A stretch of 64,000 nucleotides of DNA from Paractinoplanes atraurantiacus (lineage in GTDB: Bacteria > Actinomycetota > Actinomycetes > Mycobacteriales > Micromonosporaceae), in NCBI RefSeq assembly GCF_900215205.1, contig NZ_OBDY01000003.1, forward strand, positions 1-64,000. Reading direction: 5' to 3'. Position numbers and translations under genes: made by a program. Under the pieces are notes generated by a model that made no database searches, was not told the origin of the DNA, and was given only the letters and a program-made list of their open reading frames with translations. This document shows, in pieces, positions 1 through 64,000 of the stretch. The first letter of the stretch is position 1. Every line of letters begins with the position of its first letter.

Positions 1-290
1 AAAGCCGTTGCCCGCTTCAAAATGTCGACGTCCTGCTGCAACCGGCGGTTCTCCGAACGCAGGCGGGCCAGCTCGGCCCGCTCGTCGGAGGTCAGCCCGT
101 CGTCGCGGGTGCCGGCGTCGAGCTCGGCCTGCTTGACCCACTGCCGCACCGCGGTTTCGGTCAGATCAAAATCCTTCGTGACCTGCCCGACCGTGCGGTC
201 CCCGCGCTGACACAACTCGACGATCTCCGCCTTGAACTCGGGCGTGAACGCCCGCCTCGGCCTCGATCGCTTCTTTCCCACGCTCTCCAT
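1..290 (-). CDS. IS3-family transposase OrfA (partial, 3' end outside window)
   Basis: DNA-binding subunit of an IS3-type transposase; OrfA normally joins OrfB by a -1 frameshift to give the active OrfAB enzyme. The translation begins MESVGKKRSRPRRAFTPEFK and runs through a helix-turn-helix (FTPEFKAEIVELC ... TVGQVTKDFDLTETAVRQWVKQAE, residues about 15-55) to a leucine-zipper-like segment (LARLRSENRRLQQDVDILKRA, about 75-96), the standard OrfA architecture. The ATG at 288-290 is the first start in frame and roughly the usual distance from the terminal repeat. About 96 of the usual 100-110 residues are present; the stop and OrfB are beyond position 1. Whether the element is intact cannot be judged here. 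Confidence 0.85.
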   Translation of the reverse strand, partial: MESVGKKRSRPRRAFTPEFKAEIVELCQRGDRTVGQVTKDFDLTETAVRQWVKQAELDAGTRDDGLTSDERAELARLRSENRRLQQDVDILKRATA

Positions 291-360
291 GATGCTGGAC
301 ATCCTCCCGGAGACCCCAGGTCCCCTGATCTCGGATGTCCGTCAAAACGGGGCAGGCCCA
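1..360 (-). mobile_element. IS3-family insertion sequence, left part only (runs off the window)
   Basis: The element is read on the minus strand and is cut by the window start. It contains the OrfA transposase gene (1-290). About 70 bases upstream of OrfA the minus strand reads TGGGCCTGCCCCGTTTTGAC, which looks like a terminal inverted repeat of an IS3-type element; I therefore place the outer end near 359-360. The base sequence beyond it resumes an unrelated open frame that is cut at exactly this point. The opposite terminal repeat and any target-site duplication lie outside the window, so the boundary is inferred. Confidence 0.65.
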
Positions 361-505
361 CTTCGGGTTGGAGCAGGAAGACGACTGCTTCCCGCTCGGC
401 CACGTAACGCACATCCTCCACGTCGACGAGGAACGGCCCGAGGTCCACACGAACGTCGGCCTCCGGATGCCCGAGCAGCATCTGCATCAGTTCGAGCTGG
501 TCCAC
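361..505 (-). pseudogene. small unknown gene truncated by the IS3 element
   Basis: A GTG at 503-505 has a strong ribosome binding site (GAGGGGG at about 510-516) and overlaps the stop of the preceding 51-codon gene, as in a translationally coupled operon. The frame encodes about 48 acidic and hydrophobic residues (start DQLELMQMLLGHPEADVRVD, then a VEDVRYVAEREAVVF segment) before running into the IS terminal repeat near 360. Beyond that point the frame continues only as an antisense-like shadow of the transposase gene. I do not recognise the family. The coupling, the start context and the clean cut at the IS edge are seen; that a longer original gene existed is inferred. Confidence 0.5.
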
Positions 506-642
506 GACGCCCCCTCGGCGCAGGCGGGGCACCGGAGCGTCACTCCGCATTCCCCGCACCACCGATTCTTGGCGCGCAAAGTGATCAACCCAGCCAGGAA
601 TCCAACAATCAGCGAAGGTGCCACCGCCAAAGCCACTCCCAT
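487..642 (-). CDS. small membrane protein with a C-terminal zinc-ribbon-like motif (51 aa)
   Basis: A 51-residue protein starting at ATG 640-642 behind a near-perfect Shine-Dalgarno (GGAGGG, 5-nt spacing). Residues about 2-22 form one hydrophobic helix (VALAVAPSLIVGFLAGLITL). This is followed by RAKNRW and then a CGEC-x5-CPAC arrangement that looks like a four-cysteine zinc ribbon or rubredoxin-type knuckle facing the cytoplasm. The stop overlaps the GTG of the next gene, so the two are coupled. Small helix-plus-CxxC proteins of this type are widespread in actinomycetes without an assigned function. It is divergent from the XRE regulator at 805. A longer start at 693 exists but lacks a binding site. 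Confidence 0.6.
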   Translation of the reverse strand: MGVALAVAPSLIVGFLAGLITLRAKNRWCGECGVTLRCPACAEGASWTSSN

Positions 643-804
643 TTCCGCCCTCCTCAGTTCGTTATTTCGGCCTTCACAGTCTTCCGGTGTCATCGATACC
701 CTCGGAAGCTTCGAAGCCCATTTCCGGCGCGGGCGTGCGGTGAATCTTTTTCATGTGCAGGTCTGTGGAGGCGAGCGGGATTCTTGTGGCGGGGGTGTGG
801 AGCG

Positions 805-1617
805 GTGGACGAACAGGCGACTCCGTCGACGTTCTTGCTAGGAGAACTGCGCCGGTCGCGCGTGTCGGCTGGAATGAGTCAAGAAGATCTCGGCAAGGCG
901 ATCAACTATTCGGGCTCGCAGGTGAGCGCGGTGGAGAACGGTCAGCGACCGCCGACGCGCGAGTATCTGACGGCGGTCGACGGCGCGCTCGGCACTGGCT
1001 GTGTCTTCGAGAGGCTGCTGAACGGCCTCGTCAACTTCGATCATGCGCCGGTGTGGTTTCGGGACTGGTTGATCATTGAGCGGGAGGCCACACTGATCCG
1101 ATGGTTCGAGCCGCTCGTCGTGCCGGGGCTCCTGCAGACCGAAGCGTATGCGCACGCGATCATCGCAGGCGCTGGACTGATGGATCAGGCGGAGATTGAC
1201 CAGCGCGTGTCCACCCGAATGGAGCGGCAAGGACTCTTGGAGCGATGCGACCCGCCGACCTTGATCGCATTGGTCGACGAAGGCGTGCTTCGCCGGTCGG
1301 TCGGCTCGCCTTCGATCATGGCCGACCAATGTGAGCATTTGGTGGATCGTGTGACGAACTCGAATGTGCACGTGCACGTGCACGTCGTGCCGGCCTCCGC
1401 GGGACCTTATGCGGGACTCGCTGGACCTTTCATCCTGGCCAAAGGGCGCGAGTTCGAGACCGCGCATTTGGATACGCCCTGGCAAGCACAGATCCTTCAC
1501 CGCCGAGAGGACGTTGATACGCTGATCAAGCGATGGGAAGCGATCCGAGGCGAGGCGCTGCCAACGAGGCAGTCCCTCGATCTGATCAAGGAAGTGGCGA
1601 AGTCATGGCAGACCTGA
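805..1617 (+). CDS. XRE-family regulator with C-terminal DUF5753 domain
   Basis: Cytoplasmic DNA-binding protein of 270 residues. Residues about 10-65 are a Cro/C1-type helix-turn-helix (LGELRRSRVSAGMSQEDLGK, then NYSGSQVSAVENGQRPP). The rest matches the DUF5753 domain usual in actinomycete regulators of the WhiJ/BldB-associated type (WFRDWLIIEREATLIRWFEP ... VVPGLLQTEAYA ... LIDQRVSTRMERQ-like segments). I chose the GTG at 805 because it puts the start about ten residues before the HTH. The 3' end overlaps the DUF397 gene by 13 nt. In Streptomyces such pairs act in developmental control and antibiotic regulation; that role here is inference. A run of alternating CACGTG occurs inside the gene near 1366-1386 and encodes a VHVHVHVV segment. 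Confidence 0.85.
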   Translation: MDEQATPSTFLLGELRRSRVSAGMSQEDLGKAINYSGSQVSAVENGQRPPTREYLTAVDGALGTGCVFERLLNGLVNFDHAPVWFRDWLIIEREATLIRWFEPLVVPGLLQTEAYAHAIIAGAGLMDQAEIDQRVSTRMERQGLLERCDPPTLIALVDEGVLRRSVGSPSIMADQCEHLVDRVTNSNVHVHVHVVPASAGPYAGLAGPFILAKGREFETAHLDTPWQAQILHRREDVDTLIKRWEAIRGEALPTRQSLDLIKEVAKSWQT

Positions 1618-1814
1618 ACGGTGCCCGCTGGCGCAAGTCGACCCGTAGCGACAACGGCGGCGCCTCCTGCGTCGAGGTGGCCAAGAATCTTCCCGATGTG
1701 GTGGGGGTCCGGGACAGCAAAGATCGCTGTGGGCCTGTGCTGACCTTTGGGCCGGAGGCCTGGGGTGCGTTTCTTGCCGGGATCAAGGCCGGGGAGTTCG
1801 ACCTGCCGGAGTGA
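1605..1814 (+). CDS. DUF397-domain protein, partner of the XRE regulator
   Basis: A 69-residue protein with the DUF397 signature: an ARWRKSTRSDNGGASCVEVA opening, then DVVGVRDSKDRCGPVLTFGPEAWGAFL near the C-terminus. Family members are small cytoplasmic proteins found one-to-one with XRE/DUF5753 regulators and are thought to modulate or antagonise them. The ATG at 1605 lies within the last codons of the XRE gene, so translation is probably coupled. There is no terminator-like hairpin between this gene and the next one at 1861. Confidence 0.88.
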   Translation: MADLNGARWRKSTRSDNGGASCVEVAKNLPDVVGVRDSKDRCGPVLTFGPEAWGAFLAGIKAGEFDLPE

Positions 1815-1860
1815 GCCACCCCGGGTGCGGTGACTTCCCGGCGGATGTTGTGCTGGGTGG

Positions 1861-2598
1861 GTGAGTAACGCGCGTACTAGGGAAGACGTTGTTCGGCTGG
1901 CGGCGGGGGCCGCGTCTCTCGGTGTGCTCGACGAGGAGGTCTCGGACTGTTTTGCCTGTCCGCGGCTGGTGGCCTGGCGTGAGGAAGTGGCCGCCACCAA
2001 GCGGGCGTCCTTTCGAAATTGGGACTACTGGGGGCGGCCTGTCCCGGGGTGGGGCAACGCCGATGCCGAGATCGCCATTCTGGGGCTCGCGCCGGCGGCG
2101 CATGGTGGGAACCGGACGGGGCGGATCTTCACGGGGGATCGGTCCGGTGATGTTCTCTTCGCGGCTCTGCATCGGGCGGGGCTGGCCAACCAGCCGACCA
2201 GTGTCTCCATCGACGATGGGCTGGCCTTACGGCATTTGCGGATCTTCTCCGCGGTGCGTTGTGCACCTCCGGACAACAAACCGCTTCCCGACGAAAGGGA
2301 CACCTGTGCGCCGTGGCTGCATCGGGAGCTGAACCTGATCCGGCCCACCCTGCGGGTGGTCGTCGCCCTGGGTGCTTTCGCCTGGCAGGCCTGGTGGCCT
2401 GCGATGCGGGCGGTCTACGGTGTGCCGGCTCCGGTGCCGCGCCCGAAGTTCGGGCATGGGGCTCATGTCAGCCTGCCGGGAGTGCCCGAATTGCTGGGGT
2501 GCTTCCACGTGTCTCAGCAGAACACGTTCACCGGTAAGCTCACCCCGGCCATGCTGGACGACGTCTTCGCGCGTGCCAAAGAGCTGGCCGGTTTGTGA
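1861..2598 (+). CDS. uracil-DNA glycosylase, family 5 (UdgB-type)
   Basis: Base-excision repair enzyme that removes uracil (and in this family also hypoxanthine or damaged bases) from DNA. The protein has the FeS-cluster-type cysteines (CFACPRLVAWREE near residue 25; further cysteines downstream), motif A (ILGLAPAAHGGNRTGRIFTGDRSG), and motif B near the C-terminus (FHVSQQNTFTGKLT) with the active-site His. Length, 245 residues, is normal. The GTG at 1861 has a weak binding site; a GTG near 1922 is an alternative. Codon 123 (2227-2229) is TTA, one of only two in-frame TTA codons I found in intact genes of the window, so expression may depend on the tRNA-Leu(UAA) encoded at 8339-8422. Confidence 0.88.
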   Translation: MSNARTREDVVRLAAGAASLGVLDEEVSDCFACPRLVAWREEVAATKRASFRNWDYWGRPVPGWGNADAEIAILGLAPAAHGGNRTGRIFTGDRSGDVLFAALHRAGLANQPTSVSIDDGLALRHLRIFSAVRCAPPDNKPLPDERDTCAPWLHRELNLIRPTLRVVVALGAFAWQAWWPAMRAVYGVPAPVPRPKFGHGAHVSLPGVPELLGCFHVSQQNTFTGKLTPAMLDDVFARAKELAGL

Positions 2599-2608
2599 TG
2601 GAGACAAC

Positions 2609-3310
2609 GTGGACCTCGCTGCGGTGCGTCGCTGGTGGCCTCTGGCCGCCGTCCTCGTGCTGCTCTTCGTGACCTCGCTCGCCGCCACCCGCAGTGAGGC
2701 CCAGCTCGACGAGATCGTCCGCGACGAGCCGATCGGTGACCAGCCGATCCTTCCCACGACTGTGCCGTCGGCGCAGGTGACCACGCCGCCCGAGCCGGAG
2801 CCGGCGCGCGGGCTGCCCGACTGGGTCGGCACCGTCGCCCTCGTCGTGTTCGGGGTCATCGCGGCCGTCCTGGTCGGACTGGTGATCTACGCCCTGCTTC
2901 GCGATCGGCGGGCGAAAAAAGGGAAAAATCCGAAGAAGCGCACACGGAAGAGCGACCAGCCGCGTACGGCCGAGGAACTCGTGGCCGCCCTCGACGCCGG
3001 CCTGGAGGAGCTGTCCGACACCGATCGCGACCCGCGCCGGGCGGTGATCGCCTGCTGGGTGCGCCTGGAACAGGCCGCCGCGGCCGCCGGCACCCCGCGG
3101 CACCCGGGCGACAGCCCCACCGATCTGGTCGGCCGCCTCCTCAATGAGCAGCAGGTCGACGCCGCCGTCCTCGCCGCCCTGCTCGAGGTCTACCGCCAGG
3201 CCCGCTACGCCACGCACACCGTCGACGACCAGATGCGCCACCAGGCCCGCGAGGCCCTGCAACGCCTCCGCGCCGACCTGGGCGCCCCGTCCGAGGTGGC
3301 GGCCCGATGA
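2609..3310 (+). CDS. DUF4129-domain membrane protein
   Basis: First gene of a five-gene operon. The 233-residue protein has an N-terminal hydrophobic segment (about 8-25, WWPLAAVLVLLFVTSLAATR), a proline-rich extracellular linker, a second membrane helix (about 75-97, WVGTVALVVFGVIAAVLVGL), a basic stretch (RDRRAKKGKNPKKRTRK), and a cytoplasmic helical domain with the DUF4129 pattern (AVIACWVRLEQAAAAAGTPR, then DLVGRLL ... LLEVYRQARYATH). DUF4129 proteins are typically encoded with MoxR ATPases and DUF58 proteins and often carry or accompany transglutaminase modules. The GTG at 2609 has GGAG five bases upstream. The stop overlaps the next start (ATGA). Confidence 0.82.
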   Translation: MDLAAVRRWWPLAAVLVLLFVTSLAATRSEAQLDEIVRDEPIGDQPILPTTVPSAQVTTPPEPEPARGLPDWVGTVALVVFGVIAAVLVGLVIYALLRDRRAKKGKNPKKRTRKSDQPRTAEELVAALDAGLEELSDTDRDPRRAVIACWVRLEQAAAAAGTPRHPGDSPTDLVGRLLNEQQVDAAVLAALLEVYRQARYATHTVDDQMRHQAREALQRLRADLGAPSEVAAR

Positions 3311-3894
3311 CGCCCGACGGCAGCCTGGACGATCTCTTCGGCTATCGCGAGGAGCCGGTCGCGCCGGCCGAGGAGCAGACGCCGGTCGAGAAGCGGCGGT
3401 CGCTGCTCTCCTGGATTCTGATCAATCTGCTCGTCGTCGCCCTGCTCACCGTCGTCATCGTGGCCGCGCTGCGGTCGTCCGACATCGACATCTCCGTGAT
3501 CTTCGTGGTGACCGCCCTGATCGCTCTCCGCCTCGTCGTTCTGGCCGTCCAGTGGGTCAAGGCCCCGGTCCTTCCGAAGCGCTCGCGAAACGGCCGCGGG
3601 GCGAGTGACCGCGGAGGACCGGACGCTCTGCGGGCCGCCGTCCGGCGCTGGGAGCAAACCCTGGAAAGGGCGCACGACGACCCCGATCTCTACTCGCGTA
3701 ACGTTCTGCCGGTGCTGGCCGAGCTCACCGACGAGAGGCTGCGGCTGCGACACGGGATCACCCGTCAATCGGACCCGCGGCGCGCCCGTGAGCTGCTCGG
3801 CGATCCGCTCTGGGCGGCGCTGCACGACCGCGGCCGGCGCGCGCCCAAGACGCGCGACCTTGAGAGCTACGTCGATGCGCTGGAGAAACTGTGA
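3307..3894 (+). CDS. membrane protein of the DUF4129-MoxR-DUF58 operon
   Basis: A 195-residue protein between the DUF4129 and MoxR genes, overlapping both by 4 nt. The N-terminal third is acidic and cytoplasmic, followed by two membrane helices (about 35-57, SWILINLLVVALLTVVIVAAL; about 62-83, ISVIFVVTALIALRLVVLAV). The C-terminal part is a soluble helical domain ending RRAPKTRDLESYVDALEKL. Proteins in this position in other actinomycetes are annotated only as hypothetical. Its conserved place suggests it is part of the same membrane assembly as the MoxR ATPase; no enzymatic motif is visible. Confidence 0.75.
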   Translation: MTPDGSLDDLFGYREEPVAPAEEQTPVEKRRSLLSWILINLLVVALLTVVIVAALRSSDIDISVIFVVTALIALRLVVLAVQWVKAPVLPKRSRNGRGASDRGGPDALRAAVRRWEQTLERAHDDPDLYSRNVLPVLAELTDERLRLRHGITRQSDPRRARELLGDPLWAALHDRGRRAPKTRDLESYVDALEKL

Positions 3895-4907
3895 CGAAGG
3901 GTGCCCCGGTGACCGAGACAGGCGTGCAGGCTCTTCCCCCGTACGAGGTGGGCAGACTGGCCAATGCCGTCCTCGACTCGGTCGGCAGCGTCGTGGTCGG
4001 CAAGCGTGACTCGCTCGAGCTCGTTCTGGCCGGCATCCTGGCCGGCGGCCACGTCCTGCTGGAGGATCTGCCCGGCCTCGGCAAGACGCTGACCGCCCGC
4101 TGTTTCGCCCAGTCGCTGGGCCTCGACTTCCGCCGGCTCCAGTTCACCCCCGACCTGCTGCCGGCCGACGTCACCGGTTCTTTCCTCTACGACCAGCGCA
4201 AGGGCGACTTCGCCTTCCGGGCCGGCCCCGTCTTCACCAACATGCTGCTGGCCGACGAGATCAACCGGACGCCGCCGAAGACACAGGCCGCCCTGCTCGA
4301 GGCCATGCAGGAGAAGCAGGTCTCCGTCGAGGGCGTCACCTATCGGCTCGACCCTCCTTTCCACGTGCTCGCCACCGCCAACCCGATCGAGTACGAGGGC
4401 ACGTACCCGCTGCCCGAGGCGCAGCTCGACCGCTTCCTGCTGCGGGTCTCCTTCGGCTATCCGACCGCCGAGGAGGAGTGGGATGTTCTCCAGCGGCGCA
4501 TGTCCCGCCGCCAGGAGGAGGCTTTCCTGGCCCCGGTCGTCGACTCCGCCACCCTCCAGTCGATGCAGGCCGCCCTCGAGTCGATCACTGTCGAGGACTC
4601 GATCGGCCGGTACATCGTCTCGCTGACCGCCGCCACCCGTGAGCACGCCTCCGTGCTGGTCGGCTCGTCGCCGCGTGGCTCGCTCGCCCTGCTCCTGCTG
4701 GCCCGGGCCCGGGCCGCCATGGCCGGCCGTGACTTCGTCGTTCCCGAGGACGTCAAGGACGTCGCCGTCCCGGCTCTCGCCCACCGCATCACGCTGCGGC
4801 CGGAGATGTGGCTGCGCCGCGTCGACCCGTCCTTCGTGGTCGACGAGGTCCTTCAGGCCACGCCCGCGCCGGCCAGTGGCGCGCTGCCCACATACACCGC
4901 CGGCTGA
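3891..4907 (+). CDS. MoxR-family AAA+ ATPase
   Basis: Chaperone-like ATPase of 338 residues. Walker A is GLGKT within LLEDLPGLGKTLTARCFAQ (about 55-73), Walker B is LLADEINR, sensor 1 is VLATANPIEYEGTYPLPEAQ, and the C-terminal AAA lid carries the VVPEDVKDVAVPALAHR segment typical of MoxR. Members remodel or insert cofactors into partner proteins with VWA-like folds; the DUF58 protein encoded next is the usual partner. The GTG start overlaps the TGA of the previous gene (GTGA), and the stop overlaps the next ATG (TGATG), so the operon is tightly coupled. Confidence 0.93.
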   Translation: MTKGAPVTETGVQALPPYEVGRLANAVLDSVGSVVVGKRDSLELVLAGILAGGHVLLEDLPGLGKTLTARCFAQSLGLDFRRLQFTPDLLPADVTGSFLYDQRKGDFAFRAGPVFTNMLLADEINRTPPKTQAALLEAMQEKQVSVEGVTYRLDPPFHVLATANPIEYEGTYPLPEAQLDRFLLRVSFGYPTAEEEWDVLQRRMSRRQEEAFLAPVVDSATLQSMQAALESITVEDSIGRYIVSLTAATREHASVLVGSSPRGSLALLLLARARAAMAGRDFVVPEDVKDVAVPALAHRITLRPEMWLRRVDPSFVVDEVLQATPAPASGALPTYTAG

Positions 4908-6250
4908 TGGGCCCGCGGCTGCGCAGCGCCGTTCCGCCGCCGTCGCCGGCCGACGCGACGGCCGGCCCGGCCTGGGTGCCGACCCGGGCGCTGGGCCGGG
5001 CCGTCCTGCTGACCGGCCTGCTGCTGGTGCTCGGGGTCGCGCTGGGCCGCGTCGACCTGGTGCTGCTGGCCGCCCCGTTCGCGATCGGCGTCGCCGTCGG
5101 CCTGCGGCGCATGCCCAAATCGTTCCCCGAGCTGACCGTGCAGGCCGACCAGGAATACCTGGTCGAGGGCGGCCAGGTCGAGGCGTCCGTGACCGTCAGC
5201 AACCCCGACGAGATCTCGTACGACCTGGTCGTGGTCCGGGTCCGCACCTCGCGCTGGCTGAATCTGGAGCAGTCCGACCGCCCCTTCGCGATCACCGTGG
5301 GCGCCGACGGCTGGGCCGCCGTCGAGCTCAGCGGCGAGGCCCGGCGCTGGGGCCGGCAGGACGTCGGCCCGGCCGCGGCCCGGGTCGCCACCTGCGGCGG
5401 CCTGCTCGCCTGCCGTCCGGTGATCACCAACGGCAGCGACGTGCGGGTCTATCCGGTCACCGAGCCGTTCAACGCCATCGAGGCCATGCCGGCCGCCGCC
5501 GGCCTGGTCGGCGCCCACCGTTCGCGGCGGCCCGGCGAGGGTGGCGAGCTGGCCGGGGTGCGCCCGTTCGCGCCGGGGGACCGGTTGCGCCGCATCGACT
5601 GGCGCGTCTCCCTGCGTACGCGGGACCTGCATGTCGCCTCGACCCTCTCCGACCGTGACGCCGAAGTCGTTCTTCTGCTCGACGTGCTGGGTGAGGTGGG
5701 CCTCTCCGGTGGCGTCGGCGGCAGCGCCTCGGTGCTGGACACGACCGTCCGCGCGTCGGCCGCGATCGCCGAGCACTACCTGCAACGTGGCGACCGGGTC
5801 TCGCTGCTGGAGTACGGCGCCGCCGCCCGCCGGCTGCGCCCGGCCACCGGCCGCCGCCAATATCTGACCGTGCTGGAGTGGCTGCTCGACGTGCGTCCCG
5901 ATCCGATGGAGGCGCACGAGCACGACTTCGGCGCCCACCACGTCTCCTCGGACGCGCTCGTCATGGTGCTGACCCCGCTGATCGACCCGCGGGCGGCCGA
6001 CATGCTGGCCTCGCTCACCCGGTCCGGCCGCTATGTCGTCGCCGTCGACACTCTGCCCGCGGGCGCCGCCCCCGAGGTCCGCGATCAGTGGACCCCGCTG
6101 GCCACCCGGTTGTGGCGCATCGAGCGGGAGAACGTGCTCGGCCGCCTGCGGGAGCACGGCGTTCCGGTCGTCTCCTGGGCCGGCGCCGGCAGCCTCGACC
6201 TGGTCCTGCGGGACGTCTCCCGCCTCGCCTCGGCGCCCCGGGGGCACTGA
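4907..6250 (+). CDS. DUF58 domain protein (VWA-like, MoxR partner)
   Basis: A 447-residue protein with two closely spaced N-terminal membrane helices (about 28-65: AVLLTGLLLVLGVALGRVDL, then VLLAAPFAIGVAVGL), an immunoglobulin-like extracellular region, and the DUF58 core GVRPFAPGDRLRRIDWRVSL (about 215-235). This core is followed by a degenerate von Willebrand A fold (AEVVLLLDVLGEVG ... DRVSLLEYGAAAR). DUF58 proteins occur almost always beside MoxR ATPases, as here. The ATG at 4907 lies in the stop of moxR. The biochemical role is not established for the family. Confidence 0.88.
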   Translation: MGPRLRSAVPPPSPADATAGPAWVPTRALGRAVLLTGLLLVLGVALGRVDLVLLAAPFAIGVAVGLRRMPKSFPELTVQADQEYLVEGGQVEASVTVSNPDEISYDLVVVRVRTSRWLNLEQSDRPFAITVGADGWAAVELSGEARRWGRQDVGPAAARVATCGGLLACRPVITNGSDVRVYPVTEPFNAIEAMPAAAGLVGAHRSRRPGEGGELAGVRPFAPGDRLRRIDWRVSLRTRDLHVASTLSDRDAEVVLLLDVLGEVGLSGGVGGSASVLDTTVRASAAIAEHYLQRGDRVSLLEYGAAARRLRPATGRRQYLTVLEWLLDVRPDPMEAHEHDFGAHHVSSDALVMVLTPLIDPRAADMLASLTRSGRYVVAVDTLPAGAAPEVRDQWTPLATRLWRIERENVLGRLREHGVPVVSWAGAGSLDLVLRDVSRLASAPRGH

Positions 6251-6251
6251 C

Positions 6252-6815
6252 ATGTTCAGCCTGTTCGCCCGCAAGCTGGCCGGCGCCAAGACCGTGCTGA
6301 CCCGGGCCACCGTCCTGCCGTTCCTGGTGCGCTGCGGCATCGCCCTCTGCGGCCTGGTCGCCATGGCCGTCGCGTGGCCGCAGGCGCTGCTCGGCTCGCA
6401 GTTCTTCCTGCCGCTGGCCCTGGTCGCCCTCTACCCGGCGGTGGCGCCGCGCGGCCGGGGCGCCACCTTCGCCGCGCTGGCCGTGGTGGCCGGCTGGCTG
6501 GTCGACACCGTCATGGAGGACGCGGCGGTCTCGCTGGGCCGGGTGCTGACCATCGCCACGGCCCTCTATCTTGGACATTCACTGACCGCATTGGCGGCCG
6601 TTCTTCCGTACGACGCCGTCGTCAATGCCGACGTGGTCGGTGTCTGGTTGGCCCGCGCCCTTGCTGTGGTGCTTATCTCTGCCGTACTGACGGTAGCCAT
6701 TCTGGGACTCACCGCTGATTTGGCGGGAAGCGCGTTTTTGGTCGCTACTCTTGTCGGATTGGCTGGTGCAGCGTGCGCCACGCTCCTCATAGCACGCCTC
6801 GTTCGCCGGGCGTAA
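6252..6815 (+). CDS. small polytopic membrane protein, end of the MoxR operon
   Basis: A 187-residue hydrophobic protein with about five predicted membrane segments: around 24-45 (LPFLVRCGIALCGLVAMAVA), 50-66, 72-90, 98-118 and two at the C-terminus (AVVLISAVLTVAILGLTADL; FLVATLVGLAGAACATLLIA). The ATG follows the DUF58 stop by one base, so it is the last operon gene. I do not recognise a catalytic motif. It is followed by about 98 bases without a gene before ndh. Codon use becomes less GC-biased after about 6570 (ATT, TTG, TTT codons). Confidence 0.7.
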   Translation: MFSLFARKLAGAKTVLTRATVLPFLVRCGIALCGLVAMAVAWPQALLGSQFFLPLALVALYPAVAPRGRGATFAALAVVAGWLVDTVMEDAAVSLGRVLTIATALYLGHSLTALAAVLPYDAVVNADVVGVWLARALAVVLISAVLTVAILGLTADLAGSAFLVATLVGLAGAACATLLIARLVRRA

Positions 6816-6913
6816 ATGTCCTCGAAATATGTGCGTCACAGCACTTGACAGATGGACTTGGGATAGATCACACCGAGAGGCGTCGCAGGCCGCGAAGAGC
6901 GACAATGTAAGGC

Positions 6914-8284
6914 GTGAATCCGCAGCGCATTGTCGTCGTAGGGGCAGGTCACGTCGGGCTCTATGCCGCCCTGCGTCTGTCGAAGAAGCTCAGTCGCCGC
7001 AAGGCTGAGATCGTCGTCATCGACCCCCAGCCCCACATGACGTATCAGCCGTTCCTGCCCGAGGCAGCGGCCGGCAACATCGAGCCGCGGCACAGTGTTG
7101 TGCCGCTCCGCCGCGAGCTCAAGAAGTGCCGCGTCATCGTCGGCGAGGTCACCAAGGTCGAGCACGCGCGCAAGACGGTCACCGTCCAGCCCATCGAGGG
7201 CCCCGCCACCGAGATGGAGTACGACCACATCATCGTGGCGCCCGGCTCGGTCTCGCGGACGCTTCCGATCCCCGGCCTCAGCGAGCGCGGTATCGGCTTC
7301 AAGACCATCGGTGAAGCCATCTACCTGCGCAACCACGTCATGGACCAGCTCGATGTCGCGGCCGTGACGCCCGACCCCGAGATCCGCAAGGCGGCTCTGA
7401 GCTTCGTCTTCGTCGGTGGCGGCTTCGCCGGCGTCGAGGCGATGGCCGAGATGGAGGACGTCGTCCGCGACGCCCTCAAGTACTACCCCGAGCTCGACCA
7501 GAAAGAGGTCAAGTTCGTCCTGGTCGAGGCCAGCAACCGGATCCTGCCCGAGGTCGGCGCCAAGATGGGCGCGTACGCGGCCCGTCAGCTGGCCAAGCGC
7601 GACATCTCGATCCGCCTCGAGACGTTCCTCAAGTCCTGCGTCGACGGCAACATCGAGCTGTCCGACGGCGACAAGTTCCGCGCCGAGACCGTGGTCTGGA
7701 CCGCGGGCGTGAAGCCGTCGCCGATGCTCGACGTCACCGACCTGCCCCGCGGCCCCAAGGGTCACGTCAACTGCCTGCCCACCCTCCAGGTGGCCGACGA
7801 CGAGGGCAACGTCCTCGACGGCGCCTGGTCGGCCGGCGACTGCGCGCAGGTGCCCGACCTGACCAACCCCGGTGGCTGGTGCTCGCCGAGCGCCCAGCAT
7901 GCCGTTCGCCAGGCCAAGGTGCTCGCCGACAACATCAAGTCTGTGGTGCTCGGCGGCCTGCCGAAGGAGTACCGCCACAAGTACGTCGGGTCCGTCGCCG
8001 GCCTCGGCCTCTACAAGGGCGTGGCGCACGTCTACGGCATCAAGGTGCGCGGCCTTCCCGCCTGGTTCATGCACCGCTCGTACCACATGAGCCGGATCCC
8101 CTCGTTCAACCGCAAGGTCCGGGTCGTCGCCGACTGGACGCTGGCCTTCGTGCTCCGCCGCGAGACCATCGCCCTGGGCCAGCTGCACCACCCGCGCGAG
8201 GAGTTCCTCGAGGTGACCCCGCCGCTGCGTAAGCCGGAGGACAAGCCCGAGGACCGCACGACAGTGGGCGCCGGCACCCGCTGA
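6914..8284 (+). CDS. ndh: type II NADH:quinone oxidoreductase (NDH-2)
   Basis: Single-subunit, non-proton-pumping NADH dehydrogenase that passes electrons from NADH through FAD to menaquinone at the inner face of the membrane. The 456-residue protein has the FAD-binding GxGxxG at the start (RIVVVGAGHVGLYAALRLSK), the NAD-binding GxGxxG in the middle (FVFVGGGFAGVEAMAEME, about 168-185), and the second FAD motif (DGAWSAGDCAQVPD, about 295-310). A C-terminal hydrophobic/amphipathic region (ADWTLAFVLRRETIAL) is the usual membrane-binding part. GTG start; no strong binding site. A TTGACA at 6845-6850 has no convincing -10 at the right distance. Confidence 0.9.
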   Translation: MNPQRIVVVGAGHVGLYAALRLSKKLSRRKAEIVVIDPQPHMTYQPFLPEAAAGNIEPRHSVVPLRRELKKCRVIVGEVTKVEHARKTVTVQPIEGPATEMEYDHIIVAPGSVSRTLPIPGLSERGIGFKTIGEAIYLRNHVMDQLDVAAVTPDPEIRKAALSFVFVGGGFAGVEAMAEMEDVVRDALKYYPELDQKEVKFVLVEASNRILPEVGAKMGAYAARQLAKRDISIRLETFLKSCVDGNIELSDGDKFRAETVVWTAGVKPSPMLDVTDLPRGPKGHVNCLPTLQVADDEGNVLDGAWSAGDCAQVPDLTNPGGWCSPSAQHAVRQAKVLADNIKSVVLGGLPKEYRHKYVGSVAGLGLYKGVAHVYGIKVRGLPAWFMHRSYHMSRIPSFNRKVRVVADWTLAFVLRRETIALGQLHHPREEFLEVTPPLRKPEDKPEDRTTVGAGTR

Positions 8285-8295
8285 GGTAATCTCCG

Positions 8296-8324
8296 TTTCC
8301 GCCACCCGGCCGGCAACCTATACG
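8296..8324 (+). promoter_or_regulatory. possible promoter of the tRNA-Leu gene
   Basis: TTTCCG (8296-8301) and TATACG (8319-8324) are separated by 17 bases. The predicted start of transcription would fall near 8331, about eight bases before the mature tRNA 5' end. The -10 hexamer is good; the -35 is weak. It sits in the 54-base gap between ndh and the tRNA. Confidence 0.4.
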
Positions 8325-8338
8325 GTGTCTCCAGGCCC

Positions 8339-8422
8339 GCCCGGGTGGTGGAATGGCAGACACGGCCGCCTTAAAAGCGGCTGCCTCGCGCAGGCGTGCG
8401 GGTTCGAGACCCGCCCCGGGCA
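8339..8422 (+). tRNA. tRNA-Leu (anticodon UAA), bldA-type
   Basis: An 84-nt class II tRNA. The acceptor stem GCCCGGG (8339-8345) pairs with CCCGGGC (8415-8421), discriminator A at 8422. The anticodon stem GCCGC/GCGGC flanks a seven-base loop CTTAAAA, giving anticodon UAA. There is a long variable arm (TGCCTCGCGCAGGCG region), and the T arm is GCGGG-TTCGAGA-CCCGC. No CCA is encoded. It reads UUA, the rarest leucine codon in high-GC actinomycetes. In Streptomyces the corresponding gene, bldA, controls development by limiting TTA-containing genes. Whether it is the only UUA-reading tRNA of this genome cannot be seen here. Confidence 0.95.
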
Positions 8423-8438
8423 CAATTTCAGAAAAAGA

Positions 8439-8478
8439 CGACGCCACAGGCTCTGGTCTGTGGCGTCGCGCTTTTCCC
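8439..8478 (+). terminator. intrinsic terminator after tRNA-Leu
   Basis: A perfect 11-bp stem, CGACGCCACAG (8439-8449) with CTGTGGCGTCG (8458-8468), has an 8-base loop and is followed by CGCTTTTCCC. It lies 17 bases after the tRNA 3' end, so it is well placed to end the tRNA transcript. Confidence 0.75.
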
Positions 8479-8583
8479 GAGGTACGACTTCTCACCCCAC
8501 CCACAAGCACAGCGCCCGTCCACGGAAGCTCAGCGCGACGTTCCCGCAGCTCAAGGCCGCAGCGCGCCTTTCGCGCCACTGCA

Positions 8584-8656
8584 TGGTGCCAACATGGCAC
8601 ATCCGCGGTGCCACACCTCTTGCCGGTGGTGCCATGTGTGTGCCACGATGGTGCCA
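8584..8656 (+). promoter_or_regulatory. phased GTGCCA operator array upstream of the RHH regulator
   Basis: GTGCCA occurs at 8586, 8608, 8629, 8640 and 8651, with an inverted copy (TGGCAC) at 8595-8600. The direct copies are separated by 22, 21, 11 and 11 bases, that is, by whole helical turns, and the last one runs into the ATG of the ribbon-helix-helix gene. Tandem short direct repeats on one face of DNA are the classic operator type for RHH repressors. Autorepression by the adjacent gene product is therefore the simplest reading, though it is inferred. Confidence 0.6.
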
Positions 8657-9177
8657 TGGACTTGACCTCGTATGTGAACAACCTCGGACGCGAGTTCGCC
8701 ACGCTGGCCGAGGCCGGTGGCGAGGAGCAGCGTGCGCTGGTCGAGCGCCTGACCGGCTCCCTCGAGTCGGCGATCCGCATGACACTGCTGGAGGCGCTGT
8801 CCGGCGCCGCCGACGAGATCACCGGCGACCTGGCGCCCGGCTCCGTCGAGCTGCGCCTGCGCGGCCGCGACCCCGAGTTCGTGGTGAAAGTGGCGCCCAC
8901 GGCCGAGCCCGCCGCCGCTGAAGATGTCGCCGGGAACGCCACCGAGAGCGACCTTCAATTCGCCGAGGACGGCCCGGCCGCCCGCATCAACGTCCGCATG
9001 CCCGAGCAGCTCAAGGCCGCCATCGAGGAGGCCGCGGCCAAGGAGGGCCGCTCGGTCAACGCCTGGCTCGTCCGGGCCGCCACCTCCGCCCTGCAACAGC
9101 CCGGCCGCGCGCCGCGCACCGAGCCCCGCGACAGCGGCAAGCGCGCCGCGCAGCGCTTCACCGGCTGGGTTCGCTAA
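8656..9177 (+). CDS. ribbon-helix-helix (Arc/HicB-like) regulator
   Basis: A 173-residue protein. The C-terminal part (about 113-150, RINVRMPEQLKAAIEEAAAK then EGRSVNAWLVRAATSAL) is a typical Arc/MetJ/HicB ribbon-helix-helix DNA-binding domain. The N-terminal 100 residues are helical with a hydrophobic beta segment (SVELRLRGRDPEFVVKVAP) and are probably the sensory or oligomerisation part. The basic tail contains RTEPRDSGKRAAQRF. It is followed at 9227 by a DUF4097 gene and an ABC exporter, an arrangement I associate with other actinomycetes. The ATG at 8656 lies in the final GTGCCA operator repeat, which suggests autorepression. No HicA toxin gene is present, so this is not a HicAB toxin-antitoxin pair. 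Confidence 0.8.
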   Translation: MDLTSYVNNLGREFATLAEAGGEEQRALVERLTGSLESAIRMTLLEALSGAADEITGDLAPGSVELRLRGRDPEFVVKVAPTAEPAAAEDVAGNATESDLQFAEDGPAARINVRMPEQLKAAIEEAAAKEGRSVNAWLVRAATSALQQPGRAPRTEPRDSGKRAAQRFTGWVR

Positions 9178-9226
9178 CTCTCTGACCTGCTAAAACGCCT
9201 CACTGACTCATGAAGCGGGTACAACC

Positions 9227-10066
9227 ATGCCTACTTTCGACACTCCCGAATCGATCAACGTCACTCTCGACTACTACGTCGGCGACGTGCGGATCGTCGC
9301 GAGCGACCGCGCCGACACCGTCGTCGAGGTCCGCCCGAACGACGAGCACGACGAGTCCGACGTGCAGGCGGCCCAGCAGCTCAAGGTCGAGTACGCACAC
9401 GGCGAGCTGCGGGTGACCGGCCCCAAGCGCACCTTCGACTTCTCCAAGAAGACCAAGGCGGTGGCCGTCGACATCGAGCTGCCCAGCGGTTCCCGGCTCG
9501 ACGCCCACCTCGTGATGGGCGGCTTCGACGTCACCGGCCGGCTCGGCGACACCAGAATCAAAAGCACCGGCGACATGCGGCTCGAGCAGACCGGCGCCCT
9601 GCGCCTGCACACCGGCTTCGGCAACGTCAATGTCGACCGCGTCCTGGGCGACGCCGAGGTCTCCACCGGCTCCGGCAAGATCCAGCTCGGCGAGGTCGAG
9701 GGCGCGGCCGTCATCAAGAACGCCAACGGCGACACCACGATCGACGTGGTCACCGGCGACGTGCGGGTGAAGAACGCCAACGGCGACATCGACATCGAGC
9801 GCACCGGCGCCGGGGCCGAGGTGAAGACCGCCAACGGCAAGATCCGCCTGGGCGAGGTGGTCCGCGGCTCGATCACGCTCGGCACCGCCGCCGGCGCCCT
9901 GGACATCGGCATCGCCGAGGGCACCGCGGCCTGGCTCGAGGTCACCACCGGCTTCGGCAAGGTCCACAACCAGATGGAACAGGCCACCAGCCCCGGCGAG
10001 GCCACCGAGACCGTCGAGGTCCGCGGCCGCACCGGCTTCGGCGACATCCTCATCCACCGCTCTTGA
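9227..10066 (+). CDS. DUF4097 beta-strand-repeat protein
   Basis: A 279-residue protein made of short beta-strand repeats rich in Gly, Asp and Asn. The KNANGDT/KNANGDI/KTANGKI motifs at about 165-210 recur every 18-20 residues and suggest a right-handed beta-helix or beta-prism, as in DUF4097 (adhesin-like) proteins. There is no signal peptide or membrane segment, so it is probably cytoplasmic. It lies between the RHH regulator and the ABC exporter (21-nt gap to the latter) and is likely to work with the exporter, but the mechanism is unknown. Confidence 0.83.
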   Translation: MPTFDTPESINVTLDYYVGDVRIVASDRADTVVEVRPNDEHDESDVQAAQQLKVEYAHGELRVTGPKRTFDFSKKTKAVAVDIELPSGSRLDAHLVMGGFDVTGRLGDTRIKSTGDMRLEQTGALRLHTGFGNVNVDRVLGDAEVSTGSGKIQLGEVEGAAVIKNANGDTTIDVVTGDVRVKNANGDIDIERTGAGAEVKTANGKIRLGEVVRGSITLGTAAGALDIGIAEGTAAWLEVTTGFGKVHNQMEQATSPGEATETVEVRGRTGFGDILIHRS

Positions 10067-10087
10067 AGACGGAAAGGACCCACGATC

Positions 10088-10855
10088 ATGGACGATCGGA
10101 CCCCGGCCATCCGGGTGCACGGATTGCGCAAGTCCTACAAAGAGGTGGAGGTGCTCAAGGGCGTCGACTTCGAGGTGGCCCGCGGCAGCATCTTCGCGCT
10201 GCTCGGCTCCAACGGCGCCGGCAAGACCACGACCGTACGGATCCTGGCCACGCTCCTGAAGGCCGACGACGGCACCGCAGTGGTCAACGGCTTCGACGTC
10301 GCCGCCGAGGCGCAGCGGGTCCGCGAGTCGATCAGCCTGACCGGCCAGTTCGCCGCGGTCGACGAGATCCTCACCGGCCGCGAGAACATCATCATGATCG
10401 CCCGCCTGCGCCGGGTCGACGAGCCCGGCAAGATCGCCGACGACCTGCTCGACCGCTTCGGGCTGACCGAGGCCGCCGGTCGCCGGGTCGGCACCTACTC
10501 CGGCGGCATGCGCCGCCGGCTCGACATCGCGATGAGCCTGATCGGCGACCCGCCGATCATCTTCCTGGACGAGCCGACCACCGGCCTCGACCCGGAGGCC
10601 CGCATCGAGGTGTGGAAGGTGATCGAGAAGCTGGCCGACGGCGGCACGACGGTCCTGCTCACCACCCAATATCTGGACGAGGCGGAGAAGCTGGCCGACC
10701 GGATCGCGATCCTGCACCGGGGCCGCATCATCGTCGACGGCACCCTGGCCGAGCTCCGCAAGCTGCTCCCGCCGGCCAAGGTCGAGTACGTGGAGCGGCA
10801 GCCCACCCTGGAAGAGATCTTCCTGGCCATCGTCGGAGAGAAGGGTCAGTCGTGA
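10088..10855 (+). CDS. ABC transporter ATP-binding protein (daunorubicin-resistance type)
   Basis: ATPase subunit, 255 residues. Walker A GSNGAGKTT (about 40-48), Q-loop LTGQFAAVDE, signature YSGGMRRRLDIAMSL, Walker B IIFLDEPTTGLDP, H-loop replaced by TTQYLDEAEKL. The Q in place of the usual His after the D-loop is a feature of DrrA-like exporters. It pairs with the overlapping permease gene. In the family this ATPase powers efflux of hydrophobic drugs or lipids; the substrate here is unknown. A good binding site (GGAAAGGACC) precedes the ATG. Confidence 0.9.
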   Translation: MDDRTPAIRVHGLRKSYKEVEVLKGVDFEVARGSIFALLGSNGAGKTTTVRILATLLKADDGTAVVNGFDVAAEAQRVRESISLTGQFAAVDEILTGRENIIMIARLRRVDEPGKIADDLLDRFGLTEAAGRRVGTYSGGMRRRLDIAMSLIGDPPIIFLDEPTTGLDPEARIEVWKVIEKLADGGTTVLLTTQYLDEAEKLADRIAILHRGRIIVDGTLAELRKLLPPAKVEYVERQPTLEEIFLAIVGEKGQS

Positions 10856-11613
10856 CCACGCACGTCCTGAGCGACACCAACGTCATGCTCGGCCGCTCGA
10901 TGCGGCACATCACCCGCAGCCTCGACACGATCATCACCGTCACGATCATGCCGATCGCGTTCCTGCTGTTGTTCCGCTACGTCTTCGGCGGCGCCATCCA
11001 GGCCAACACCGACAACTACACCAACTACCTGATGCCCGGCGTGCTGCTGATCGCCATCGCCAGCGGCATCTCGTACACCGGCTTCCGCCTCTTCAACGAC
11101 CTCCAGGGCGGCATCTTCGAGCGGTTCAACTCGATGCCGATCGCCCGCTCCTCGGTGCTGTGGGGTCACGTACTGACGTCGCTGGTCTCGAACGCTCTCT
11201 CCTGTGCCCTCATTGTCCTCATTGGACTGTTGATCGGCTTCCGCTCGTCGGCCGGCGTGCTGGCCTGGCTGGCCGTGGTCGGCATCCTGCTGCTGTTCAC
11301 TCTGGCCCTGACCTGGATCGCGGTGCTGGCCGGCCTGTCCGCCTCGTCCCCCGACGGCGCGTCCGCCTTCTCGTACCCGATCGTCTTCCTGCCCTTCGTC
11401 AGCTCGGCCTTCGTGCCGACCGACACCATGCCGGCCCCGGTCAAGGCGTTCGCCGAGAACCAGCCGGTCACCTCGATCGTCAACTCGATCCGGGCCCTGC
11501 TCGACCAGCAGCCGGTCGGCAACGACATCTGGATCGCCCTGGCCTGGTGCGTGTGCATCACCGTCGTCGCCTACGCGCTGGCCATGCGCGCCTACAAGCG
11601 CAAGATCTCCTGA
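10852..11613 (+). CDS. ABC-2 type transporter permease (DrrB-like)
   Basis: Membrane subunit of 253 residues with six predicted helices: about 25-45 (TIITVTIMPIAFLLLFRYVF), 60-80 (LMPGVLLIAIASGISYTGF), 105-130, 135-160 (WLAVVGILLLFTLALTWIAV), 170-190 (FSYPIVFLPFVSSAFVPTDT) and 225-245. The ABC-2 permease motif around residues 160-200 is conserved. The GTG overlaps the ATPase stop by 4 nt (GTGA). It forms the exporter with the preceding ATPase. Confidence 0.9.
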   Translation: MTTHVLSDTNVMLGRSMRHITRSLDTIITVTIMPIAFLLLFRYVFGGAIQANTDNYTNYLMPGVLLIAIASGISYTGFRLFNDLQGGIFERFNSMPIARSSVLWGHVLTSLVSNALSCALIVLIGLLIGFRSSAGVLAWLAVVGILLLFTLALTWIAVLAGLSASSPDGASAFSYPIVFLPFVSSAFVPTDTMPAPVKAFAENQPVTSIVNSIRALLDQQPVGNDIWIALAWCVCITVVAYALAMRAYKRKIS

Positions 11614-11617
11614 CGCC

Positions 11618-12714
11618 TCAGGACCGTTCCGCCGCGATCACCTCGGTGAGCGCGGCGGTTCTGGCGTCCGTCCACCCCGCCGGCGGCGCGATCCGCGCCC
11701 AGGCCGCGACCGGCATCGCCCCGAAATCGTGCCCGTGCCCGTCGGGAACGCCGTTGGAGACCGCCATGTCGGCCGTCACCTGCCAGAACGTCACGAACGG
11801 ATACCGGTGGACGGCCGGCAGCACGTCCGAGCCGCGCCGCTCGCGCAACCAGTCGGGCCGGCTGACCATCAGCCGCGGCGACCACCACGTGATCGGATCG
11901 GACGCGTACTGCCGATAGACGACCCGGGGGCCCGCTCCAGGCCGGGCCCGGCTCGTCGAGATCGCCCGGAACGGCCGCGAAGCGGACGGTGGCGCCCCGC
12001 TTGTACTCCAGCGGTCGACGCCCCGCGCGTTCACCCAGCCCGGGCCGGTCGCCGTGATCAGGCACAGCACCTCGCGCTCGAAGGCCCCGGTGCGCCGCAG
12101 CTCGGCCACGCCCGATCGGCCCGCTCCCTCGACTCCTCGGCCGCGTCCAGACCGACGTACACCCGAATCGGGTCTTTGATCTCTGCGCCGTTGAATTTCG
12201 CCAGCTCAGCGCGGTCCGGTCCGCCCGCCACGAACCGCCGGCCCTGATTGCCCAGCGAATCCCACGACACCAGCGAGCCCGGTCCGCCCGAGCGGAGAAG
12301 GTCGGCGGTGGGCGCGCTCTCCGGGTCGGTCTCGCCATTGAGCGTACGGAAGGAGGCGTCGGCCGCCCCGCAGCACGACGCCGTTGAGCACCCCGATCAG
12401 CAGCGCCACGGCCGCGACCCCGGCGATCACCCGGGCCGCCGAGGCCGGGACCCAGCGGCCGAGCCGCGCCGCGGCCCACCGGGTGCCGTCCCGCACCAGC
12501 CGGCACAGCGCGACGAGCAGGGCCGCCGTCACCACCGCCACCGGTAGAACCAGCAGATACCAGAACGGCGCCGTCGGCTCCATGCCGAGCAGCCGGTGGA
12601 TGTCGGCCTGCCACCGAAGAGCCACTCGCGCGGCAGCAGCGACGGCGTCAGGGGCAGGCAGAAGAACAAGGTGGCCGCCGTCAAGCCGCCGAAGTCGTAG
12701 CGCCGGAGCGTCAT
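11618..12714 (-). pseudogene. decayed membrane alpha/beta-hydrolase (Abhydrolase_9 family)
   Basis: Pieces of one family lie in order on the minus strand but in different frames. The N-terminus from ATG 12714 (MTLRRYDFGGLTAATLFFCL then PLTPSLLPREWL) is followed in another frame by a membrane region (PFWYLLVLPVAVVTAALLVA). In further frames come SLVSWDSLGNQGRRFVAGGP, then a KRGATVRFAAV segment, then the C-terminus (RVVYRQYASDPITWWSPRL ... PDWLRERRGSDV ... FVTFWQVTADM). The region between KRGATVR and RVVYRQYASDP, which should hold the nucleophilic serine elbow, is missing. The span is about 1.1 kb where I expect about 1.6 kb. At least three frameshifts and one internal deletion are needed, so the gene is not functional. 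Confidence 0.75.
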
Positions 12715-12801
12715 GCGCCTGATCGGCGCGCCCCGGATGATTCGGCGGTTCATCCGTTCGGGGTGACGCCCATTCGATCGACAGGCACCAACGTTGGCCG
12801 C

Positions 12802-13884
12802 ATGCGACTCACGCCGGGACGTCTGGTCGCCGGGGCAGTGGCCTTGGCGCTGCTGTCGGGGATCACCGGTGGCCTGCTCGGCGCGGCCGTGTCCGGTTCG
12901 GGCGGCGACGGCCGTCCGGCCGCGGCCGCCGCCACCGGTGGGACCGCCTGCGACGTGACCCAGGTGGCGGCGACCGTGTTCCCGTCGCTGGTCACGATCA
13001 ACGTGCGGCGCGGGGCCACCGGCGGCCTCGGGTCGGGCTCGGTGCTCGACCGCGACGGCAACATCCTCACCAACGACCACGTGATCGCCCCCGCGTTCGG
13101 TGCGGGGACCACCCCCGCCACCATCACCGTCGACTTCGCCCGCGGCGCCTCCGAGGTGCCGGCGACCGTGGTCGGCCGTGACCCCGCCACCGACCTCGCG
13201 GTGCTGCGGGTCGACCCGGCCGCGGCCACCCTCACCCCGATAGCGATCGGCGACTCCTCAGCCTTGGTCGTCGGTCAGCCGGTGGTCGCGGCCGGCTCCC
13301 CGCTCGGCCTCAACAGCACCATCACGGCCGGCGTGGTCAGCGCCCTCAACCGCTGGATCGACGTGGGTGACGGCGCCGAGCCGGCCGCCCTGGTCAACGC
13401 CGTGCAGACCGACGCCGCGGTCAACCAGGGCAACAGCGGCGGCCCGCTCACCGACTGCGCCGGCCGGCAGGTCGGCGTCAACTCGGCCGGCGCCCAGCCG
13501 CCGGAGGGCGGTGGCGGCAGCATCGGGCTCAACTTCGCCATCCCGATCGACTTCGCCCTCTCGGTGGCCGAGCAGCTCATCGGCGACAAGAAAGCGACCC
13601 ACCCGGTCATCGGCGTCATGTCGGTGAGCGTGACCGACGAGATCGCCCGGTCCACCGGTCTGCCCCGCGGCGCCCTGGTCGAGCAGGTCGTGCCCGGCTT
13701 CGGCGCCGCCCGGGCCGGGATGCGCCCCGGCGACGTGATCACCCAGGTCGGCGGCACCGCGGTCAACGGCACCGACCAGATGCTCGTGGCCATCCGCACC
13801 CACAAGCCCGGCGACACGGTCGACGTCCGCTTCAGCCGCGGCGGCTCCGCGCAGACCGCCCAGGTACCGGTGACCGAACCCTAG
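12802..13884 (+). CDS. secreted or membrane-anchored trypsin-like serine protease with PDZ domain (HtrA/DegP-like)
   Basis: Envelope protease of about 360 residues. The N-terminus is a signal anchor (LVAGAVALALLSGITGGLLG). The trypsin fold carries the triad His in NILTNDHVI, Asp in PATDLAVLRVD and Ser in VNQGNSGGPLTD. A C-terminal PDZ domain follows (GALVEQVVPGFGAARAGMRP ... GDVITQVGGTAVNGTDQML). Members degrade or sense misfolded exported proteins. I chose ATG 12802, next to the hydrophobic segment; a GTG at 12763 in the same frame would add 13 residues. A Cys (ACDVTQ) just after the anchor is unusual. It is divergent from the hydrolase pseudogene. Confidence 0.88.
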   Translation: MRLTPGRLVAGAVALALLSGITGGLLGAAVSGSGGDGRPAAAAATGGTACDVTQVAATVFPSLVTINVRRGATGGLGSGSVLDRDGNILTNDHVIAPAFGAGTTPATITVDFARGASEVPATVVGRDPATDLAVLRVDPAAATLTPIAIGDSSALVVGQPVVAAGSPLGLNSTITAGVVSALNRWIDVGDGAEPAALVNAVQTDAAVNQGNSGGPLTDCAGRQVGVNSAGAQPPEGGGGSIGLNFAIPIDFALSVAEQLIGDKKATHPVIGVMSVSVTDEIARSTGLPRGALVEQVVPGFGAARAGMRPGDVITQVGGTAVNGTDQMLVAIRTHKPGDTVDVRFSRGGSAQTAQVPVTEP

Positions 13885-13899
13885 GAAGGCGACGACGAC

Positions 13900-15348
13900 G
13901 TGACCGGAACCGACACCACCACGACCACCGCGTCCACGGCCCAGAAGCTCACCCTGGTCACGATGACCATGATGGTCATCGGCAGCATGGTCGGGGCCGG
14001 TGTCTTCTCGCTGCCCCGGCGCTTCGCCCAGGAGACCGGGGTCTACGGCGCGCTCATCGCGTGGGGGATCGCCGGCGCCGGCATGCTGATGCTGGCCTTC
14101 GTCTTCCAGACCCTCGCCCTGCGCAAGCCCGAGCTCGACGCCGGCGTCTACGCGTACGCCAAGGCCGGCTTCGGCGAATATCTGGGCTTCTTCTCGGCCT
14201 TCGGCTATTGGGCCAGCGCCTGCGTCGGCAACGTGACCTACTGGGTGCTGATCATGTCGACGGTCGGCACGATCTGGCCGGCCATGGGTGACGGCGACAC
14301 CCTGCTCGCGGTCACCGTGTCCACTGTCGGCATCTGGTTGTTCTTCTACCTGATCCAGCGCGGGGTCAAGGACGCGGCGGCGCTCAACCGGATCGTCACG
14401 GTGGCCAAGGTCGTGCCGATCATCGTCTTCGTCCTCATCGCGCTCTTCCTGCTCGACCCGAAGGTCTTCGCCGACAACCTCAGCGGCCCGGCCGACTACG
14501 GATCGCTGTTCGAGCAGGTCAAGGGGACGATGCTGGTCACCGTCTTCGTCTTCCTGGGTGTCGAGGGGGCCAGCGTCTACTCCCGGCACGCCAAGCGGCG
14601 GCAGGACGTCGGCCGGGCCACGATCCTCGGCTTCCTCGGCGTGTTCGCCATCTTCGCGTCGGTCACCATCGTCTCGTACGGCATTCTGCCCAGCTCCGAG
14701 ATCGCCGAGCTGCGGCAGCCGTCGATGGGCGGTGTGCTCGAAGCGGCCGTCGGCACCTGGGGCAAGGTCTTCGTCAGCGTCGGCCTGATCGTCTCGGTGC
14801 TCGGCGCCTATCTGGCCTGGACCCTGATGGCGGCCGAGGTGCTCTTCGTGGCCGCCGCCGACGACGACATGCCGCGCTTCCTGCGGCGCACCAAGCGCGG
14901 CGACGTGCCGTTCAACGCGCTGCTGCTGACCTCGATCCTGATCCAGCTCGTCCTGGTCGTCACCTACTTCTCCGAGGACGCCTTCAACTTCGCCCTCGAC
15001 CTCACGAGCGCGCTCACCCTGATCCCGTTCCTGCTGGCCGCCGCGTACGCCCTGAAACTGGCCCTGACCCGCGAGACCTATGTGGAACAGCCACAGGGAC
15101 GCGGGCGTGAGCTCACGATCGGGGCGCTCGCCGTGGCGTACACCATCTTCCTGCTCTTCGCCGCGGGCCTGAAGTTCGTGCTGGTCTCGCTGATCATCTA
15201 TGCCCCGGCCACCCTGCTCTTCATCAAGGCGCGCCGGGAGCAGGGCCGGCGGCTCTTCTCCGGGCCTGAACTCGTCATTCTCGCCGTCTCGATCGTCGGC
15301 GCCGTCGTCGGCGTCGTGGCGCTGGCGGCGGGCTGGATCTCCATCTAA
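13900..15348 (+). CDS. amino-acid permease/antiporter of the APC superfamily (ArcD-like)
   Basis: A 482-residue transporter with about 12-13 membrane helices. The first helix contains [18 protein letters not shown], the substrate-binding GSG-type motif of basic amino acid/polyamine antiporters, and helix 6 contains [20 protein letters not shown]. Its gene lies 17 bases before arginine deiminase, so exchange of arginine for ornithine or citrulline is the likely role. The GTG at 13900 has AGGAAGG ten bases upstream. The protease stop is only 15 bases upstream, so these genes may be cotranscribed. Confidence 0.86.
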
Positions 15349-15365
15349 CTCACCAGGGAGTTGAC

Positions 15366-16598
15366 ATGGAACACGGAGTCCACTCAGAGGTCGGCCGGCT
15401 GCGCAAGGTGCTGGTCTGCGCACCCGGGCTGGCCCACCGCCGGCTCACCCCGGGCAACGCCGACGACCTGCTCTTCGACGACGTCATGTGGGTGGAGAAC
15501 GCGCAGCGCGACCATGCCGACTTCGTCAACAAGCTGCGCAACCGCGGCGTCGAGGTGGTCGAGCTGCACGAGCTGCTGGCCGCGACGATGGCGATCCCCG
15601 AGGCCCGCACGTGGCTGCTCGACCGCAAGATCATTGCGAACGAGGTCGGCCTCGGCCTGCTCGACGACACCCGCGCCTTCCTCGAGGAGCTCGCACCGCG
15701 CGAGCTCGCCGAGTTCCTGATCGGCGGACTGGCCACGTCGGACCTGCCGGCCGAGTTCCGCAAGTCGGCCTACGTCTCGCTGGCCCGCGAGGCGACCGGC
15801 GTCCGCGAATATCTCATGCCGCCGCTGCCCAACACCCTTTACACCAGGGACACCACTTGCTGGTTGTACGGAGGGTTGACGCTCAACCCGCTCTACTGGC
15901 CGGCCCGGCACGACGAGACCCTGCTGATGAAGGCGATCTACGAGTTCCACCCCGACTACGTTGGCTCCAAGATCTGGTGGGGCGACCCGGAGAAGGACTG
16001 GGGCCTGGCCACCTTCGAGGGCGGCGACGTGATGCCGGTCGGCAACGGCGTGGTGCTGGTCGGCATGAGCGAGCGCACGTCGCGGCAGGCCATCACCCAG
16101 GTCGCGCAGTCGCTGTTCGCCAACGGCGCGGCCTCGAAGGTGATCGTGGCCGGCATGCCCAAGCTGCGGGCCGCGATGCACCTGGACACGGTGTTCACCT
16201 TCGCCGACCGCGACGTGGTCACCCTGTACCCGAACATCGTCGACGGGATCCACCCGTTCACGCTGGTGCCCGGCTCCTGGGGCGTCGACGTGATCGACAA
16301 CGAGGGCCAGCGCTTCGTCGACGTGGTGGCCGAGTCGCTCGGCTTCAAGCAGCTGCGGGTGATCGAGACCGGCGGCGACGTGTACGCCTCCGAGCGCCAG
16401 CAGTGGGACAGCGGCAACAACGCGGTGGCGGTCGAGCCGGGGGTGGTCTTCACGTACGACCGGAACACGCAGACCAACACCCTGCTGCGCCAGGCCGGCG
16501 TCGAGGTCATCACGATCGTCGGGGCCGAGCTGGGCCGCGGGCGTGGTGGCGGGCACTGCATGACGTGTCCGCTGATCCGCGACGCAGTCGACTTCTGA
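15366..16598 (+). CDS. arcA: arginine deiminase
   Basis: Hydrolyses L-arginine to citrulline and ammonia. The 410-residue length is normal. Catalytic elements are visible: [20 protein letters not shown], the HLDTVFTF segment holding the active-site His and Asp, and the nucleophile in [15 protein letters not shown] at the C-terminus. ATG follows GGGAG. It directly follows the antiporter gene. No ornithine carbamoyltransferase (arcB) or carbamate kinase (arcC) is present in the window, so locally the pathway stops at citrulline and ammonia. Confidence 0.96.
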
Positions 16599-16599
16599 G

Positions 16600-17247
16600 A
16601 TGTCCTTCAAGTACGACGCGCTGGTTCTCTTCCTGGCGCTGTTCGCCCTCTACAGCCCGGTGGCGGCGCTGTCGTCGTACCTGCCGATCGTCCGCCCGTA
16701 CACGCACGCCGAGCAGCTGCGGCTCTCCCTGGGCCTGGTCGTCAACGTGGTCGTCTTCGTCCTGTTGGCGATCTGGGTCGGCGAGCCGCTGCTGGAGCTG
16801 CTCGGCATCAGCACGGCGGCGCTGACCGCGACCGGCGGCATCGCCCTGATCCTGGCCGCGGTCCCGCTCATGACCGGCAAGGTGCCGGTTCCCACCGCCT
16901 CCTCGGCCGCCTCTTCCGAATCGGGCAAACCCGCTAAGTCCGTCCTGTTCACCCCGATCACGTTCCCTCTGACCGTCGGCGGTACGACCTTCGCGTTCGG
17001 GGTGGCGGCCTCGGCCGACGTCGGCAGCGTCACGGGCCGGCTGCTCCTGTCGGTCGCCGCCCTGGCGTACGCCATAGTCACGGGTCTGACTCTTTATGCG
17101 GCCGGCCACGTCGAGCGCCGGATCTCCTCGGCCGCGGCGGGGATCCTCGACCGGATCGCCGGGATCCTGCTGACCGCCATCGCCGTCGTGCTCCTGACCA
17201 ACGGTTTCACCGAACTCGCCCTGTCCGCGATCGACCGGTTTCAGTAA
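16600..17247 (+). CDS. MarC-family integral membrane protein
   Basis: A 215-residue protein with six predicted helices and the MarC pattern: an N-terminal LFLALFALYSPVAALSSYLP segment, a GISTAALTATGGIALILAAV helix, and a central TPITFPLTVGGTTFAFGVAA motif after a hydrophilic loop rich in Ser and Ala. It starts one base after the arcA stop. MarC proteins were once linked to multiple antibiotic resistance but their substrate is unknown. Its place behind arcA may indicate a role in amino-acid or ammonium movement, but that is only context. Confidence 0.8.
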   Translation: MSFKYDALVLFLALFALYSPVAALSSYLPIVRPYTHAEQLRLSLGLVVNVVVFVLLAIWVGEPLLELLGISTAALTATGGIALILAAVPLMTGKVPVPTASSAASSESGKPAKSVLFTPITFPLTVGGTTFAFGVAASADVGSVTGRLLLSVAALAYAIVTGLTLYAAGHVERRISSAAAGILDRIAGILLTAIAVVLLTNGFTELALSAIDRFQ

Positions 17248-17376
17248 CTTCACAGTTTCACGTTCAGCTGGTTCACAGGCACGCGCAGCGCCGAGAAGTG
17301 ACTCTTGCCCGTACCCTGGAAGAGCACGTCAAGGTGCCATTACCTCGTGCCTCAACCTCAAGGGAGGCTGGACACA

Positions 17377-18198
17377 GTGAAGACTTCAAACCCGGTGCTC
17401 TCACGCCTCGGCCAGGCGGCCGAGCGCGAGCGTACGGCCGGGTACGGGGCTTACGGCCCCGCCGGCGCCCCGGGTTACGGTCAGCCGTACCCGACGACGC
17501 CGGACTACCCCGCCGCTCCGCCCGCCGTGCGCCCGATGACGGTCGACGACGTCGTCGTCAAGACGGTGACGCTGCTCGGCATCACCGGCATCGCCGCCGT
17601 CGTCGCGTGGAACGTGGTGCCCGACTCGGCCACCGGAGCCGCCTGGATCGGCGCCGCGATCGTCGGCCTCATCCTGGGCTTCGTCATCTCGTTCTCGCGC
17701 ATGGCCAACCCGGCGCTCGTGGTGACCTACGCGGTCGTCGAGGGCGTCTTCGTCGGCATGGTCTCGAAGACGTACCAGGAGTTCTTCGGATACGACGGCA
17801 TCATCCTGCAGGCGGTGACGGCCACCTTCGGCGTCTTCTTCCTGATGGCGGTGCTCTACAAGACCCGCGTGATCCGGGCGACGCCCAAGTTCACGCGCGG
17901 CCTGATCGCCGTCATGGGCGGCCTGTTCGCCGTCATCCTGATCAACCTGGTGCTGTCGCTGTTCGGCTTCAACACCGGCCTGCGTGACAACGGCCCCCTC
18001 GGCTATGTCTTCAGCATCGTCTGCATCGTGGTGGCCGCGCTCAGCTTCATCCTGAGCTTCAACGAGGTCGAGGAGGGCGTGCGGATGGGTCTTCCGCAGC
18101 GCTACTCCTGGGTCGCCGCCTTCGGCATCCTGGTCAGCCTCGTCTGGCTCTACCTCGAGATCCTGCGCCTGCTGAGCTTCTTGCAAGGCGACGACTGA
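17377..18198 (+). CDS. Bax inhibitor-1/YccA family membrane protein
   Basis: A 273-residue protein. The N-terminal 50 residues are a Gly/Tyr/Pro-rich tail (GYGAYGPAGAPGYGQPYP). Seven membrane helices follow from about residue 62, with the BI-1/YccA pattern (ATFGVFFLMAVLYKTRVIRA, GLIAVMGGLFAVILINLVLS, and a C-terminal helix ending LRLLSFLQGDD). Family members are proton- or calcium-linked membrane channels. The GTG at 17377 is supported by AGGGAGG nine bases upstream, which argues against longer starts. A strong terminator follows. Confidence 0.87.
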   Translation: MKTSNPVLSRLGQAAERERTAGYGAYGPAGAPGYGQPYPTTPDYPAAPPAVRPMTVDDVVVKTVTLLGITGIAAVVAWNVVPDSATGAAWIGAAIVGLILGFVISFSRMANPALVVTYAVVEGVFVGMVSKTYQEFFGYDGIILQAVTATFGVFFLMAVLYKTRVIRATPKFTRGLIAVMGGLFAVILINLVLSLFGFNTGLRDNGPLGYVFSIVCIVVAALSFILSFNEVEEGVRMGLPQRYSWVAAFGILVSLVWLYLEILRLLSFLQGDD

Positions 18199-18215
18199 TC
18201 TCCACGCTTGACCGG

Positions 18216-18251
18216 CAGCGCCCGGGCCGACTCCCCTCGGCCCGGGCGCTG
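18216..18251 (+). terminator. strong terminator hairpin after the BI-1 gene
   Basis: CAGCGCCCGGGCCGA (18216-18230) pairs perfectly with TCGGCCCGGGCGCTG (18237-18251), a 15-bp stem with a six-base loop, followed by TTCTATGTTCTT. It lies 17 bases after the stop codon. Confidence 0.8.
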
Positions 18252-18266
18252 TTCTATGTTCTTCCG

Positions 18267-18545
18267 GTGACCGACTTCGCGACCTCCGTCGACCGGCTGC
18301 TCAACCAGGTGCGGCACTGGGAGGCGCCCCGCTGGCGGGCCGAGGGGCGCGGCGACCGGGTGTACGCCCTGGTCCAGCGCCTGGCCGACCTGGCCGCCGA
18401 CGCCGAGGGCCGGCCGCGCCGGGTGGTGCCGCGCGAGTCCGACCTGGTCCTGCCCGACCAGTTGCGCGTGATTGCGGACGACGTCCCCGCCGGTGCCCTT
18501 CAGGAGGCGCTGGCCGAGGTCGACGCCGTACGGCAAAGCCTCTGA
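18267..18545 (+). CDS. small conserved hypothetical protein (92 aa)
   Basis: A 92-residue, mostly helical soluble protein (TDFATSVDRLLNQVRHWEAP ... VYALVQRLADLAADAEGRPR ... LQEALAEVDAVRQSL). GTG start at 18267 just after the terminator of the previous gene. No motif, signal or membrane segment. I do not recognise a function. It converges on the thiolase gene, with a hairpin between the two. Confidence 0.6.
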   Translation: MTDFATSVDRLLNQVRHWEAPRWRAEGRGDRVYALVQRLADLAADAEGRPRRVVPRESDLVLPDQLRVIADDVPAGALQEALAEVDAVRQSL

Positions 18546-18568
18546 AGATCAAGCCTCTGAAAATAATG

Positions 18569-18608
18569 CCGCCGAGCCCGGCCGCTCGTGGCAGGCCGGA
18601 CCCGGCGG
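18569..18608. terminator. hairpin between convergent genes
   Basis: CCGCCGAGCCCGGCC (18569-18583) and GGCCGGACCCGGCGG (18594-18608) form a 15-bp stem with two mismatches and a ten-base loop. It sits between the stop of the 92-aa gene and that of the thiolase gene, so it may serve both. A short direct repeat AAGCCTCTGAA precedes it (18535-18561). Confidence 0.5.
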
Positions 18609-18621
18609 GAATCCGTGGGTC

Positions 18622-19866
18622 CTAGCTGAGACGCTCCAGGACCATCGCCATGCCCTGGCCACCGCCGACGCACATCGTCTCCAGGCCGATCGACTTGTCG
18701 TGCCAGTCGAGCGAGTTGAGCAGGGTGCCGGTCAGGCGGGCGCCGGTCATGCCGAACGGGTGGCCGACCGCGATGGCGCCGCCGTTCACGTTCAGCTTGT
18801 CGATCGGGATGCCCAGGTCCTGGTACGAGGGGATCACCTGGGCCGCGAAGGCCTCGTTGATCTCGACCAGGTCGACGTCGTCGATGGTCATGCCGGCCCG
18901 CTTGAGGGCCTGCTTCGAGGCCTCGACCGGGCCCAGGCCCATGATCTCGGGGCTGAGCGCGGTGACGCCGGTCGAGACGATCCGGGCCAGCGGGGTGATG
19001 CCCAGCTCACGGGCCTTGGTGTCGCTCATGATGACCACCGCGGCGGCGCCGTCGTTCAGCGGGCAGCAGTTGCCGGCCGTCACCCGGCCGTCGGGGCGGA
19101 ACACCGGCTTGAGCTGCGACACGCCCTCGATGGTGACGCCGGGGCGGGGGCCGTCGTCGGCCGAGACGACAGTGCCGTCGGGCAGCGTCACCGGGGTGAT
19201 CTCGCGCTGCCAGAAGCCGTCGGCGATGGCCTTCTCGGCGAGGTTTTGGCTGCGTACGCCGAATTCGTCCATCTCTTCGCGGCTGACGCCCTTGAGCTGG
19301 GCGAGGTTTTCCGCGGTCTGGCCCATCGCGATGTAGACGTCCGGCAGCAGGCCGTCCTCGCGCGGGTCGTGCCAGGTGCGGCCGCCCTCGCCGAACGACT
19401 TGGTGCGGGCCCGGGCGTCTTTGAACTTCGGGTTTTCCCAGCCGCCGCCGACCAGCGCCCGCGCCTCGGGTGGGAGGCCGTCGGAGCTGCCCCGCGCGAA
19501 GCGGGACACGGTCTCGACGCCGGCCGACAGGAAGATGTCGCCCTCGCCGGCCTTGATGGCGTGGAACGCCATGCGGGTGGTCTGCAGCGACGACGAGCAG
19601 TACCGGGTGACGGTGGCGCCGGGCAGGCCGTCGAGGCCGAGCTGGGTGGCGACCACGCGGGCCATGTTGAAGCCCTGCTCGCCGCCGGGGAGTCCGCAGC
19701 CGAGGTAGAGGTCCTCGATCAGGGTCCGGTCGAGCTGCGGCACCTTGCTCAGGGCCGCGTCGATGATGGTCGTGGCGAGGTCGTCGGGGCGCAGATCCTT
19801 CAGCGAGCCCTTGACGGCGCGGCCGATGGGCGATCGGGCGGTGGCGACGATGACGGCTTCCGGCAT
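18622..19866 (-). CDS. acetyl-CoA acyltransferase (thiolase)
   Basis: Thiolytic cleavage of 3-ketoacyl-CoA in fatty-acid beta-oxidation, or the reverse condensation. The 414-residue protein has the nucleophilic Cys in VTRYCSSSLQTTRMA (about residue 92), the DLVEINEAFAAQ segment, the His in NVNGGAIAVGHPFGMTGAR, and the second catalytic Cys in LETMCVGGGQGMAMVLE at the C-terminus. It stands alone without a neighbouring 3-hydroxyacyl-CoA dehydrogenase, so FadA-type annotation is by sequence only. The plus-strand frame running opposite it is a composition shadow. Confidence 0.93.
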   Translation of the reverse strand: MPEAVIVATARSPIGRAVKGSLKDLRPDDLATTIIDAALSKVPQLDRTLIEDLYLGCGLPGGEQGFNMARVVATQLGLDGLPGATVTRYCSSSLQTTRMAFHAIKAGEGDIFLSAGVETVSRFARGSSDGLPPEARALVGGGWENPKFKDARARTKSFGEGGRTWHDPREDGLLPDVYIAMGQTAENLAQLKGVSREEMDEFGVRSQNLAEKAIADGFWQREITPVTLPDGTVVSADDGPRPGVTIEGVSQLKPVFRPDGRVTAGNCCPLNDGAAAVVIMSDTKARELGITPLARIVSTGVTALSPEIMGLGPVEASKQALKRAGMTIDDVDLVEINEAFAAQVIPSYQDLGIPIDKLNVNGGAIAVGHPFGMTGARLTGTLLNSLDWHDKSIGLETMCVGGGQGMAMVLERLS

Positions 19867-19923
19867 GGAGCCAATTTAACTCGCCGGTAACTTTCACCGG
19901 AAGTGCAAATTCGTCACATCTGT

Positions 19924-20715
19924 TTATTGGACGGACGACATCGCGGCCTTGACCACAGCGGGGTAGAGGGCGTGTGCCCACACCCGGTATCCATCGGCCG
20001 AAGGGTGGAAGCCGTCGTAGCAGAGCGTGCCCGCGTCGGCCCGGAACACCGCGCCCGTCTCCTCGGCCAGGTCGACCACCGCGCCGCCGGCCGCCGTGAC
20101 CGCCTTGGCCTGCGCTTTCGCCATGCGGCGGCCCATCAGGCCGGCCACCTGCCGCAGCGGGGGAGCGATGGCCCGCAGCGCGCCCAGGTCGGGGCACGTG
20201 CCGACGACGACCCGGACGCCGGCGTCGCGCAGGCGGCGCACCGCCGTGCCGAGCTGGGCCGCCGACTCCTCGGGGCTGCGCAGGCTCGTCGCGTCGTGCG
20301 CGCCGATCAGCACCACGGCCACGTCGGGCCGGTCGCCGAGCAGAGCCCGGGCCACCTGCGTGCCCAGGTCGGAGGAGCGGGAGCCGGCCACGCCCACGCT
20401 GGAGAGCAGCACATGCCGCTCGCCGGTGTCGGCCGTGCCCTCGGCGAGCAGCCGGGCCAGCTGGCCGCCGACCGTCTCGGAGAGCCACTCCACGCCCACG
20501 CCGATCGCCGCCGAGTCGCCCAGCAGCACCAGGCGCAGCGGCGGAGCCGACACGCGGCCCATCGACGTGCGCAAGGCCAGGCCCATCGTCGGTTTCGCGT
20601 ATCGCCGCGCCTTGGCCGCGAGAACCTCGCCGACCAGCAGGGCGGCACCGCCCACGGCGCCGGCGAGCAGACCGGTGGCCGTGGCCCTGCCGATCCGTGC
20701 GTTGAGCCCCGCCAT
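19924..20715 (-). CDS. SGNH/GDSL hydrolase (downstream copy of a tandem pair)
   Basis: A 263-residue esterase/lipase-like protein. An N-terminal hydrophobic segment (TATGLLAGAVGGAALLVGEV) suggests export or anchoring. The SGNH blocks are block I LVLLGDSAAIGVGVEWL, block III AVVLIGAHDATSLRSP (His where Asn is usual) and block V YDGFHPSADGYRVWA. Start ATG 20715 has an excellent GGGAGG site. It is similar in plan to the protein encoded just upstream, so the two are tandem paralogues. The natural substrate is unknown; cell-wall or lipid esters are the usual guess. Confidence 0.85.
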   Translation of the reverse strand: MAGLNARIGRATATGLLAGAVGGAALLVGEVLAAKARRYAKPTMGLALRTSMGRVSAPPLRLVLLGDSAAIGVGVEWLSETVGGQLARLLAEGTADTGERHVLLSSVGVAGSRSSDLGTQVARALLGDRPDVAVVLIGAHDATSLRSPEESAAQLGTAVRRLRDAGVRVVVGTCPDLGALRAIAPPLRQVAGLMGRRMAKAQAKAVTAAGGAVVDLAEETGAVFRADAGTLCYDGFHPSADGYRVWAHALYPAVVKAAMSSVQ

Positions 20716-20729
20716 CTCTCGCCTCCCTG

Positions 20730-21740
20730 CTATTGATCCTCTGGGGTCCACCCTACGGCGCTCGGCGCCGGGGCACGGCGGTGACCGAACCAGTGCCGCG
20801 TCTCGCCGAACCAGGGATGACGCCGCAGGACGGCCCAGCGCCCCTGCGCGCTCACCTCCGTGCCGGCCGCTCGCACCGCCTCGTGCGCGGCCTCCTCCAG
20901 ACCGCCGACACCGGCGGCCGGCCGCGGGGAGTCGTCGGCGAGCGAGGCCATCAGCGTCGGCATCACGACCGCCGCCGCACGGGCGTACCCCTCGGCGGAG
21001 GGGTGGAAACGGTCGGAGCTGAACATCCGCACCGGATCGGCGACGAACATCGGGCCCAGCAGGTTGCCCAGCGAGACCGTGCGCCCGCCGGCCTCGACCA
21101 CGGCCACCGTCTGGGCGGCGGCCAGGTCGCGGCTCCACTTGCGGGCCAGCCAGCGCAGCGGCGGCTTGATCGGCTGGATGGCGCCGATGTCGGGGCACGT
21201 GCCCACCACGACCTTGCAGCCGGTGGCGCGCAGCCTCCGCACGGCCTCGCCCAGATGGCGTACGGCGCCGGACCGGTCCGAATAATGCGTGACGTCGTTG
21301 GCGCCGATCAGGATCACGGCCACCTCGGGCTCGTGCTCGAGGGCGGCGTCCACCTGGTACGGCAGGCCGGACGACATGGACCCGACCACCGCCAGGCGAT
21401 GCAGCCGCACGGGACGGCGCAGCCGCCGCGACACGCCGATGGCCAGCAGCGCCCCGGGTGTCTCGCGGGGACGGTGCACGCCGTAGCCGGCCGCCGACGA
21501 GTCGCCGAGGATGACCATGGTGAGCGGCCGGCCGCCGAATTTCGCGCCGTAGACGCCGTCGCCCCGCGGCGGGGGCGCCTCGGCCATGGGAATGACACGC
21601 CGCGCGTCCGCGGCCTGGCGGAGCAGGAGGCCGGCCGACACCGCGGTCAGCCCGGCCAGCGCGCCCGTCACGCCGCCGAGGACCCGCCCGGCCAGCTTGA
21701 TCCTGCGCCAGTCGTCTGCGGTGATCTGGATGGTGCTCAC
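20730..21740 (-). CDS. SGNH/GDSL hydrolase (upstream copy)
   Basis: A 336-residue protein, GTG start (MSTIQITADDWRRIKLAGRV). One N-terminal membrane segment (VLGGVTGALAGLTAVSAGLL), then block I TMVILGDSSAAGYGVHRP, block III VILIGANDVTHYSDRS with the canonical GxND, and block V SSDRFHPSAEGYARAAAV. A 65-residue C-terminal extension (AAHEAVRAAGTEVSAQGRWA...) is absent from the downstream copy. The 14-base gap between the two genes indicates one transcript. Confidence 0.85.
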   Translation of the reverse strand: MSTIQITADDWRRIKLAGRVLGGVTGALAGLTAVSAGLLLRQAADARRVIPMAEAPPPRGDGVYGAKFGGRPLTMVILGDSSAAGYGVHRPRETPGALLAIGVSRRLRRPVRLHRLAVVGSMSSGLPYQVDAALEHEPEVAVILIGANDVTHYSDRSGAVRHLGEAVRRLRATGCKVVVGTCPDIGAIQPIKPPLRWLARKWSRDLAAAQTVAVVEAGGRTVSLGNLLGPMFVADPVRMFSSDRFHPSAEGYARAAAVVMPTLMASLADDSPRPAAGVGGLEEAAHEAVRAAGTEVSAQGRWAVLRRHPWFGETRHWFGHRRAPAPSAVGWTPEDQ

Positions 21741-21859
21741 GGGCTCCCTCGCCGTCGGGTCAAAACAACGTCAGTAGGGAACTACGAATCTAACGCGCGG
21801 CCGCGAGAGGTAATCATGGCGCGCCCAAGTCATGCTGGAGTAGCGGAGAGGGGAACACC

Positions 21860-22204
21860 ATGGCGAAAACACTGAAACGTGCGGCGGCGTTCAGCGCCCT
21901 GACCAAGGCTCTCGTGTCCGGGGCCCGGGGCGGGCCGTCCCTGAGCAAGCGGGTCGCGGCCATTCCGCGCATGCTCAAGGCCACCGCGAGCGGCAAGTAC
22001 GACGGCGGGATGCGCCTGGCCCTGATGACGGCGGCCACGGTGTACGTCGTCTCGCCGATCGACTTCGTCCCGGAGGCCTTCCTGTTCGTCCTCGGGCTCG
22101 CCGACGACGCCGTGATGGTCGCCTGGCTGGCCGGGGCGGTGCTGGCCGAGACCGAGCGCTTCCTGGAGTGGGAGAGGCAGCAGGACCGGATCGTCGTAGT
22201 CTAA
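21860..22204 (+). CDS. DUF1232 (YkvA-type) membrane protein
   Basis: A 114-residue protein with the DUF1232 core ALMTAATVYVVSPIDFVPEA (about 55-74), which contains the invariant SPIDFVPE. Two hydrophobic stretches flank it (LFVLGLADDAVMVAWLAGAVL). It ends RQQDRIVVV only three bases before the cystathionine beta-synthase start, so the two are cotranscribed. The AGAGGGGAACACC before the ATG supports this start. The function of the family is unknown. Confidence 0.85.
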   Translation: MAKTLKRAAAFSALTKALVSGARGGPSLSKRVAAIPRMLKATASGKYDGGMRLALMTAATVYVVSPIDFVPEAFLFVLGLADDAVMVAWLAGAVLAETERFLEWERQQDRIVVV

Positions 22205-22207
22205 AGC

Positions 22208-23566
22208 GTGCGCTACTACGACAACGTCGTCGACATCATCGGGGACACCCCCCTGGTCAAGCTGAACCGGGTCACCGAGGGCATCGCCGCCACGGTGCTG
22301 GCCAAGGTCGAGTACTTCAATCCGGGCGGTTCGGTCAAGGACCGGATCGCCCTGCGGATGGTGCTCGACGCCGAGGAGGCCGGCCTTCTGAAGCCCGGAG
22401 GCACCATCGTCGAGCCGACCAGCGGTAACACCGGTGTCGGTCTCGCCCTCGTCGCGCAGCAGCGCGGCTACAAGTGCGTCTTCGTCTGCCCCGACAAGGT
22501 CAGCGAGGACAAGCGGAACGTCCTGAAGGCGTACGGCGCCGACGTCGTCGTCTGCCCCACGGCAGTGGCGCCCGAGGACCCGCGTTCCTACTACAACGTC
22601 TCCGACCGGCTCTCCCGCGAGATCCCGGGCGCCTGGAAGCCCGATCAGTACAGCAACCAGGCCAACCCCCGCTCGCACTACGAGCAGACCGGTCCCGAGC
22701 TCTGGAAGCAGACCGAGGGCCGGATCACCCACTTCGTCGCGGGTGTCGGCACCGGCGGCACGATCACCGGCGTCGGCAAATACCTCAAGGAGCAGGGCCC
22801 GGTGCGCGTCATCGGGGCCGACCCCGAGGGCTCGGTCTACTCCGGCGGCACCGGCCGGCCCTACCTGGTCGAGGGCGTCGGTGAGGACTTCTGGCCGACC
22901 ACGTACGACCGGTCGCTGGCCGACGACATCATCGAGGTCTCCGACTCGGACTCGTTCGAGATGACCCGGCGCCTGGCCCGCGAGGAGGGCCTGCTGGTCG
23001 GCGGCTCCTGCGGCATGGCCGTGGTGGCCGCGCTCGAGGTGGCCCGCAAGGCCGGCCCCGACGACGTCATCGTGGTCCTGCTGCCGGACGGCGGCCGCGG
23101 CTACCTGTCGAAGATCTTCAACGACGACTGGATGGCGCGGTACGGCTTCCTGCGCACCGTGGAGGGCCAGCCCACCGTGGCCGACGCCCTCGAGGGCAAG
23201 GGCGGCGCCATGCCGCCCCTGATCCACGTCCACCCGACGGAGACGGTCCGCGACGCCATCGACTACATGCGGGAGTACGGCGTCTCGCAGTTGCCCGTGC
23301 TCAAGGCCGAGCCGCCGGTGGTCACGGGCGAGGTGGCCGGCTCGATAGCGGAGAAGGCGCTGCTGGACGCCCTGTTCACCGGCCAGGCCCACCTGCACGA
23401 CACGATCGAGCGCCACATGGGCGACCTGCTTCCCATGATCGGCGGCGGCCAGCCCGTCAGCGAGGCCGTCGCCCTGCTCGAAAAGGCCGACGCGGCCATG
23501 GTCCTGATCGACGGCAAGCCGGCCGGCGTGCTGACCCGCCAGGACCTGCTGGCCCACCTGTCCTGA
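22208..23566 (+). CDS. cystathionine beta-synthase
   Basis: PLP enzyme joining serine and homocysteine to cystathionine. The 452-residue protein has the catalytic fold (PLP lysine in FNPGGSVKDRIALRM, about residue 41; PTSGNTGVGLAL; the phosphate loop GVGTGGTITGVGKYL) and two C-terminal CBS domains (about 330-450; PLIHVHPTETVRDAIDYMRE ... LTRQDLLAHL). No N-terminal haem-binding region is present, as in other bacterial enzymes. GTG start three bases after the DUF1232 gene. With the MetB-like enzyme at 39202 it suggests working transsulfuration. Confidence 0.92.
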   Translation: MRYYDNVVDIIGDTPLVKLNRVTEGIAATVLAKVEYFNPGGSVKDRIALRMVLDAEEAGLLKPGGTIVEPTSGNTGVGLALVAQQRGYKCVFVCPDKVSEDKRNVLKAYGADVVVCPTAVAPEDPRSYYNVSDRLSREIPGAWKPDQYSNQANPRSHYEQTGPELWKQTEGRITHFVAGVGTGGTITGVGKYLKEQGPVRVIGADPEGSVYSGGTGRPYLVEGVGEDFWPTTYDRSLADDIIEVSDSDSFEMTRRLAREEGLLVGGSCGMAVVAALEVARKAGPDDVIVVLLPDGGRGYLSKIFNDDWMARYGFLRTVEGQPTVADALEGKGGAMPPLIHVHPTETVRDAIDYMREYGVSQLPVLKAEPPVVTGEVAGSIAEKALLDALFTGQAHLHDTIERHMGDLLPMIGGGQPVSEAVALLEKADAAMVLIDGKPAGVLTRQDLLAHLS

Positions 23567-23585
23567 CCCCTGTGACCGCGCCCGC

Positions 23586-24530
23586 CTATTCCAGCTCGGC
23601 GGGCACGGTCACCACATCCACCAGGGCGTTCTTGCGCAGCAGGGTCATCGGCAGCTGCTGGCCGATGGCCGGGCCCAGCATCAGCCGCTGGAGCTCCTGC
23701 ACGGTCTGGATCGGCTTGCCGCCGGCCGTGAGCAGCACGTCGCCCAGGTAGATCCCGGCCTTGCCGGCCGGGCTGCCCGGGACGACCTCCACCACCCGCA
23801 GGCCGAGCTTCTGGTCGATCCGGGCCGCCAGCTGCGGCGGCAGCGGGGCGGGCACGCCCGCGACCCCCAGCCAGGCGCGCCGCACCCGGCCCGAGGCCAC
23901 CAGCTCGCCGACGATCGACCGTGTGGTGGCGTTGATCGGCACGGCCAGGCCGAGGCCGTATCCGGCGACCGCGGTGTTGATGCCGACGACCGTGCCGGTC
24001 GAGTCGGCCAGCGCCCCGCCCGAGTTGCCCGGGTTGAGGGCGGCGTCGGTCTGGATGACGCTGTCGATGATCCGCACCCGGTGCCCGTCGCGGGCCGGCA
24101 GGGAACGGCCGAGCCCGGAGACCACGCCCGCGGTCACCGACCCGGCCAGGCCCATCGGGTTGCCGACGGCCACGACCAGCTGGCCGATCTTCAGATCGTC
24201 GGCGTTGCCGAGCGGCGCGGCGGGCGCGCCCGGGTGGTGCACCCGGACCACGGCCAGGTCGGAGAGCGGATCGGCGCCGACCACGTCGAACGTGGTCTCG
24301 GTGCCGTCGGCGAAGGTGGCCGTGCCGCCGTTGGCGCCGGCCACGACGTGGGCATTTGTCAGGAGAAAACCGTCGTCGGTGAAGGTGACCGCCGAGCCGG
24401 CGCCGGCGCCGCGGGCGGTACGGACCGACAGGGCGGCCACGGAGGGCAGAAGCTTGGTGGCGACGCCGGTCACCACACGGCTGTAGGCATCGAGTGCCCC
24501 GGATTCGACACCCGTGTGTTCGGTATCCAT
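23586..24530 (-). CDS. trypsin-like serine protease with PDZ domain
   Basis: A second HtrA-like protease, about 314 residues from ATG 24530. Triad: His in FLLTNAHVVAGANG, Asp in DPLSDLAVVRVHH, Ser in NPGNSGGALADSTG. The PDZ domain is C-terminal (LRVVEVVPGSPAGKAGIYLG ... GKPIQTVQELQRLMLGP). Unlike the 12802 protease, no signal peptide or membrane anchor is visible with this start, so it may be cytoplasmic. Upstream in-frame ATGs at 24584 and 24608 do not add one. It converges on the cystathionine beta-synthase gene with a 19-base gap. Confidence 0.85.
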   Translation of the reverse strand: MDTEHTGVESGALDAYSRVVTGVATKLLPSVAALSVRTARGAGAGSAVTFTDDGFLLTNAHVVAGANGGTATFADGTETTFDVVGADPLSDLAVVRVHHPGAPAAPLGNADDLKIGQLVVAVGNPMGLAGSVTAGVVSGLGRSLPARDGHRVRIIDSVIQTDAALNPGNSGGALADSTGTVVGINTAVAGYGLGLAVPINATTRSIVGELVASGRVRRAWLGVAGVPAPLPPQLAARIDQKLGLRVVEVVPGSPAGKAGIYLGDVLLTAGGKPIQTVQELQRLMLGPAIGQQLPMTLLRKNALVDVVTVPAELE

Positions 24531-24699
24531 GACGGTCTCAACAGTGCCCGGACGAGCATCGATGCCCGACAGGCGTCCGCCCATGGCGAACACTTGTCCG
24601 TCACGCATAGTCGCGGCAGTCGCACAGAAAGTCCGACCGGCCGATGGCGCCGGGCGGTTGTATGAGTCGTGACGGACGTATGACGAGCGGGGGTGAGGA

Positions 24700-24981
24700 A
24701 TGGTCATCGCCGACCGGCCGGTCCCGGCCGACATTGTGGACCGCCTGCTGTGGCGGGACGCCCAGAGCATGCTCGGGCAGCACACCGGGGCGGGCCACGA
24801 CGGGAACTGTGTCTGGTGTGGATGGCGCTGGCCGTGCGCCCCGCGGCGGCTCGCCGAGAGGGCCGAGGCGGCCTCGCGGCGGCCTTGGCGGGAAGCGTGG
24901 ACCGTCCGCCACGACCTGAACAGCATCCGGGCGCTGCCGGCCATGAACCACCGGCCCCGCAACACCGGCTACTTCAACTGA
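24700..24981 (+). CDS. small hypothetical protein with a CxxCxxxxxC motif (93 aa)
   Basis: A 93-residue basic, Trp-rich protein. It contains NCVWCGWRWPCAPRRLAERA near the middle, a possible metal-binding cluster, and ends MNHRPRNTGYFN. The ATG at 24700 follows GGTGAGG. It is divergent from the protease at 23586. I recall similar WCG-W-PC proteins as hypothetical in actinomycetes but assign no function. Confidence 0.6.
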   Translation: MVIADRPVPADIVDRLLWRDAQSMLGQHTGAGHDGNCVWCGWRWPCAPRRLAERAEAASRRPWREAWTVRHDLNSIRALPAMNHRPRNTGYFN

Positions 24982-25175
24982 ATCTTCCGACGTCGCCGTC
25001 CGCTTGACCTCCCCCGGATTAGCAGCCCGGCGACGTCACACCGGCGGTGAGTTCGCTGCGCCCCGCCAGCGCCGCGATCTCCCGCATCAGGACCCGCCCT
25101 TGAACTGGCCAGGACCGGCACGCCTCCGCCGGTCCAGCGCCTCCGGCCAGGCGCGACCCCCGGTTCGGGCGGGGC

Positions 25176-25240
25176 GGTTGGCGGGAGTGCGTGACCACAG
25201 GTTCCCCCGTTCCACATCGGTCACGCGCTCCCGCCCAACC
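25176..25240. terminator. long hairpin between convergent genes
   Basis: Arm 25176-25196 (GGTTGGCGGGAGTGCGTGACC) pairs with arm 25219-25240, with one bulged base and one G-T pair, around a 22-base loop. It stands between the 93-aa gene and the DinB-fold gene ending at 25246. The rest of the 264-base gap (24982-25245) holds no gene I can support, apart from a minus-strand 22-codon frame (25019-25087) without context. Confidence 0.6.
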
Positions 25241-25245
25241 AACGG

Positions 25246-25896
25246 TTACTGACGGCCGGAAGCTGTTCGGGCGGTGAGTTCGGCGGCTCCGTCGCCGGAG
25301 AGTTGCGGCAGCGCGGCGAGGCGGCCGCAGCACACCAGCAGGAGGGCGGCCATCGGCCCCTGAACGGTGGGGCCGTCGCCGGCCGACCAGGAGGTGTCGG
25401 TCGCGGTGAGCCGGAAGCCGGTCATCTTCTTCGTCGCCGGCAGCGGCGGCGGCCAGCGCATGGTCAACGCCCGGGTGGCCGCGACCGCGGCGGCGTCGGC
25501 CGGCAGGTCGAGGCGGAGACCGAGCGGGAGAGCGATGTCCTGGCTGTGCACCAGGATGTCGCAGAGGGTTTCCAGGCGGGTGACGCCGAAGATGTGCCGG
25601 CGGGAGCCGATCGTGCCCCGGATCTCGGCGACGATCTGTTCGGTGGTCAGGGCGGCCGCGCGAACTCGGGCGACATGGGCCGTGGTGCGGTCGATGGTGC
25701 CCCGCCACTTGACCATCTGGCCGAGCACGGCGCCGGGACCGAGTTGCTGAAGCGTCAGGTGGGCGGCGACGTCGCGGACGGTCCAGTCCGTGCAGAGCGA
25801 CGGCCGGCGCCATTGATCGTCGTCGAGCGCGGCGAGGAGGTCGCACAGGGCGGCGCGCTGCGCGTCGATGGTGTGCCAGATCTGGTCGGTGTTCAC
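25246..25896 (-). CDS. maleylpyruvate isomerase-family, mycothiol-dependent (DinB-fold) protein
   Basis: A 216-residue cytoplasmic protein of the TIGR03083 type. Visible family features are IDAQRAALCDLLAALDDDQW near the start, SLCTDWTVRDVAAHLTLQQL (about 35-55) with the first metal-binding His, and CDILVHSQDIALPLGLRLDL with the HxxD metal motif. The second half is less conserved. Members use mycothiol as a cofactor; the substrate is unknown. The GTG start has GGAGGT upstream and overlaps the stop of tetR by 4 nt, so the regulator and enzyme are one operon. Confidence 0.82.
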   Translation of the reverse strand: MNTDQIWHTIDAQRAALCDLLAALDDDQWRRPSLCTDWTVRDVAAHLTLQQLGPGAVLGQMVKWRGTIDRTTAHVARVRAAALTTEQIVAEIRGTIGSRRHIFGVTRLETLCDILVHSQDIALPLGLRLDLPADAAAVAATRALTMRWPPPLPATKKMTGFRLTATDTSWSAGDGPTVQGPMAALLLVCCGRLAALPQLSGDGAAELTARTASGRQ

Positions 25897-26471
25897 GTCG
25901 GCACCTCCGCGGGCTTCGCCGGGATCACGGTCGTGACCAGCGCGGTTATCTGGTCGGTGGGATCGAACGCGGGGTCGGGCAGGGCCAGGTCGTGCAGGAC
26001 CACGCCGGTGTAGTGGTTCATGATGATGGGAGCATCGCGCTCGGGATCGGTCGAGCCGGCAACGCGCAACCAGGTCATGAACCAGGTGTTGACCCGCCCG
26101 CCGGTGGCCAGCAATTGGGCGCGGATGGCCGGGCGGATGCCCGCCTCCACGAGGATCGCGTAGCGGGCCAGGACCAGCGTGCGCTGCGCCCCGGTCGAGG
26201 TTTTGGCCGCGGCGACGAGCACCTGGGCGAGCTCGTGCGGGGTCGTCGGGTACATCCGCATCGCGAGGTCCTCCCACAGCGCCCGCTCGCGCTCGGCGAA
26301 CCGCTCCACCACCGCGTCGAGCAGCGCGTCGCGGGTGCGGAAGTAGTTGGAGGTGGAACCGGACGAGAGCCCGGCCTGCGCGTCGACGGAGCGGTGGGTG
26401 AGCGCGTGCATGCCGCGCTCACCGAGGACGGTGATCGCGGCGTCGAGAAGCTGGTCGCGTCGGCTCGCCAT
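25893..26471 (-). CDS. TetR-family transcriptional regulator
   Basis: A 192-residue repressor. Helix-turn-helix at residues 8-50 (LLDAAITVLGERGMHALTHR, then SVDAQAGLSSGSTSNYFRTR), which is a canonical TetR N-terminus; the C-terminal helical domain (LAQVLVAAAKTSTGAQRTLV...) would bind an effector. The gene is divergent from the amidohydrolase at 26526, and a palindrome lies between them (26479-26494). The likely targets are its own operon with the DinB-fold gene and the amidohydrolase. Confidence 0.9.
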   Translation of the reverse strand: MASRRDQLLDAAITVLGERGMHALTHRSVDAQAGLSSGSTSNYFRTRDALLDAVVERFAERERALWEDLAMRMYPTTPHELAQVLVAAAKTSTGAQRTLVLARYAILVEAGIRPAIRAQLLATGGRVNTWFMTWLRVAGSTDPERDAPIIMNHYTGVVLHDLALPDPAFDPTDQITALVTTVIPAKPAEVPT

Positions 26472-26478
26472 ATCGGCA

Positions 26479-26494
26479 CACTACAATCGTAGTG
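26479..26494. promoter_or_regulatory. palindromic TetR operator candidate
   Basis: CACTAC-AATC-GTAGTG is a perfect inverted repeat of 6-bp arms, eight bases upstream of tetR. It contains TACAAT, a good -10 on the plus strand, and TACGAT, a -10 on the minus strand, so binding would block both promoters. A half-site CTGTAGTAC follows at about 26509-26517. Confidence 0.6.
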
Positions 26495-26525
26495 CTTCTC
26501 ATGGCAACTGTAGTACGGTCCGGGC

Positions 26526-27743
26526 ATGGAGGCTTTCCGCGCGGACACGGCTTTCGACGGCGAGCGGCTGATGACCGGCGGCGCGCTGGTGATCGTCCGC
26601 GACGGCGTGATCGCCGGCGTTCAGCCCGCCTCGGCGGCGGCTCCGGACGGCTGCCCGGTGACCCATCTGCCCGTCACCACCCTGTTGCCCGGGCTCATCG
26701 ACGCGCACAGCCACCTGTGCGGCAACGATCAGCCCGACGCCCTCGACCGGCTGCCCGGCCTGAGCGCGGACGAGATCGACCAGACCATCGAGGCGGCGCT
26801 CGCCGCACAGCTCGCGGCCGGCGTCACCGCCGTCCGAGACCTTGGTGACCACCAGTGGAGCGTGGTCGACAGGCATCGCGACCGTCCCCGCGGTCCGGCC
26901 GTCGTGGCCGCCGGCCCACCGATCACCAGCCCGGGCGGACACTGCGCCGCGATGGGCGGCGAGGCGTCCGGCATCGACGCCCTGCGCCGGGCCGTTCGGG
27001 AGCGGGCCGAGCGGGGCGCCGACCTGGTAAAGGTCATGACGAGCGGCGGCGTGATGACGCCCGGCACCGACATCCGGGCCTGCCAGTTCAGCCTCGGCGA
27101 GCTGCGGGCCGTGGTCGACGAGGCGCACCGCCTCGGCCTGCCGGTCACCGCGCACGCTCATGCGCTGGCCGCCGTCGAGCAATGCGTCGCGGCGGAAGTC
27201 GACGGCATCGAGCACTGTTCCTGCCTCACCGCCGGCGGCATGGTCACGCCGCCGGAGCTCGCCGCCGCGATCGCCGCGGCCGGCATCGTGGTCGGTCCGA
27301 CGCTCGGCCACGACCTGGACGCGCTGGCGGCGCTGCCACCGGCGCTGATGGCCCTGGCCGAGCGTGTCGGCGTCACCCTCGAGCAGCGGCTGGCGCAGAT
27401 CGGCGAGCTGCACGCGGCCGGCGTGTCGTTCGTCAGCGGCGTCGACTCCGGCATCAACCCGGTCAAGCGGCACGGCCTGCTGCCCACGGCCATCGTCGAG
27501 CTGGTCGCCGCCGGTGTGACGCCGGCGGCCGCGCTCGCCTCGGCCACCAGCAAGGCGGCCGAGGTCTGCGGGCTGGCCGACCGCACCGGCCGGCTCCGCG
27601 CCGGTCTGCAGGCCGACCTGCTGATCGTCGACGGCGACCCGACCACCGACATCACCGCCATCCAGGCCACCCGCATGGTCGTCAGCCGATCGGCCCCTCG
27701 CGGCCTGTCGCCGGGCAAATCCACAGAAGCTGTCGCCAGGTGA
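26526..27743 (+). CDS. amidohydrolase (imidazolonepropionase/prolidase-like)
   Basis: Metal-dependent hydrolase of 405 residues. The metal ligands are recognisable: PGLIDAHSHLCG (HxH, about 57-66), the lysine in GADLVKVMTSGGVMTPG, VTAHAHALAAVEQCV, GIEHCSC, and the distal Asp in VSFVSGVDSGINPVKR. The terminal part (LRAGLQADLLIVDGDPTTDI) is the second half of the composite beta-sandwich. It belongs to the group that hydrolyses cyclic amides or Xaa-Pro dipeptides; the exact substrate cannot be read. It is divergent from tetR and probably regulated by it. Confidence 0.88.
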   Translation: MEAFRADTAFDGERLMTGGALVIVRDGVIAGVQPASAAAPDGCPVTHLPVTTLLPGLIDAHSHLCGNDQPDALDRLPGLSADEIDQTIEAALAAQLAAGVTAVRDLGDHQWSVVDRHRDRPRGPAVVAAGPPITSPGGHCAAMGGEASGIDALRRAVRERAERGADLVKVMTSGGVMTPGTDIRACQFSLGELRAVVDEAHRLGLPVTAHAHALAAVEQCVAAEVDGIEHCSCLTAGGMVTPPELAAAIAAAGIVVGPTLGHDLDALAALPPALMALAERVGVTLEQRLAQIGELHAAGVSFVSGVDSGINPVKRHGLLPTAIVELVAAGVTPAAALASATSKAAEVCGLADRTGRLRAGLQADLLIVDGDPTTDITAIQATRMVVSRSAPRGLSPGKSTEAVAR

Positions 27744-27747
27744 AGTC

Positions 27748-28359
27748 TCATACCGGTCCGGCGATGTGAGGCCGGGCGGCCTCGGTGCGGCCGGTGAGCA
27801 GGAGCACCAACGCGGCGATCGGCCCGGTCACCGGCTCGCCGGCGCCCACCGACCAGTCGATGTCGGTCGCGGTCAGCCGCACGCCGCGCAGTCGGCGCCG
27901 CGCCCAGAACGGCCAGCCCATGGTCCACACCCGTTCCGCCGCCGCCCGCGCCGCGGCGACCGGCATCGGCAGGTCGCGACCCAGGGGAATGGCGACGTCC
28001 TGACTGTGCGCCAGCACGTCCGGAACGATGTTGCGGTAGTTCGTCACCGCCGGCAGGCGGCGCGACGAGGCATGCCGGCGCAACTCCGCCACGATCTCGC
28101 CGGGTGGGCGGGCCGCGTGCCGCACGGCCATGTCGTGGTTCACCCGGTTGAAGCTGCCGCGACCGCGGACCGCCGCGCCGAGCATGACGGCCATTCCCGG
28201 CGGTTGCGGGGCCGTGGCCACGTGCGCGGCCACATCCCTGATCCGCCACCCGGCGCACAACGACGGGCTCTCCCACTCCGCCGCGGTCAGGCCGTCGAGC
28301 AGGTCGGCGAGGACCAGCCGCTGCTCGGTGATGACTGTCCAACTGGTCTGCTCGTCCAT
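27748..28359 (-). CDS. maleylpyruvate isomerase-family, mycothiol-dependent (DinB-fold) protein
   Basis: A 203-residue relative of the 25246 protein, with the same landmarks: EQRLVLADLLDGLTAAEWES, SLCAGWRIRDVAAHVATAPQ, VPDVLAHSQDVAIPLGRDLP and a VRLTATDIDWSVGAGEPVTG segment. It is divergent from a MarR gene, with a 39-bp palindrome in between, and converges on the amidohydrolase with four bases between stops. The two DinB-fold genes on either side of one amidohydrolase, each with its own type of regulator, look like a duplicated module. Confidence 0.82.
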   Translation of the reverse strand: MDEQTSWTVITEQRLVLADLLDGLTAAEWESPSLCAGWRIRDVAAHVATAPQPPGMAVMLGAAVRGRGSFNRVNHDMAVRHAARPPGEIVAELRRHASSRRLPAVTNYRNIVPDVLAHSQDVAIPLGRDLPMPVAAARAAAERVWTMGWPFWARRRLRGVRLTATDIDWSVGAGEPVTGPIAALVLLLTGRTEAARPHIAGPV

Positions 28360-28379
28360 GGCCGCGCCTCCGTTGACAT

Positions 28380-28418
28380 GGTCAGTCTCTCTTACTAATT
28401 TAGTCAGAGAGACTGACC
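28380..28418. promoter_or_regulatory. 39-bp near-perfect palindrome, MarR operator candidate
   Basis: GGTCAGTCTCTC (28380-28391) and GAGAGACTGACC (28407-28418) are perfect 12-base arms. The inner 15 bases (TTACTAATTTAGTCA) continue the symmetry with only two mismatched pairs and the central base off. It lies between the divergent DinB-fold gene (start 28359) and marR (start 28434), where MarR proteins usually bind to control both. Confidence 0.75.
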
Positions 28419-28433
28419 AAAGGAAGGGTTCCG

Positions 28434-28871
28434 GTGACCCCCGAACCGCTGAATCTCGGACTGCTCCTGCTCATCCCGTACCGCTCGATGGAGGCCCGAG
28501 TGTTCGCGGCGCTGGCCGCGGCCGGCTTCGACGACTTCACCCCCGCCCAGGCCCGCGTCTTCCAGCGCATAGCCTCCGGCGGCAGCCGCCTCACCGACCT
28601 GGCCGAGCAGGCCCAGATCACCAAGCAGTCCGCCGGCTTCCTGGTCGACCAGCTGGCCAAGGCCGGCTACGTCGAGCGCGTCCCGGACCCGACCGACGCC
28701 CGGGCCCGCCTCGTCCGCATCGCCCCGCGAGGCGCCCAGGCCATCCCCTTGGCCGCCGAGATGGTCGCCGAGGTCGAGGCCGAGTGGACCGCCCACCTGG
28801 GTGCGGCTCACGTAGCCCAGCTCCGCGAGATCCTCACCGACCTGCGAGAGATCACCGACCCGTACGCCTGA
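28434..28871 (+). CDS. MarR-family transcriptional regulator
   Basis: A 145-residue winged-helix regulator. The recognition region is GGSRLTDLAEQAQITKQSAG (about 40-62), and the wing is VERVPDPTDARARLVRIAPR, the DxRxR motif typical of MarR. GTG start behind AAGGAAGGG. It probably represses itself and the divergent DinB-fold gene through the 28380-28418 palindrome. The ligand is unknown. Confidence 0.9.
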   Translation: MTPEPLNLGLLLLIPYRSMEARVFAALAAAGFDDFTPAQARVFQRIASGGSRLTDLAEQAQITKQSAGFLVDQLAKAGYVERVPDPTDARARLVRIAPRGAQAIPLAAEMVAEVEAEWTAHLGAAHVAQLREILTDLREITDPYA

Positions 28872-28953
28872 GCCGTCCCCGGTCGATGTGAGAGGGCGAG
28901 CGCCACCTCGGCGACCTGATCAAGCGGTAGGGTCAGCGGCGAAGGAGGGCAAG

Positions 28954-29298
28954 ATGACAGCGGAACAGCGACCTCCCGTGCGGGGCTACGCGAAGCCCGT
29001 CGTCGTGCCCGAGCGGCTGGATTCCCTCACCGGCCCCACCACCGGCATCGTCGTGCTGCCGCGGCACCTCAAATGGTCCGGCAACTCCCGATACGACCTC
29101 GACCAGCCGGGCCGGATCGCCGATCTCTACCGCACGGTTCTCAACGAGGCCGCTACCTCCGACGACTTGAGCCGCTACCTCGATCGGGCAACGTTGCTGG
29201 ACCTCTGGTCGTCCATGTGGCTCCCCGTCGCGCTGCGTGGCAAGTGGGAGGATCGTTTCCCGGAGTTGCGCCACCGCCGCTACGATCCGGCGGCCTGA
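28954..29298 (+). CDS. antitoxin-like small protein, partner of AbiEii-type nucleotidyltransferase
   Basis: A 114-residue soluble protein starting MTAEQRPPVRGYAKPVVVPE with AGGAGGG at good spacing. It ends WEDRFPELRHRRYDPAA, two bases before the nucleotidyltransferase pseudogene. It contains PTTGIVVLPRHLKWSGNSRY and IADLYRTVLNEAATSDDLSR. In actinomycetes this gene is regularly paired with AbiEii/AbiGii-type toxins, so I call it the antitoxin or regulatory partner from position. No DNA-binding motif is clear. It is intact although its partner is not. Confidence 0.65.
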   Translation: MTAEQRPPVRGYAKPVVVPERLDSLTGPTTGIVVLPRHLKWSGNSRYDLDQPGRIADLYRTVLNEAATSDDLSRYLDRATLLDLWSSMWLPVALRGKWEDRFPELRHRRYDPAA

Positions 29299-29300
29299 CG

Positions 29301-29941
29301 GTGGATCCCCGCCACACCCGGATCACTCGAATCGCCCTGGAAGTCGCCGGCACCTACGGGTTCGCCCTGGCCGGAGGCTATGCGGTCAGCGCCCATGGCA
29401 TGGGTCATCGCCTCAGTGACGATATTGATCTGTTCACCGACTGGCAGCGCCGCGGCGATTTCCCCTTGGCGGTCGAGACGGTGATCGCTGCTTTGACATC
29501 TCACGGATACACCGTTCGGTGGCCATCCGAAACGAGACATTCGCTCGGTTGCTACTTCACGATCGACCCGGGTCGGACCCGGAGAAGCTCGAACTGTCGG
29601 CCGATTAGCGTGCCCACAATCCCGTTCTCCTCAGCGTCGGTCCCGTGCTCCATCCGGACGATGCCGTCGCCAACAAGATGTGCGCGCTGTTCGGCCGGGC
29701 CGAGGCGCGAGATTTTCTCGATGTGGACGCGGCCATTCAAAGCGGCCGTTACACCCGCGAGCGACTGCTCGATCTAGCCGCAGCGGCGGACGGCGGTTTC
29801 GACCGCGCCAGATTCGCTGACGCCATCGGGTCGCTACGCCGCATCACCGACGCCGACTTCGACTTGTACGGCGCGTCGGCAGAAGATCTTGCGGCAGTGC
29901 GCGCCAGGTTCGCCGACTGGCATTCCGAGCTACGTTCTTGA
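29301..29941 (+). pseudogene. AbiEii/AbiGii-type nucleotidyltransferase toxin, frameshifted and with a nonsense codon
   Basis: The first frame encodes an intact N-terminal nucleotidyltransferase core (FALAGGYAVSAHGMGHRLSD then DIDLFTDW, the GG...DxD motif). At about 29518-29519 one base is missing: inserting a G after CGG continues the protein in the other frame as VAIRNETFARLLLHDRPGSD, then PEKLELSAD. There a TAG (29606-29608) stands where Trp (TGG) would be expected, followed by RAHNPVLLSVGPVLHPDDAV and a normal C-terminus (ARDFLDVDAAIQSGRYTRER ... RARFADWHSELRS). With the single base restored, the span is an exact 214-codon gene. The C-terminal frame is otherwise clean, so inactivation is recent. 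Confidence 0.8.
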
Positions 29942-29966
29942 GCTCGGAGCGGGGCGCTTTTGATCC

Positions 29967-30002
29967 TCGGCGCGCCCGACCCGGCAAGACCGGGCGCGCC
30001 GA
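29967..30002. terminator. terminator hairpin after the toxin pseudogene
   Basis: TCGGCGCGCCCG (29967-29978) and CGGGCGCGCCGA (29991-30002) form a perfect 12-bp stem with a 12-base loop in the gap between convergent genes. Confidence 0.65.
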
Positions 30003-30032
30003 AGTTCTCCAGGGCCGGCTCAAGGTCCCTAG

Positions 30033-30051
30033 TTAGGGTAGGCTAACCATG
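30033..30051. promoter_or_regulatory. IdeR/DmdR-type iron box, without an obvious target gene
   Basis: TTAGGGTAGGCTAACCATG matches the known 19-bp actinobacterial iron box (TTAGGTTAGGCTAACCTAA) at 15 of 19 positions, including the unbroken TAGGCTAACC core. It lies between the ends of two convergent genes (29941 and 30072). The ATG at 30049 opens a frame of only 13 codons, so no iron-regulated gene is evident. It may be a relic of a lost gene or control a short RNA. Confidence 0.5.
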
Positions 30052-30071
30052 GCTGGGGCGAGGGTCAATGA

Positions 30072-30575
30072 TCAAAGCGGCAGCGCATAGCGCAACTGGC
30101 GGACCGGGACGCCGTTGATCGGCTCCGTGCGGTCGGCGCCGTCGGGAGTCCAGCCGCCTCGCTCGTAGAAGCGGCGGGCCACGGCGTTGTCCTCCAGGAC
30201 CCAGAGGACCGCGCGGGGCGCGCCCAGCCTGCGCAACTGGTCCAGCGCGTTGCGCATCAGGGCTCGCCCCACGCCGGTGCCGACCGCTGAAGGGGCCACG
30301 TGGATCGCGTACAGCTCCGCCGAAGACGGGGTCTCGCTCGGGCCGACGTACGTGAAACCGACGATTTCGCCGTCCAGGACGGCGACCGTCATCTCGTGGG
30401 TGTCGCGTTCCCACTTCCAGCGCTCGGCCCACCACTCGCGGAAGCCCTCCTCGGACCTCGCCTCCAGCACCTCGGCGGGCAGGATGTGGGCGTAGGCCGC
30501 GACTCGCGAGCGCTGGTGCAGGGCTCCCACCGCGTAAAGATCGAATTCTTCGGCCGTACGGAGGGACAGGCTCAT
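30072..30575 (-). CDS. GNAT-family N-acetyltransferase
   Basis: A 167-residue acetyltransferase. The acetyl-CoA-binding region is [20 protein letters not shown] (about 95-115; the Q/RxxGxG/A motif reads VGTGVG), followed by [20 protein letters not shown] and [18 protein letters not shown], the usual motif B. The substrate cannot be predicted. ATG 30575 overlaps the RNase Z stop by 4 nt, so the two are cotranscribed. Confidence 0.88.
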
Positions 30576-31486
30576 CGCTCGACCGTAGCCGGGCGCCTCG
30601 CCGGCACGGGGACGCGCATGAGGTCTTCCGCGATCACGATTTCGCCGGCGAACTCGGCCGCGGCCTCGTCGAGGAAACGTCGCGGGTCGGCGTAGCGCTG
30701 CGAGAAATGAGTCAACAGCAGTTTGCGTACGCCCGACTCGCGCGCCACCGAGGCTGCCTGAGCCGCCGTCAGATGGCCGACCATGGCCGCCATCTCCGCG
30801 TCCTCGGTCAGGAACGTCGACTCGATGACCAGCAGGTCGACGCCCTCGGCCAGCGCGTAGACCGCGTCGGTGAGTCCGGTGTCCATGATGAAGGCGAAGC
30901 TCTGGCCCGGCCGTTCGGCGCTGACCTGCTCCAGCGTCACGTCGCCGGCCCGGCCGTCGCGTTGCAGGGCGCCCACCGCGGGGCCGGAGATGCCGTGCTC
31001 GGCCAGCCGCTCGGGAATCATGCGCCGCGCCGATGGTTCGTCGAGTCGATACCCGTACGTCGGAAGGGAATGCCAGAGCGGCAGAGCCGTGAGGCGCCCG
31101 GCCGAGGTCTCCGCCGAGAAGCTCGCGCCCTCGATCGGCGAAGCCACGATCTCGGCGTTGTCCCAGTAGCTGGTGGCGTGCCGCAGGCGGTCGTAGAACT
31201 CCTGGCCGGCGCCGGGGTAGTGGACCGTGACCGGATGTTGCACCTTGTCGAGCGAGATGCGCTGGAGGATGCCGGGCAGGCCCAGGCTGTGATCGCCGTG
31301 GAAGTGGGTGATGCAGATGCGCTTGATCGGGGTGACCGCGAGGCCGGCGAACAGCATCTGGCGCTGGGTGCCCTCGCCCGGGTCGAAGAGGATCACCTCG
31401 TCGTCCCAGCGCAGCAGGTAGCCGTTGTGGTTCCGATGCCGTGTCGGCACTTGGCTGGCCGACCCCAGGACCACGAGCTCGCGCAT
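30572..31486 (-). CDS. rnz: ribonuclease Z (tRNA 3'-endonuclease, metallo-beta-lactamase fold)
   Basis: Matures tRNA 3' ends that lack an encoded CCA, such as the tRNA-Leu in this window. The 304-residue protein has the metal-binding HxHxDH motif in [20 protein letters not shown], an [15 protein letters not shown] segment near the start, the [20 protein letters not shown] region, and the C-terminal [14 protein letters not shown] with the histidine that defines RNase Z. The ATG at 31486 is preceded by GGGGG; a longer start (31531) would run into the structured upstream region. About 280 bases with strong secondary structure precede it. Confidence 0.9.
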
Positions 31487-31507
31487 GATCAAGCCCCCGA
31501 GATGAAG

Positions 31508-31761
31508 CGACCCCTGGGGACTTCCACGCACGAATGCGTGGTCCGGTCGGACAAGGCCGGATCCCCAGGGGTCGGGTGGCTGTCTGATATTCGCCGCACC
31601 GCTGCCACACGGTCTCGACGTACTACAAACGAAGCTGTCGAGGACAGCGGCTAGCGGACAGCCACCTCACGAGTCCCGTTGCTATACAACTTCGGACCAC
31701 CTCCCTTCACGTGTACGGCTACGTTAACCAGCCGAATGCCCCTTCGCCAATGCTTTTTGAA
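31508..31761 (-). ncRNA. candidate structured RNA between ppk2 and rnz
   Basis: Reading the minus strand from the ppk2 stop to rnz, at least four stems follow each other. H1 is at 31717-31733 (GGCT/AGCC). H2 is at 31673-31697 (GTCC..GTTG/CAAC..GGAC). H3 has GGTGGCTGTC (minus) at 31657-31666 pairing with 31575-31584, with inner stems 31645-31650/31599-31604 and 31637-31642/31614-31619. H4 is a three-way junction: a perfect 13-bp closing stem (31508-31520/31562-31574) encloses two adjoining hairpins, 31524-31541 and 31542-31561. The first of these has a TTCG tetraloop on the minus strand. The density of stems and the tetraloop orientation suggest a functional RNA read toward rnz. I know no named family that fits. 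Confidence 0.45.
31651..31761 (-). other. possible short peptide frame within the structured region
   Basis: The frame of ppk2 reopens after two consecutive stops (TAG TGA) and encodes 36 residues, KKHWRRGIRLVNVAVHVKGG followed by [15 protein letters not shown] and a stop. There is no ATG, GTG or TTG near the beginning; the first GTG is internal (about 31705-31707). The last codons form one arm of stem H3, so apparent peptide conservation could reflect RNA pairing. I have an unverified impression that similar short peptides are annotated in other actinomycetes. Confidence 0.3.
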
Positions 31762-31764
31762 TCA

Positions 31765-32730
31765 CTACAGACGAGGGAATACGCGCGGGGACATTTCGGT
31801 CCCTTCGACCGCGAGCGAGGCCGGCCCGACGATCAGCGGGTCGGGGGTGCCGACGACCTCGACGTCCTTGTTCTCGTAGTCGAAGCGGTTGAGCACGTGG
31901 CGCATCGCCTCGAGCCGGGCCCGCTTCTTGTCGTTGCTCTTCACCACGGTCCACGGCGCGTCGGCGGTGTCGGTGTAGAAGAACATCGCCTCCTTGGCCT
32001 CCGTGTAGTCGCCCCACTTGTCCAGGGAGGCCAGATCGTTGGGGGAGAGCTTCCACTGGCGGACGGGATCGACCTGGCGGATCGCGAAGCGCGTGCGCTG
32101 CTCCCGCTGGGTGACCGAGAACCAGAACTTGACCAGGTGGATGCCGGAGCGGACGAACATCCGCTCCAGCTCCGGGGTCTGCCGCATGAACTCGAGATAT
32201 TCGGCCCGGGTGCAGAAACCCATGACCCGCTCCACGCCGGCCCGGTTGTACCAGGACCGGTCGAACAGCACGATCTCGCCGGCCGACGGCAGGTGCTTGA
32301 TGTAGCGCTGGTAGTACCACTGGTTGCTCTCGCGCTCGTTCGGCTTCTCGAGAGCGACCACGGAGGCGCCGCGCGGGTTCAGATGCTCCATGAAGCGCTT
32401 GATGGTGCCGCCCTTGCCGGCGGCGTCCCGCCCCTCGAAGAGGATCACGAGACGCTCGCCGCTGGACTTGCACCAGTTCTGCAGCTTCAGCAGCTCGATC
32501 TGCAGCAGCCGCTTCTGATGGTCGTACTCCTGCCGGGACATCCGCTCGTCGTACGGATAGTCCTCGCGCCAGGTGTCGACCGGACTGCCGTCGGCATTGA
32601 GCAGCACCGGGTCGTCGTCATCGTCGTCGGCCACCCGGTAGCCGTCGAGCTCGGCGATCGAACCGTCGTACGGCTCGCTGACCTGCTCCTGGATCTCTTC
32701 GAACTCCGCCTCCGCCTGCATGACCGACAT
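31765..32730 (-). CDS. ppk2: polyphosphate kinase 2 (PPK2 family)
   Basis: Transfers phosphate between polyphosphate and nucleoside diphosphates or monophosphates. The 321-residue protein has an acidic N-terminal extension (VADDDDDDPVLLNADG), Walker A in LVILFEGRDAAGKGGTIKRF (about 104-123), the PPK2 lid KPNERESNQWYYQRYIKHLP, Walker B VLFDRSWYNRAGVERVMGFC, and the KSNDKKRARLEAMRHVLNRF segment. It lies 22 bases downstream of the CYTH-CHAD gene in the same orientation, which supports a polyphosphate operon. The ATG at 32730 is chosen over 32721; neither has a strong binding site. Confidence 0.92.
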   Translation of the reverse strand: MSVMQAEAEFEEIQEQVSEPYDGSIAELDGYRVADDDDDDPVLLNADGSPVDTWREDYPYDERMSRQEYDHQKRLLQIELLKLQNWCKSSGERLVILFEGRDAAGKGGTIKRFMEHLNPRGASVVALEKPNERESNQWYYQRYIKHLPSAGEIVLFDRSWYNRAGVERVMGFCTRAEYLEFMRQTPELERMFVRSGIHLVKFWFSVTQREQRTRFAIRQVDPVRQWKLSPNDLASLDKWGDYTEAKEAMFFYTDTADAPWTVVKSNDKKRARLEAMRHVLNRFDYENKDVEVVGTPDPLIVGPASLAVEGTEMSPRVFPRL

Positions 32731-32752
32731 ACTTACCCAGCGAAAGTGAACA

Positions 32753-34177
32753 TCAGCCGATCCAGGACCGAAGCTTCTTCTTCCGCGAGTCCTCGACCAC
32801 CGGCGGCAGCTGGGCGTGGGTCTCGGCGCCGACCTGCTCCTGGCGCCCGTAGAGCACACCGAACCAGAACGCGTCGTCGCTGCCCTGGCCGATCTCTTCG
32901 AGCAACTCGCGGGCCACGACCGAGTCCTGATGGGCCCCGAGCACGTCCTGCAGGTCGGTCAGCGCGTCGACCAGCTGCTTCCCAGGCTTTCCAGCCTGCG
33001 GGGCGAAGACCTCAACGGCATAACGCGCTTTCTTGTACGCCTTCCGCGCGTCGTGCAATTCGTGATCGATGCCGTCGGCGAGCGCCTGGTCGAGCAGCGC
33101 GTCGGCCTTGGTCAGGCTCTTGCGGGCCCGCTTGAGCAGGTCTTTCTCGGTGGTCTGCTGCTCGGCGAGCCGGTCGATGCGGTCGAGCAGGGCCAGGTAG
33201 CGCTCGCTCTCCAGGGCCTCGTCGAGGGCGGCCCGCCCTCGCTCGACCTGGGCGTCGAGGTGCTCGCGGATGCGGGCCGCGACCGGCGCGAACCGATCCC
33301 CGTCCTCGATCTCGGCCAGCAGTTTCTGCTCCTGCACCTGACCGTCGCGCACCTCGCCGAGCAGGTCGGCCAGCCACTTGAGCTCGTCGCCGATCTCCTG
33401 GGCGTCGCCGAAGCTGCGCTTGAAGGTCTTCAGGGTGCTGCGCAGCCGCCGCGTGCCGACGCGCATCTTGTGCACGGCTTCGGCCTGACCCTGGCGCACG
33501 CCGGGATCGAATCCGGTGATCGCGTCGCGCTGCTCACGCACGTACGCCAGAACCGGGTTTTTGGGGGTTTTGGTGGTTTTGCTCGGTTGGGGGTTGCCGA
33601 GAGCGCGGGCGACCTTGGAGGGACCGGCGGCGGGCCGCGCCCCGGCGCGCTCGAGCAGGCGGCCGACCTTGGCCAGCAGGGCCGGGCTGCCGTCCACCAG
33701 CTCGACCTCGACCTCCTGCCAGCGCTGCTCCTGACCGTCGCGCTCGGCGATGACCTGGTCCTGAGCGATCAGCGCGAGCGTGGTGCCGTCGGCCTTCTTG
33801 AGCGGCGTCTCGACCCGGTGCGTCCGCAGCCGGGCGATCGGCTTGAGGTCCTGCCGCCGGATGATGGCCCGGACCAGGCCGGCGAGCTCGCTCGGCACGA
33901 GATCGGGCGTGCCGTTGAGCGGAAGCCGGTGCTCCTTGCGGCTGAAGCCCTCGCCGGGCGTCTTCAGATGCCAGCCGGCGTCGCTGCCACCGCTGCGCCG
34001 GCGAAGCGTCCGCCGATGCCGCAGAAGGGTCAGCTCGTCGGTGTCGAAGTACGTGGCGTCGAGATCATGCGTCTCGGCCCCGCCGGTGCTGGTGATGCCC
34101 GCCTCGCCGGCGAAATCCGGCAACTCGAAGCCGTCGGGCACGTCGTATTTGAGTTCCGTTTCGCTGGCGGTTTCCAT
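32753..34177 (-). CDS. CYTH and CHAD domain protein (polyphosphate-associated)
   Basis: A 474-residue cytoplasmic protein. N-terminal CYTH domain (about 1-200): ETELKYDVPDGFELPDFAGE with the ExExK-like signature (TELK), DATYFDTDELTLLRHRRTLR, and HLKTPGEGFSRKEHRLPLNG. C-terminal CHAD domain (about 220-470): QAEAVHKMRVGTRRLRSTLK, HDARKAYKKARYAVEVFAPQ, with many His and Arg pairs that bind polyphosphate. CYTH domains are triphosphatases such as inorganic tripolyphosphatase; CHAD domains are polyphosphate-binding. The neighbouring ppk2 fits this. Confidence 0.9.
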   Translation of the reverse strand: METASETELKYDVPDGFELPDFAGEAGITSTGGAETHDLDATYFDTDELTLLRHRRTLRRRSGGSDAGWHLKTPGEGFSRKEHRLPLNGTPDLVPSELAGLVRAIIRRQDLKPIARLRTHRVETPLKKADGTTLALIAQDQVIAERDGQEQRWQEVEVELVDGSPALLAKVGRLLERAGARPAAGPSKVARALGNPQPSKTTKTPKNPVLAYVREQRDAITGFDPGVRQGQAEAVHKMRVGTRRLRSTLKTFKRSFGDAQEIGDELKWLADLLGEVRDGQVQEQKLLAEIEDGDRFAPVAARIREHLDAQVERGRAALDEALESERYLALLDRIDRLAEQQTTEKDLLKRARKSLTKADALLDQALADGIDHELHDARKAYKKARYAVEVFAPQAGKPGKQLVDALTDLQDVLGAHQDSVVARELLEEIGQGSDDAFWFGVLYGRQEQVGAETHAQLPPVVEDSRKKKLRSWIG

Positions 34178-34295
34178 GTGTTCATGGTGCCCGACTTTCA
34201 CGTTCCAACACAGGGAACTGATTAGCAGGTTGCGCACAGCGAGATCTCAGAAACTTCGGGCATCGTGGAGGGTCACTTCGCCCTTGGAGGTACGC

Positions 34296-34472
34296 GTGGA
34301 GAAGCCCGACCGCCGCCCGGTGTCCCTGGCCGGCCTCGGCCTGATCGGCGCCGGGGCCGTCCTCGGCCTCGCGCTCACCGGCCCGGCCTCGGCCGCCCCG
34401 CCGTCGTCATCCGCACCCTCGGCCACCATGGCGACCGAGCAGCCGGCGCGGCCGGCCAAGGAACAGGACTAG
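34296..34472 (+). CDS. small secreted protein (58 aa)
   Basis: A 58-residue protein: basic start (VEKPDRRPVS), a hydrophobic signal region (LAGLGLIGAGAVLGLALTGP), a likely cleavage site at ASAAPP, then a short Ser/Pro/Ala tail ending PAKEQD. GGAGG stands five bases before the GTG. The mature peptide would be about 25 residues. Its stop shares the bases CTAG with the stop of the convergent gene. No function is known to me. Confidence 0.6.
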   Translation: MEKPDRRPVSLAGLGLIGAGAVLGLALTGPASAAPPSSSAPSATMATEQPARPAKEQD

Positions 34473-34792
34473 ACCCGGGCGGTGCGCACGGTCCGCAGGT
34501 AAAGCGCCCGCGAATAGGCGGCCGAGGCGGCGCTGTAATACATGGTCGCCAGCCCCACATGGAAACTGTTGTTGGTCAGCGCGTTCTTCGAGTTGGCCGA
34601 CGCCGCCCACCGAATCTCCGCATCCGATTCGCTGATCCCCTTACGGGCACAGCGAAGCCGGTTCATCTCCTTGCCCGTCTTCCAGGTCTCGAGCGCCGCC
34701 TCGGCCTCCCGCATCATCGCCCGAGCCTGCTCGGCCAGCGACTCGGCAAGATCCCAGGCATGACGTTCCTCGTCATTGAAGAAGGACGACAT
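34469..34792 (-). CDS. hypothetical protein, 107 aa
   Basis: A 107-residue soluble helical protein starting MSSFFNDEERHAWDLAESLA with an excellent GGGAGGTGAACC site. The first half is amphipathic (EQARAMMREAEAALETWKTG), then NRLRCARKGISESDAEIRWA and SAASAAYSRALYLRTVRTAR. I do not recognise it. It converges with, and overlaps by 4 nt, the small secreted protein gene. Confidence 0.6.
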   Translation of the reverse strand: MSSFFNDEERHAWDLAESLAEQARAMMREAEAALETWKTGKEMNRLRCARKGISESDAEIRWAASANSKNALTNNSFHVGLATMYYSAASAAYSRALYLRTVRTARV

Positions 34793-34817
34793 GGTTCACC
34801 TCCCGGCGTACCGCTCT

Positions 34818-34833
34818 GCAGACCCCAGTCTGC
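34818..34833. other. short perfect inverted repeat upstream of the 107-aa gene
   Basis: GCAGAC-CCCA-GTCTGC lies 26-41 bases before the start of the 107-aa gene and 69 bases beyond the stop of the membrane protein gene that precedes it on the same strand. It may be an operator or a weak terminator; the sequence does not decide. Confidence 0.35.
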
Positions 34834-34901
34834 GGACGATGTCGGGACATGTCGATCTTTTACACCCTGACGCATGAAATCACCGCCCGCCCTCGCGGCT
34901 C

Positions 34902-35693
34902 TCACCCCACGGTTGGTTTCGGCTCGCCGACCGCGCCATCGGGTGATCTGACCGGCCGGGGCAGCGACTTCGACTCCAGGATCCCGACGACCAGGGCCTG
35001 CGCGATCACGTCGCGTGATTGAACGGCGCGCATCACGGCCTGTGACACCAGGATCGCGCCGTAACTCAGCGACAGGATGATCAGAAGGGCCTGAATGCCG
35101 GCAGGCAGCGCCGATCTCCACGACAACAGCGCCAGGAGCAACACCAGCGGCGGAGCGATATTCAGGCGGAAGGCGCTCTCGGCCAGAAGCCGATCGTATC
35201 GTCCGAAGAGCTCGGCATTCTGCGCTTGCAGCCGGGTCGCCAACTGCCGCTCTTCATGCATCACGCTTTGGATGAGCTTGGTTGCCGCCCAGCGGCTGTC
35301 GATCACTTTTCCGAGATCTTCCGTCGAGTAGGTGACAAGGTCACGCTCGGCCTGGGCGGAGAACGGCACCGCGCGGACTCGCTTGAGGACTCCGCGGCGG
35401 AACAGATCACGGAGCCGCGACAGCAACTCGGGGCGGCCGCCGTGCGCCCACAGCCGTTGCGGGTTGAGCTCCACAAGCGACCCGACAAGGTAGGCGGTGA
35501 AAGTGAGCGCGGCGAGGACCGCGCCCTTCCCGGCATAGCCGGCGAGATCCCACAGGCCCGCGAGAGGCCCGGCGGCCGGACGTTGACGAGGCATCCGGTC
35601 GCCGAACAGCACCCACAGGTTCAGCAGCCAGAGATACCCGGTCGCCAGCGGTGTCCTGATCTCCCGCAGCCCGGGCAGCAGTGAGTTCAGCAT
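34902..35693 (-). CDS. membrane protein of unknown function (263 aa)
   Basis: A 263-residue protein with about four membrane helices: two in the N-terminal 90 residues (TPLATGYLWLLNLWVLFGDR; GAVLAALTFTAYLVGSLVEL) and two near the C-terminus (LNIAPPLVLLLALLSWRSAL; GIQALLIILSLSYGAILVSQ). Between them is a cytoplasmic helical region of about 110 residues containing VMHEERQLATRLQAQNAELF, possibly coiled coil. A GTG at 35714 would add seven residues. It is divergent from the FtsX-ECD gene. I do not recognise the family. Confidence 0.65.
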   Translation of the reverse strand: MLNSLLPGLREIRTPLATGYLWLLNLWVLFGDRMPRQRPAAGPLAGLWDLAGYAGKGAVLAALTFTAYLVGSLVELNPQRLWAHGGRPELLSRLRDLFRRGVLKRVRAVPFSAQAERDLVTYSTEDLGKVIDSRWAATKLIQSVMHEERQLATRLQAQNAELFGRYDRLLAESAFRLNIAPPLVLLLALLSWRSALPAGIQALLIILSLSYGAILVSQAVMRAVQSRDVIAQALVVGILESKSLPRPVRSPDGAVGEPKPTVG

Positions 35694-35825
35694 GATGGTG
35701 TCCGATGATTTCACCGGTGTCGATCGACCAGTACCGGCGGAACGTCCGAATAGCGTGTGACCGATTGCTGGCCTCGGCCTGTCATGTAGGGGGAGGACAC
35801 CGACGACAGCGGGAGCGAGTGTGTC

Positions 35826-36419
35826 ATGACGGAGCACCTGAAGGAGCTTTTCGATCAAGCGCTTGATGACGAACCCGCCTTCGCGGACGGGGATGTCGCG
35901 GCGCGGGTGATGGCTCAGGGGCGGAGTATTCGGCGGCGGCGGCGGCGTCGTGGGGTGGTGGTTGGGGGGTCGGCGGCGGCGGCCCTTGTTGCTGTTGTGG
36001 TGGGGCTCAATCTTGGCGCGGCGCCCGCTGACCCGCCGCCGGTGGCGGTGCCGGCGGCTCTGGCGCTGATCGCTCAGGCGGAGCCGCGATGCGCCTGGCA
36101 GGCCGGGTCCGACGATGCCACGGATGTTTTCGTCGTTCTGTGGGAGGACGTCAGCGACGGGCAACAGGATGCGCTCCGGGATGCTCTGCGTGCCGATCCG
36201 CTTGTTCGGGATCTGCGTTTTGAGAGCCGGGGGCAGGCGTACGAGCGGTTCAAGAATCTGTGGAGCGACAGCCCGGAATTCGTGGCGTCCGTCGACGAGT
36301 CGTCGCTGCCGTCCTCGTTTCGGCTGAAGCTGGTTCGGCCGTCGCAGTTCTCGGAGTTCGCCGCCGTCTACGCCGGGCGGCCCGGGGTTCAGGACGTCAT
36401 CGGTGGGGTGTGCCCGTGA
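35826..36419 (+). CDS. FtsX extracellular-domain-like membrane protein, coupled to a sigma factor
   Basis: A 197-residue single-pass protein: a short acidic cytoplasmic part (MTEHLKELFDQALDDEPAFA), an arginine-rich stretch ([14 protein letters not shown]), one helix (GGSAAAALVAVVVGLNLGAA), and an outer domain like the FtsX ECD (VFVVLWEDVSDGQQDALRDA ... LRFESRGQAYERFKNLWSD ... FSEFAAVYAGRPGVQDVIGG). Its stop overlaps the start of the SigE-type sigma factor (GTGA). The layout is that of a membrane anti-sigma factor, although the FtsX-like sensor is unusual and the gene lies before, not after, the sigma gene. Confidence 0.75.
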   Translation: MTEHLKELFDQALDDEPAFADGDVAARVMAQGRSIRRRRRRRGVVVGGSAAAALVAVVVGLNLGAAPADPPPVAVPAALALIAQAEPRCAWQAGSDDATDVFVVLWEDVSDGQQDALRDALRADPLVRDLRFESRGQAYERFKNLWSDSPEFVASVDESSLPSSFRLKLVRPSQFSEFAAVYAGRPGVQDVIGGVCP

Positions 36420-36919
36420 GGCGGGCTTCACGCGACGAGGAGTTCACCGCGTTCGTGGTGGCCGCGACGCCGCGGCTGCGGCGTACCGCCTATCTGATGT
36501 GCCGGGACTGGCATCTGGCGCAAGACCTCACCCAGCTGACGCTGGCCCGGATGTACGCGTCCTGGGGGCGTATCTGGCGCACGGTGGACCTCCAGGCGTA
36601 CAGTCGAAGGGTCTTGATGAACGCGGTCTTCGACCAGCGCAAGCGGCGCAGCAGCGCCGAGGTCGTGTCGGCCGACCTGCCGGACCGGCCCGGTCAACCG
36701 GCCGAGACGGGCCCGGAAGTGCACGTCACGCTGATGCGGGCGCTGGCCACCCTGCCGGTGCGGGACCGGGCCATCGTGGTCCTGCGGCACTGGGAGGATC
36801 ACAGCGTCGAGACCGTCGCCGAGATCCTGGACGTCTCCGTCTCGGTGGTGAAGATGCGGAGCATGCGGGCGCTGGCCCGGCTCAGGGAGCTGCTGGGCGA
36901 GGACTTCGCCCGTCAGTGA
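36416..36919 (+). CDS. RNA polymerase sigma factor, SigE family of ECF type
   Basis: A 167-residue group 4 sigma factor. Region 2 is EEFTAFVVAATPRLRRTAYL, then MCRDWHLAQDLTQLTLARMY and ASWGRI; region 4 is LPVRDRAIVVLRHWEDHSVE, then TVAEILDVSVSVVKMRSMRALARLREL. This is the SigE-like subgroup of Streptomyces and Actinoplanes. The GTG overlaps the FtsX-ECD gene, so its production is tied to the membrane protein, a probable negative regulator. No ECF-type promoter could be confirmed by eye. Confidence 0.88.
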   Translation: MRRASRDEEFTAFVVAATPRLRRTAYLMCRDWHLAQDLTQLTLARMYASWGRIWRTVDLQAYSRRVLMNAVFDQRKRRSSAEVVSADLPDRPGQPAETGPEVHVTLMRALATLPVRDRAIVVLRHWEDHSVETVAEILDVSVSVVKMRSMRALARLRELLGEDFARQ

Positions 36920-37161
36920 CGATCGCCGCGCGCGTAGCGGTCCAGGCTGGAGGCCCACAGGCGCGAGATCAGCCGGCCCATGGGACCGTGGTGGATCAGG
37001 AACAACAGCGGCCGCTGCGAGAGGCGGGCGCCGGTGGTGCCCCATTCGGCGTGCAGGCGGCTGCCCCGCCGTCCGCCGGCGCGATGCGGACAAACCTGTC
37101 GGCGCCTCCGCCGTAGCTGCTCGCCCCGACCGTTCAGCGGACCGCCGAGGCGTTGAACCAA
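36913..37161 (-). pseudogene. possible remnant of a lost gene (C-terminal part)
   Basis: The 345-base gap 36920-37264 has one minus-strand frame of 82 codons ending SRLWASSLDRYARGDRH. The part from HAEWGTTGARLSQRPLLFLI onward has protein-like composition (hydrophobic, then basic), while the first half is arginine-rich and shadow-like. It could be the tail of a decayed SRPBCC-type protein. It has no convincing start or binding site. Confidence 0.25.
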
Positions 37162-37239
37162 GTCGTAATGGGCGGTGAGGGCGCGGCGCCACCTGCTCAG
37201 GCTACTGGTGGCTCAAGTTCGCATACCTCTTGCGATGAC

Positions 37240-37257
37240 TTCTGAAAAAGTTCAGAA
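37240..37257. promoter_or_regulatory. palindromic operator of the toxin-antitoxin pair
   Basis: TTCTGAA-AAAG-TTCAGAA is a perfect inverted repeat with 7-bp arms ending eight bases before the GTG of the antitoxin gene. Such a site at the start of a toxin-antitoxin operon usually binds the antitoxin or the complex. There is no ribosome binding site in the eight bases, so the transcript may be nearly leaderless. Confidence 0.6.
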
Positions 37258-37264
37258 TTGACGG

Positions 37265-37741
37265 GTGGATGCCAAGGAAGTGCAGTGGAGCGAGCTCCAG
37301 CGTGATCCCAAGAGCGTCGCCGCTCTGGCCGACGCGGGGGACGTGCGGGTTCGTCGACGCGACGGTGCTGATCTCCTGCTGACGCGCGAAGACCGGATGG
37401 CCGCATCCGGGGAGGGTGCCATCGCGACGGTGCGGGCCCTGCGGAACCTTCTCGCTCACGTTTCGCCCGAGACGGCCGCGGAGGCTTTGACCGACGAGTT
37501 CCCGTGGCTCAGCCTGTTGCCGCAGGAGTCCGTGCCTCAGTTCGTCGCCGAGTTCACCAAGGCGGCCCGGATCTCCGCGGATCTGGGGCAGTGGTCGGTG
37601 CTCGCCGATCTGCTCCGCGGCTGGAAAGCAACCGCCATGGTCTACACCGATCCTGAGCTTCTTCGTCAGTTGAGCGGCCCAGTCGACGACGACCTCGGTG
37701 TTGTGCCCGCACCGGTGGAAGACGACGACGATGAGCGCTAA
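37265..37741 (+). CDS. antitoxin (Phd/YefM-like N-terminus), type II toxin-antitoxin
   Basis: A 158-residue protein. The first 50 residues (VDAKEVQWSELQRDPKSVAA then LADAGDVRVRRRDGADLLLT) look like the DNA-binding part of prevent-host-death antitoxins. The rest is helical (VPQFVAEFTKAARISADLGQ) and ends in an acidic tail (VPAPVEDDDDER), typical for neutralising a basic toxin. It overlaps the next gene by 11 nt and has the palindrome at 37240-37257 upstream. The class is a judgement by analogy, and the exact family is unverified. Confidence 0.65.
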   Translation: MDAKEVQWSELQRDPKSVAALADAGDVRVRRRDGADLLLTREDRMAASGEGAIATVRALRNLLAHVSPETAAEALTDEFPWLSLLPQESVPQFVAEFTKAARISADLGQWSVLADLLRGWKATAMVYTDPELLRQLSGPVDDDLGVVPAPVEDDDDER

Positions 37742-38084
37742 GCGCGGTGATCGTGTGGCACCGCCGGGAAAGCCCGGCGGCTGGGAAGCGCGATTCGCCA
37801 CTTCCGAGGCCGCCAAGGGCTGGGAGAGCCTCTGTCAGACCGCTCGATCGAACACCTGGGAGGCGTGGATCGTTCTGACCGAGCGACCCACCGCGCCGGT
37901 CAACCCAGCGCGGCAGCATCGACTTTATGGACCTCTCGCCTCTCGGGAAGTCGGCGGCAAGTCGTTGGAGCAGTGGCAGTACGAGGTGACCGCAGGTGGC
38001 CGGATCTGGTACTGCCCTGATCCTGATCGTCGCATCATCTGGGTTGTCGCCGCCGGGCCCGCCCATCCGAAGGCGACCGACTGA
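37731..38084 (+). CDS. toxin-like protein, partner of the Phd-like antitoxin
   Basis: A 117-residue basic protein starting MSAKRGDRVAPPGKPGGWEA. The C-terminal half (LEQWQYEVTAGGRIWYCPDP then DRRIIWVVAAGPAHPK) has the beta-strand pattern of RelE/ParE-fold proteins, whose last strands carry the RIWY.PD..R-type motif. It overlaps the antitoxin gene, so both are made from one transcript. RNase or gyrase activity is not decidable from sequence. Confidence 0.65.
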   Translation: MSAKRGDRVAPPGKPGGWEARFATSEAAKGWESLCQTARSNTWEAWIVLTERPTAPVNPARQHRLYGPLASREVGGKSLEQWQYEVTAGGRIWYCPDPDRRIIWVVAAGPAHPKATD

Positions 38085-38744
<660 letters not shown>

Positions 38745-38763
38745 GATTTGTGCAACGCCGGTG

Positions 38764-39177
38764 TCACCCCAGTTGTTTCTCGATCATCGAGGCGTACGAC
38801 GTGGCTTCCTCGTCGCTGTCGTAGCGGTGCCGTGGCCAGAAGAACCCGCGCAGTCCGTCGCCTTTGGTCCGGGGAACAACGTGGAAGTGGAGATGAGCCA
38901 CGGATTGCGACACCACGTTGTTGTTCGCCACAAATGTCCCCTGCGCACCCAGGGCCACCGGAACAGCCGCCGCCACCCGCTGCACAAGTCCGAAAAATCC
39001 GGGCAAATCGTGAAGTGGGAGATCGGGAAGCGTCACCACATGGGCGCGGGGAACGATAAGGACGTGGCCCTTGAAGACCGGGCGCGTATCGAGGAAACCG
39101 ACCCCATCAGGGGAATCCACGACCTTGAAAGCGGGCACCGTCCCCGCCACGATGCCACAGAACACACAGTCTGCCAC
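38764..39177 (-). CDS. HIT-family nucleotide hydrolase
   Basis: A 137-residue histidine-triad protein. It starts [20 protein letters not shown] with a CxxC zinc pair and has [20 protein letters not shown] and the catalytic triad [12 protein letters not shown] (HxHxH). Members hydrolyse purine nucleotide phosphoramidates and dinucleoside polyphosphates. It is divergent from the MetB-like gene with only 24 bases between starts, so their promoters must overlap the coding region or be very compact. Confidence 0.92.
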
Positions 39178-39201
39178 CAGCTGAGACTAGCCTTGCGCAG
39201 C

Positions 39202-40353
39202 ATGACGGCTAACCACTACGGGTTCGACACCCTCGCCATCCACGCCGGCCAGGATCCGGATCCCCGGACCGGCGCGGTGGTGCCTCCGATCTATCAGACG
39301 AGCACGTACGCCCAGGACGCCGTCGGCGCGCCGCGTCTCGGCTACGAGTACAGCCGCTCCAGCAACCCGACCCGTGACGCGCTCCAGGAGTGCCTCGCCG
39401 CGATCGAGGGCGGCCGCCGCGGTCTCGCCTTCGCCAGCGGGCTGTCGGCCGAGGACACGCTGCTCCGCACGGTGTGCCGGCCGGGTGATCATGTGGTGAT
39501 CCCCGACGACGCGTACGGCGGAACCTTCCGTCTCTTTTCCAAGGTTTTGGAGAACTGGGGTCTGGACTGGACGGCGGTGCCGCTCGAGAACCTCGACGCC
39601 GTGCGCGCCGCCTTCCGGCCCGGTCACACCCGGCTGATCTGGGCCGAGACGCCGACCAACCCGCTGCTCAACGTGGCCGACATCGCCGCGCTGGCCGGTC
39701 TCGCCCACGAGTACGACGCGATGCTCGTGGTCGACAACACCTTCGCCTCGCCGTATCTCCAGCAGCCGATCACGCTCGGCGCCGACGTCGTCGTCCACTC
39801 GACCACCAAATATCTGGGCGGGCACTCCGATGTGGTCGGCGGTGCGCTGATCACCGCGACCGACGACCTGGGCGACCAGCTCGCCTTCCATCAGAACGCC
39901 ATGGGCGGCGTCAACGGCCCCTTCGACGCGTGGCTGACCCTTCGGGGCATCAAGACCTTGGGTGTACGGATGGAGCGGCACTGCGACAACGCGGAGCGCA
40001 TCGTGGGATTCCTGCGGGAGCATCCGGCCGTGGCCGGCGTCCTCTACCCGGGCCTGGAGGATCACCCGGGCCACGAGGTCGCGGCCAAGCAGATGCAGCG
40101 CTTCGGCGGCATGGTGTCGTTCCGGGCGGCCGGCGGTCCCGAGCAGGCCATCGCGATCTGCAACAAGACGAAGCTCTTCGTGCTCGCCGAGTCACTGGGC
40201 GGCGTCGAGTCGCTGATCGAGCACCCGGGTCAGATGACACACCTGTCGGCTGCGGGCTCCGCGCTTGAAGTCCCCGCCGATCTCGTGCGACTGTCTGTCG
40301 GCATCGAGACCGTTGACGATCTGCTCGCCGACCTCGAGCAGGCATTGGGCTGA
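39202..40353 (+). CDS. cystathionine gamma-synthase/gamma-lyase (MetB-like)
   Basis: PLP enzyme of methionine or cysteine transsulfuration. The 383-residue protein has FDTLAIHAGQDPDPRTGAVV at the start, the aromatic/PLP segment GLAFASGLSAEDTLLRTVCR, the PLP lysine in VVVHSTTKYLGGHSDVVGGA, and the SLGGVESLIEHPGQMTH segment. Gamma-synthase and gamma-lyase cannot be separated by eye; MetB is the common actinobacterial assignment. It follows a 24-base divergent gap. The amidase gene starts 14 bases after its stop. Confidence 0.9.
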   Translation: MTANHYGFDTLAIHAGQDPDPRTGAVVPPIYQTSTYAQDAVGAPRLGYEYSRSSNPTRDALQECLAAIEGGRRGLAFASGLSAEDTLLRTVCRPGDHVVIPDDAYGGTFRLFSKVLENWGLDWTAVPLENLDAVRAAFRPGHTRLIWAETPTNPLLNVADIAALAGLAHEYDAMLVVDNTFASPYLQQPITLGADVVVHSTTKYLGGHSDVVGGALITATDDLGDQLAFHQNAMGGVNGPFDAWLTLRGIKTLGVRMERHCDNAERIVGFLREHPAVAGVLYPGLEDHPGHEVAAKQMQRFGGMVSFRAAGGPEQAIAICNKTKLFVLAESLGGVESLIEHPGQMTHLSAAGSALEVPADLVRLSVGIETVDDLLADLEQALG

Positions 40354-40367
40354 TTTACGGAGAAAAG

Positions 40368-41726
40368 ATGACGGACGGGACGACCTGGGTCGGAGCCACC
40401 GCGAAGCAGATCGCCCGGGCGGTGCGGCGCGGTGATGTGACAGCCACCCAGGTCGTCGCCGACCACCTCGAACAGATCGCCATCACCGACCCGTCGCTCG
40501 ACGCGTTCCGGGTGGTGCGGGCGGGCGAGGCGATGACCGAGGCCGAGAAGGTCGACGACCAGGAGGATCTGGCCAACCTTCCGCTGGCCGGCGTTCCGGT
40601 CGCGGTCAAGGAGAACACCGCGGTGGCCGGGCTTCCGGTCTGGTCCGGCTCGGCGGCGGTGCGCTCGGCTGTCGCCGAGGAGGATCACGAGGTCGTACGG
40701 AGGTTGCGCGGCGCCGGGGCCGTGGTGGTGGGCGTGACGCGGATGCCCGAGATGGGGCTCTGGGCGGTCACCGACGACGCCGAGGGCGCCACCCGCAACC
40801 CCTGGGACCTCGACCGTACGCCCGGTGGCTCGTCGGGCGGGTCGGCCGCGGCGGTGGCCGCCGGCCTGGTGCCGATCGCGCACGGCAACGACGGTCTCGG
40901 CTCGATCCGCATCCCGGCCGCCTGCTGCGGCCTGGTCGGCCTCAAGCCCGGCCGCGGCGTGGTCCCGGCCGAGCTGGGCATCGACAACTGGTTCGGCCTG
41001 GTCGAGAACGGCATGCTCACCACCACGGTCGCGGACGCCGCGGTCGGCTTCTCGGTGCTGGCCGGCCGCGACCCGATCAAGCTGGTCGAGCCGTCCCGGC
41101 TGCGCATCGGCGTCTCCACCCGGTCGCCGGTGGCCGGCATCCGCCTCGACGAGCCGAACGCCGACGCCGTGAGCGCCGCGTCCAAGCTGCTCGTGCAGGC
41201 CGGGCACGACACGCTCACGGCCAACCCGACCTATCCGCAGTCGCTCGGCGTCGGCACGCTGGCCACCTGGTTCGCCTCGGCCTACGTCGAGTCGCGGAGT
41301 TACGACCTGGCCCAGCTCCAGCCGCGCACCCAGCGCCACATCCGGCTCGGCAAGTGGGCCATGCGCAGCGGGCTGGTGCGCCAGTCGCAGCGCGACGCGT
41401 TCCGCGAGCGGTCCATCGGCTTCTTCGCCGACCGGTCGATCGACCTGCTGCTCACCCCGGCCCTGGCCACCGCCCCGCCGCCGGCCGACGGGCACGCGAC
41501 CGGGTCGTGGCGGGCCAACATGAGCGCGAGCATGCGCTACGCGCCGTACGCGGCGCCCTGGAACGTGGCCGGCCTGCCGGCGATCGTGGTCCCGGTCGGC
41601 GTGCGCCCCGACGGCCTGCCCGTGGCCGTGCAGCTGGTCGGCCCGCCCGACTCGGAGGCCCTGCTCCTCGCCGTCGCCGGGCAGTTCGAAGTGATGAACC
41701 CCTGGCGCCGTCACGCGTTCGGGTGA
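40368..41726 (+). CDS. amidase (amidase-signature family)
   Basis: A 452-residue hydrolase with the Ser-cisSer-Lys triad: Lys in PLAGVPVAVKENTAVAGLPV, cis-Ser and Ser in RTPGGSSGGSAAAVAAGLVP, then NDGLGSIRIPAACCGLVGLK. This is the complete signature. The C-terminal part (PWNVAGLPAIVVPVGVRPDG) is also typical. The substrate is unknown. Although close to metB, GatA function is unlikely because no gatB/gatC accompany it. Confidence 0.9.
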   Translation: MTDGTTWVGATAKQIARAVRRGDVTATQVVADHLEQIAITDPSLDAFRVVRAGEAMTEAEKVDDQEDLANLPLAGVPVAVKENTAVAGLPVWSGSAAVRSAVAEEDHEVVRRLRGAGAVVVGVTRMPEMGLWAVTDDAEGATRNPWDLDRTPGGSSGGSAAAVAAGLVPIAHGNDGLGSIRIPAACCGLVGLKPGRGVVPAELGIDNWFGLVENGMLTTTVADAAVGFSVLAGRDPIKLVEPSRLRIGVSTRSPVAGIRLDEPNADAVSAASKLLVQAGHDTLTANPTYPQSLGVGTLATWFASAYVESRSYDLAQLQPRTQRHIRLGKWAMRSGLVRQSQRDAFRERSIGFFADRSIDLLLTPALATAPPPADGHATGSWRANMSASMRYAPYAAPWNVAGLPAIVVPVGVRPDGLPVAVQLVGPPDSEALLLAVAGQFEVMNPWRRHAFG

Positions 41727-41746
41727 TCGGTGGCAAGCTTCAGGTC

Positions 41747-42997
41747 ATGACCGGTGCCCCCCTGCCGCTTGACCTGCTGACGCTGTCGGACATCCAAGCG
41801 GCACGCAGTCTGCTGTCCGGGGTGGCCAAGACCACCCCGCTGATCGAGTCCCGCCCGCTCACCGAGATCACCGGCACCGACGCCTGGCTGAAGTGCGAGA
41901 ACCAGCAGCGTGCCGGCTCGTACAAGGTGCGCGGCGCCTATACCCGGATCAGCCGCCTGTCGGAGGCCGAGCGGTCGCGCGGCGTCGTCGCCGCCAGCGC
42001 CGGCAACCACGCGCAGGGTGTCGCGCTCGCGGCCGGGCTGCTGGGCGCCCGGGCCACGGTCTTCATGCCCGAGGGGGCGCCGCTGCCCAAGGTCACGGCG
42101 ACCAAGGGGTACGGCGCGGCGATCGAATACGCGGGCACGAGCGTCGACGACTCGCTGGCCGCAGCGCAGCGGTTCGCCGAAGAGACCGGCGCCGTGCTGA
42201 TCCACCCGTTCGACCACCCGGACGTCATCGCCGGCCAGGGCACGGTCGGCCTGGAGATCCTCGACCAGCTCCCGTCGGCCGCCACGATCATCACGGCCGT
42301 GGGCGGAGGCGGGCTGATCTCGGGCATCGCGGTCGCGGCCAAGGCGCTGCGGCCGGACATCCGGGTCGTCGGCGTGCAGGCGGCCGGTGCGGCGGCCTAT
42401 CCGCCCTCGCTCGCCGCCGGCTCGCCGCAGAAACTCGTGCAGGGCGTGACCATCGCCGACGGCATCTGCGTGCTGCGGCCCGGCGACCTCAACTTCGCGC
42501 ACGTCAGCAAGCTGGTCGACGAGGTCGTGACGGTCACCGACGAGGACCTGTCGGCGGCGCTGCTGGTGCTGCTGGAGCGGCACAAGATGGTGGTCGAGCC
42601 GGCCGGGGGAGCGGCCTTCGCGGCCCTGCTGACCGGCGCCTACGTGCCGCCGGCGGACGGGCCGGTGGTGGCCGTGCTCTCCGGCGGCAACATCGACCCG
42701 ATGCTGCTGCTGCGGGTCATCGAGCACGGGCTGGCCTCGGCCGGGCGTTTCCTGCGCCTGGCGGTCCGCTGCGACGACCGGCCCGGTGAGCTGGCCCGGC
42801 TGCTGGGCCGCATCGCCGAGCTGCGGGCCAACGTGGTCGAGGTCGGCCACTCGCGGCAGAGCCCGCGGCTGGGTTTCGGCCAGGCCGAGGTGGCGCTGTC
42901 GGTCGAGACCCGCGGGCCGGACCACTCGGACGTGCTGATCGGCACCCTGCGTGACTGCGGTTACCGCGTCTCGTTGCTGGCCGACGCAACCCCTTGA
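41747..42997 (+). CDS. ilvA: threonine ammonia-lyase (threonine deaminase) with ACT domain
   Basis: Converts threonine to 2-oxobutanoate and ammonia, the first step to isoleucine. The 416-residue protein has the PLP lysine in NQQRAGSYKVRGAYTRISRL (about residue 57), VVAASAGNHAQGVALAAGLL, the phosphate loop ITAVGGGGLISGIAVAAKAL, and a single C-terminal ACT domain (RLAVRCDDRPGELARLLGRI, about 335-410). One ACT domain is typical of the shorter enzymes, which may be less sensitive to isoleucine. ATG 41747 is chosen, 20 bases after the amidase stop. Confidence 0.92.
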   Translation: MTGAPLPLDLLTLSDIQAARSLLSGVAKTTPLIESRPLTEITGTDAWLKCENQQRAGSYKVRGAYTRISRLSEAERSRGVVAASAGNHAQGVALAAGLLGARATVFMPEGAPLPKVTATKGYGAAIEYAGTSVDDSLAAAQRFAEETGAVLIHPFDHPDVIAGQGTVGLEILDQLPSAATIITAVGGGGLISGIAVAAKALRPDIRVVGVQAAGAAAYPPSLAAGSPQKLVQGVTIADGICVLRPGDLNFAHVSKLVDEVVTVTDEDLSAALLVLLERHKMVVEPAGGAAFAALLTGAYVPPADGPVVAVLSGGNIDPMLLLRVIEHGLASAGRFLRLAVRCDDRPGELARLLGRIAELRANVVEVGHSRQSPRLGFGQAEVALSVETRGPDHSDVLIGTLRDCGYRVSLLADATP

Positions 42998-43004
42998 GAC
43001 AGCA

Positions 43005-43033
43005 ACGGGCCCGCCTGTGCCAGGCGGGCCCGT
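43005..43033. terminator. bidirectional terminator between ilvA and greA
   Basis: ACGGGCCCGCCTG (43005-43017) and CAGGCGGGCCCGT (43021-43033) form a perfect 13-bp stem with a three-base loop between the convergent stops. There is no long T run, as is common in this GC range. Confidence 0.75.
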
Positions 43034-43044
43034 CAACGCTGTGG

Positions 43045-43539
43045 TCAGCCCTCGAACGGGCCGAACTTCACGACCGTGACCTTGATGTCGGCGCCGCTGG
43101 GGGCCGTGTAGGTGACGGTCTGGCCCTCGCCCGCGCCGAGGATCGCCTTGCCGAGCGCCGACTCCGGGCTGTACACGGTGAGGTCGGTCGTCGAGGAGAT
43201 CTCACGCGAGCCCAGCAGGAAGGTCTCGGTGTCGCTCTGGTCGTCGTCGAAATAGATCGTGACGACCGAGCCCGGCCCGACCTTGTCGGCCGCCGACGCC
43301 TCGCCGACCTCGGCGTTGCGCAGGAACTCCTTCAAGTAGAGGATCCGGCCCTCCTGGCGGCTCTGCTCCTCGCGGGCGGCGTGGTAGCCGCCGTTCTCCC
43401 GCAGGTCACCCTCCTCGCGGCGCGCGTTGATCTCGGCCGCGACCTCGGGTCGGGCGGCGATCAGCTCGTCAAGCTCGGACTGCAGCCGGTCGTAAGCGTC
43501 CTGAGAAAGCCAAGTCTTGGGCGCCTCTGAACTGGACAC
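43045..43539 (-). CDS. greA: transcription elongation factor GreA
   Basis: Rescues arrested RNA polymerase by stimulating transcript cleavage. The 164-residue protein has the N-terminal coiled coil (YDRLQSELDELIAARPEVAA, EINARREEGDLRENGGYHAA with the DLxEN tip motif) and the C-terminal FKBP-like domain (KVGPGSVVTIYFDDDQSDTE ... SPESALGKAILGAGEGQTV). The GTG at 43539 has GGAG at proper spacing. The order greA-DUF4307-mca matches Rv1080c-Rv1081c-Rv1082 of Mycobacterium tuberculosis. Confidence 0.95.
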   Translation of the reverse strand: MSSSEAPKTWLSQDAYDRLQSELDELIAARPEVAAEINARREEGDLRENGGYHAAREEQSRQEGRILYLKEFLRNAEVGEASAADKVGPGSVVTIYFDDDQSDTETFLLGSREISSTTDLTVYSPESALGKAILGAGEGQTVTYTAPSGADIKVTVVKFGPFEG

Positions 43540-43578
43540 GGTTGATCTCCTTGCATGGAAGGGCGGGCACTAACAAGA

Positions 43579-43609
43579 TCGCTCCGTTCAAAGAACATTG
43601 ACGGAGCGA
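43579..43609. other. inverted repeat in the greA leader
   Basis: TCGCTCCGT (43579-43587) and ACGGAGCGA (43601-43609) form a 9-bp stem with a 13-base AT-rich loop, 40 bases upstream of greA and 58 bases after the DUF4307 stop. It may terminate the DUF4307 transcript or act in the greA 5' region. Confidence 0.4.
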
Positions 43610-43666
43610 ATCACTAAGCTTACCAGCGGTACGCACGGGGCCAGAATGGCGCGAGCGCCCCGGGCT

Positions 43667-44083
43667 TCAGGCGGGGTCACACCCCAGGACGTCGCCGACC
43701 GAGCCGCGGGCGGTGGTGGCCACCGTCTCCTTGGCGTCGATGGCCGTCTCGCCCGGCTCGGGTCTCACCACGACCGTACGGCGGCCGACCTCGAATCCGT
43801 CGTAGTCGCGGGCCCGCAGGACGCAGCTCGCCGCTCCGCCGGCCGGCACCCGGACCTTGAACTCGATGACCATCTCTTTGTCGGTCGGCTCGGACCACCC
43901 GACGATCTGGGCGTCGTAGTCGGTCTGGCCGAAGCGCTGGTAGAGCTTCAGCGACAGGACCAGAGACGCCGCGAGGACCACCACGAGAACGAGGATGGGC
44001 AGCACCAGACGGCGGCGGCCGGAACGGCGCCGTCCGTATCGGCCCGGCGGGAAGACCGGGGCTGTGGTGCGCGTCTCGCTCAC
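43667..44083 (-). CDS. DUF4307 membrane protein
   Basis: A 138-residue protein: cytoplasmic start (VSETRTTAPVFPPGRYGRRR), one membrane helix (RLVLPILVLVVVLAASLVLS, about 25-45), and an external beta domain of about 90 residues (QIVGWSEPTDKEMVIEFKVR ... AASCVLRARDYDGFEVGRRT) with two cysteines. It corresponds to Rv1081c. Its function is unknown despite the conserved place between greA and mca. A longer start at 44098 is possible. It is divergent from mca. Confidence 0.85.
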   Translation of the reverse strand: MSETRTTAPVFPPGRYGRRRSGRRRLVLPILVLVVVLAASLVLSLKLYQRFGQTDYDAQIVGWSEPTDKEMVIEFKVRVPAGGAASCVLRARDYDGFEVGRRTVVVRPEPGETAIDAKETVATTARGSVGDVLGCDPA

Positions 44084-44193
44084 CTGACGACCTCTCATGC
44101 GTTTGTTGTCGGTGGGATCCGCCAGAATGGCAGGGTCCATTCTCGCAGCCGACACCGGCCCGCCGATCGCGGGTCAGGTCCGAGGAGATTTCA

Positions 44194-45075
44194 GTGGCTG
44201 AGCAGTTGCGTCTCATGGCGGTGCACGCGCACCCCGACGACGAGTCCAGCAAGGGCGCCGCGACCATGGCGAAATACGTCGCCGAGGGCACGCGGGTGCT
44301 GGTCGCGACGTGTACGGGTGGCGAGCGCGGGAGCGTGCTCAACCCGAAGATGGACCGTCCCGAGGTGCTGGCCGACATCACCAACATCCGCCGCGCCGAG
44401 ATGGACCGGGCGCGCGAGATCCTCGGCGTCGAGCAGGCCTGGCTGGGCTTCGTCGACTCGGGCCTGCCCGAGGGCGACCCGCTGCCGCCGCTGCCCGAGG
44501 GTTGCTTCGGCCTGCAAGATCCGGAAACCGCCGCGATCCCGCTGATCAAGCTGATCCGCGAGTTCCGGCCGCATGTCATGACGACGTACGACGAGAACGG
44601 CGGCTATCCGCACCCCGACCACATCATGTGCCACAAGATCTCGGTGGTGGCCTTCGAGGCCGCGGGCGACCCGGAGAAATACCCCGAGCTCGGCGAGCCG
44701 TGGCAGCCGCTGAAGCTCTACTACAACTCCGGCTGGACCCGGGCCCGCATGCTCGCGCTGCACGAGGGCATGCTCGCGGCGGGGCTGGAGTCGCCGTACA
44801 CGGAATGGCTCGAGAAGAGCGCCGACCGCGAGGACCGCGGCGACAAGATCACGACCCGGGTCGAGGTCGGCGAGTACTTCGAGATCCGCGACGAGGCGCT
44901 GCGGGCGCACGCCACCCAGGTCGACCCGGACGGCTTCTGGTTCAAGATCCCGCTGGAGCTCCAGCAGAAGGTGTGGCCGACCGAGGACTTCGAGCTGGCC
45001 CGCTCGCTGGTCGACAGCCCGGTCCCCGAGTCCGACCTCTTCGCGGGCGTCCGCGAGAGCGTCGAGTCGCACTAG
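44194..45075 (+). CDS. mca: mycothiol S-conjugate amidase
   Basis: Cleaves mycothiol S-conjugates of electrophiles to a mercapturic acid, which is exported, and GlcN-inositol, which is recycled. The 293-residue protein has the zinc-binding motif MAVHAHPDDESSKGAATMAK (HPDDE), TCTGGERGSVLNPKMDRPEV, and the YDENGGYPHPDHIMCHKISV segment with the third His ligand. It is distinguished from MshB by the Mca-type lysine in SKGAAT. It marks the organism as a mycothiol producer. Confidence 0.93.
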   Translation: MAEQLRLMAVHAHPDDESSKGAATMAKYVAEGTRVLVATCTGGERGSVLNPKMDRPEVLADITNIRRAEMDRAREILGVEQAWLGFVDSGLPEGDPLPPLPEGCFGLQDPETAAIPLIKLIREFRPHVMTTYDENGGYPHPDHIMCHKISVVAFEAAGDPEKYPELGEPWQPLKLYYNSGWTRARMLALHEGMLAAGLESPYTEWLEKSADREDRGDKITTRVEVGEYFEIRDEALRAHATQVDPDGFWFKIPLELQQKVWPTEDFELARSLVDSPVPESDLFAGVRESVESH

Positions 45076-45088
45076 TACCCTCGTGGTC

Positions 45089-45442
45089 ATGGGCACTTTT
45101 GCCGTCAACAACTTCGGAGACACCCGCTCGGGCGGCCTGGCCGGCCCGATGGGTCTCTTCATCATCGTGCTGCTGTCCATAGCAACTGTTTTGCTGATTC
45201 GCAATATGAACAAGCGTGTGCGTCGGCTTCCCGACAGTTTTCCGGACGTAAGGCAGACACAGCGTGAGGCCGAGATCGCTCGGCTGAATGCGGATCTCGA
45301 GCGTTCCGACGACGGAACGGTCGCGGATCGTGTTGATGCGGATCGATCGACAGTGGTCGACACGGGTGTGGACGACGAGGTCAAAGCCGTTACTACCGAG
45401 CGTGACGGTGGATCGGCGGACGGCGATCCCCGCCGCGTTTGA
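45089..45442 (+). CDS. small single-pass membrane protein (Rv1083-like)
   Basis: A 117-residue protein with one helix near the start (GPMGLFIIVLLSIATVLLIR, about 18-38), a basic MNKRVRRLPDSF junction, and a long charged cytoplasmic tail. It occupies the position of Rv1083 after mca and resembles that protein in layout. The function is unknown. Codon use in the tail is less GC-biased than its neighbours. Confidence 0.75.
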   Translation: MGTFAVNNFGDTRSGGLAGPMGLFIIVLLSIATVLLIRNMNKRVRRLPDSFPDVRQTQREAEIARLNADLERSDDGTVADRVDADRSTVVDTGVDDEVKAVTTERDGGSADGDPRRV

Positions 45443-45481
45443 CCTCGTCGCAGGCGGTTCGATCTTCAAGGGCACGGGTAC

Positions 45482-45517
45482 GGTCCGTATTGGTCTGACG
45501 TATGGGTAATACGGGCC
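45482..45517 (+). terminator. hairpin after the mca operon
   Basis: GGTCCGTATT (45482-45491) pairs with AATACGGGCC (45508-45517), ten base pairs including one G-T, with a 16-base loop, 40 bases after the stop. Confidence 0.5.
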
Positions 45518-45556
45518 GTTCGTCAAGCCTTGTTGTGTTCATCGGTATTGATTTAG

Positions 45557-45659
45557 CCTTCCGCCGGGGGCCTAGCCGCCCCTGATCCCTGCGCGGAAGG
45601 GGGCGCCGAAAATGACCATTCCCCGCCCGCGATTTTCTCCACTGCAGATGCACGTGCAT
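45557..45659 (+). other. structured leader region before the GGDEF-EAL gene
   Basis: CCTTCCGC (45557-45564) pairs with GCGGAAGG (45593-45600) around a smaller GGGGGC/GCCCC stem. About 50 bases later ATGCACGTGCAT (45648-45659) is a perfect 12-base palindrome, 33 bases before the start. I looked for the conserved core of a c-di-GMP riboswitch and did not see it. The palindrome could be a regulator site. Confidence 0.35.
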
Positions 45660-45691
45660 CCGCCAGTGCTCCTGGTGAAGTGGGGTTTGCC

Positions 45692-48226
45692 GTGACCGCG
45701 CCGCCGGTCGCCCGGCGTTCCTGGATCGACGTCACCGGCCTCGCCGGGCGTCCCCAAGGTGTGCGCATTCTGACCGCCGCGGTCGCCGCGGCGGCGCTGA
45801 TCCTCGCCATTCTCGGCGCGCTGCTGCCGGTCGACCGTCCGGCCGACCGCCCCCTCACGCCGCTGGCCGGCGCGGCCCTCGCCGCGGCCGTCGTCGCCGC
45901 CGGTCAACTAGCCCGGCTGCGGTTCCGGCTCGGCCGCGGCGTCGTCTCCGTCTCCTGGGGCGAGGCCGCCTTCATCATCGGCTTCGTCGTGGCCCCGCCC
46001 GGCTGGCTGCCGGCCGCCACCCTGGTCGGCGCGGTCGCCGCGTGGGCGCTGCTGGCCTGGTGGGAGTCGCTGCGCAACGTGGCCGAGGTGGTGCACCTGG
46101 CCGCCTCGCTCACCCTCGGCGCGGCCGGCGCCTCCGTCGTGGCCGGCGCCCTCGCGGGCCAGGCCCCGGTGCTCAGCGCCCGCATGATCACCGCCCTGGT
46201 CGCGGGCGCCCTGACCTACCTCGCGCTGACCTTCGGGCTGGCCACCCTCACCCTCGCGCTGCACCGCGACGCCCCGGCGACCCAGATCCTGGTCCGCGCG
46301 TCGTACGCCAAAGTCCCGATGGTCGTCGGCAACGTGATCGTCGGCCTGGCCGCCGTGGTCGCGCTGGTCGAGAACCCGCTCTGGCTGCTCGCCTTCCCGC
46401 CCGCGCTCTGGCTGCTCCAGCGGACATACCGGTTCCACCTGCGGGCCGAGGAGGAGCGCCGCCTGTGGGAGGCGTTCGCCGCGGCCACGGCCACCCTGCC
46501 CGGCGGCACCGAGGTGGAGGTGGTCGAGGCCGGCCTGCGCGCCGCGCTCGACGTCTTCGGCGCCCGGCGGGTCGAGATCGAGGTGCGCGGCCGCGACGGC
46601 GAGCGCCGCTACGCCGAGGACGGCCCCGGCCAGGACAACGCGGTCGCCGGCCTGCCCGGCCCGGCCATCACCCGGTCCATGGCGGTCGACGGCGACCTGG
46701 TCGGCGAGCTGACCGTCTGGCTGTCCGAGCCGACCCTGCCCGTCCCGCGCGACGAGGCGGCCATCTCGGCCTTCGGCGACGCGCTGGCCGGCGCCCTGCA
46801 CGACGCCGCCGCCCGCGAACGGGTGGCCGAGCTGAGCGAGCAGGTCGCGTACGACACCCGCCACGACCGGCTGACCGGCCTGCTCGACCGGCCCACCCTG
46901 CTGGACGAGGGCGACCGGCTGCTGCGCTCGTTCGACCGCCGGCGCCACGTCGCCCTGCTGCTGCTCGACATCAACGACTTCCGCGAGGTCAACGGCACCC
47001 TCGGCCACCGGCACGGCGACGAGCTGCTGCGCCTGGTCGCCGACCGGCTCACCGAGATGACCCGCGACGGCGAGATGCTGGCCCGCACCGGCGACGACGA
47101 GTTCGCGCTGCTGGTACCCCGAGTCGTCCCGCTGATCGACTCGTCGGCTCCGGCCGCCGTCCCGCTGTCCGACTCGATGCCGCTGGCCCTGCGCCGGGCC
47201 CGCGAGCTGGTCGAGGAGCTGGGCCGCCCGATGGAGGTGTCCAGCGTCCGGCTCGCGGTCGAGGTGGCGGTCGGCGTCACGGTCGCTCCCGCCGGCCGGG
47301 TCGACGTGGGCGAGCTGGTGCGCCGGGCCTCGCTGGCCCTGCAAGAGGCGAAAAGGCAGGAAGTCACGGTCGCCGCCTTCGACGCCGGCCAGGACGCGGT
47401 CACCACCGACGGCCTGGCCCTGCTGGCCGAGCTGAAGGACGCCCTGGCCGCCGACGACCAGATCGTGCTCCACCTGCAGCCCGCGGTCGACCTGGTCACC
47501 GCCGCCCCCACCGGCGTCGAAGCGCTTGTCCGCTGGCAGCACCCCCGCCGGGGCCGCCTGTCACCGGACGAGTTCATCTCGACGGTCGAGCACACCGAGC
47601 TGCACACGGCCTTCACCCGCCGCGTCCTCGACCTGGCCCTGGACGCGGCCGGCCGCTGGCACGCGGCCGGCGTGGACGTGCCGGTCTCGGTCAACGTGCC
47701 GGCCCGCAGCCTGCTCGACCCGAGCTTCCCGGCCCAGGTCCGCGCGGCGCTGCGCCGCCACCACGCTCCCGCGTCCCGCCTGGTCCTCGAGATCACCGAG
47801 TCGGTGGCGGTCAGCGAGGAACGCATAGTCGACGACGTGCTGGCCGAGCTCCGCGACGCCGGCATCCAGCTCTCGCTGGACGACTTCGGCACGGGCTACT
47901 CCTCCCTGGCGATAGTCACAAGAGCCCCGGTGGACGAGATCAAAATCGACCGCTCCTTCGTCGACGACATGATCGAGTCCCCAGCGGCCGGCGCCGTGGT
48001 CCGCGGCGCGGTAGAGCTGGGCGCCCGCCTGGGAGTCCGCGTGGTAGCCGAGGGCGTCGAGACAACAGAGCAGAGGGCCGCACTGATCGAGCTGGGCTGC
48101 CCCACCGCCCAGGGCTACCACTTCTGCCGCCCCATGCCGGCCGACCGCATCGTCCAGGCCTTGACCCAGCTGGCCGAGGCGGCCCCGGCCAACATCCGCC
48201 CCCTACGAGCCGACGACGCTTCCTGA
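45692..48226 (+). CDS. membrane-bound GGDEF-EAL protein, probable c-di-GMP phosphodiesterase
   Basis: An 844-residue protein. The N-terminal 250 residues hold about eight membrane helices, then a GAF-like linker (about 265-370). The GGDEF domain reads LARTGDDEFALLV, where the second glycine is Asp, so cyclase activity is doubtful. The EAL domain (about 585-830) keeps GVEALVRWQHPRRG, SVNVPARSLLDP, LSLDDFGTGYSSLAIV, KIDRSFVDDM and VVAEGVETTEQRA, so hydrolysis of c-di-GMP is likely. I chose GTG 45692 (GTGGGG six bases upstream) over GTG 45680. c-di-GMP controls development in actinomycetes. Confidence 0.9.
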   Translation: MTAPPVARRSWIDVTGLAGRPQGVRILTAAVAAAALILAILGALLPVDRPADRPLTPLAGAALAAAVVAAGQLARLRFRLGRGVVSVSWGEAAFIIGFVVAPPGWLPAATLVGAVAAWALLAWWESLRNVAEVVHLAASLTLGAAGASVVAGALAGQAPVLSARMITALVAGALTYLALTFGLATLTLALHRDAPATQILVRASYAKVPMVVGNVIVGLAAVVALVENPLWLLAFPPALWLLQRTYRFHLRAEEERRLWEAFAAATATLPGGTEVEVVEAGLRAALDVFGARRVEIEVRGRDGERRYAEDGPGQDNAVAGLPGPAITRSMAVDGDLVGELTVWLSEPTLPVPRDEAAISAFGDALAGALHDAAARERVAELSEQVAYDTRHDRLTGLLDRPTLLDEGDRLLRSFDRRRHVALLLLDINDFREVNGTLGHRHGDELLRLVADRLTEMTRDGEMLARTGDDEFALLVPRVVPLIDSSAPAAVPLSDSMPLALRRARELVEELGRPMEVSSVRLAVEVAVGVTVAPAGRVDVGELVRRASLALQEAKRQEVTVAAFDAGQDAVTTDGLALLAELKDALAADDQIVLHLQPAVDLVTAAPTGVEALVRWQHPRRGRLSPDEFISTVEHTELHTAFTRRVLDLALDAAGRWHAAGVDVPVSVNVPARSLLDPSFPAQVRAALRRHHAPASRLVLEITESVAVSEERIVDDVLAELRDAGIQLSLDDFGTGYSSLAIVTRAPVDEIKIDRSFVDDMIESPAAGAVVRGAVELGARLGVRVVAEGVETTEQRAALIELGCPTAQGYHFCRPMPADRIVQALTQLAEAAPANIRPLRADDAS

Positions 48227-48301
48227 CACCGCCCCGTCCGCCCCCACGCGGACTTGCCTCTCTCCTTGCGCGGTCCTTCTCGCCCCGCGTCCTTCTGCCC
48301 C

Positions 48302-48418
48302 GCGGTCTTCTCGCCTTGCGCCGACGCTCGCGCGAGGCCTCCCGAAAGGCCGCTCTCGCCCTGCGCGGTCTTTCTCGCCTTGCGCCGACGCATGCGTAAG
48401 GCCTTCCGAGAGGCCGCT
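48302..48418 (+). repeat. tandem imperfect repeat, about 63-base period
   Basis: GCGGTCTTCTCGCCTTGCGC... (48302-48354) recurs at 48365-48418 with about 87 percent identity by eye. A shorter, more diverged copy of its first part precedes it (about 48271-48301). Each unit contains an internal GAGGCC...GGCC-type palindrome. It starts about 75 bases after the GGDEF-EAL stop and may act as a terminator or be a dispersed element. There is no CRISPR-like spacing. Confidence 0.6.
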
Positions 48419-48472
48419 TCAGGTCGGCCGCCTCCGCCAATCGATCCCATGCGAAGCCTGCGCCTTCTGGCT

Positions 48473-48807
48473 GACAGCGTTGTCGGCAGGTCGGGTCGGC
48501 CGCCCCTTCGAGGACCTGAAGGGAGGCTGGCTGGCACCGCTTTCGACAACGTTGTCAGCGAGGGGTTGGCGGATGGGCGGCTGGAACCCGTTAGGGGAAG
48601 GGCTACCGGCAGTCCCGCCAACAACGCGTCGGCATGGGTGGAGGGCGAGGCGGGATCGGCAAGAGCCGGCTGCTGCGCGCGGGCCCTCCAGTGACACATG
48701 ACGGAGTTCGACCGGCGCTTTAGACAACGTTGTCAGCGAAGGGCTGGTTGACGGCGTTTCGAACGACGTCAGGAAGCGTTGTGAGCAGGCCTGTAGACAG
48801 CGTTGTC
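48473..48807. repeat. four GACARCGTTGTC palindromes in a gene-free region
   Basis: GACAGCGTTGTC at 48473-48484 and 48796-48807, and GACAACGTTGTC at 48545-48556 and 48723-48734. Copies 1-2 and 3-4 are 72 and 73 bases apart, with partly similar spacers (TTCGA-rich part, then GACCTGAAGG or GACGTCAGGA). The palindrome resembles a LacI-family operator with a central CG. The whole 718-base gap 48227-48944 has no gene I can support; it holds this set and the 63-base repeats. Confidence 0.6.
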
Positions 48808-48944
48808 AGGTGGAGGCGGGGTTGACGGGCCTTCGAACAACCTCACGGAGCTGGCCGGCGGGCTTTTCCAGCGGCGGGTGTGAGGTGGGCGGTGGGGCGG
48901 GCGCTCTGGGGGCGGGGTTCTGCGGGGCGTGAGAGGCTGGGGGC

Positions 48945-50939
48945 ATGGCCAACCGTCTCGCCGACGCGACCTCGCCCTATCTGCTTCAGCACAAGGACAA
49001 TCCGGTTGACTGGTGGCAATGGGGGGATGAGGCGTTTGCCGAGGCCCGGCGGCGGGATGTGCCTGTTCTGATCTCGGTCGGCTATGCGGCCTGTCACTGG
49101 TGTCACGTGATGGCGCACGAGTCCTTCGAGGATGAGCAGATCGCGGCGCTGCTCAACGACGGGTTTGTGTCGATCAAGGTGGATCGGGAGGAGCGGCCCG
49201 ACGTCGACGCTGTCTACATGACCGCGACGCAGGCCATGACCGGGCAGGGCGGCTGGCCCATGACGGTCTTCGCCACTCCTACGGGTGAACCCTTCTTCTG
49301 CGGCACCTACTACCCCAAGAGCAACTTCGGTCGTCTGATCAGTTCCGTCACCAAGGCGTGGACCGAGCAGCGCGAGCAGGTGATCGAGCAGGGGGCCTCG
49401 GTGGTCAAGGCCATCGGTGGGGCTCAGCTCGTCGGCGGGCCGGTGGCCCCGATCTCGGCCGAGCTGCTCGAAGCCGGTGCTCTGGGGCTGCTCAAGGAGC
49501 AGGACGAGATCAACGGTGGGTTCGGTGGGGCGCCGAAGTTCCCGCCGCACATGGGGATGCTTTTCCTGTTGCGCCACCACCAGCGGACCGGGTCGGCCGA
49601 AGCGCTCGAAGTGGTGCGGCACGCGGCCGAGCGGATGGGGCGCGGCGGCATCTACGACCAGCTCGGGGGCGGGTTCGCCCGGTACGCGGTCGATGCGACC
49701 TGGACGGTGCCGCACTTCGAGAAGATGTTGTACGACAACGCGCTCCTACTGCGGGCGTATACGCAGCTCTGGCGGCTCACCGGCGATGTCTACGCGCGGC
49801 GGATCGCCGACGAGACGGCCACCTTCCTGCTGCGCGACCTGGGCACGCCCCAGGGTGGGCTCGCGTCGGCGCTGGACGCGGACACCGACGGGGTCGAGGG
49901 GCTCACCTACGCGTGGACGCCGGCTCAGCTCACCGAGGTGCTCGGCGAACAGGACGGCGCGTGGGCGGCCGACCTGTTCAACGTGACCGCGGAGGGCACG
50001 TTCGAGCACGGCAGCAGCGTGCTGGTGCTGGCCCGCGACATCGACGCGGCCGAGCCCGCGCTTGTCGAGCGCTGGGGAGACGTACGCCGAAAGCTTTATG
50101 AATCTCGTCTCGGCCGTCCCCAGCCGGCGCGTGACGACAAGGTTGTGGCCTCCTGGAACGGGCTGGCGGTGACCGCGCTGGCCGAGCATGCGGTGCTGAC
50201 CGGCGATCGCGATTCGCACAACGCGGCCGTGGAGATCGCGACCGTGCTGGCCGAGCGGCATGTGGTCGACGGGCGGCTGCGGCGTGTGTCGCGCGACGGC
50301 GTGGTGGGTGAGCCGGCCGGCGTGCTCGACGACTACGGCTGCGTGGCCGAGGCGTTCCTGGCGGTGCACCAGCTCACCGCCGAGGGGAAGTGGCTCGACG
50401 CGGCGCGGGAGCTGCTCGATGTGGCGCTGGCCCGGTTCGCGACCGGGCAGGGCGGCTTCTACGACACCGCGGACGACGCCGAGCGGCTGGTGACCCGGCC
50501 GGCCGATCCGACCGACAACGCGACGCCGTCGGGGGTTTCGTCGATCGTGGCCGCGTTGGTCACGTATGCGGCGCTCAGCGGGGAACCGGAATATCGGGAG
50601 GCGGCGGACGCGGCGCTCGGCACGGTCGGGCCGCTGATCGGCGGGCATCCGCGGTTCGCCGGATATTCGGCGGCGGTGGCCGAGGCGGCGCTCTCGGGAC
50701 CGTACGAGATCGCCATCGCCACGAACGACCCGGCGGGAGACCCGCTGGTCGGGGAGGCGCACCGCAGCGCGCCGGCCGGGGCCGTGGTCGTGGCCGGTGA
50801 GCCCGACCGGCCGGGCGTGCCGCTGCTGGCGGACCGCCCGCTTCTGGACGGCGTCCCCACGGCGTACGTCTGCAAGGGTTTCGTCTGTGAGAGGCCCGTC
50901 ACCAGCCCGGCCGATCTCATCGCCCGCTTGCAGGTCTGA
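48945..50939 (+). CDS. thioredoxin-domain protein, DUF255/YyaL family
   Basis: A 664-residue protein. The N-terminal DUF255 thioredoxin-like domain (about 1-165) has [40 protein letters not shown] with the CHWC active-site motif, and [20 protein letters not shown]. The remainder is an (alpha/alpha)6-barrel like N-acylglucosamine 2-epimerase ([40 protein letters not shown]). Members are found from bacteria to humans (SPATA20); the reaction is unsettled. Normal length, ATG start. Confidence 0.9.
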
Positions 50940-50967
50940 GCTGGGGCGTCGCTACGCTTGGCGTGCG

Positions 50968-52107
50968 ATGGATACCCGAACCGGTCTGCCCGTAGTCGGC
51001 ATGGTGGGCGGTGGCCAACTGGCCCGGATGACCCACCAGGCTGCTATCTCCCTCGGCCAGTCACTGCGCGTGCTCAGCGAGTCGCCCGACGACAGTGCGG
51101 CGCTGGTCGCCGCCGACGTGCGGATCGGCACGCACACCGACCTGGCCGCGCTCCGTGAGTTCGCCAAGGGGTGCGAGGCGCTCACCTTCGACCATGAGCA
51201 TGTGCCGACGGCGCACATCGAGGCGCTCGAAGCCGAGGGGGTCAAGGTCTTCCCCGGCTCGAAGGCGCTGGTGTTCGCTCAAGACAAAGGCCTGATGCGG
51301 GAGCGACTCACCAGCGCGCCGACGCCTCGATGGCGGCGCGTCACTGACGTTTCCGACATTTCCGATTTTGCCGCAGAAACCGGCTGGCCGGTCATCGCCA
51401 AGGCGACCCGCGGCGGCTACGACGGCAAGGGCGTCTGGGTGCTCGACGACGCGGCCGCCGCCGCGGAGCTCGTGGCCACCGGCACGCCGCTGATCGTCGA
51501 GGAGAAGGTGCGGCTCAAGCGCGAGCTGGCCGCACTGGTCGCGCGCTCGCCGTTCGGGCAGGTCGCGGCCTACCCGGTGGTCGAGACGGTGCAGAAGGAC
51601 GGCATCTGCGTCGAGGTGCTGGCCCCGGCGCCCGGCCTCCCCGAAGACCTCGCCGTGCGGGCCCAGCAGCTCGCCATCGACCTGGCCAACGAGCTCGGCG
51701 TCGTCGGGCTGCTCGCCGTCGAGCTCTTCGAGACCGACGAGGGCATCTTCGTCAACGAGCTGGCCATGCGCCCGCACAACTCCGGTCACTGGACCATCGA
51801 GGGCGCCCGCACGTCGCAGTTCGAGCAGCACCTGCGGGCCGTGCTCGACTACCCGATGGGCGAGACGTCGCTGACCGCGCCCGCCGTCGTGATGGCGAAC
51901 GTCCTCGGCGGCGAGCCGGGCGGCATCTCCATCGACGAGCGTCTGCATCATCTGTTCGCCGAGGACCCCGGGGCCCGGGTCCATCTGTACGGCAAGCAGG
52001 TCCGGCCCGGTCGCAAGATCGGCCACGTCACGGTTCTCGGCGACGACATGACCAAGGTACGGGCCCGCGCGGCCCGGGCCGCCCGCTGGCTCCAGGAAGG
52101 CAAGTAA
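50968..52107 (+). CDS. purK: 5-(carboxyamino)imidazole ribonucleotide synthase
   Basis: ATP-grasp enzyme of purine synthesis: AIR plus bicarbonate to N5-CAIR. The 379-residue protein has [20 protein letters not shown], the ATP-grasp segments [20 protein letters not shown] and [20 protein letters not shown], and [20 protein letters not shown], all PurK hallmarks. The purE ATG overlaps its stop by one base. ATG 50968 follows the YyaL gene by 28 bases. Confidence 0.95.
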
Positions 52108-52604
52108 TGGCACCGCAGGTCGGCATCATCATGGGCAGCGACTCCGACTGGCCCACGATGGAGGCGGCGGCCCTGGCCCTGGCCGAGTTCGAGGTCCCGT
52201 TCGAGGTCGGCGTCGTCTCGGCCCACCGCACGGTCCGCAAGATGGTCGACTACGCGGAGTCGGCGGCCGACCGCGGCCTGCGCGCCATCATCGCCGGCGC
52301 CGGCGGCGCCGCTCACCTGCCCGGCATGGTCGCGGCGCTGACCCCGTTGCCGGTGATCGGCGTGCCGGTGCCGCTCAAGCACCTCGACGGCATGGACTCG
52401 CTGCTCTCGATCGTGCAGATGCCGGCCGGCGTGCCGGTGGCCACGGTCTCGATCGGCGGCGCCCGCAACGCCGGCCTGCTCGCCGTCCGCATCCTCGGCG
52501 CGGCCGACCCGGCGCTGCGCACGAAGATGGCCAGTTTCCAGGCGAGCTTGGAGAAGCTGGTCGCCGAGAAGGACGCCGCCCTGCGGGACCAATTGCTCGG
52601 CTGA
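52107..52604 (+). CDS. purE: N5-carboxyaminoimidazole ribonucleotide mutase
   Basis: Moves the carboxyl group of N5-CAIR to C4, following PurK. The 165-residue protein has [40 protein letters not shown] with the catalytic His, and [20 protein letters not shown]. Class I PurE. It overlaps purK (TAATG). Confidence 0.96.
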
Positions 52605-52618
52605 GATAGCGTCGCGGG

Positions 52619-53047
52619 ATGTTACGGCGCTGGCTTCCCTCCATCGTCATCGCCGGCGTGGGCGTGTTCCTCGTCGGCGTGTGGATCAGCGACGGCCGCA
52701 TCGCCGCCGCCGTGATCATGGGCGTGCTGTTCGCCGCCGGCGCGGTCGTGCTGTCCCCGCGCGGCTTCCCGTCTTCGATCAGCGACGCCGAGGCCCGCGA
52801 GGCCAGCGCCCGCGACGGCCGCCCGATCGTCTATTGGCGCCCGGGATGCCCTTATTGCGCCCGACTCCGGGTCTCTCTCGGCCGCCACGCGTCCCGCTTG
52901 CACTGGGTCGACATCTGGCAGGACCCGGCCGGCGCCGCGTCAGTCCGCGACGTCACCGGCGGTGACGAGACGGTCCCGACCGTCGTCACAGCCGGCGACT
53001 CTTTCGTCAATCCGTCACCCGGGCTGGTCCGTCGACTCACGCTTTAA
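52619..53047 (+). CDS. membrane-anchored glutaredoxin/mycoredoxin-like protein
   Basis: A 142-residue protein. Two N-terminal helices (SIVIAGVGVFLVGVWISDGR; AAAVIMGVLFAAGAVVLSPR) are followed by a glutaredoxin fold with CPYC in IVYWRPGCPYCARLRVSLGR and the cis-Pro loop GGDETVPTVVTAGDSFVNPS. It could reduce mycothiol mixed disulfides at the membrane; that is inference. Codon 2 is TTA (52622-52624), which in a bldA-type system would make its translation dependent on tRNA-Leu(UAA). It starts 14 bases after purE. Confidence 0.85.
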   Translation: MLRRWLPSIVIAGVGVFLVGVWISDGRIAAAVIMGVLFAAGAVVLSPRGFPSSISDAEAREASARDGRPIVYWRPGCPYCARLRVSLGRHASRLHWVDIWQDPAGAASVRDVTGGDETVPTVVTAGDSFVNPSPGLVRRLTL

Positions 53048-53138
53048 CGCAGAGATACGGAATTTGCGGTAAGCCCCGCCGAGGGGCATCGGGTCCGTCG
53101 TGGTCACTCTCCGCGTGCCGCTGCCGGGCTGTCCCGTC
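53048..53138 (+). repeat. 90-base intergenic repeat, copy A
   Basis: Begins at the base after the stop of the glutaredoxin-like gene (CGCAGAGATACGGAATTT...). It matches copy B (55994-56087, opposite strand) at about 85-90 percent over its length. It contains the hairpin GCCCC-GCCGA-GGGGC (about 53072-53086), so it probably ends transcription. The following 200 bases to 53341 show no gene. Confidence 0.7.
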
Positions 53139-53341
53139 ACTCAAGCCGCAACCCCGAATCGTTCGCGCCGCCCCGCTCGCGGGTGTCCTCAGCGGTGGCT
53201 TGCCGCGCACCGGTTCGGCGTTCGAGTGCGCACCTGTCGTGCCCGCGCCGGACTGCGCGAAGCGCCGGCGATGAGGCCGAGGGCCGCCGGGGCTGTCGCG
53301 AAGTTCGTTGGCCCGCACCGCGGCGCGGGTAGGGTCGGATC

Positions 53342-53761
53342 ATGAGTTCTGCTATCGAGCTGCACGGTGATCCGCACGTTGAGCGCTATCTGGAGACCGA
53401 CGGCGAGGACGGCTTCCACTGGCGGAACGGCACCGAGATCCTGATCCTGTTCACCCGGGGCCGCAAGTCCGGGCACGAGCGCACCCACGCCCTGATCTTC
53501 CGCGAGCACGAGGGCAAACACCTGGTCGTGGCGTCGAAGGGCGGCGCCGACGCCCCGCCGGCCTGGTTCGTCAACCTGCAGGCCGACCCGCACGTCGAGG
53601 TCCAGGTCAAGGGCGACCGTTTCCCGGCCCGGGCCCGCGTCGCCACCCCGGACGAGAAGCCGGAGATGTGGGCGAAGATGGCCGAGGTCTGGCCCGACTA
53701 CGACGAGTACCAGAAGAAGACCGACCGCGAGATCCCCGTGGTCGTCCTCGAACGAGCCTGA
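53342..53761 (+). CDS. deazaflavin (F420)-dependent nitroreductase family protein (Ddn-like)
   Basis: A 139-residue protein of the TIGR00026 group. Family landmarks are ILILFTRGRKSGHERTHALI (the TxGRxSG motif), HLVVASKGGADAPPAWFVNL with the PxWxxNL motif, and VEVQVKGDRFPARARVATPD. Ddn of mycobacteria uses reduced F420 to reduce quinones and nitroimidazoles. This protein lacks the long N-terminal membrane-binding arm. The substrate is unknown. Confidence 0.9.
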   Translation: MSSAIELHGDPHVERYLETDGEDGFHWRNGTEILILFTRGRKSGHERTHALIFREHEGKHLVVASKGGADAPPAWFVNLQADPHVEVQVKGDRFPARARVATPDEKPEMWAKMAEVWPDYDEYQKKTDREIPVVVLERA

Positions 53762-53773
53762 CCGCCGCCAGCC

Positions 53774-53797
53774 GGCCGGGGCAGCTTCGCCCCGGCC
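53774..53797 (+). terminator. terminator hairpin
   Basis: GGCCGGGGC (53774-53782) and GCCCCGGCC (53789-53797) form a 9-bp stem with a six-base loop, 13 bases after the Ddn-like stop. Confidence 0.6.
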
Positions 53798-53881
53798 TGA
53801 TCCCGCGGCGTGCCATCCCGCGACGAGCCCTCCGGCGCCGCGCTGTGCCGGGTCTGCTGTGGGACGGGATGATCGGCCACA

Positions 53882-54781
53882 ATGGCCGGCATGACTGTGC
53901 TGATCACGCCGCTTGTCGATGCGACGTCGCCGCGGCGGCTCGTGTGGCTGGCCTCCGGTGCTGATGGGCGGCCGCTCGGCACGGCGTCCCTGCGGCTGCC
54001 GCCCGATGAGGGGCACGCCGATCTGGAGCTCGACGTGCACCCGGCCGAGCGCCGGGCCGGCGTCGGGAGCCGGCTCCTGGTAGAGGCCGCCGCGGCCGCC
54101 GCAGGCCGGAAAGGCCTGCGCAGTGTGCTCACTCAACCCGTCGATGAGGGATCGCCGGGTGACCGCTTCTGCGTGGCGCGTGGTCTGCGACTGGTGCTGC
54201 GACTGACGTACACCCGCCTCGATCTGGCCCTTCCTCTTCCCGCGGCCGGCGCCGATGTCCCCGGCTATCGGCTGATCCACTGGGAGGGGAGGGTCTCGGA
54301 TGAGCTGGCCGAGACGTTCGCCCGGTCGCGCAGCGCGATGGATGACATGCCGATGGACGACGCCGACTACACGCCGGATCCGTGGGACGTCGACCGGCTC
54401 CACGCCGTAGCCGATGCGGTGTCACACCGCGGCGAGATCCTCTGCGTGACGGCCGCGCAGAGTGACGACGGTGAGATCGCGGGCTTCACCGAGCTGGTCG
54501 TGCCCGGCGACGGCCGGGGCGACGCTCAGCACTACGGGACCGGTGTCCTGCCCGCCCATCGCGGGCGCGGGCTGGCCCGCTGGATGAAAGCCGGCCAGAT
54601 CGCCCGGGTGCGGACCCGATTTCCGGAGCTGGGCGGGCTGCTCGCCGACACCGCCGACAGCAACACGGCGATGCGGCGGGTCAACGACTCCCTCGGATAC
54701 GGCTTCACCCACCGGAGCCTGCTCTACCAGTACGACGTCGGTCAGGGCAGCACGACGCAGCGGCGGCAGCGGGCCTCGTAG
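53882..54781 (+). CDS. GNAT-family acetyltransferase with two GNAT modules
   Basis: A 299-residue protein. The first half holds a GNAT core (ADLELDVHPAERRAGVGSRL, with RRAGVG at about 60). The second half holds another (AQHYGTGVLPAHRGRGLARW, with HRGRGLA at about 225, then NTAMRRVNDSLGYGF). Tandem GNAT proteins of this size include mycothiol synthase (MshD), and the two-module plan is the same. Whether this is MshD or another member cannot be decided by eye. Its last 40 bases overlap the convergent thymidine kinase gene. Confidence 0.75.
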   Translation: MAGMTVLITPLVDATSPRRLVWLASGADGRPLGTASLRLPPDEGHADLELDVHPAERRAGVGSRLLVEAAAAAAGRKGLRSVLTQPVDEGSPGDRFCVARGLRLVLRLTYTRLDLALPLPAAGADVPGYRLIHWEGRVSDELAETFARSRSAMDDMPMDDADYTPDPWDVDRLHAVADAVSHRGEILCVTAAQSDDGEIAGFTELVVPGDGRGDAQHYGTGVLPAHRGRGLARWMKAGQIARVRTRFPELGGLLADTADSNTAMRRVNDSLGYGFTHRSLLYQYDVGQGSTTQRRQRAS

Positions 54782-55293
54782 GTGTAGGTGCCGTCGTCGG
54801 GGAGCGCGGTCGACGGGGCGAGCTCGCGGATCATCGGCTTGCCGTGCTCCAGAACCTGCGTGTGCGTCGCGCCCAGCGAACGGCAGACGTCGCAGACCGC
54901 ACGCCGGTAGATGACCTTCTCGGGCGCCAGCTCGAACAGCGCCCGCACCGGGGCGAACAGCTGGCCCCGATGGTCGAGGTCGATGCCGGCGACGACCACC
55001 TTGACCCCGCGGCGGACCGCGACGCCGAGCTCCGCGATGTCGTCGACCGTGAACATGTGGATCTCGTCGACGCCGATCACCTCGACGCCGCCGTCGGCCG
55101 CCCCGGCCAGCGAGCTCACCTTCACCGTCTGCAGGCTGCCGCCGGAGCGCGAGGTCACCGCCGTGTCCCGCCCGTGCCGGGCCGACTGGTAGACGCGGTG
55201 CGGGATGCCGGCGTGCTGCAACGGCGACAGCAGGCTGATCATCTCGAGCGACTTGCCGCCCTTCATCGGGCCGAGGATCACGGTCAAATCCAT
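54742..55293 (-). CDS. tdk: thymidine kinase, type II
   Basis: Phosphorylates thymidine for salvage. The 183-residue protein has the P-loop in LTVILGPMKGGKSLEMISLL, the DEIHMF Walker B/lasso segment in VEVIGVDEIHMFTVDDIAEL, and the structural zinc site CDVC plus CRRC near the end. The ATG at 55293 fits the family start. The gene overlaps the convergent GNAT gene by 40 bases. Confidence 0.93.
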   Translation of the reverse strand: MDLTVILGPMKGGKSLEMISLLSPLQHAGIPHRVYQSARHGRDTAVTSRSGGSLQTVKVSSLAGAADGGVEVIGVDEIHMFTVDDIAELGVAVRRGVKVVVAGIDLDHRGQLFAPVRALFELAPEKVIYRRAVCDVCRSLGATHTQVLEHGKPMIRELAPSTALPDDGTYTYEARCRRCVVLP

Positions 55294-55371
55294 GCCGCAG
55301 ACCGTGCCATCGCCCACCCGGCGACCGCCACCCGGCCGTCCGCACCGAGACAACTGCCACACCGCCCGGCG

Positions 55372-55947
55372 CTACCAGGTCGGCCGGCGCCGCGGCTGAA
55401 GTTCCGGCACGTCGGCGAGCGGAACGCGATCCATCGGCAGCGCCGGGCCCGCAAGGGAACGGCCGAAGGGACACACGGCGTCCAGATAGGACATCAGGTC
55501 ACCGTCGCTGACCAGTCCGAGGAGCCGGTCGAGCCCGCGGCGCGCGCCGTCGAACTCGTTCTTCGACACCAGGCCCAGCGTGACCGCTTCTTGCAGTTCG
55601 GGGAGGTCTTTCACCTGGTGGCTGATGCCGTCCGCCGCGACGAGCACATCCGCGAACAGATCTACGGCATAGATCGAATCTCCGCGGCGAGCCATCTGCG
55701 TGGCGACGTCACAGTTGAACGCGAACCCCGGGAGGCCGGTCTCGACGACCTGCCCCGCCTCGTCCAGGGTGACGTTGACTTTGAACCATTCGTCGCGGAA
55801 AGCGAAGTGCCGCAGCGTCACATCCCCGAACCGGGCATCGCTGACATACGCCTCGTCGTCGCAGCGCAGCACGTCGCGCTGGGGCACCTGAAATCGCCGC
55901 ACATGCGGTTCGGAGGGGTGGAAGTCGAAGTCGCTGACCAGGGTCAT
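55372..55947 (-). CDS. DUF402-domain protein
   Basis: A 191-residue soluble protein. The DUF402 core is FKVNVTLDEAGQVVETGLPG, then FAFNCDVATQMARRGDSIYA, then VDLFADVLVAADG, with the conserved aspartates of this phosphatase-like fold (some members are nucleoside phosphohydrolases or FomD-like). The C-terminal half is helical (LGLVSKNEFDGARRGLDRLL). A GGAGGAGGG site precedes the ATG. The 90-base repeat copy B lies directly upstream. Confidence 0.82.
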   Translation of the reverse strand: MTLVSDFDFHPSEPHVRRFQVPQRDVLRCDDEAYVSDARFGDVTLRHFAFRDEWFKVNVTLDEAGQVVETGLPGFAFNCDVATQMARRGDSIYAVDLFADVLVAADGISHQVKDLPELQEAVTLGLVSKNEFDGARRGLDRLLGLVSDGDLMSYLDAVCPFGRSLAGPALPMDRVPLADVPELQPRRRPTW

Positions 55948-55993
55948 CGAGACAAGTCCCTCCTCCGAAGGCAGCCGCCTGGGGTGAGCTGTA

Positions 55994-56087
55994 GCGACGG
56001 GAACAGCCCGGCGGCGGCACGCGGAGAAGGACCACGACGGACCTGATGCCCCTCGGCGGGGCTTACTGAAAATTCCGTATATCTGCG
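55994..56087 (-). repeat. 90-base intergenic repeat, copy B
   Basis: Read on the minus strand it starts CGCAGATATACGGAATTTTC and runs through the same GCCCC-GCCGA-GGGGC hairpin to CCCGTCGC. It begins 13 bases after the stop of the 1,707-residue membrane protein gene, so, like copy A, it follows a gene in the direction of transcription. The two copies are inverted relative to each other and bracket about 2.9 kb. Confidence 0.7.
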
Positions 56088-56100
56088 GTTTTCAAGGGGG

Positions 56101-59100
56101 TTATCGCATGCGGACCAGGGCGCCCCGGAGGCCTTCGCGGGTGCGGCGGCGATTTTCGTTCGTGGCGCCGACCCAGAGCAGGATGATGCCGAGCGGGACG
56201 AGGACCAGCCACGGGCCGACGAGATAGACGGCGAAGTGGATGGCGGCGAAGACGGTGGCCACGGCTCCGACGACCACGGGGGCCTGCTGGCGGTTGCGGG
56301 AGCCGATGATCAGGGTGGCTACGGCGCCCAGCAGGAGCAGGACCTCGCGGAGCTCGCCGCCGTTGCCGGCCAGGACGATGCCCATGGTGGGGACGAAAGC
56401 GGCCAACAGCGCCACGCCGTAGGCGGCCCAGCTGCTCAGGTCGGGGCGGTGATGGGACTCGATGACGCCGACGATCAGGGCAAGGGCGGCGAACGGGAGG
56501 GTGTACGCCTCGGGGAGCGCCACGTCGGCCAGGGCGATGAACAGCCACCAGCCGACGATCTCGAAGCCCACGGCGAGCCAGAAGAGCAGGCGGCGCTGGT
56601 TGGCGGGGCGGCCGGCCCGGGAAGCGGCCAGGCCCAGCACGGCGCCCCAGGCCGAGAGCAGGGCGGCCAGGTGGGCGGGGGAGTCGAAGGCCAGGACGCC
56701 GGCCAGGATGGCCGAGGCGTAGCCGCTCCACTCGACCGTCTGAGCCTCCAGGCGGTACTGCGGGAGGCCCATGCGGGGGACCGTGGCCTCCAGGATGAGC
56801 AGGGCGGCGCCCACGGCCAGGACGCCGAAGGCGGCCCACGGGCGCTCGACGCCGGCGGCGATGGCGGCGGTGAGGACGAAGAACTGGCCCATCACCGCGG
56901 TGAACAGCCAGCCCAGGACGCGGGCGTGGCGGCTGCGGCCGCCCAGGGCGCCGACCAGGCCGACGCCCACGGCCGAGCCCAGGGTGAACAGGGTCAGGCG
57001 CTGCTGGGCCAGGCTGCCGGCCAGGCCCGCGTTGCCGGCCAGCAGGCCGATCACGAAGACGATGGTGCGGGTGACGCGCAGCAGCGAGGCGCGGGTGGCG
57101 ACCGGGGGCGGGGTCAGGGCCAAGCCCAGCATCGAGATCGTGAAGACGACCAGGGCGGCCGAGGTCGCGGCCGGGAAGGGCATGTGCAGGGCGATCGGGG
57201 CGATCAGCAGGGTGATGGCCAGGCCGGGCAGGATCACCGGCACGGACTCCGACGCCTTGCCGCCGAAGCCGATGGCGGCCAGGGCGGCGGCGCCGGTGAG
57301 CAGCACGATCGCCAGGACGCTGGTGCCGTCGACGTAGCCGGCGGGCGGGTCGGACAGGGCGGGGATCGGGCCGTCCCAGATGTGCTGGATCTGGGCCAGC
57401 GGGTCGATCAGGGCCGCCTTGAGCGCGGGGGCGATCGAGAAGAGGGCCAGGATGGTCGGTACCAGCGCCAGCACGACGGCGCTGGTGGCCGGGTCGACCA
57501 GCCAGCGGCCGCTCAGGCCGAGCGGGCGGCGCGGGCCCCGGAAACGGGTGTTCGACCAGTAGTGGTCGCGGGCCAGCGTGATGCCGGGAGCCGGAATGGA
57601 GCCGCGCAGCAGCTCGGCCATCACGCCGAGCAGGGCGGCGGCGGCCGCGTAGAGGGCGGTCGAGAACGGTGTCGGGATCGACACGAACGCGGTGACGGTC
57701 GCGCCCAGCACCAGGCCGGCGGTCGCCCACGGCAGGTACTGCGGGATCAAGCGCCCGGCCAGCGCCAGCAGGGCCAGGCCCAGGCTGGACGCGGCCAGGG
57801 CGGCGGTCAGCGCCACCTGCGCGTCGTGGCCCTGGTCGGCGGCGAGCGAGGCCAGCACGCCGGGCAGGGCCAGCAGGACGGCGCCGGTGGCGGCGCCGCC
57901 GATCTGGGCGCGGTGGCGGGGCATGCCGGTGTCGTCGCGGGCCAGGTCGCTTTCGGTCACCACGAACGGCGCCCAGAAACGGCCGGGACCCTCGGGCGCG
58001 GTGTCGTCCTCGACCGGGTCGGGGATCTCGGCCACCGGGGTCCGGGCCATCACGGCGGCCAGCAGGCCGACCATCACCACCACCAGCAGCGCCAGCGCGG
58101 TCGACCAGGGCCGGGCCAGGCCGGCGCCGACCGCGTAGAGCAGCACGACGGCGGCCGCGCCGGCGCGGCACAGCGCGGCCCGCGGGTCGACCGTGGCCAC
58201 GGCCGCCATCACGTAGCCGACGGCGACCGCGCCGCCGAGCAGCAGCGGCGACCACCAGGGCAGGCCCAGCGCGAACGGGGCGCCGACGGTGGCCAGGGCG
58301 CCGCAGACGGCCGAGATCAGGTAGGAGAACGGGCGGGGCGCGGCGATGGCGGCCGCGAAGGCGACCATGAGCAGGGCGAACGGGGCCTGCCAGGCGCCCG
58401 GGCCGGGAGCGGGGTACCGGGTCAGGTCGGCGTCCCACACCTCGCCCAGCACGGCGATGACGCGGCTCGCGCCGGCCAGGGCCTGCCAGCCGGCGATCGC
58501 GCCGACCACGATGCCGGCGACGGCCAGGCCGCGGTTGGGGCCGCGGCTCCAGTCGGACGGCAGCACGGCCACGCCGAGGGCGACGATCAGCACGACCACG
58601 CCGGCCACGGCCAGCGGCGCGCTCGGGAAGGCCAGCGCGAAGACCCGGGCCAGGGCGCCGCAGATGGCGACGGTGGCGGCCGCGGCGGCGATGTCGGGGC
58701 CGTCCAGCACCCGGTCGCTGCGCCGGCCGTTGTCGATCGACTTGGCGAAGAACAGCAGGCCGGCCGCGACCAGCAGCAGCGCGCCGACCCAGACGTCGGG
58801 CGGGGTGGCGCCGGGCGCGAGCAGGGCGGCCAGGGCCAGCGAGATCGCGCCCAGGCTGGTGCCGGCGGTCAGCGGGGTGCTGATCTCGCGGCGGGCCACC
58901 TGGAAGACGGCGGCGTAGCTGAGCGTGGCCGCCACCGCGAGGAAGCCGACGGCCAGCGCGGGAACGGTGACGGCCTCGGTGGCCGGCGGGCCCTCGCCGC
59001 GGTCGGCCACGGCGAGCGCGGCGGTGACCACGGCCCCGGGCAGGGCCAGCGCGGCGGCGCCGGAGGCCCAGTCGCCGACCAGCCACGCGTACAGCCGGAT

Positions 59101-61224
59101 CGGGATCTGCCGGGCGGCCACGGCGATCATCACGCCGGCGCCGGCCAGCGCGGTGAGCACGGCGGCGGTCAGCCAGGGTGCGCTGAGGGCGGAGCCGGCG
59201 CCGAAGAAGCCGACCACGGCGGCCGCGGCGACGTGGACGATGGCGATGCGCCGGGTGGTGGCGGCCAGGCCGGCCGCGCCGATGCCGACCGAGGCGATGA
59301 CCAGCGGCCAGGGTGCCTCCGACCAGCGCATGCTGAGCGAGGCGGGCACGGCCAGGGCGGTCAGCGCGATACCGGCGACGGCGCCCTCGTGGCGCACGCT
59401 GCGGGGCAGCGCGAGCGCGGCGCCGATGGTGACGATCAGGGCGCTGAAGGCGAGCAGCCAGCCCTGGCCCTGTGTGGCCTCGGCCAGCTTGGCCGCGTAG
59501 CCCTCGGTGTCGGCCCGCCAGATCGGGCGGGCGGCCTGCAACGGGGCCAGGGCGGCGCGCAGGCAGTCGATGGTGAGGACGACGCCGACGATGCCGAGCG
59601 CGATCGCCGAGGCGATCTCGGGCCCGCGCCGGACCTCGGCCGGCAGCAGGGAGACGACGGCGCCGACGACCGCGACGACGGCGGCGGCCACGACGATGGT
59701 CCAGCGCGGCGACACGACATCGGCGATCCGGGCGGCCGAGCCGACCAGGGCCAGGGCCAGCACGCCGCCGGCGATGTTGCGGGCGGTCAGGTTGTCCAGC
59801 AGCCAGGCGGCGGCCACGGCGGTCAACGCGGCCAGCACCACGATCAGGCCGGAGCGCATCGCGTCGGGCACCAGCTGGGCCTGCAGCAGCGCCACCGACG
59901 AGTAGAGCAGGGCGCCCGCGCTGGCCACGCAGAGCAGGGCGAAGGTGAGCTCGCGGAGCCAGTCGGCCGAGGGCGGGCTGGCCGGCGGGGCGAGCGGCAC
60001 CGAGCCCGCGGCGGGGGCGCCGGCCGGGCGGGGACCGGGGAAGATGCGGCTGCGCAGCCAGCGCCGCTTGGGCCCGGTCAGCCCATGGATGATCAGGTCG
60101 GGCTCCTCGGGCGCCGACTCGGGCCGGAGCGGGGTGTCCTCCGCGTAGGCGTCAGCGTCGGGGGCGTCGTCGGCCTGGGCCAGGTTTTCCCGGTCGCCGG
60201 CCACGGGGCGGCCGATCGGCCAGCGCGGCAGCAGCCGGCCGCTGCGGATCACGGTGGTGAGCAGCAGCAGGTCGAGCACGGCGACGATGGTCAGGGCCAT
60301 GCCCCAGCCGGCCGGGCTCTGGATCATCGGCTGGGCCAGCAGCAGCGGCACCGGCTGGAGGGCGACGACGGTGGCGTAGCGGGGCGCGGCCAGGCGGGTG
60401 ACGCCGGCGTAGAGGAAGCTGGCGACCGCGGTGATGGCGAAGGTGATGCCGAGATAGAGCGGGACGGGCACCTCGGCGCCGCCGGTCAGCTCGCTTCCGT
60501 GCAGGGCGAACATCGTCATGGGCAGCAGCACGAGGCCGACGCCGGCGACGGTCTCGGCGGTCGAGCTCAGGCCGCGCTTGGCGATGCCGGGTGCGGCGAC
60601 CAGGGCGATCGCGGTGGCCATGGCGAGGATGGTGGCCCGGGCCAGGGGGTTGTTGACGGCCACGCCGGCGAAGACGACGGCGGCCACGCCGATCAGCAGG
60701 GCGCCCAGGGCGAGCGTGATGTTCTGCACCGACTGCGAGGACGCCTCGGGCGGGTGGACCTCGCCCCCGGTGAAGCTCGCGACCCGGCGCGGCGGGGGAG
60801 AGACCCGCTCGGTCGGTGGCGGGTCGTCGACGAGGGCGGTCACGCCGTCGGTGGCGACGCCGGGCGGGCCGCTGTGCGCCGTGCCTGGCGCGGCCCAGTC
60901 GGGCGGAGGCCCGGCCGGGCGGGCGGTCCGGCGCGGTGGAGGCGGCGGCTCCTCGTCGATCACTGTGCTGCCGGGCGGAGGCGGCGGGGCTCCGGTGGGG
61001 TCGTCCGGCCTGCGTACACGCTTGGCCTTCGCGGCCTTTTTGGCCTTTTTCTGCTGGTTGGCGTGCGCCAGGATGTCACGCTGGAACGCCGCCGCCTGGA
61101 TCTTGGCGGCGATCTGGGTGCGCTCCTTGGCCGCGGCCATGTCGCGGATCTTCAGATCCGCGATCGAGGCTTCGATGCGGGCCAGCTCTTCGTCGTAGCT
61201 GTCGGGCTGTTCAGCCTGCGCCAC
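56101..61224 (-). CDS. giant polytopic membrane protein (1,707 aa)
   Basis: The first 160 residues are cytoplasmic: a coiled-coil-like start (SYDEELARIEASIADLKIRD), a Lys-rich stretch (ANQQKKAKKAAKAKRVRRPD) and a proline-rich linker. From about 165 to the end, hydrophobic segments of about 20 residues alternate with short loops. I estimate well over 40 membrane spans, interrupted by one longer hydrophilic loop (about 325-420). No catalytic motif is apparent. Similar giant integral proteins occur in other actinomycetes as hypothetical. The opposite strand has an equally long open frame that is a composition shadow. Start ATG 61224; ugd follows after 121 bases on the same strand. Confidence 0.8.
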   Translation of the reverse strand: MAQAEQPDSYDEELARIEASIADLKIRDMAAAKERTQIAAKIQAAAFQRDILAHANQQKKAKKAAKAKRVRRPDDPTGAPPPPPGSTVIDEEPPPPPRRTARPAGPPPDWAAPGTAHSGPPGVATDGVTALVDDPPPTERVSPPPRRVASFTGGEVHPPEASSQSVQNITLALGALLIGVAAVVFAGVAVNNPLARATILAMATAIALVAAPGIAKRGLSSTAETVAGVGLVLLPMTMFALHGSELTGGAEVPVPLYLGITFAITAVASFLYAGVTRLAAPRYATVVALQPVPLLLAQPMIQSPAGWGMALTIVAVLDLLLLTTVIRSGRLLPRWPIGRPVAGDRENLAQADDAPDADAYAEDTPLRPESAPEEPDLIIHGLTGPKRRWLRSRIFPGPRPAGAPAAGSVPLAPPASPPSADWLRELTFALLCVASAGALLYSSVALLQAQLVPDAMRSGLIVVLAALTAVAAAWLLDNLTARNIAGGVLALALVGSAARIADVVSPRWTIVVAAAVVAVVGAVVSLLPAEVRRGPEIASAIALGIVGVVLTIDCLRAALAPLQAARPIWRADTEGYAAKLAEATQGQGWLLAFSALIVTIGAALALPRSVRHEGAVAGIALTALAVPASLSMRWSEAPWPLVIASVGIGAAGLAATTRRIAIVHVAAAAVVGFFGAGSALSAPWLTAAVLTALAGAGVMIAVAARQIPIRLYAWLVGDWASGAAALALPGAVVTAALAVADRGEGPPATEAVTVPALAVGFLAVAATLSYAAVFQVARREISTPLTAGTSLGAISLALAALLAPGATPPDVWVGALLLVAAGLLFFAKSIDNGRRSDRVLDGPDIAAAAATVAICGALARVFALAFPSAPLAVAGVVVLIVALGVAVLPSDWSRGPNRGLAVAGIVVGAIAGWQALAGASRVIAVLGEVWDADLTRYPAPGPGAWQAPFALLMVAFAAAIAAPRPFSYLISAVCGALATVGAPFALGLPWWSPLLLGGAVAVGYVMAAVATVDPRAALCRAGAAAVVLLYAVGAGLARPWSTALALLVVVMVGLLAAVMARTPVAEIPDPVEDDTAPEGPGRFWAPFVVTESDLARDDTGMPRHRAQIGGAATGAVLLALPGVLASLAADQGHDAQVALTAALAASSLGLALLALAGRLIPQYLPWATAGLVLGATVTAFVSIPTPFSTALYAAAAALLGVMAELLRGSIPAPGITLARDHYWSNTRFRGPRRPLGLSGRWLVDPATSAVVLALVPTILALFSIAPALKAALIDPLAQIQHIWDGPIPALSDPPAGYVDGTSVLAIVLLTGAAALAAIGFGGKASESVPVILPGLAITLLIAPIALHMPFPAATSAALVVFTISMLGLALTPPPVATRASLLRVTRTIVFVIGLLAGNAGLAGSLAQQRLTLFTLGSAVGVGLVGALGGRSRHARVLGWLFTAVMGQFFVLTAAIAAGVERPWAAFGVLAVGAALLILEATVPRMGLPQYRLEAQTVEWSGYASAILAGVLAFDSPAHLAALLSAWGAVLGLAASRAGRPANQRRLLFWLAVGFEIVGWWLFIALADVALPEAYTLPFAALALIVGVIESHHRPDLSSWAAYGVALLAAFVPTMGIVLAGNGGELREVLLLLGAVATLIIGSRNRQQAPVVVGAVATVFAAIHFAVYLVGPWLVLVPLGIILLWVGATNENRRRTREGLRGALVRMR

Positions 61225-61345
61225 GGAACCTCCTCGACCTGCCGGCCACCCAATCCATCTAGAGCATGCCCATACGACACCTCATTAGAACAGGCTCACG
61301 GGGGCGGAGATCTATAGAAAACGCCGCAGACCTCGTGCCCGGGTC

Positions 61346-62725
61346 TCAGGCGGGCGGGCGCCCCATCCCCCGATAGGACCACCCGGCGCGCGACCACTGG
61401 CGCGGATCCAGGCAATTCCGCCCGTCGATGACCTTGCGGTCGGCGACGAGCTCGCCGAGAAGCGTCGGGTCGGCGTTGCGAAATTCCGGCCATTCGGTCG
61501 CGACGAGGACGAGGGAGACGTCCGTCACGGCGGCCACCATCGACTCCGCGTAGTCCAGGGCGGGCTGGGCGCGGCGGGCGTTGGCCATGCCCTGCGGGTC
61601 GTAGACGCGGACGTGCGCCCCGGCCGCGGCCAGGGCGGCCGCGACGGCGAGGCTGGGCGCGTCGCGTACGTCATCGGAATGGGGCTTGAACGTCGCACCC
61701 AGCACCGCCACCGAGGTGCCCGAGAGGTCCGGCCCGGCCGGGCCGACCGGGCGGCCGAGCAACTCCGCGGCCAGGGTGAGCACCCGGAAGCGGCGGCGGG
61801 TGTTGATCAGATCGACCTCGTGCAGGAAGCGCAGCGCCTCGCCCGCGCCCAGCTCCTGCGCGCGGGCCTGGAAGGCGCGGATGTCCTTGGGCAGGCAGCC
61901 GCCGCCGAAGCCGAGACCGGCCTGCAGGAACCGGTTGCCGATGCGCGGGTCGTAGCCGATGGCCCGGGCCAGCTGGGTGACGTCGGCCCCGGCCACCTCG
62001 CAGACCTCGGCCATCGCGTTGATGAAGCTGATCTTGGTGGCGAGGAAGGCGTTGGCCGCCACCTTGACCAGCTCGGCCGTGGCGAAATCGGTCATCACCA
62101 CCGGAACGTCGCGATCCTCGGTGGCCGCCAGGTCGAAGACGCCCTTGTGGGCGGCGCGCAGGCGTTCCGAGGCCCACTGGCTCTTCACCCCGCAGACGAT
62201 CCGATTCGGCCGCAGCACGTCCTCGACCGCGTAGCCCTCCTGGAGGAACTCGGGCGACCAGGCGACCTCCACCCCGAGCGTGGGATCGGCGTGCTTGGCC
62301 ACCAGCTCCTCGACCCAGTCGGCGGTGCCGACGGGCACGGTCGACTTGCCGACGATCAGCGCCCTCCGGCGCAGCCGGGGCGCCAGGTTGATCACGGCGC
62401 TCTCCACGTAGCTGAGGTCGGCGCCCATGCCGTCCGCCCGCTGTGGGGTGCCGACACAGATGAAATGAACATCGGCAAAAACGGCGATTTCCTCGTACGT
62501 CGTCACGAAGCGCAACCGCCCCGACGCGAGGTTGCGGCGCAGCAGGTCGTCCAGGCCGGGCTCGTGGAACGGCACCTCACCGCTCGCCAGCTTGGATATC
62601 TTCGCCTCGTCGACGTCGAACCCGAGGACCTCGTAGCCGAGCTCGGCGAAGCAGATGGCGTACGTGGCGCCGAGATATCCGGTGCCCAGGAAGGCCAGAC
62701 GGGGAAGCGTGATCACGTCTGGCAT
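61346..62725 (-). CDS. UDP-glucose/UDP-sugar 6-dehydrogenase
   Basis: Oxidises UDP-glucose to UDP-glucuronate in cell-surface sugar synthesis. The 459-residue protein has the NAD-binding LAFLGTGYLGATYAICFAEL, SLVLVATEWPEFRN near the end, KSTVPVGTADWVEELVAKHA, SPEFLQEGYAVEDVLRPNRI, and the catalytic Cys in GLGFGGGCLPKDIRAFQARA. The alternative start at GTG 62713 would remove four residues. It is divergent from the acyl-CoA dehydrogenase. Confidence 0.93.
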   Translation of the reverse strand: MPDVITLPRLAFLGTGYLGATYAICFAELGYEVLGFDVDEAKISKLASGEVPFHEPGLDDLLRRNLASGRLRFVTTYEEIAVFADVHFICVGTPQRADGMGADLSYVESAVINLAPRLRRRALIVGKSTVPVGTADWVEELVAKHADPTLGVEVAWSPEFLQEGYAVEDVLRPNRIVCGVKSQWASERLRAAHKGVFDLAATEDRDVPVVMTDFATAELVKVAANAFLATKISFINAMAEVCEVAGADVTQLARAIGYDPRIGNRFLQAGLGFGGGCLPKDIRAFQARAQELGAGEALRFLHEVDLINTRRRFRVLTLAAELLGRPVGPAGPDLSGTSVAVLGATFKPHSDDVRDAPSLAVAAALAAAGAHVRVYDPQGMANARRAQPALDYAESMVAAVTDVSLVLVATEWPEFRNADPTLLGELVADRKVIDGRNCLDPRQWSRAGWSYRGMGRPPA

Positions 62726-62798
62726 AACGAGCGGGACCCTGGCGGGCGTACGCTACCTGCCAGTAACATCGCTCTCAAACGCGAGAAGGGCAAGGGCC

Positions 62799-63953
62799 AT
62801 GACCGAGTTCGACGCCTACCGGCTTCCGGAGGACCACGAGACCATCCGGGCCGCCGTGCGCGAGGTCTGCGACGCCCGCGTGGCGCCGAACGCGGCCGAG
62901 GCCGACGAGACCAGCGAGTTTCCCAAGGCCTCGTACGACGCCCTGCGCGCGTCGGACTTCCACGCCCCGCACATCCCGGTCGAGTACGGCGGCGCCGGCG
63001 CGGACGCCCTGGCCACCGCGATCGTGATCGAGGAGGTGGCCCGCGCCTGCGCGTCGTCGTCGCTGATCCCGGCGGTGAACAAGCTCGGCACGATGCCGCT
63101 GATCCTGTCGGCGTCGGAGGAGCTCAAGCAGAAATACCTGCCCAAGGTCGCGTCGGGCGAGGCGATGTTCTCGTACTGCCTGTCGGAGCCGGAGGCCGGC
63201 TCCGACGCGGCCTCGATGACCACGCGCGCGGTCCGCGACGGCGACTTCTGGGTAATCAACGGCGTGAAGCGCTGGATCACCAACGCGGGCGTCTCCGAGT
63301 ACTACACGGTCTTCGCGGTCACCGACCCCACGGCTCGCTCCCGGGGCATCTCCGCATTCGTCGTGGAGAAGTCGGACGAAGGCGTGTCGTTCGGCGCGCC
63401 GGAGAAGAAGCTGGGCATCAAGGGCTCACCGACCCGCGAGGTCTACTTCGACAACGTACGCATCCCGGCCGACCGCATGATCGGCGCCGAGGGCACCGGC
63501 TTCGCCACGGCGATGGCCACCCTCGACCACACCCGCGTGACGATCGCGGCGCAGGCGCTGGGCATCGCGCAGGGAGCGCTCGACTTCGCGAAGGGCTACG
63601 TGAAGGAGCGCAAGCAGTTCGGCAAGCCGGTCGCCGACTTCCAGGGCGTCCAGTTCATGCTGGCCGACATGGGCATGAAGATCGAGGCCGCCCGCCAGCT
63701 GACGTACGCGGCAGCCGGCAAGAGCGAACGCGGCGACGCCGACCTCACGTACTTCGGCGCGGCCGCGAAGTGCTTCGCCTCGGACGCCGCCATGGAAATC
63801 ACCACCGACGCGGTCCAGCTCCTGGGCGGCTACGGCTACACCCGCGACTACCCGGTCGAGCGCATGATGCGCGACGCGAAGATCACCCAGATCTACGAGG
63901 GCACCAACCAGGTCCAGCGCATCGTCATGGCCCGCCAGCTCCTGAAGGACTGA
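62799..63953 (+). CDS. acyl-CoA dehydrogenase
   Basis: FAD enzyme for the first step of beta-oxidation. The 384-residue protein has the FAD/substrate segments FSYCLSEPEAGSDAASMTTR and FWVINGVKRWITNAGVSEYY, the QFGKPVADFQGVQFMLADMG segment, and the catalytic Glu in AKITQIYEGTNQVQRIVMAR. AGAAGGG precedes ATG 62799. A partial palindrome, CTACCTGCCAGTAAC (62753-62767), overlaps the presumed promoter and could be a regulator site, but its symmetry is weak. After its stop 47 bases remain in the window. Confidence 0.93.
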   Translation: MTEFDAYRLPEDHETIRAAVREVCDARVAPNAAEADETSEFPKASYDALRASDFHAPHIPVEYGGAGADALATAIVIEEVARACASSSLIPAVNKLGTMPLILSASEELKQKYLPKVASGEAMFSYCLSEPEAGSDAASMTTRAVRDGDFWVINGVKRWITNAGVSEYYTVFAVTDPTARSRGISAFVVEKSDEGVSFGAPEKKLGIKGSPTREVYFDNVRIPADRMIGAEGTGFATAMATLDHTRVTIAAQALGIAQGALDFAKGYVKERKQFGKPVADFQGVQFMLADMGMKIEAARQLTYAAAGKSERGDADLTYFGAAAKCFASDAAMEITTDAVQLLGGYGYTRDYPVERMMRDAKITQIYEGTNQVQRIVMARQLLKD

Positions 63954-64000
63954 CCCCCTGCCGGACCGGGATCAGCTTTCCGCGGTGGATCCCGGCCTGG

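Follow-up and report, generated by a model that had tools for sequence, protein, structure and literature searches.

A 16S rRNA-complementary element and a conserved micro-ORF in the actinobacterial small RNA Ms_IGR-5 (RF02471), a candidate ribosome-responsive RNA

RESULTS

A member of a known small-RNA family between PPK2 and metallo-beta-lactamase genes

In the window, a 64,000-nucleotide stretch of Paractinoplanes atraurantiacus DNA, a structured RNA is encoded on the minus strand, flanked on one side by a PPK2 gene and on the other by a metallo-beta-lactamase gene that we read as rnz. The four nearest genes match Pfam models for PPK2, CHAD/CYTH, metallo-beta-lactamase, and GNAT proteins, and the ATG of rnz (31486 to 31484) lies 15 nt past the RNA. 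An Rfam scan of the window placed a match to RF02471 (Ms_IGR-5) at 31502 to 31714 on the minus strand, with a score of 102.3 bits against a gathering cutoff of 45 and spanning the full model (positions 1 to 184). The structured stretch is a member of this known actinobacterial small-RNA family, and the RNA gene is about 213 nt long, its predicted ends being those of the family match. A preliminary description of the locus, made from the sequence alone, had delimited the structure at 31508 to 31764, proposed a covariance search with Rfam comparison, and stated that no known family matches; the search gave RF02471 above its gathering score, so that the last statement was wrong. The span needed correction at both ends: its first ~50 nt (31715 to 31764) fall outside the family match, and the match runs 6 nt beyond its 3' boundary. 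A tRNA gene at 8339 to 8422 on the plus strand was the only other Rfam match in the window.

With the Rfam model, matches were found in 53 of 61 genomes of a family-level sample, in 131 of 197 genomes of a class-level sample, and in 57 of 296 genomes of a phylum sample, 26 of these 57 being above the cutoff; none of 14 control genomes matched. A second model (R1), which we built from 50 sequences of the 5' domain, matched in 113 of the 296 phylum genomes, and the 183 sampled genomes without a match under its strict filters indicate that the RNA is absent or was missed in many. A pattern scan of named genomes recovered at least 120 stretches; among the 80 matches listed, 79 titles read as Actinomycetota. 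The sole Acidobacteriota title among them (L196) belongs to a metagenome-assembled genome (MAG) and could reflect a mislabeled bin or a transfer. Among the matches listed, each matched genome had one copy except G366 (class scan), G514 (family scan), and G224 (R1 phylum scan), which had two each. The RNA is spread through the phylum, nearly always as a single copy, with many absences or misses. The loci counted here and below are related and are treated without a tree, so locus counts do not equal independent events.

The copy number bears on one proposal of the preliminary description, that a mobile element, with its guide-like RNA, ends in this region; the proposal drew on an impression of abutting hairpins. 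There was one match to the RNA in its own genome and one in nearly every genome carrying it, no direct repeats were found in 31300 to 32000, viral contigs scanned with one conserved pattern gave no match, and the nearest four genes are those listed above. We regard a mobile-element origin as having a negligible chance of being correct.

Covarying helices, a pseudoknot, and alternative folds

The stretch 31508 to 31764 (minus strand) folds at −117.4 kcal/mol (z −3.85) and the family RNA (31502 to 31714) at −108.6 kcal/mol (z −4.67), and in each case 0 of 200 shuffled sequences folded as well. These values and the compensatory changes among relatives bear out the earlier reading of a multistem structure on the minus strand. 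For the comparison, 127 of 141 loci were aligned (14 were left out because of contig-end or short-stretch problems), and 78 of these were selected as less than 78% alike. Three (L097, L105, and L140) were removed by hand before alignment A1, which has 75 sequences; A2 comprises 50 of those 75. Over the 75 sequences, a seven-helix structure had 86.2% of its cells paired, compared with 75.0% in shuffled controls and 36.2 to 40.3% in slid controls; these pairing counts are biased toward the structure, which was derived from one member's MFE fold together with covariation in an overlapping sequence set, and the slid control shares this bias for cells paired. Its covariation score was 0.314 versus 0.140 in the control, and the compensatory base changes across species that the preliminary description had named as support for an RNA are present.

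Comparison of the relatives supports several individual helices. P1 joins CACG (31710 to 31713) with CGUG (31668 to 31671), with 97.6% of cells paired and both-side changes in three of four pairs. In P3 (31657 to 31666 with 31575 to 31584), 87.7% of cells are paired and 5 of 10 pairs show both-side changes, with T58-A133 (z 19.1) and T56-A135 as covarying pairs; the 20-nt arms that contain it (31575 to 31594 and 31647 to 31666) are 80% complementary in the window. P5 is a perfect 13-bp inverted repeat (31562 to 31574 with 31508 to 31520), confirming the closing stem of the three-way junction described before; all 13 of its pairs have both-side changes among relatives, and 83.4% of cells are paired. 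P4 is separated from the P3 3' strand by a conserved and largely unpaired RAAUNCCAG-type motif (GAAUAUCAG in the window, 31584 to 31592).

A pseudoknot connects GGAC(N) in the P1 loop with (N)GUCC in the loop of a hairpin inside P5; in the window, its strands are GGACU (31672 to 31676) and UGUCC (31549 to 31553). By covariation, 89.5% of its cells are paired and four of five pairs show both-side changes. The outermost pair (z 13.3) appears as GC, UA, UG, CG, AU, and GU; 21 of 74 sequences leave it unpaired, and the window has U-U at this place. The GGUCC/GGGAC stem (P2), which we take to be H2 of the preliminary description, competes with this pseudoknot. We did not prefer P2 as the main fold, because the pseudoknot is richer in pair types: P2 forms in 319 of 375 cells with 5 further pair types, compared with 333 of 372 cells and 12 further pair types. 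Likewise, the first helix of the Rfam consensus, which pairs the element described below with the P3 5' strand, was not preferred because it has 6 further pair types versus 16 for P3. This helix forms in 410 of 450 cells, a higher share than that of P3 (658 of 750), and may well exist as an alternative fold. The competition between P2 and the pseudoknot and the frequency of the Rfam helix make alternative folds of the RNA likely.

Two smaller features of the preliminary description stand in part. The CGGCT/AGCCG hairpin, which we take to be its H1, can be seen, but it is upstream sequence outside the RNA. The UUCG tetraloop is present; it gives no direction, since its subhairpin varies greatly in length and letters among relatives, and the orientation of the RNA comes from the family match.

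An element complementary to the 3' tail of 16S rRNA

Directly after the P1 5' strand lies a 15-nt element (31694 to 31708; consensus GAAAGGAGGUGGUCC, window version GAAGGGAGGUGGUCC) that is complementary, with G-U pairs, to the 16S rRNA 3' tail GGAUCACCUCCUUUC. On the 16S sequence, the complementarity reaches from near the 3' end to the base of what we take to be helix 45. Across 141 loci, 2,113 of 2,115 cells can pair with the tail; the eight positions opposite C or A were unchanged in 1,128 of 1,128 cells, and the remaining variation, bar 2 cells, was A/G opposite U or C/T opposite G. The 57 loci found only with R1 are a partly independent test, since R1 itself contains the element; 852 of their 855 cells pair, and two of the three misses occur in L326, a weak and doubtful match that we judged to be misanchored and that was kept in this count and removed before the 291-locus open reading frame (ORF) counts below. 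By this comparison, the complementarity is a kept property of the family. The predicted duplex with the 16S tail has a free energy of −28.8 kcal/mol in the window and −29.2 kcal/mol on average, compared with −17.5 kcal/mol for a strong ordinary Shine-Dalgarno (SD) sequence. In the single-sequence fold of the window, the element is partly paired (mean unpaired probability of 0.355), and opening it costs 9.2 kcal/mol.

In 20 16S loci from 12 genomes, the tail reads GGCTGGATCACCTCCTTTCT; the search pattern fixed most tail letters, so this count shows the presence of the tail and not its invariance. No match to the 16S end was obtained in 8 of the 20 genomes searched, the window's own (a draft) included, nor with a looser pattern. 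The end and trailer read CTCCTTTCTAAGGAG in 18 of the 20 loci (L262 to L281), a sequence in which a 6-bp hairpin could sequester the anti-SD before the 16S precursor is processed; in that case, binding of the element might be restricted to matured 30S subunits. By eye, the P3 3' strand (GACAGCCACC, 31575 to 31584) could pair over about 6 bp with GGUGGU of the element, and if a ribosome opens P3, the released strand could close the element to the next ribosome.

Such extensive complementarity raises the possibility that the RNA is a 30S trap or hibernation RNA, in which a 15-bp pairing masks the anti-SD and any micro-ORF is secondary; variants of this explanation would have it lower SD-led initiation in favor of leaderless mRNAs or shield the 16S tail from nucleases. 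The predicted duplex of about −29 kcal/mol, lower than the value for a strong ordinary SD, and the reach of the element along the tail to the presumed base of helix 45 would suit such a role, as would the leaderless mRNAs that make up 22.2% in Streptomyces avermitilis according to an excerpt of PMC8780764. Masking leaves unexplained the in-frame start and stop described in the next section (278 of 287 loci) and the kept stop codon, and we consider it an unlikely account of the family as a whole. Our own first reading, a purely noncoding RNA that pairs with 16S rRNA, was given up after the frame test of the micro-ORF.

A micro-ORF with a kept frame and a variable peptide

The preliminary description had noted that the 5' half can be read as a 36-residue frame. 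That frame is real, running from 31761 to a UAG at 31653 to 31651, and the UUG at 31689 opens its final 12 codons, which constitute a micro-ORF (31651 to 31689; UUG UAU AGC AAC GGG ACU CGU GAG GUG GCU GUC CGC UAG) that recurs among relatives. It contains GAGGUG (31663 to 31668), a second SD-like motif that ends 9 nt before the stop codon and could hold a terminating ribosome there.

After duplicates were collapsed (261 to 238 distinct 5' regions and 317 to 291 distinct loci), 228 of the 238 regions had the first NTG after the element in the same frame as GAG and the stop site, over spacers of every length between 25 and 34 nt, with 18 or 23 nt as rare cases. The frame of the first NTG opens an ORF of 10 to 17 codons in 278 of 291 loci, versus 32 and 8 for the other two frames. 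When 4 of the 291 loci lacking one feature were excluded, the distance from NTG to stop was divisible by three in 278 of 287 loci, across all three spacer classes modulo 3: 36 nt in 172 loci, 42 nt in 50, 39 nt in 30, 45 nt in 16, 30 nt in 8, and 18 nt in 2, with 9 out of frame. The codon at the stop site was UAG in 199 of the 238 regions, UGA in 23, UAA in 13, and another in 3; UGG, expected 21 times if letters were independent, was observed 0 times. Among the 290 loci with a first NTG, it was UUG in 154, AUG in 80, CUG in 29, and GUG in 27. Thirteen of the 291 loci were without a simple ORF, several of which could start at AUU or AUC.

The R1-only loci lay outside the set on which the test was built. 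GAGGUG was present in 53 of these 57; 45 of the 53 had the NTG in the GAG frame, and 45 had a stop five codons after GAG. The other eight were out of the GAG frame, and by reading, most of them have an ORF in another frame; L284 has none. Overall, the first-NTG ORF stops 15 nt after the start of GAGGU in 269 of 291 loci and 14 nt after it in 9. The latter nine would encode a different peptide, so that it is the ORF that is kept and not the peptide; L284 and L296, of the same 14-nt type, have no simple ORF. In a group with a shortened 5' domain (L284, L293, L311, L320, L337, L338, L102, and L105), the GGAC strand is visible only in L105, and all members but L284 have the micro-ORF in another frame relative to GAGGU.

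These data also bear on whether the RNA is simply the misannotated mRNA of a tiny bioactive peptide. A conserved start-stop frame is what such an mRNA would show, and E-V-(A/T/V) occurs near the C terminus in most loci. However, codons 2 to 5 vary freely, the nine loci just mentioned end in another frame with a changed peptide, and GAGGUG is unchanged in 261 of 261 loci, with no synonymous change (it is also kept in 53 of the 57 R1-only loci). Moreover, a peptide of 10 to 15 residues would remain within the ribosome exit tunnel until release. Such an mRNA is, in our judgment, very unlikely; the comparison instead suggests that start, stop, and frame are kept while the peptide varies.

The P1 3' strand and one strand of the pseudoknot lie within the micro-ORF, as does, in its last codons, the P3 5' strand, so that covarying helices and a kept ORF share the same bases. 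This overlap suggests that both the folded and the translated states matter.

The same observations speak to an ordinary base-pairing small RNA whose SD-like element arises fortuitously from structure or composition. Rfam types RF02471 as an sRNA gene, and the name Ms_IGR-5 reportedly derives from an E. coli Hfq pull-down study in Mycobacterium smegmatis, as would fit an RNA of that kind. Changes in the element track 16S pairing almost without exception, though, and the frame is conserved, which makes coincidence highly improbable.

Promoter-like hexamers, the 3' end, and variable gene neighborhoods

Upstream of the RNA, we read a −35-like hexamer TTGGCG (31745 to 31750) and, 18 nt past it, a −10-like hexamer TAACGT (31721 to 31726) that ends 6 nt before the first base of the RNA; a strict E. 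coli-type promoter scan found none in the window. Among relatives, 229 of 289 distinct loci have a TAnnnT at the best of nine positions, which in 209 of them is 6 or 7 nt upstream of the RNA, and 154 of the 229 with a full TAnnnT carry TTG at a spacing of 16 to 18 nt; these are comparison counts without a shuffled control. The only terminator-like site in 31380 to 31900, a hairpin GCTGTCCTCGACAGC followed by TTCGTTTG (31634 to 31648), comes directly after the micro-ORF stop, inside the RNA and not at its end, and its T-run is not seen in the relative L010. A T-rich tract near the RNA 3' end was present in only 60 of 140 loci.

Gene neighborhoods vary. In the 247 loci with a gene call, the downstream gene was convergent in 131 and on the same strand in 116; gene calling was crude here, with some predicted genes overlapping the RNA. 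By our reading of the translations, from which the neighbor names are taken, a Mycobacterium locus has pabC-like and nitrobindin-like neighbors, a Micromonospora locus has rnz, a Nocardioides locus has an ABC transporter upstream, and an Acidimicrobiia MAG has a cysK-like gene. Because the neighbors vary between lineages, a trans-acting role, or an action on the ribosome itself, is probable.

Two further roles proposed in the preliminary description fare differently against these data. A 3' sRNA derived from ppk2 is not borne out, given the promoter-like hexamers directly upstream in most relatives and the mixed neighbors, though the strict scan was negative in the window. A regulatory leader of rnz fits those relatives that have a same-strand homolog of the window's rnz downstream (21 of 261 loci) and fails as a general role, since there is no common downstream gene and more than half of the called ones (131 of 247) are convergent. 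More broadly, a cis-acting leader or attenuator of whatever gene lies downstream would accord with the 15-nt distance to the rnz ATG here, and attenuators typically have a translated leader overlapping helices. The convergent genes and lineage-specific neighbors weigh against it, and we think such a role decidedly improbable for the family.

DISCUSSION

Annotations of actinobacterial genomes include RF02471. Excerpts of the relevant papers report RNA-seq support for it in Streptomyces lividans (PMC8079986), an sRNA transcription unit in S. avermitilis (PMC8780764), and an M. smegmatis cold stress transcript, ncMSMEG15794c, that overlaps IGR-5 (PMC10454040). In Mycobacterium abscessus and M. 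smegmatis, MS_IGR-5 homologs were described as "displaying significant ribosomal reads" (PMC4974804, excerpt); the same section then raises the question of whether ribosome-protected stretches of this sort are coding. An excerpt of PMC4109619 describes an E. coli Hfq pull-down in M. smegmatis, and Ms_IGR-5 is not described in it. As far as these excerpts extend, RF02471 is already known as an actinobacterial small RNA and is functionally unexplained: those of PMC8079986, PMC8780764, PMC10454040, and PMC4974804 offer no function for it and name neither a 16S-complementary element nor a micro-ORF. Our search of the literature on 16S-pairing sRNAs found nothing on RF02471 beyond PMC8079986, and one on the M. 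tuberculosis neighborhood of the RNA found nothing useful. The element and the micro-ORF are likely, though not certainly, new in print. The mixed neighbors, together with the transcription unit in S. avermitilis and the RNA-seq support in S. lividans in the excerpts cited, favor a free-standing RNA.

Our analysis differs from the Rfam model in two respects. Rfam describes an sRNA gene in which the consensus pairs the element with the P3 5' strand, whereas covariation here supports P1, P3, and the pseudoknot, and the RNA carries a conserved micro-ORF. The label sRNA implies a noncoding RNA, although the Rfam model sets no such criterion; the start-stop frame kept in 278 of 291 loci would favor translation, but the peptide is not conserved.

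We postulate that Ms_IGR-5 is a free-standing RNA gene that captures the 30S subunit and is refolded by its own translation, a reading to which we assign a probability of roughly 0.55. A promoter directly upstream would make the ~213-nt RNA, and the 5' element, held in the loop closed by P1, would pair with the single-stranded 16S tail and capture a 30S subunit. The captured ribosome would then translate the micro-ORF of 10 to 15 codons, mostly from UUG, with the identity of the peptide being irrelevant. Translation would melt P1, the pseudoknot, and P3, whose strands lie in the micro-ORF, and would leave the ribosome at the stop codon, 9 nt past the second SD-like motif. In this way the RNA would be closed when free and open when loaded with a ribosome, and by switching between the two forms it would report free 30S subunits or initiation capacity in trans. 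We infer ribosome binding, translation of the micro-ORF, and the fold switch from the comparative patterns in the element, the reading frame, and the helices.

Several known systems share parts of this arrangement. In tnaC, the ermC leader, and the whiB7 upstream ORF (uORF), a short ORF likewise overlaps alternative helices and translation can refold the RNA; unlike such leader-peptide attenuators and uORF sensors, Ms_IGR-5 has no constant downstream gene, its peptide varies, and its SD complementarity of 15 nt is longer than usual. The dual-function RNAs SgrS/SgrT, RNAIII/hld, and SR1 are also free-standing regulatory RNAs with an ORF, but they encode conserved functional proteins, whereas here only start, stop, and frame are kept. 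tmRNA (RF00023), which gave no match in the window at the gathering threshold, resembles Ms_IGR-5 in being structured, with a short ORF, pseudoknots, and ribosome engagement (the last of these presumptive in our case); it differs in that the ORF of Ms_IGR-5 comes after an SD-like element and a start codon. Finally, like Ms1 and other 6S-like RNAs, Ms_IGR-5 would be a phylum sRNA tied to a core gene expression machine; Ms1 binds the RNA polymerase core (PMC4191392, excerpt), whereas the sequence evidence here points to the ribosome.

More tentatively, and with the odds against it, we speculate that the family is a novel type of ribosome sensor, phylum-wide and acting in trans, that combines a hybrid with the whole 16S tail, a micro-ORF kept only in its start, stop, and frame, a switch between two folds, and an SD-like hold at the stop. 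Should Ms_IGR-5 prove to engage ribosomes and be gated by translation, the phylum of Streptomyces and the mycobacteria would possess an ancient regulator of translation made of RNA, the published ribosome-profiling reads on it would be partly explained, and the 16S tail would be the target of a dedicated trans-acting RNA.
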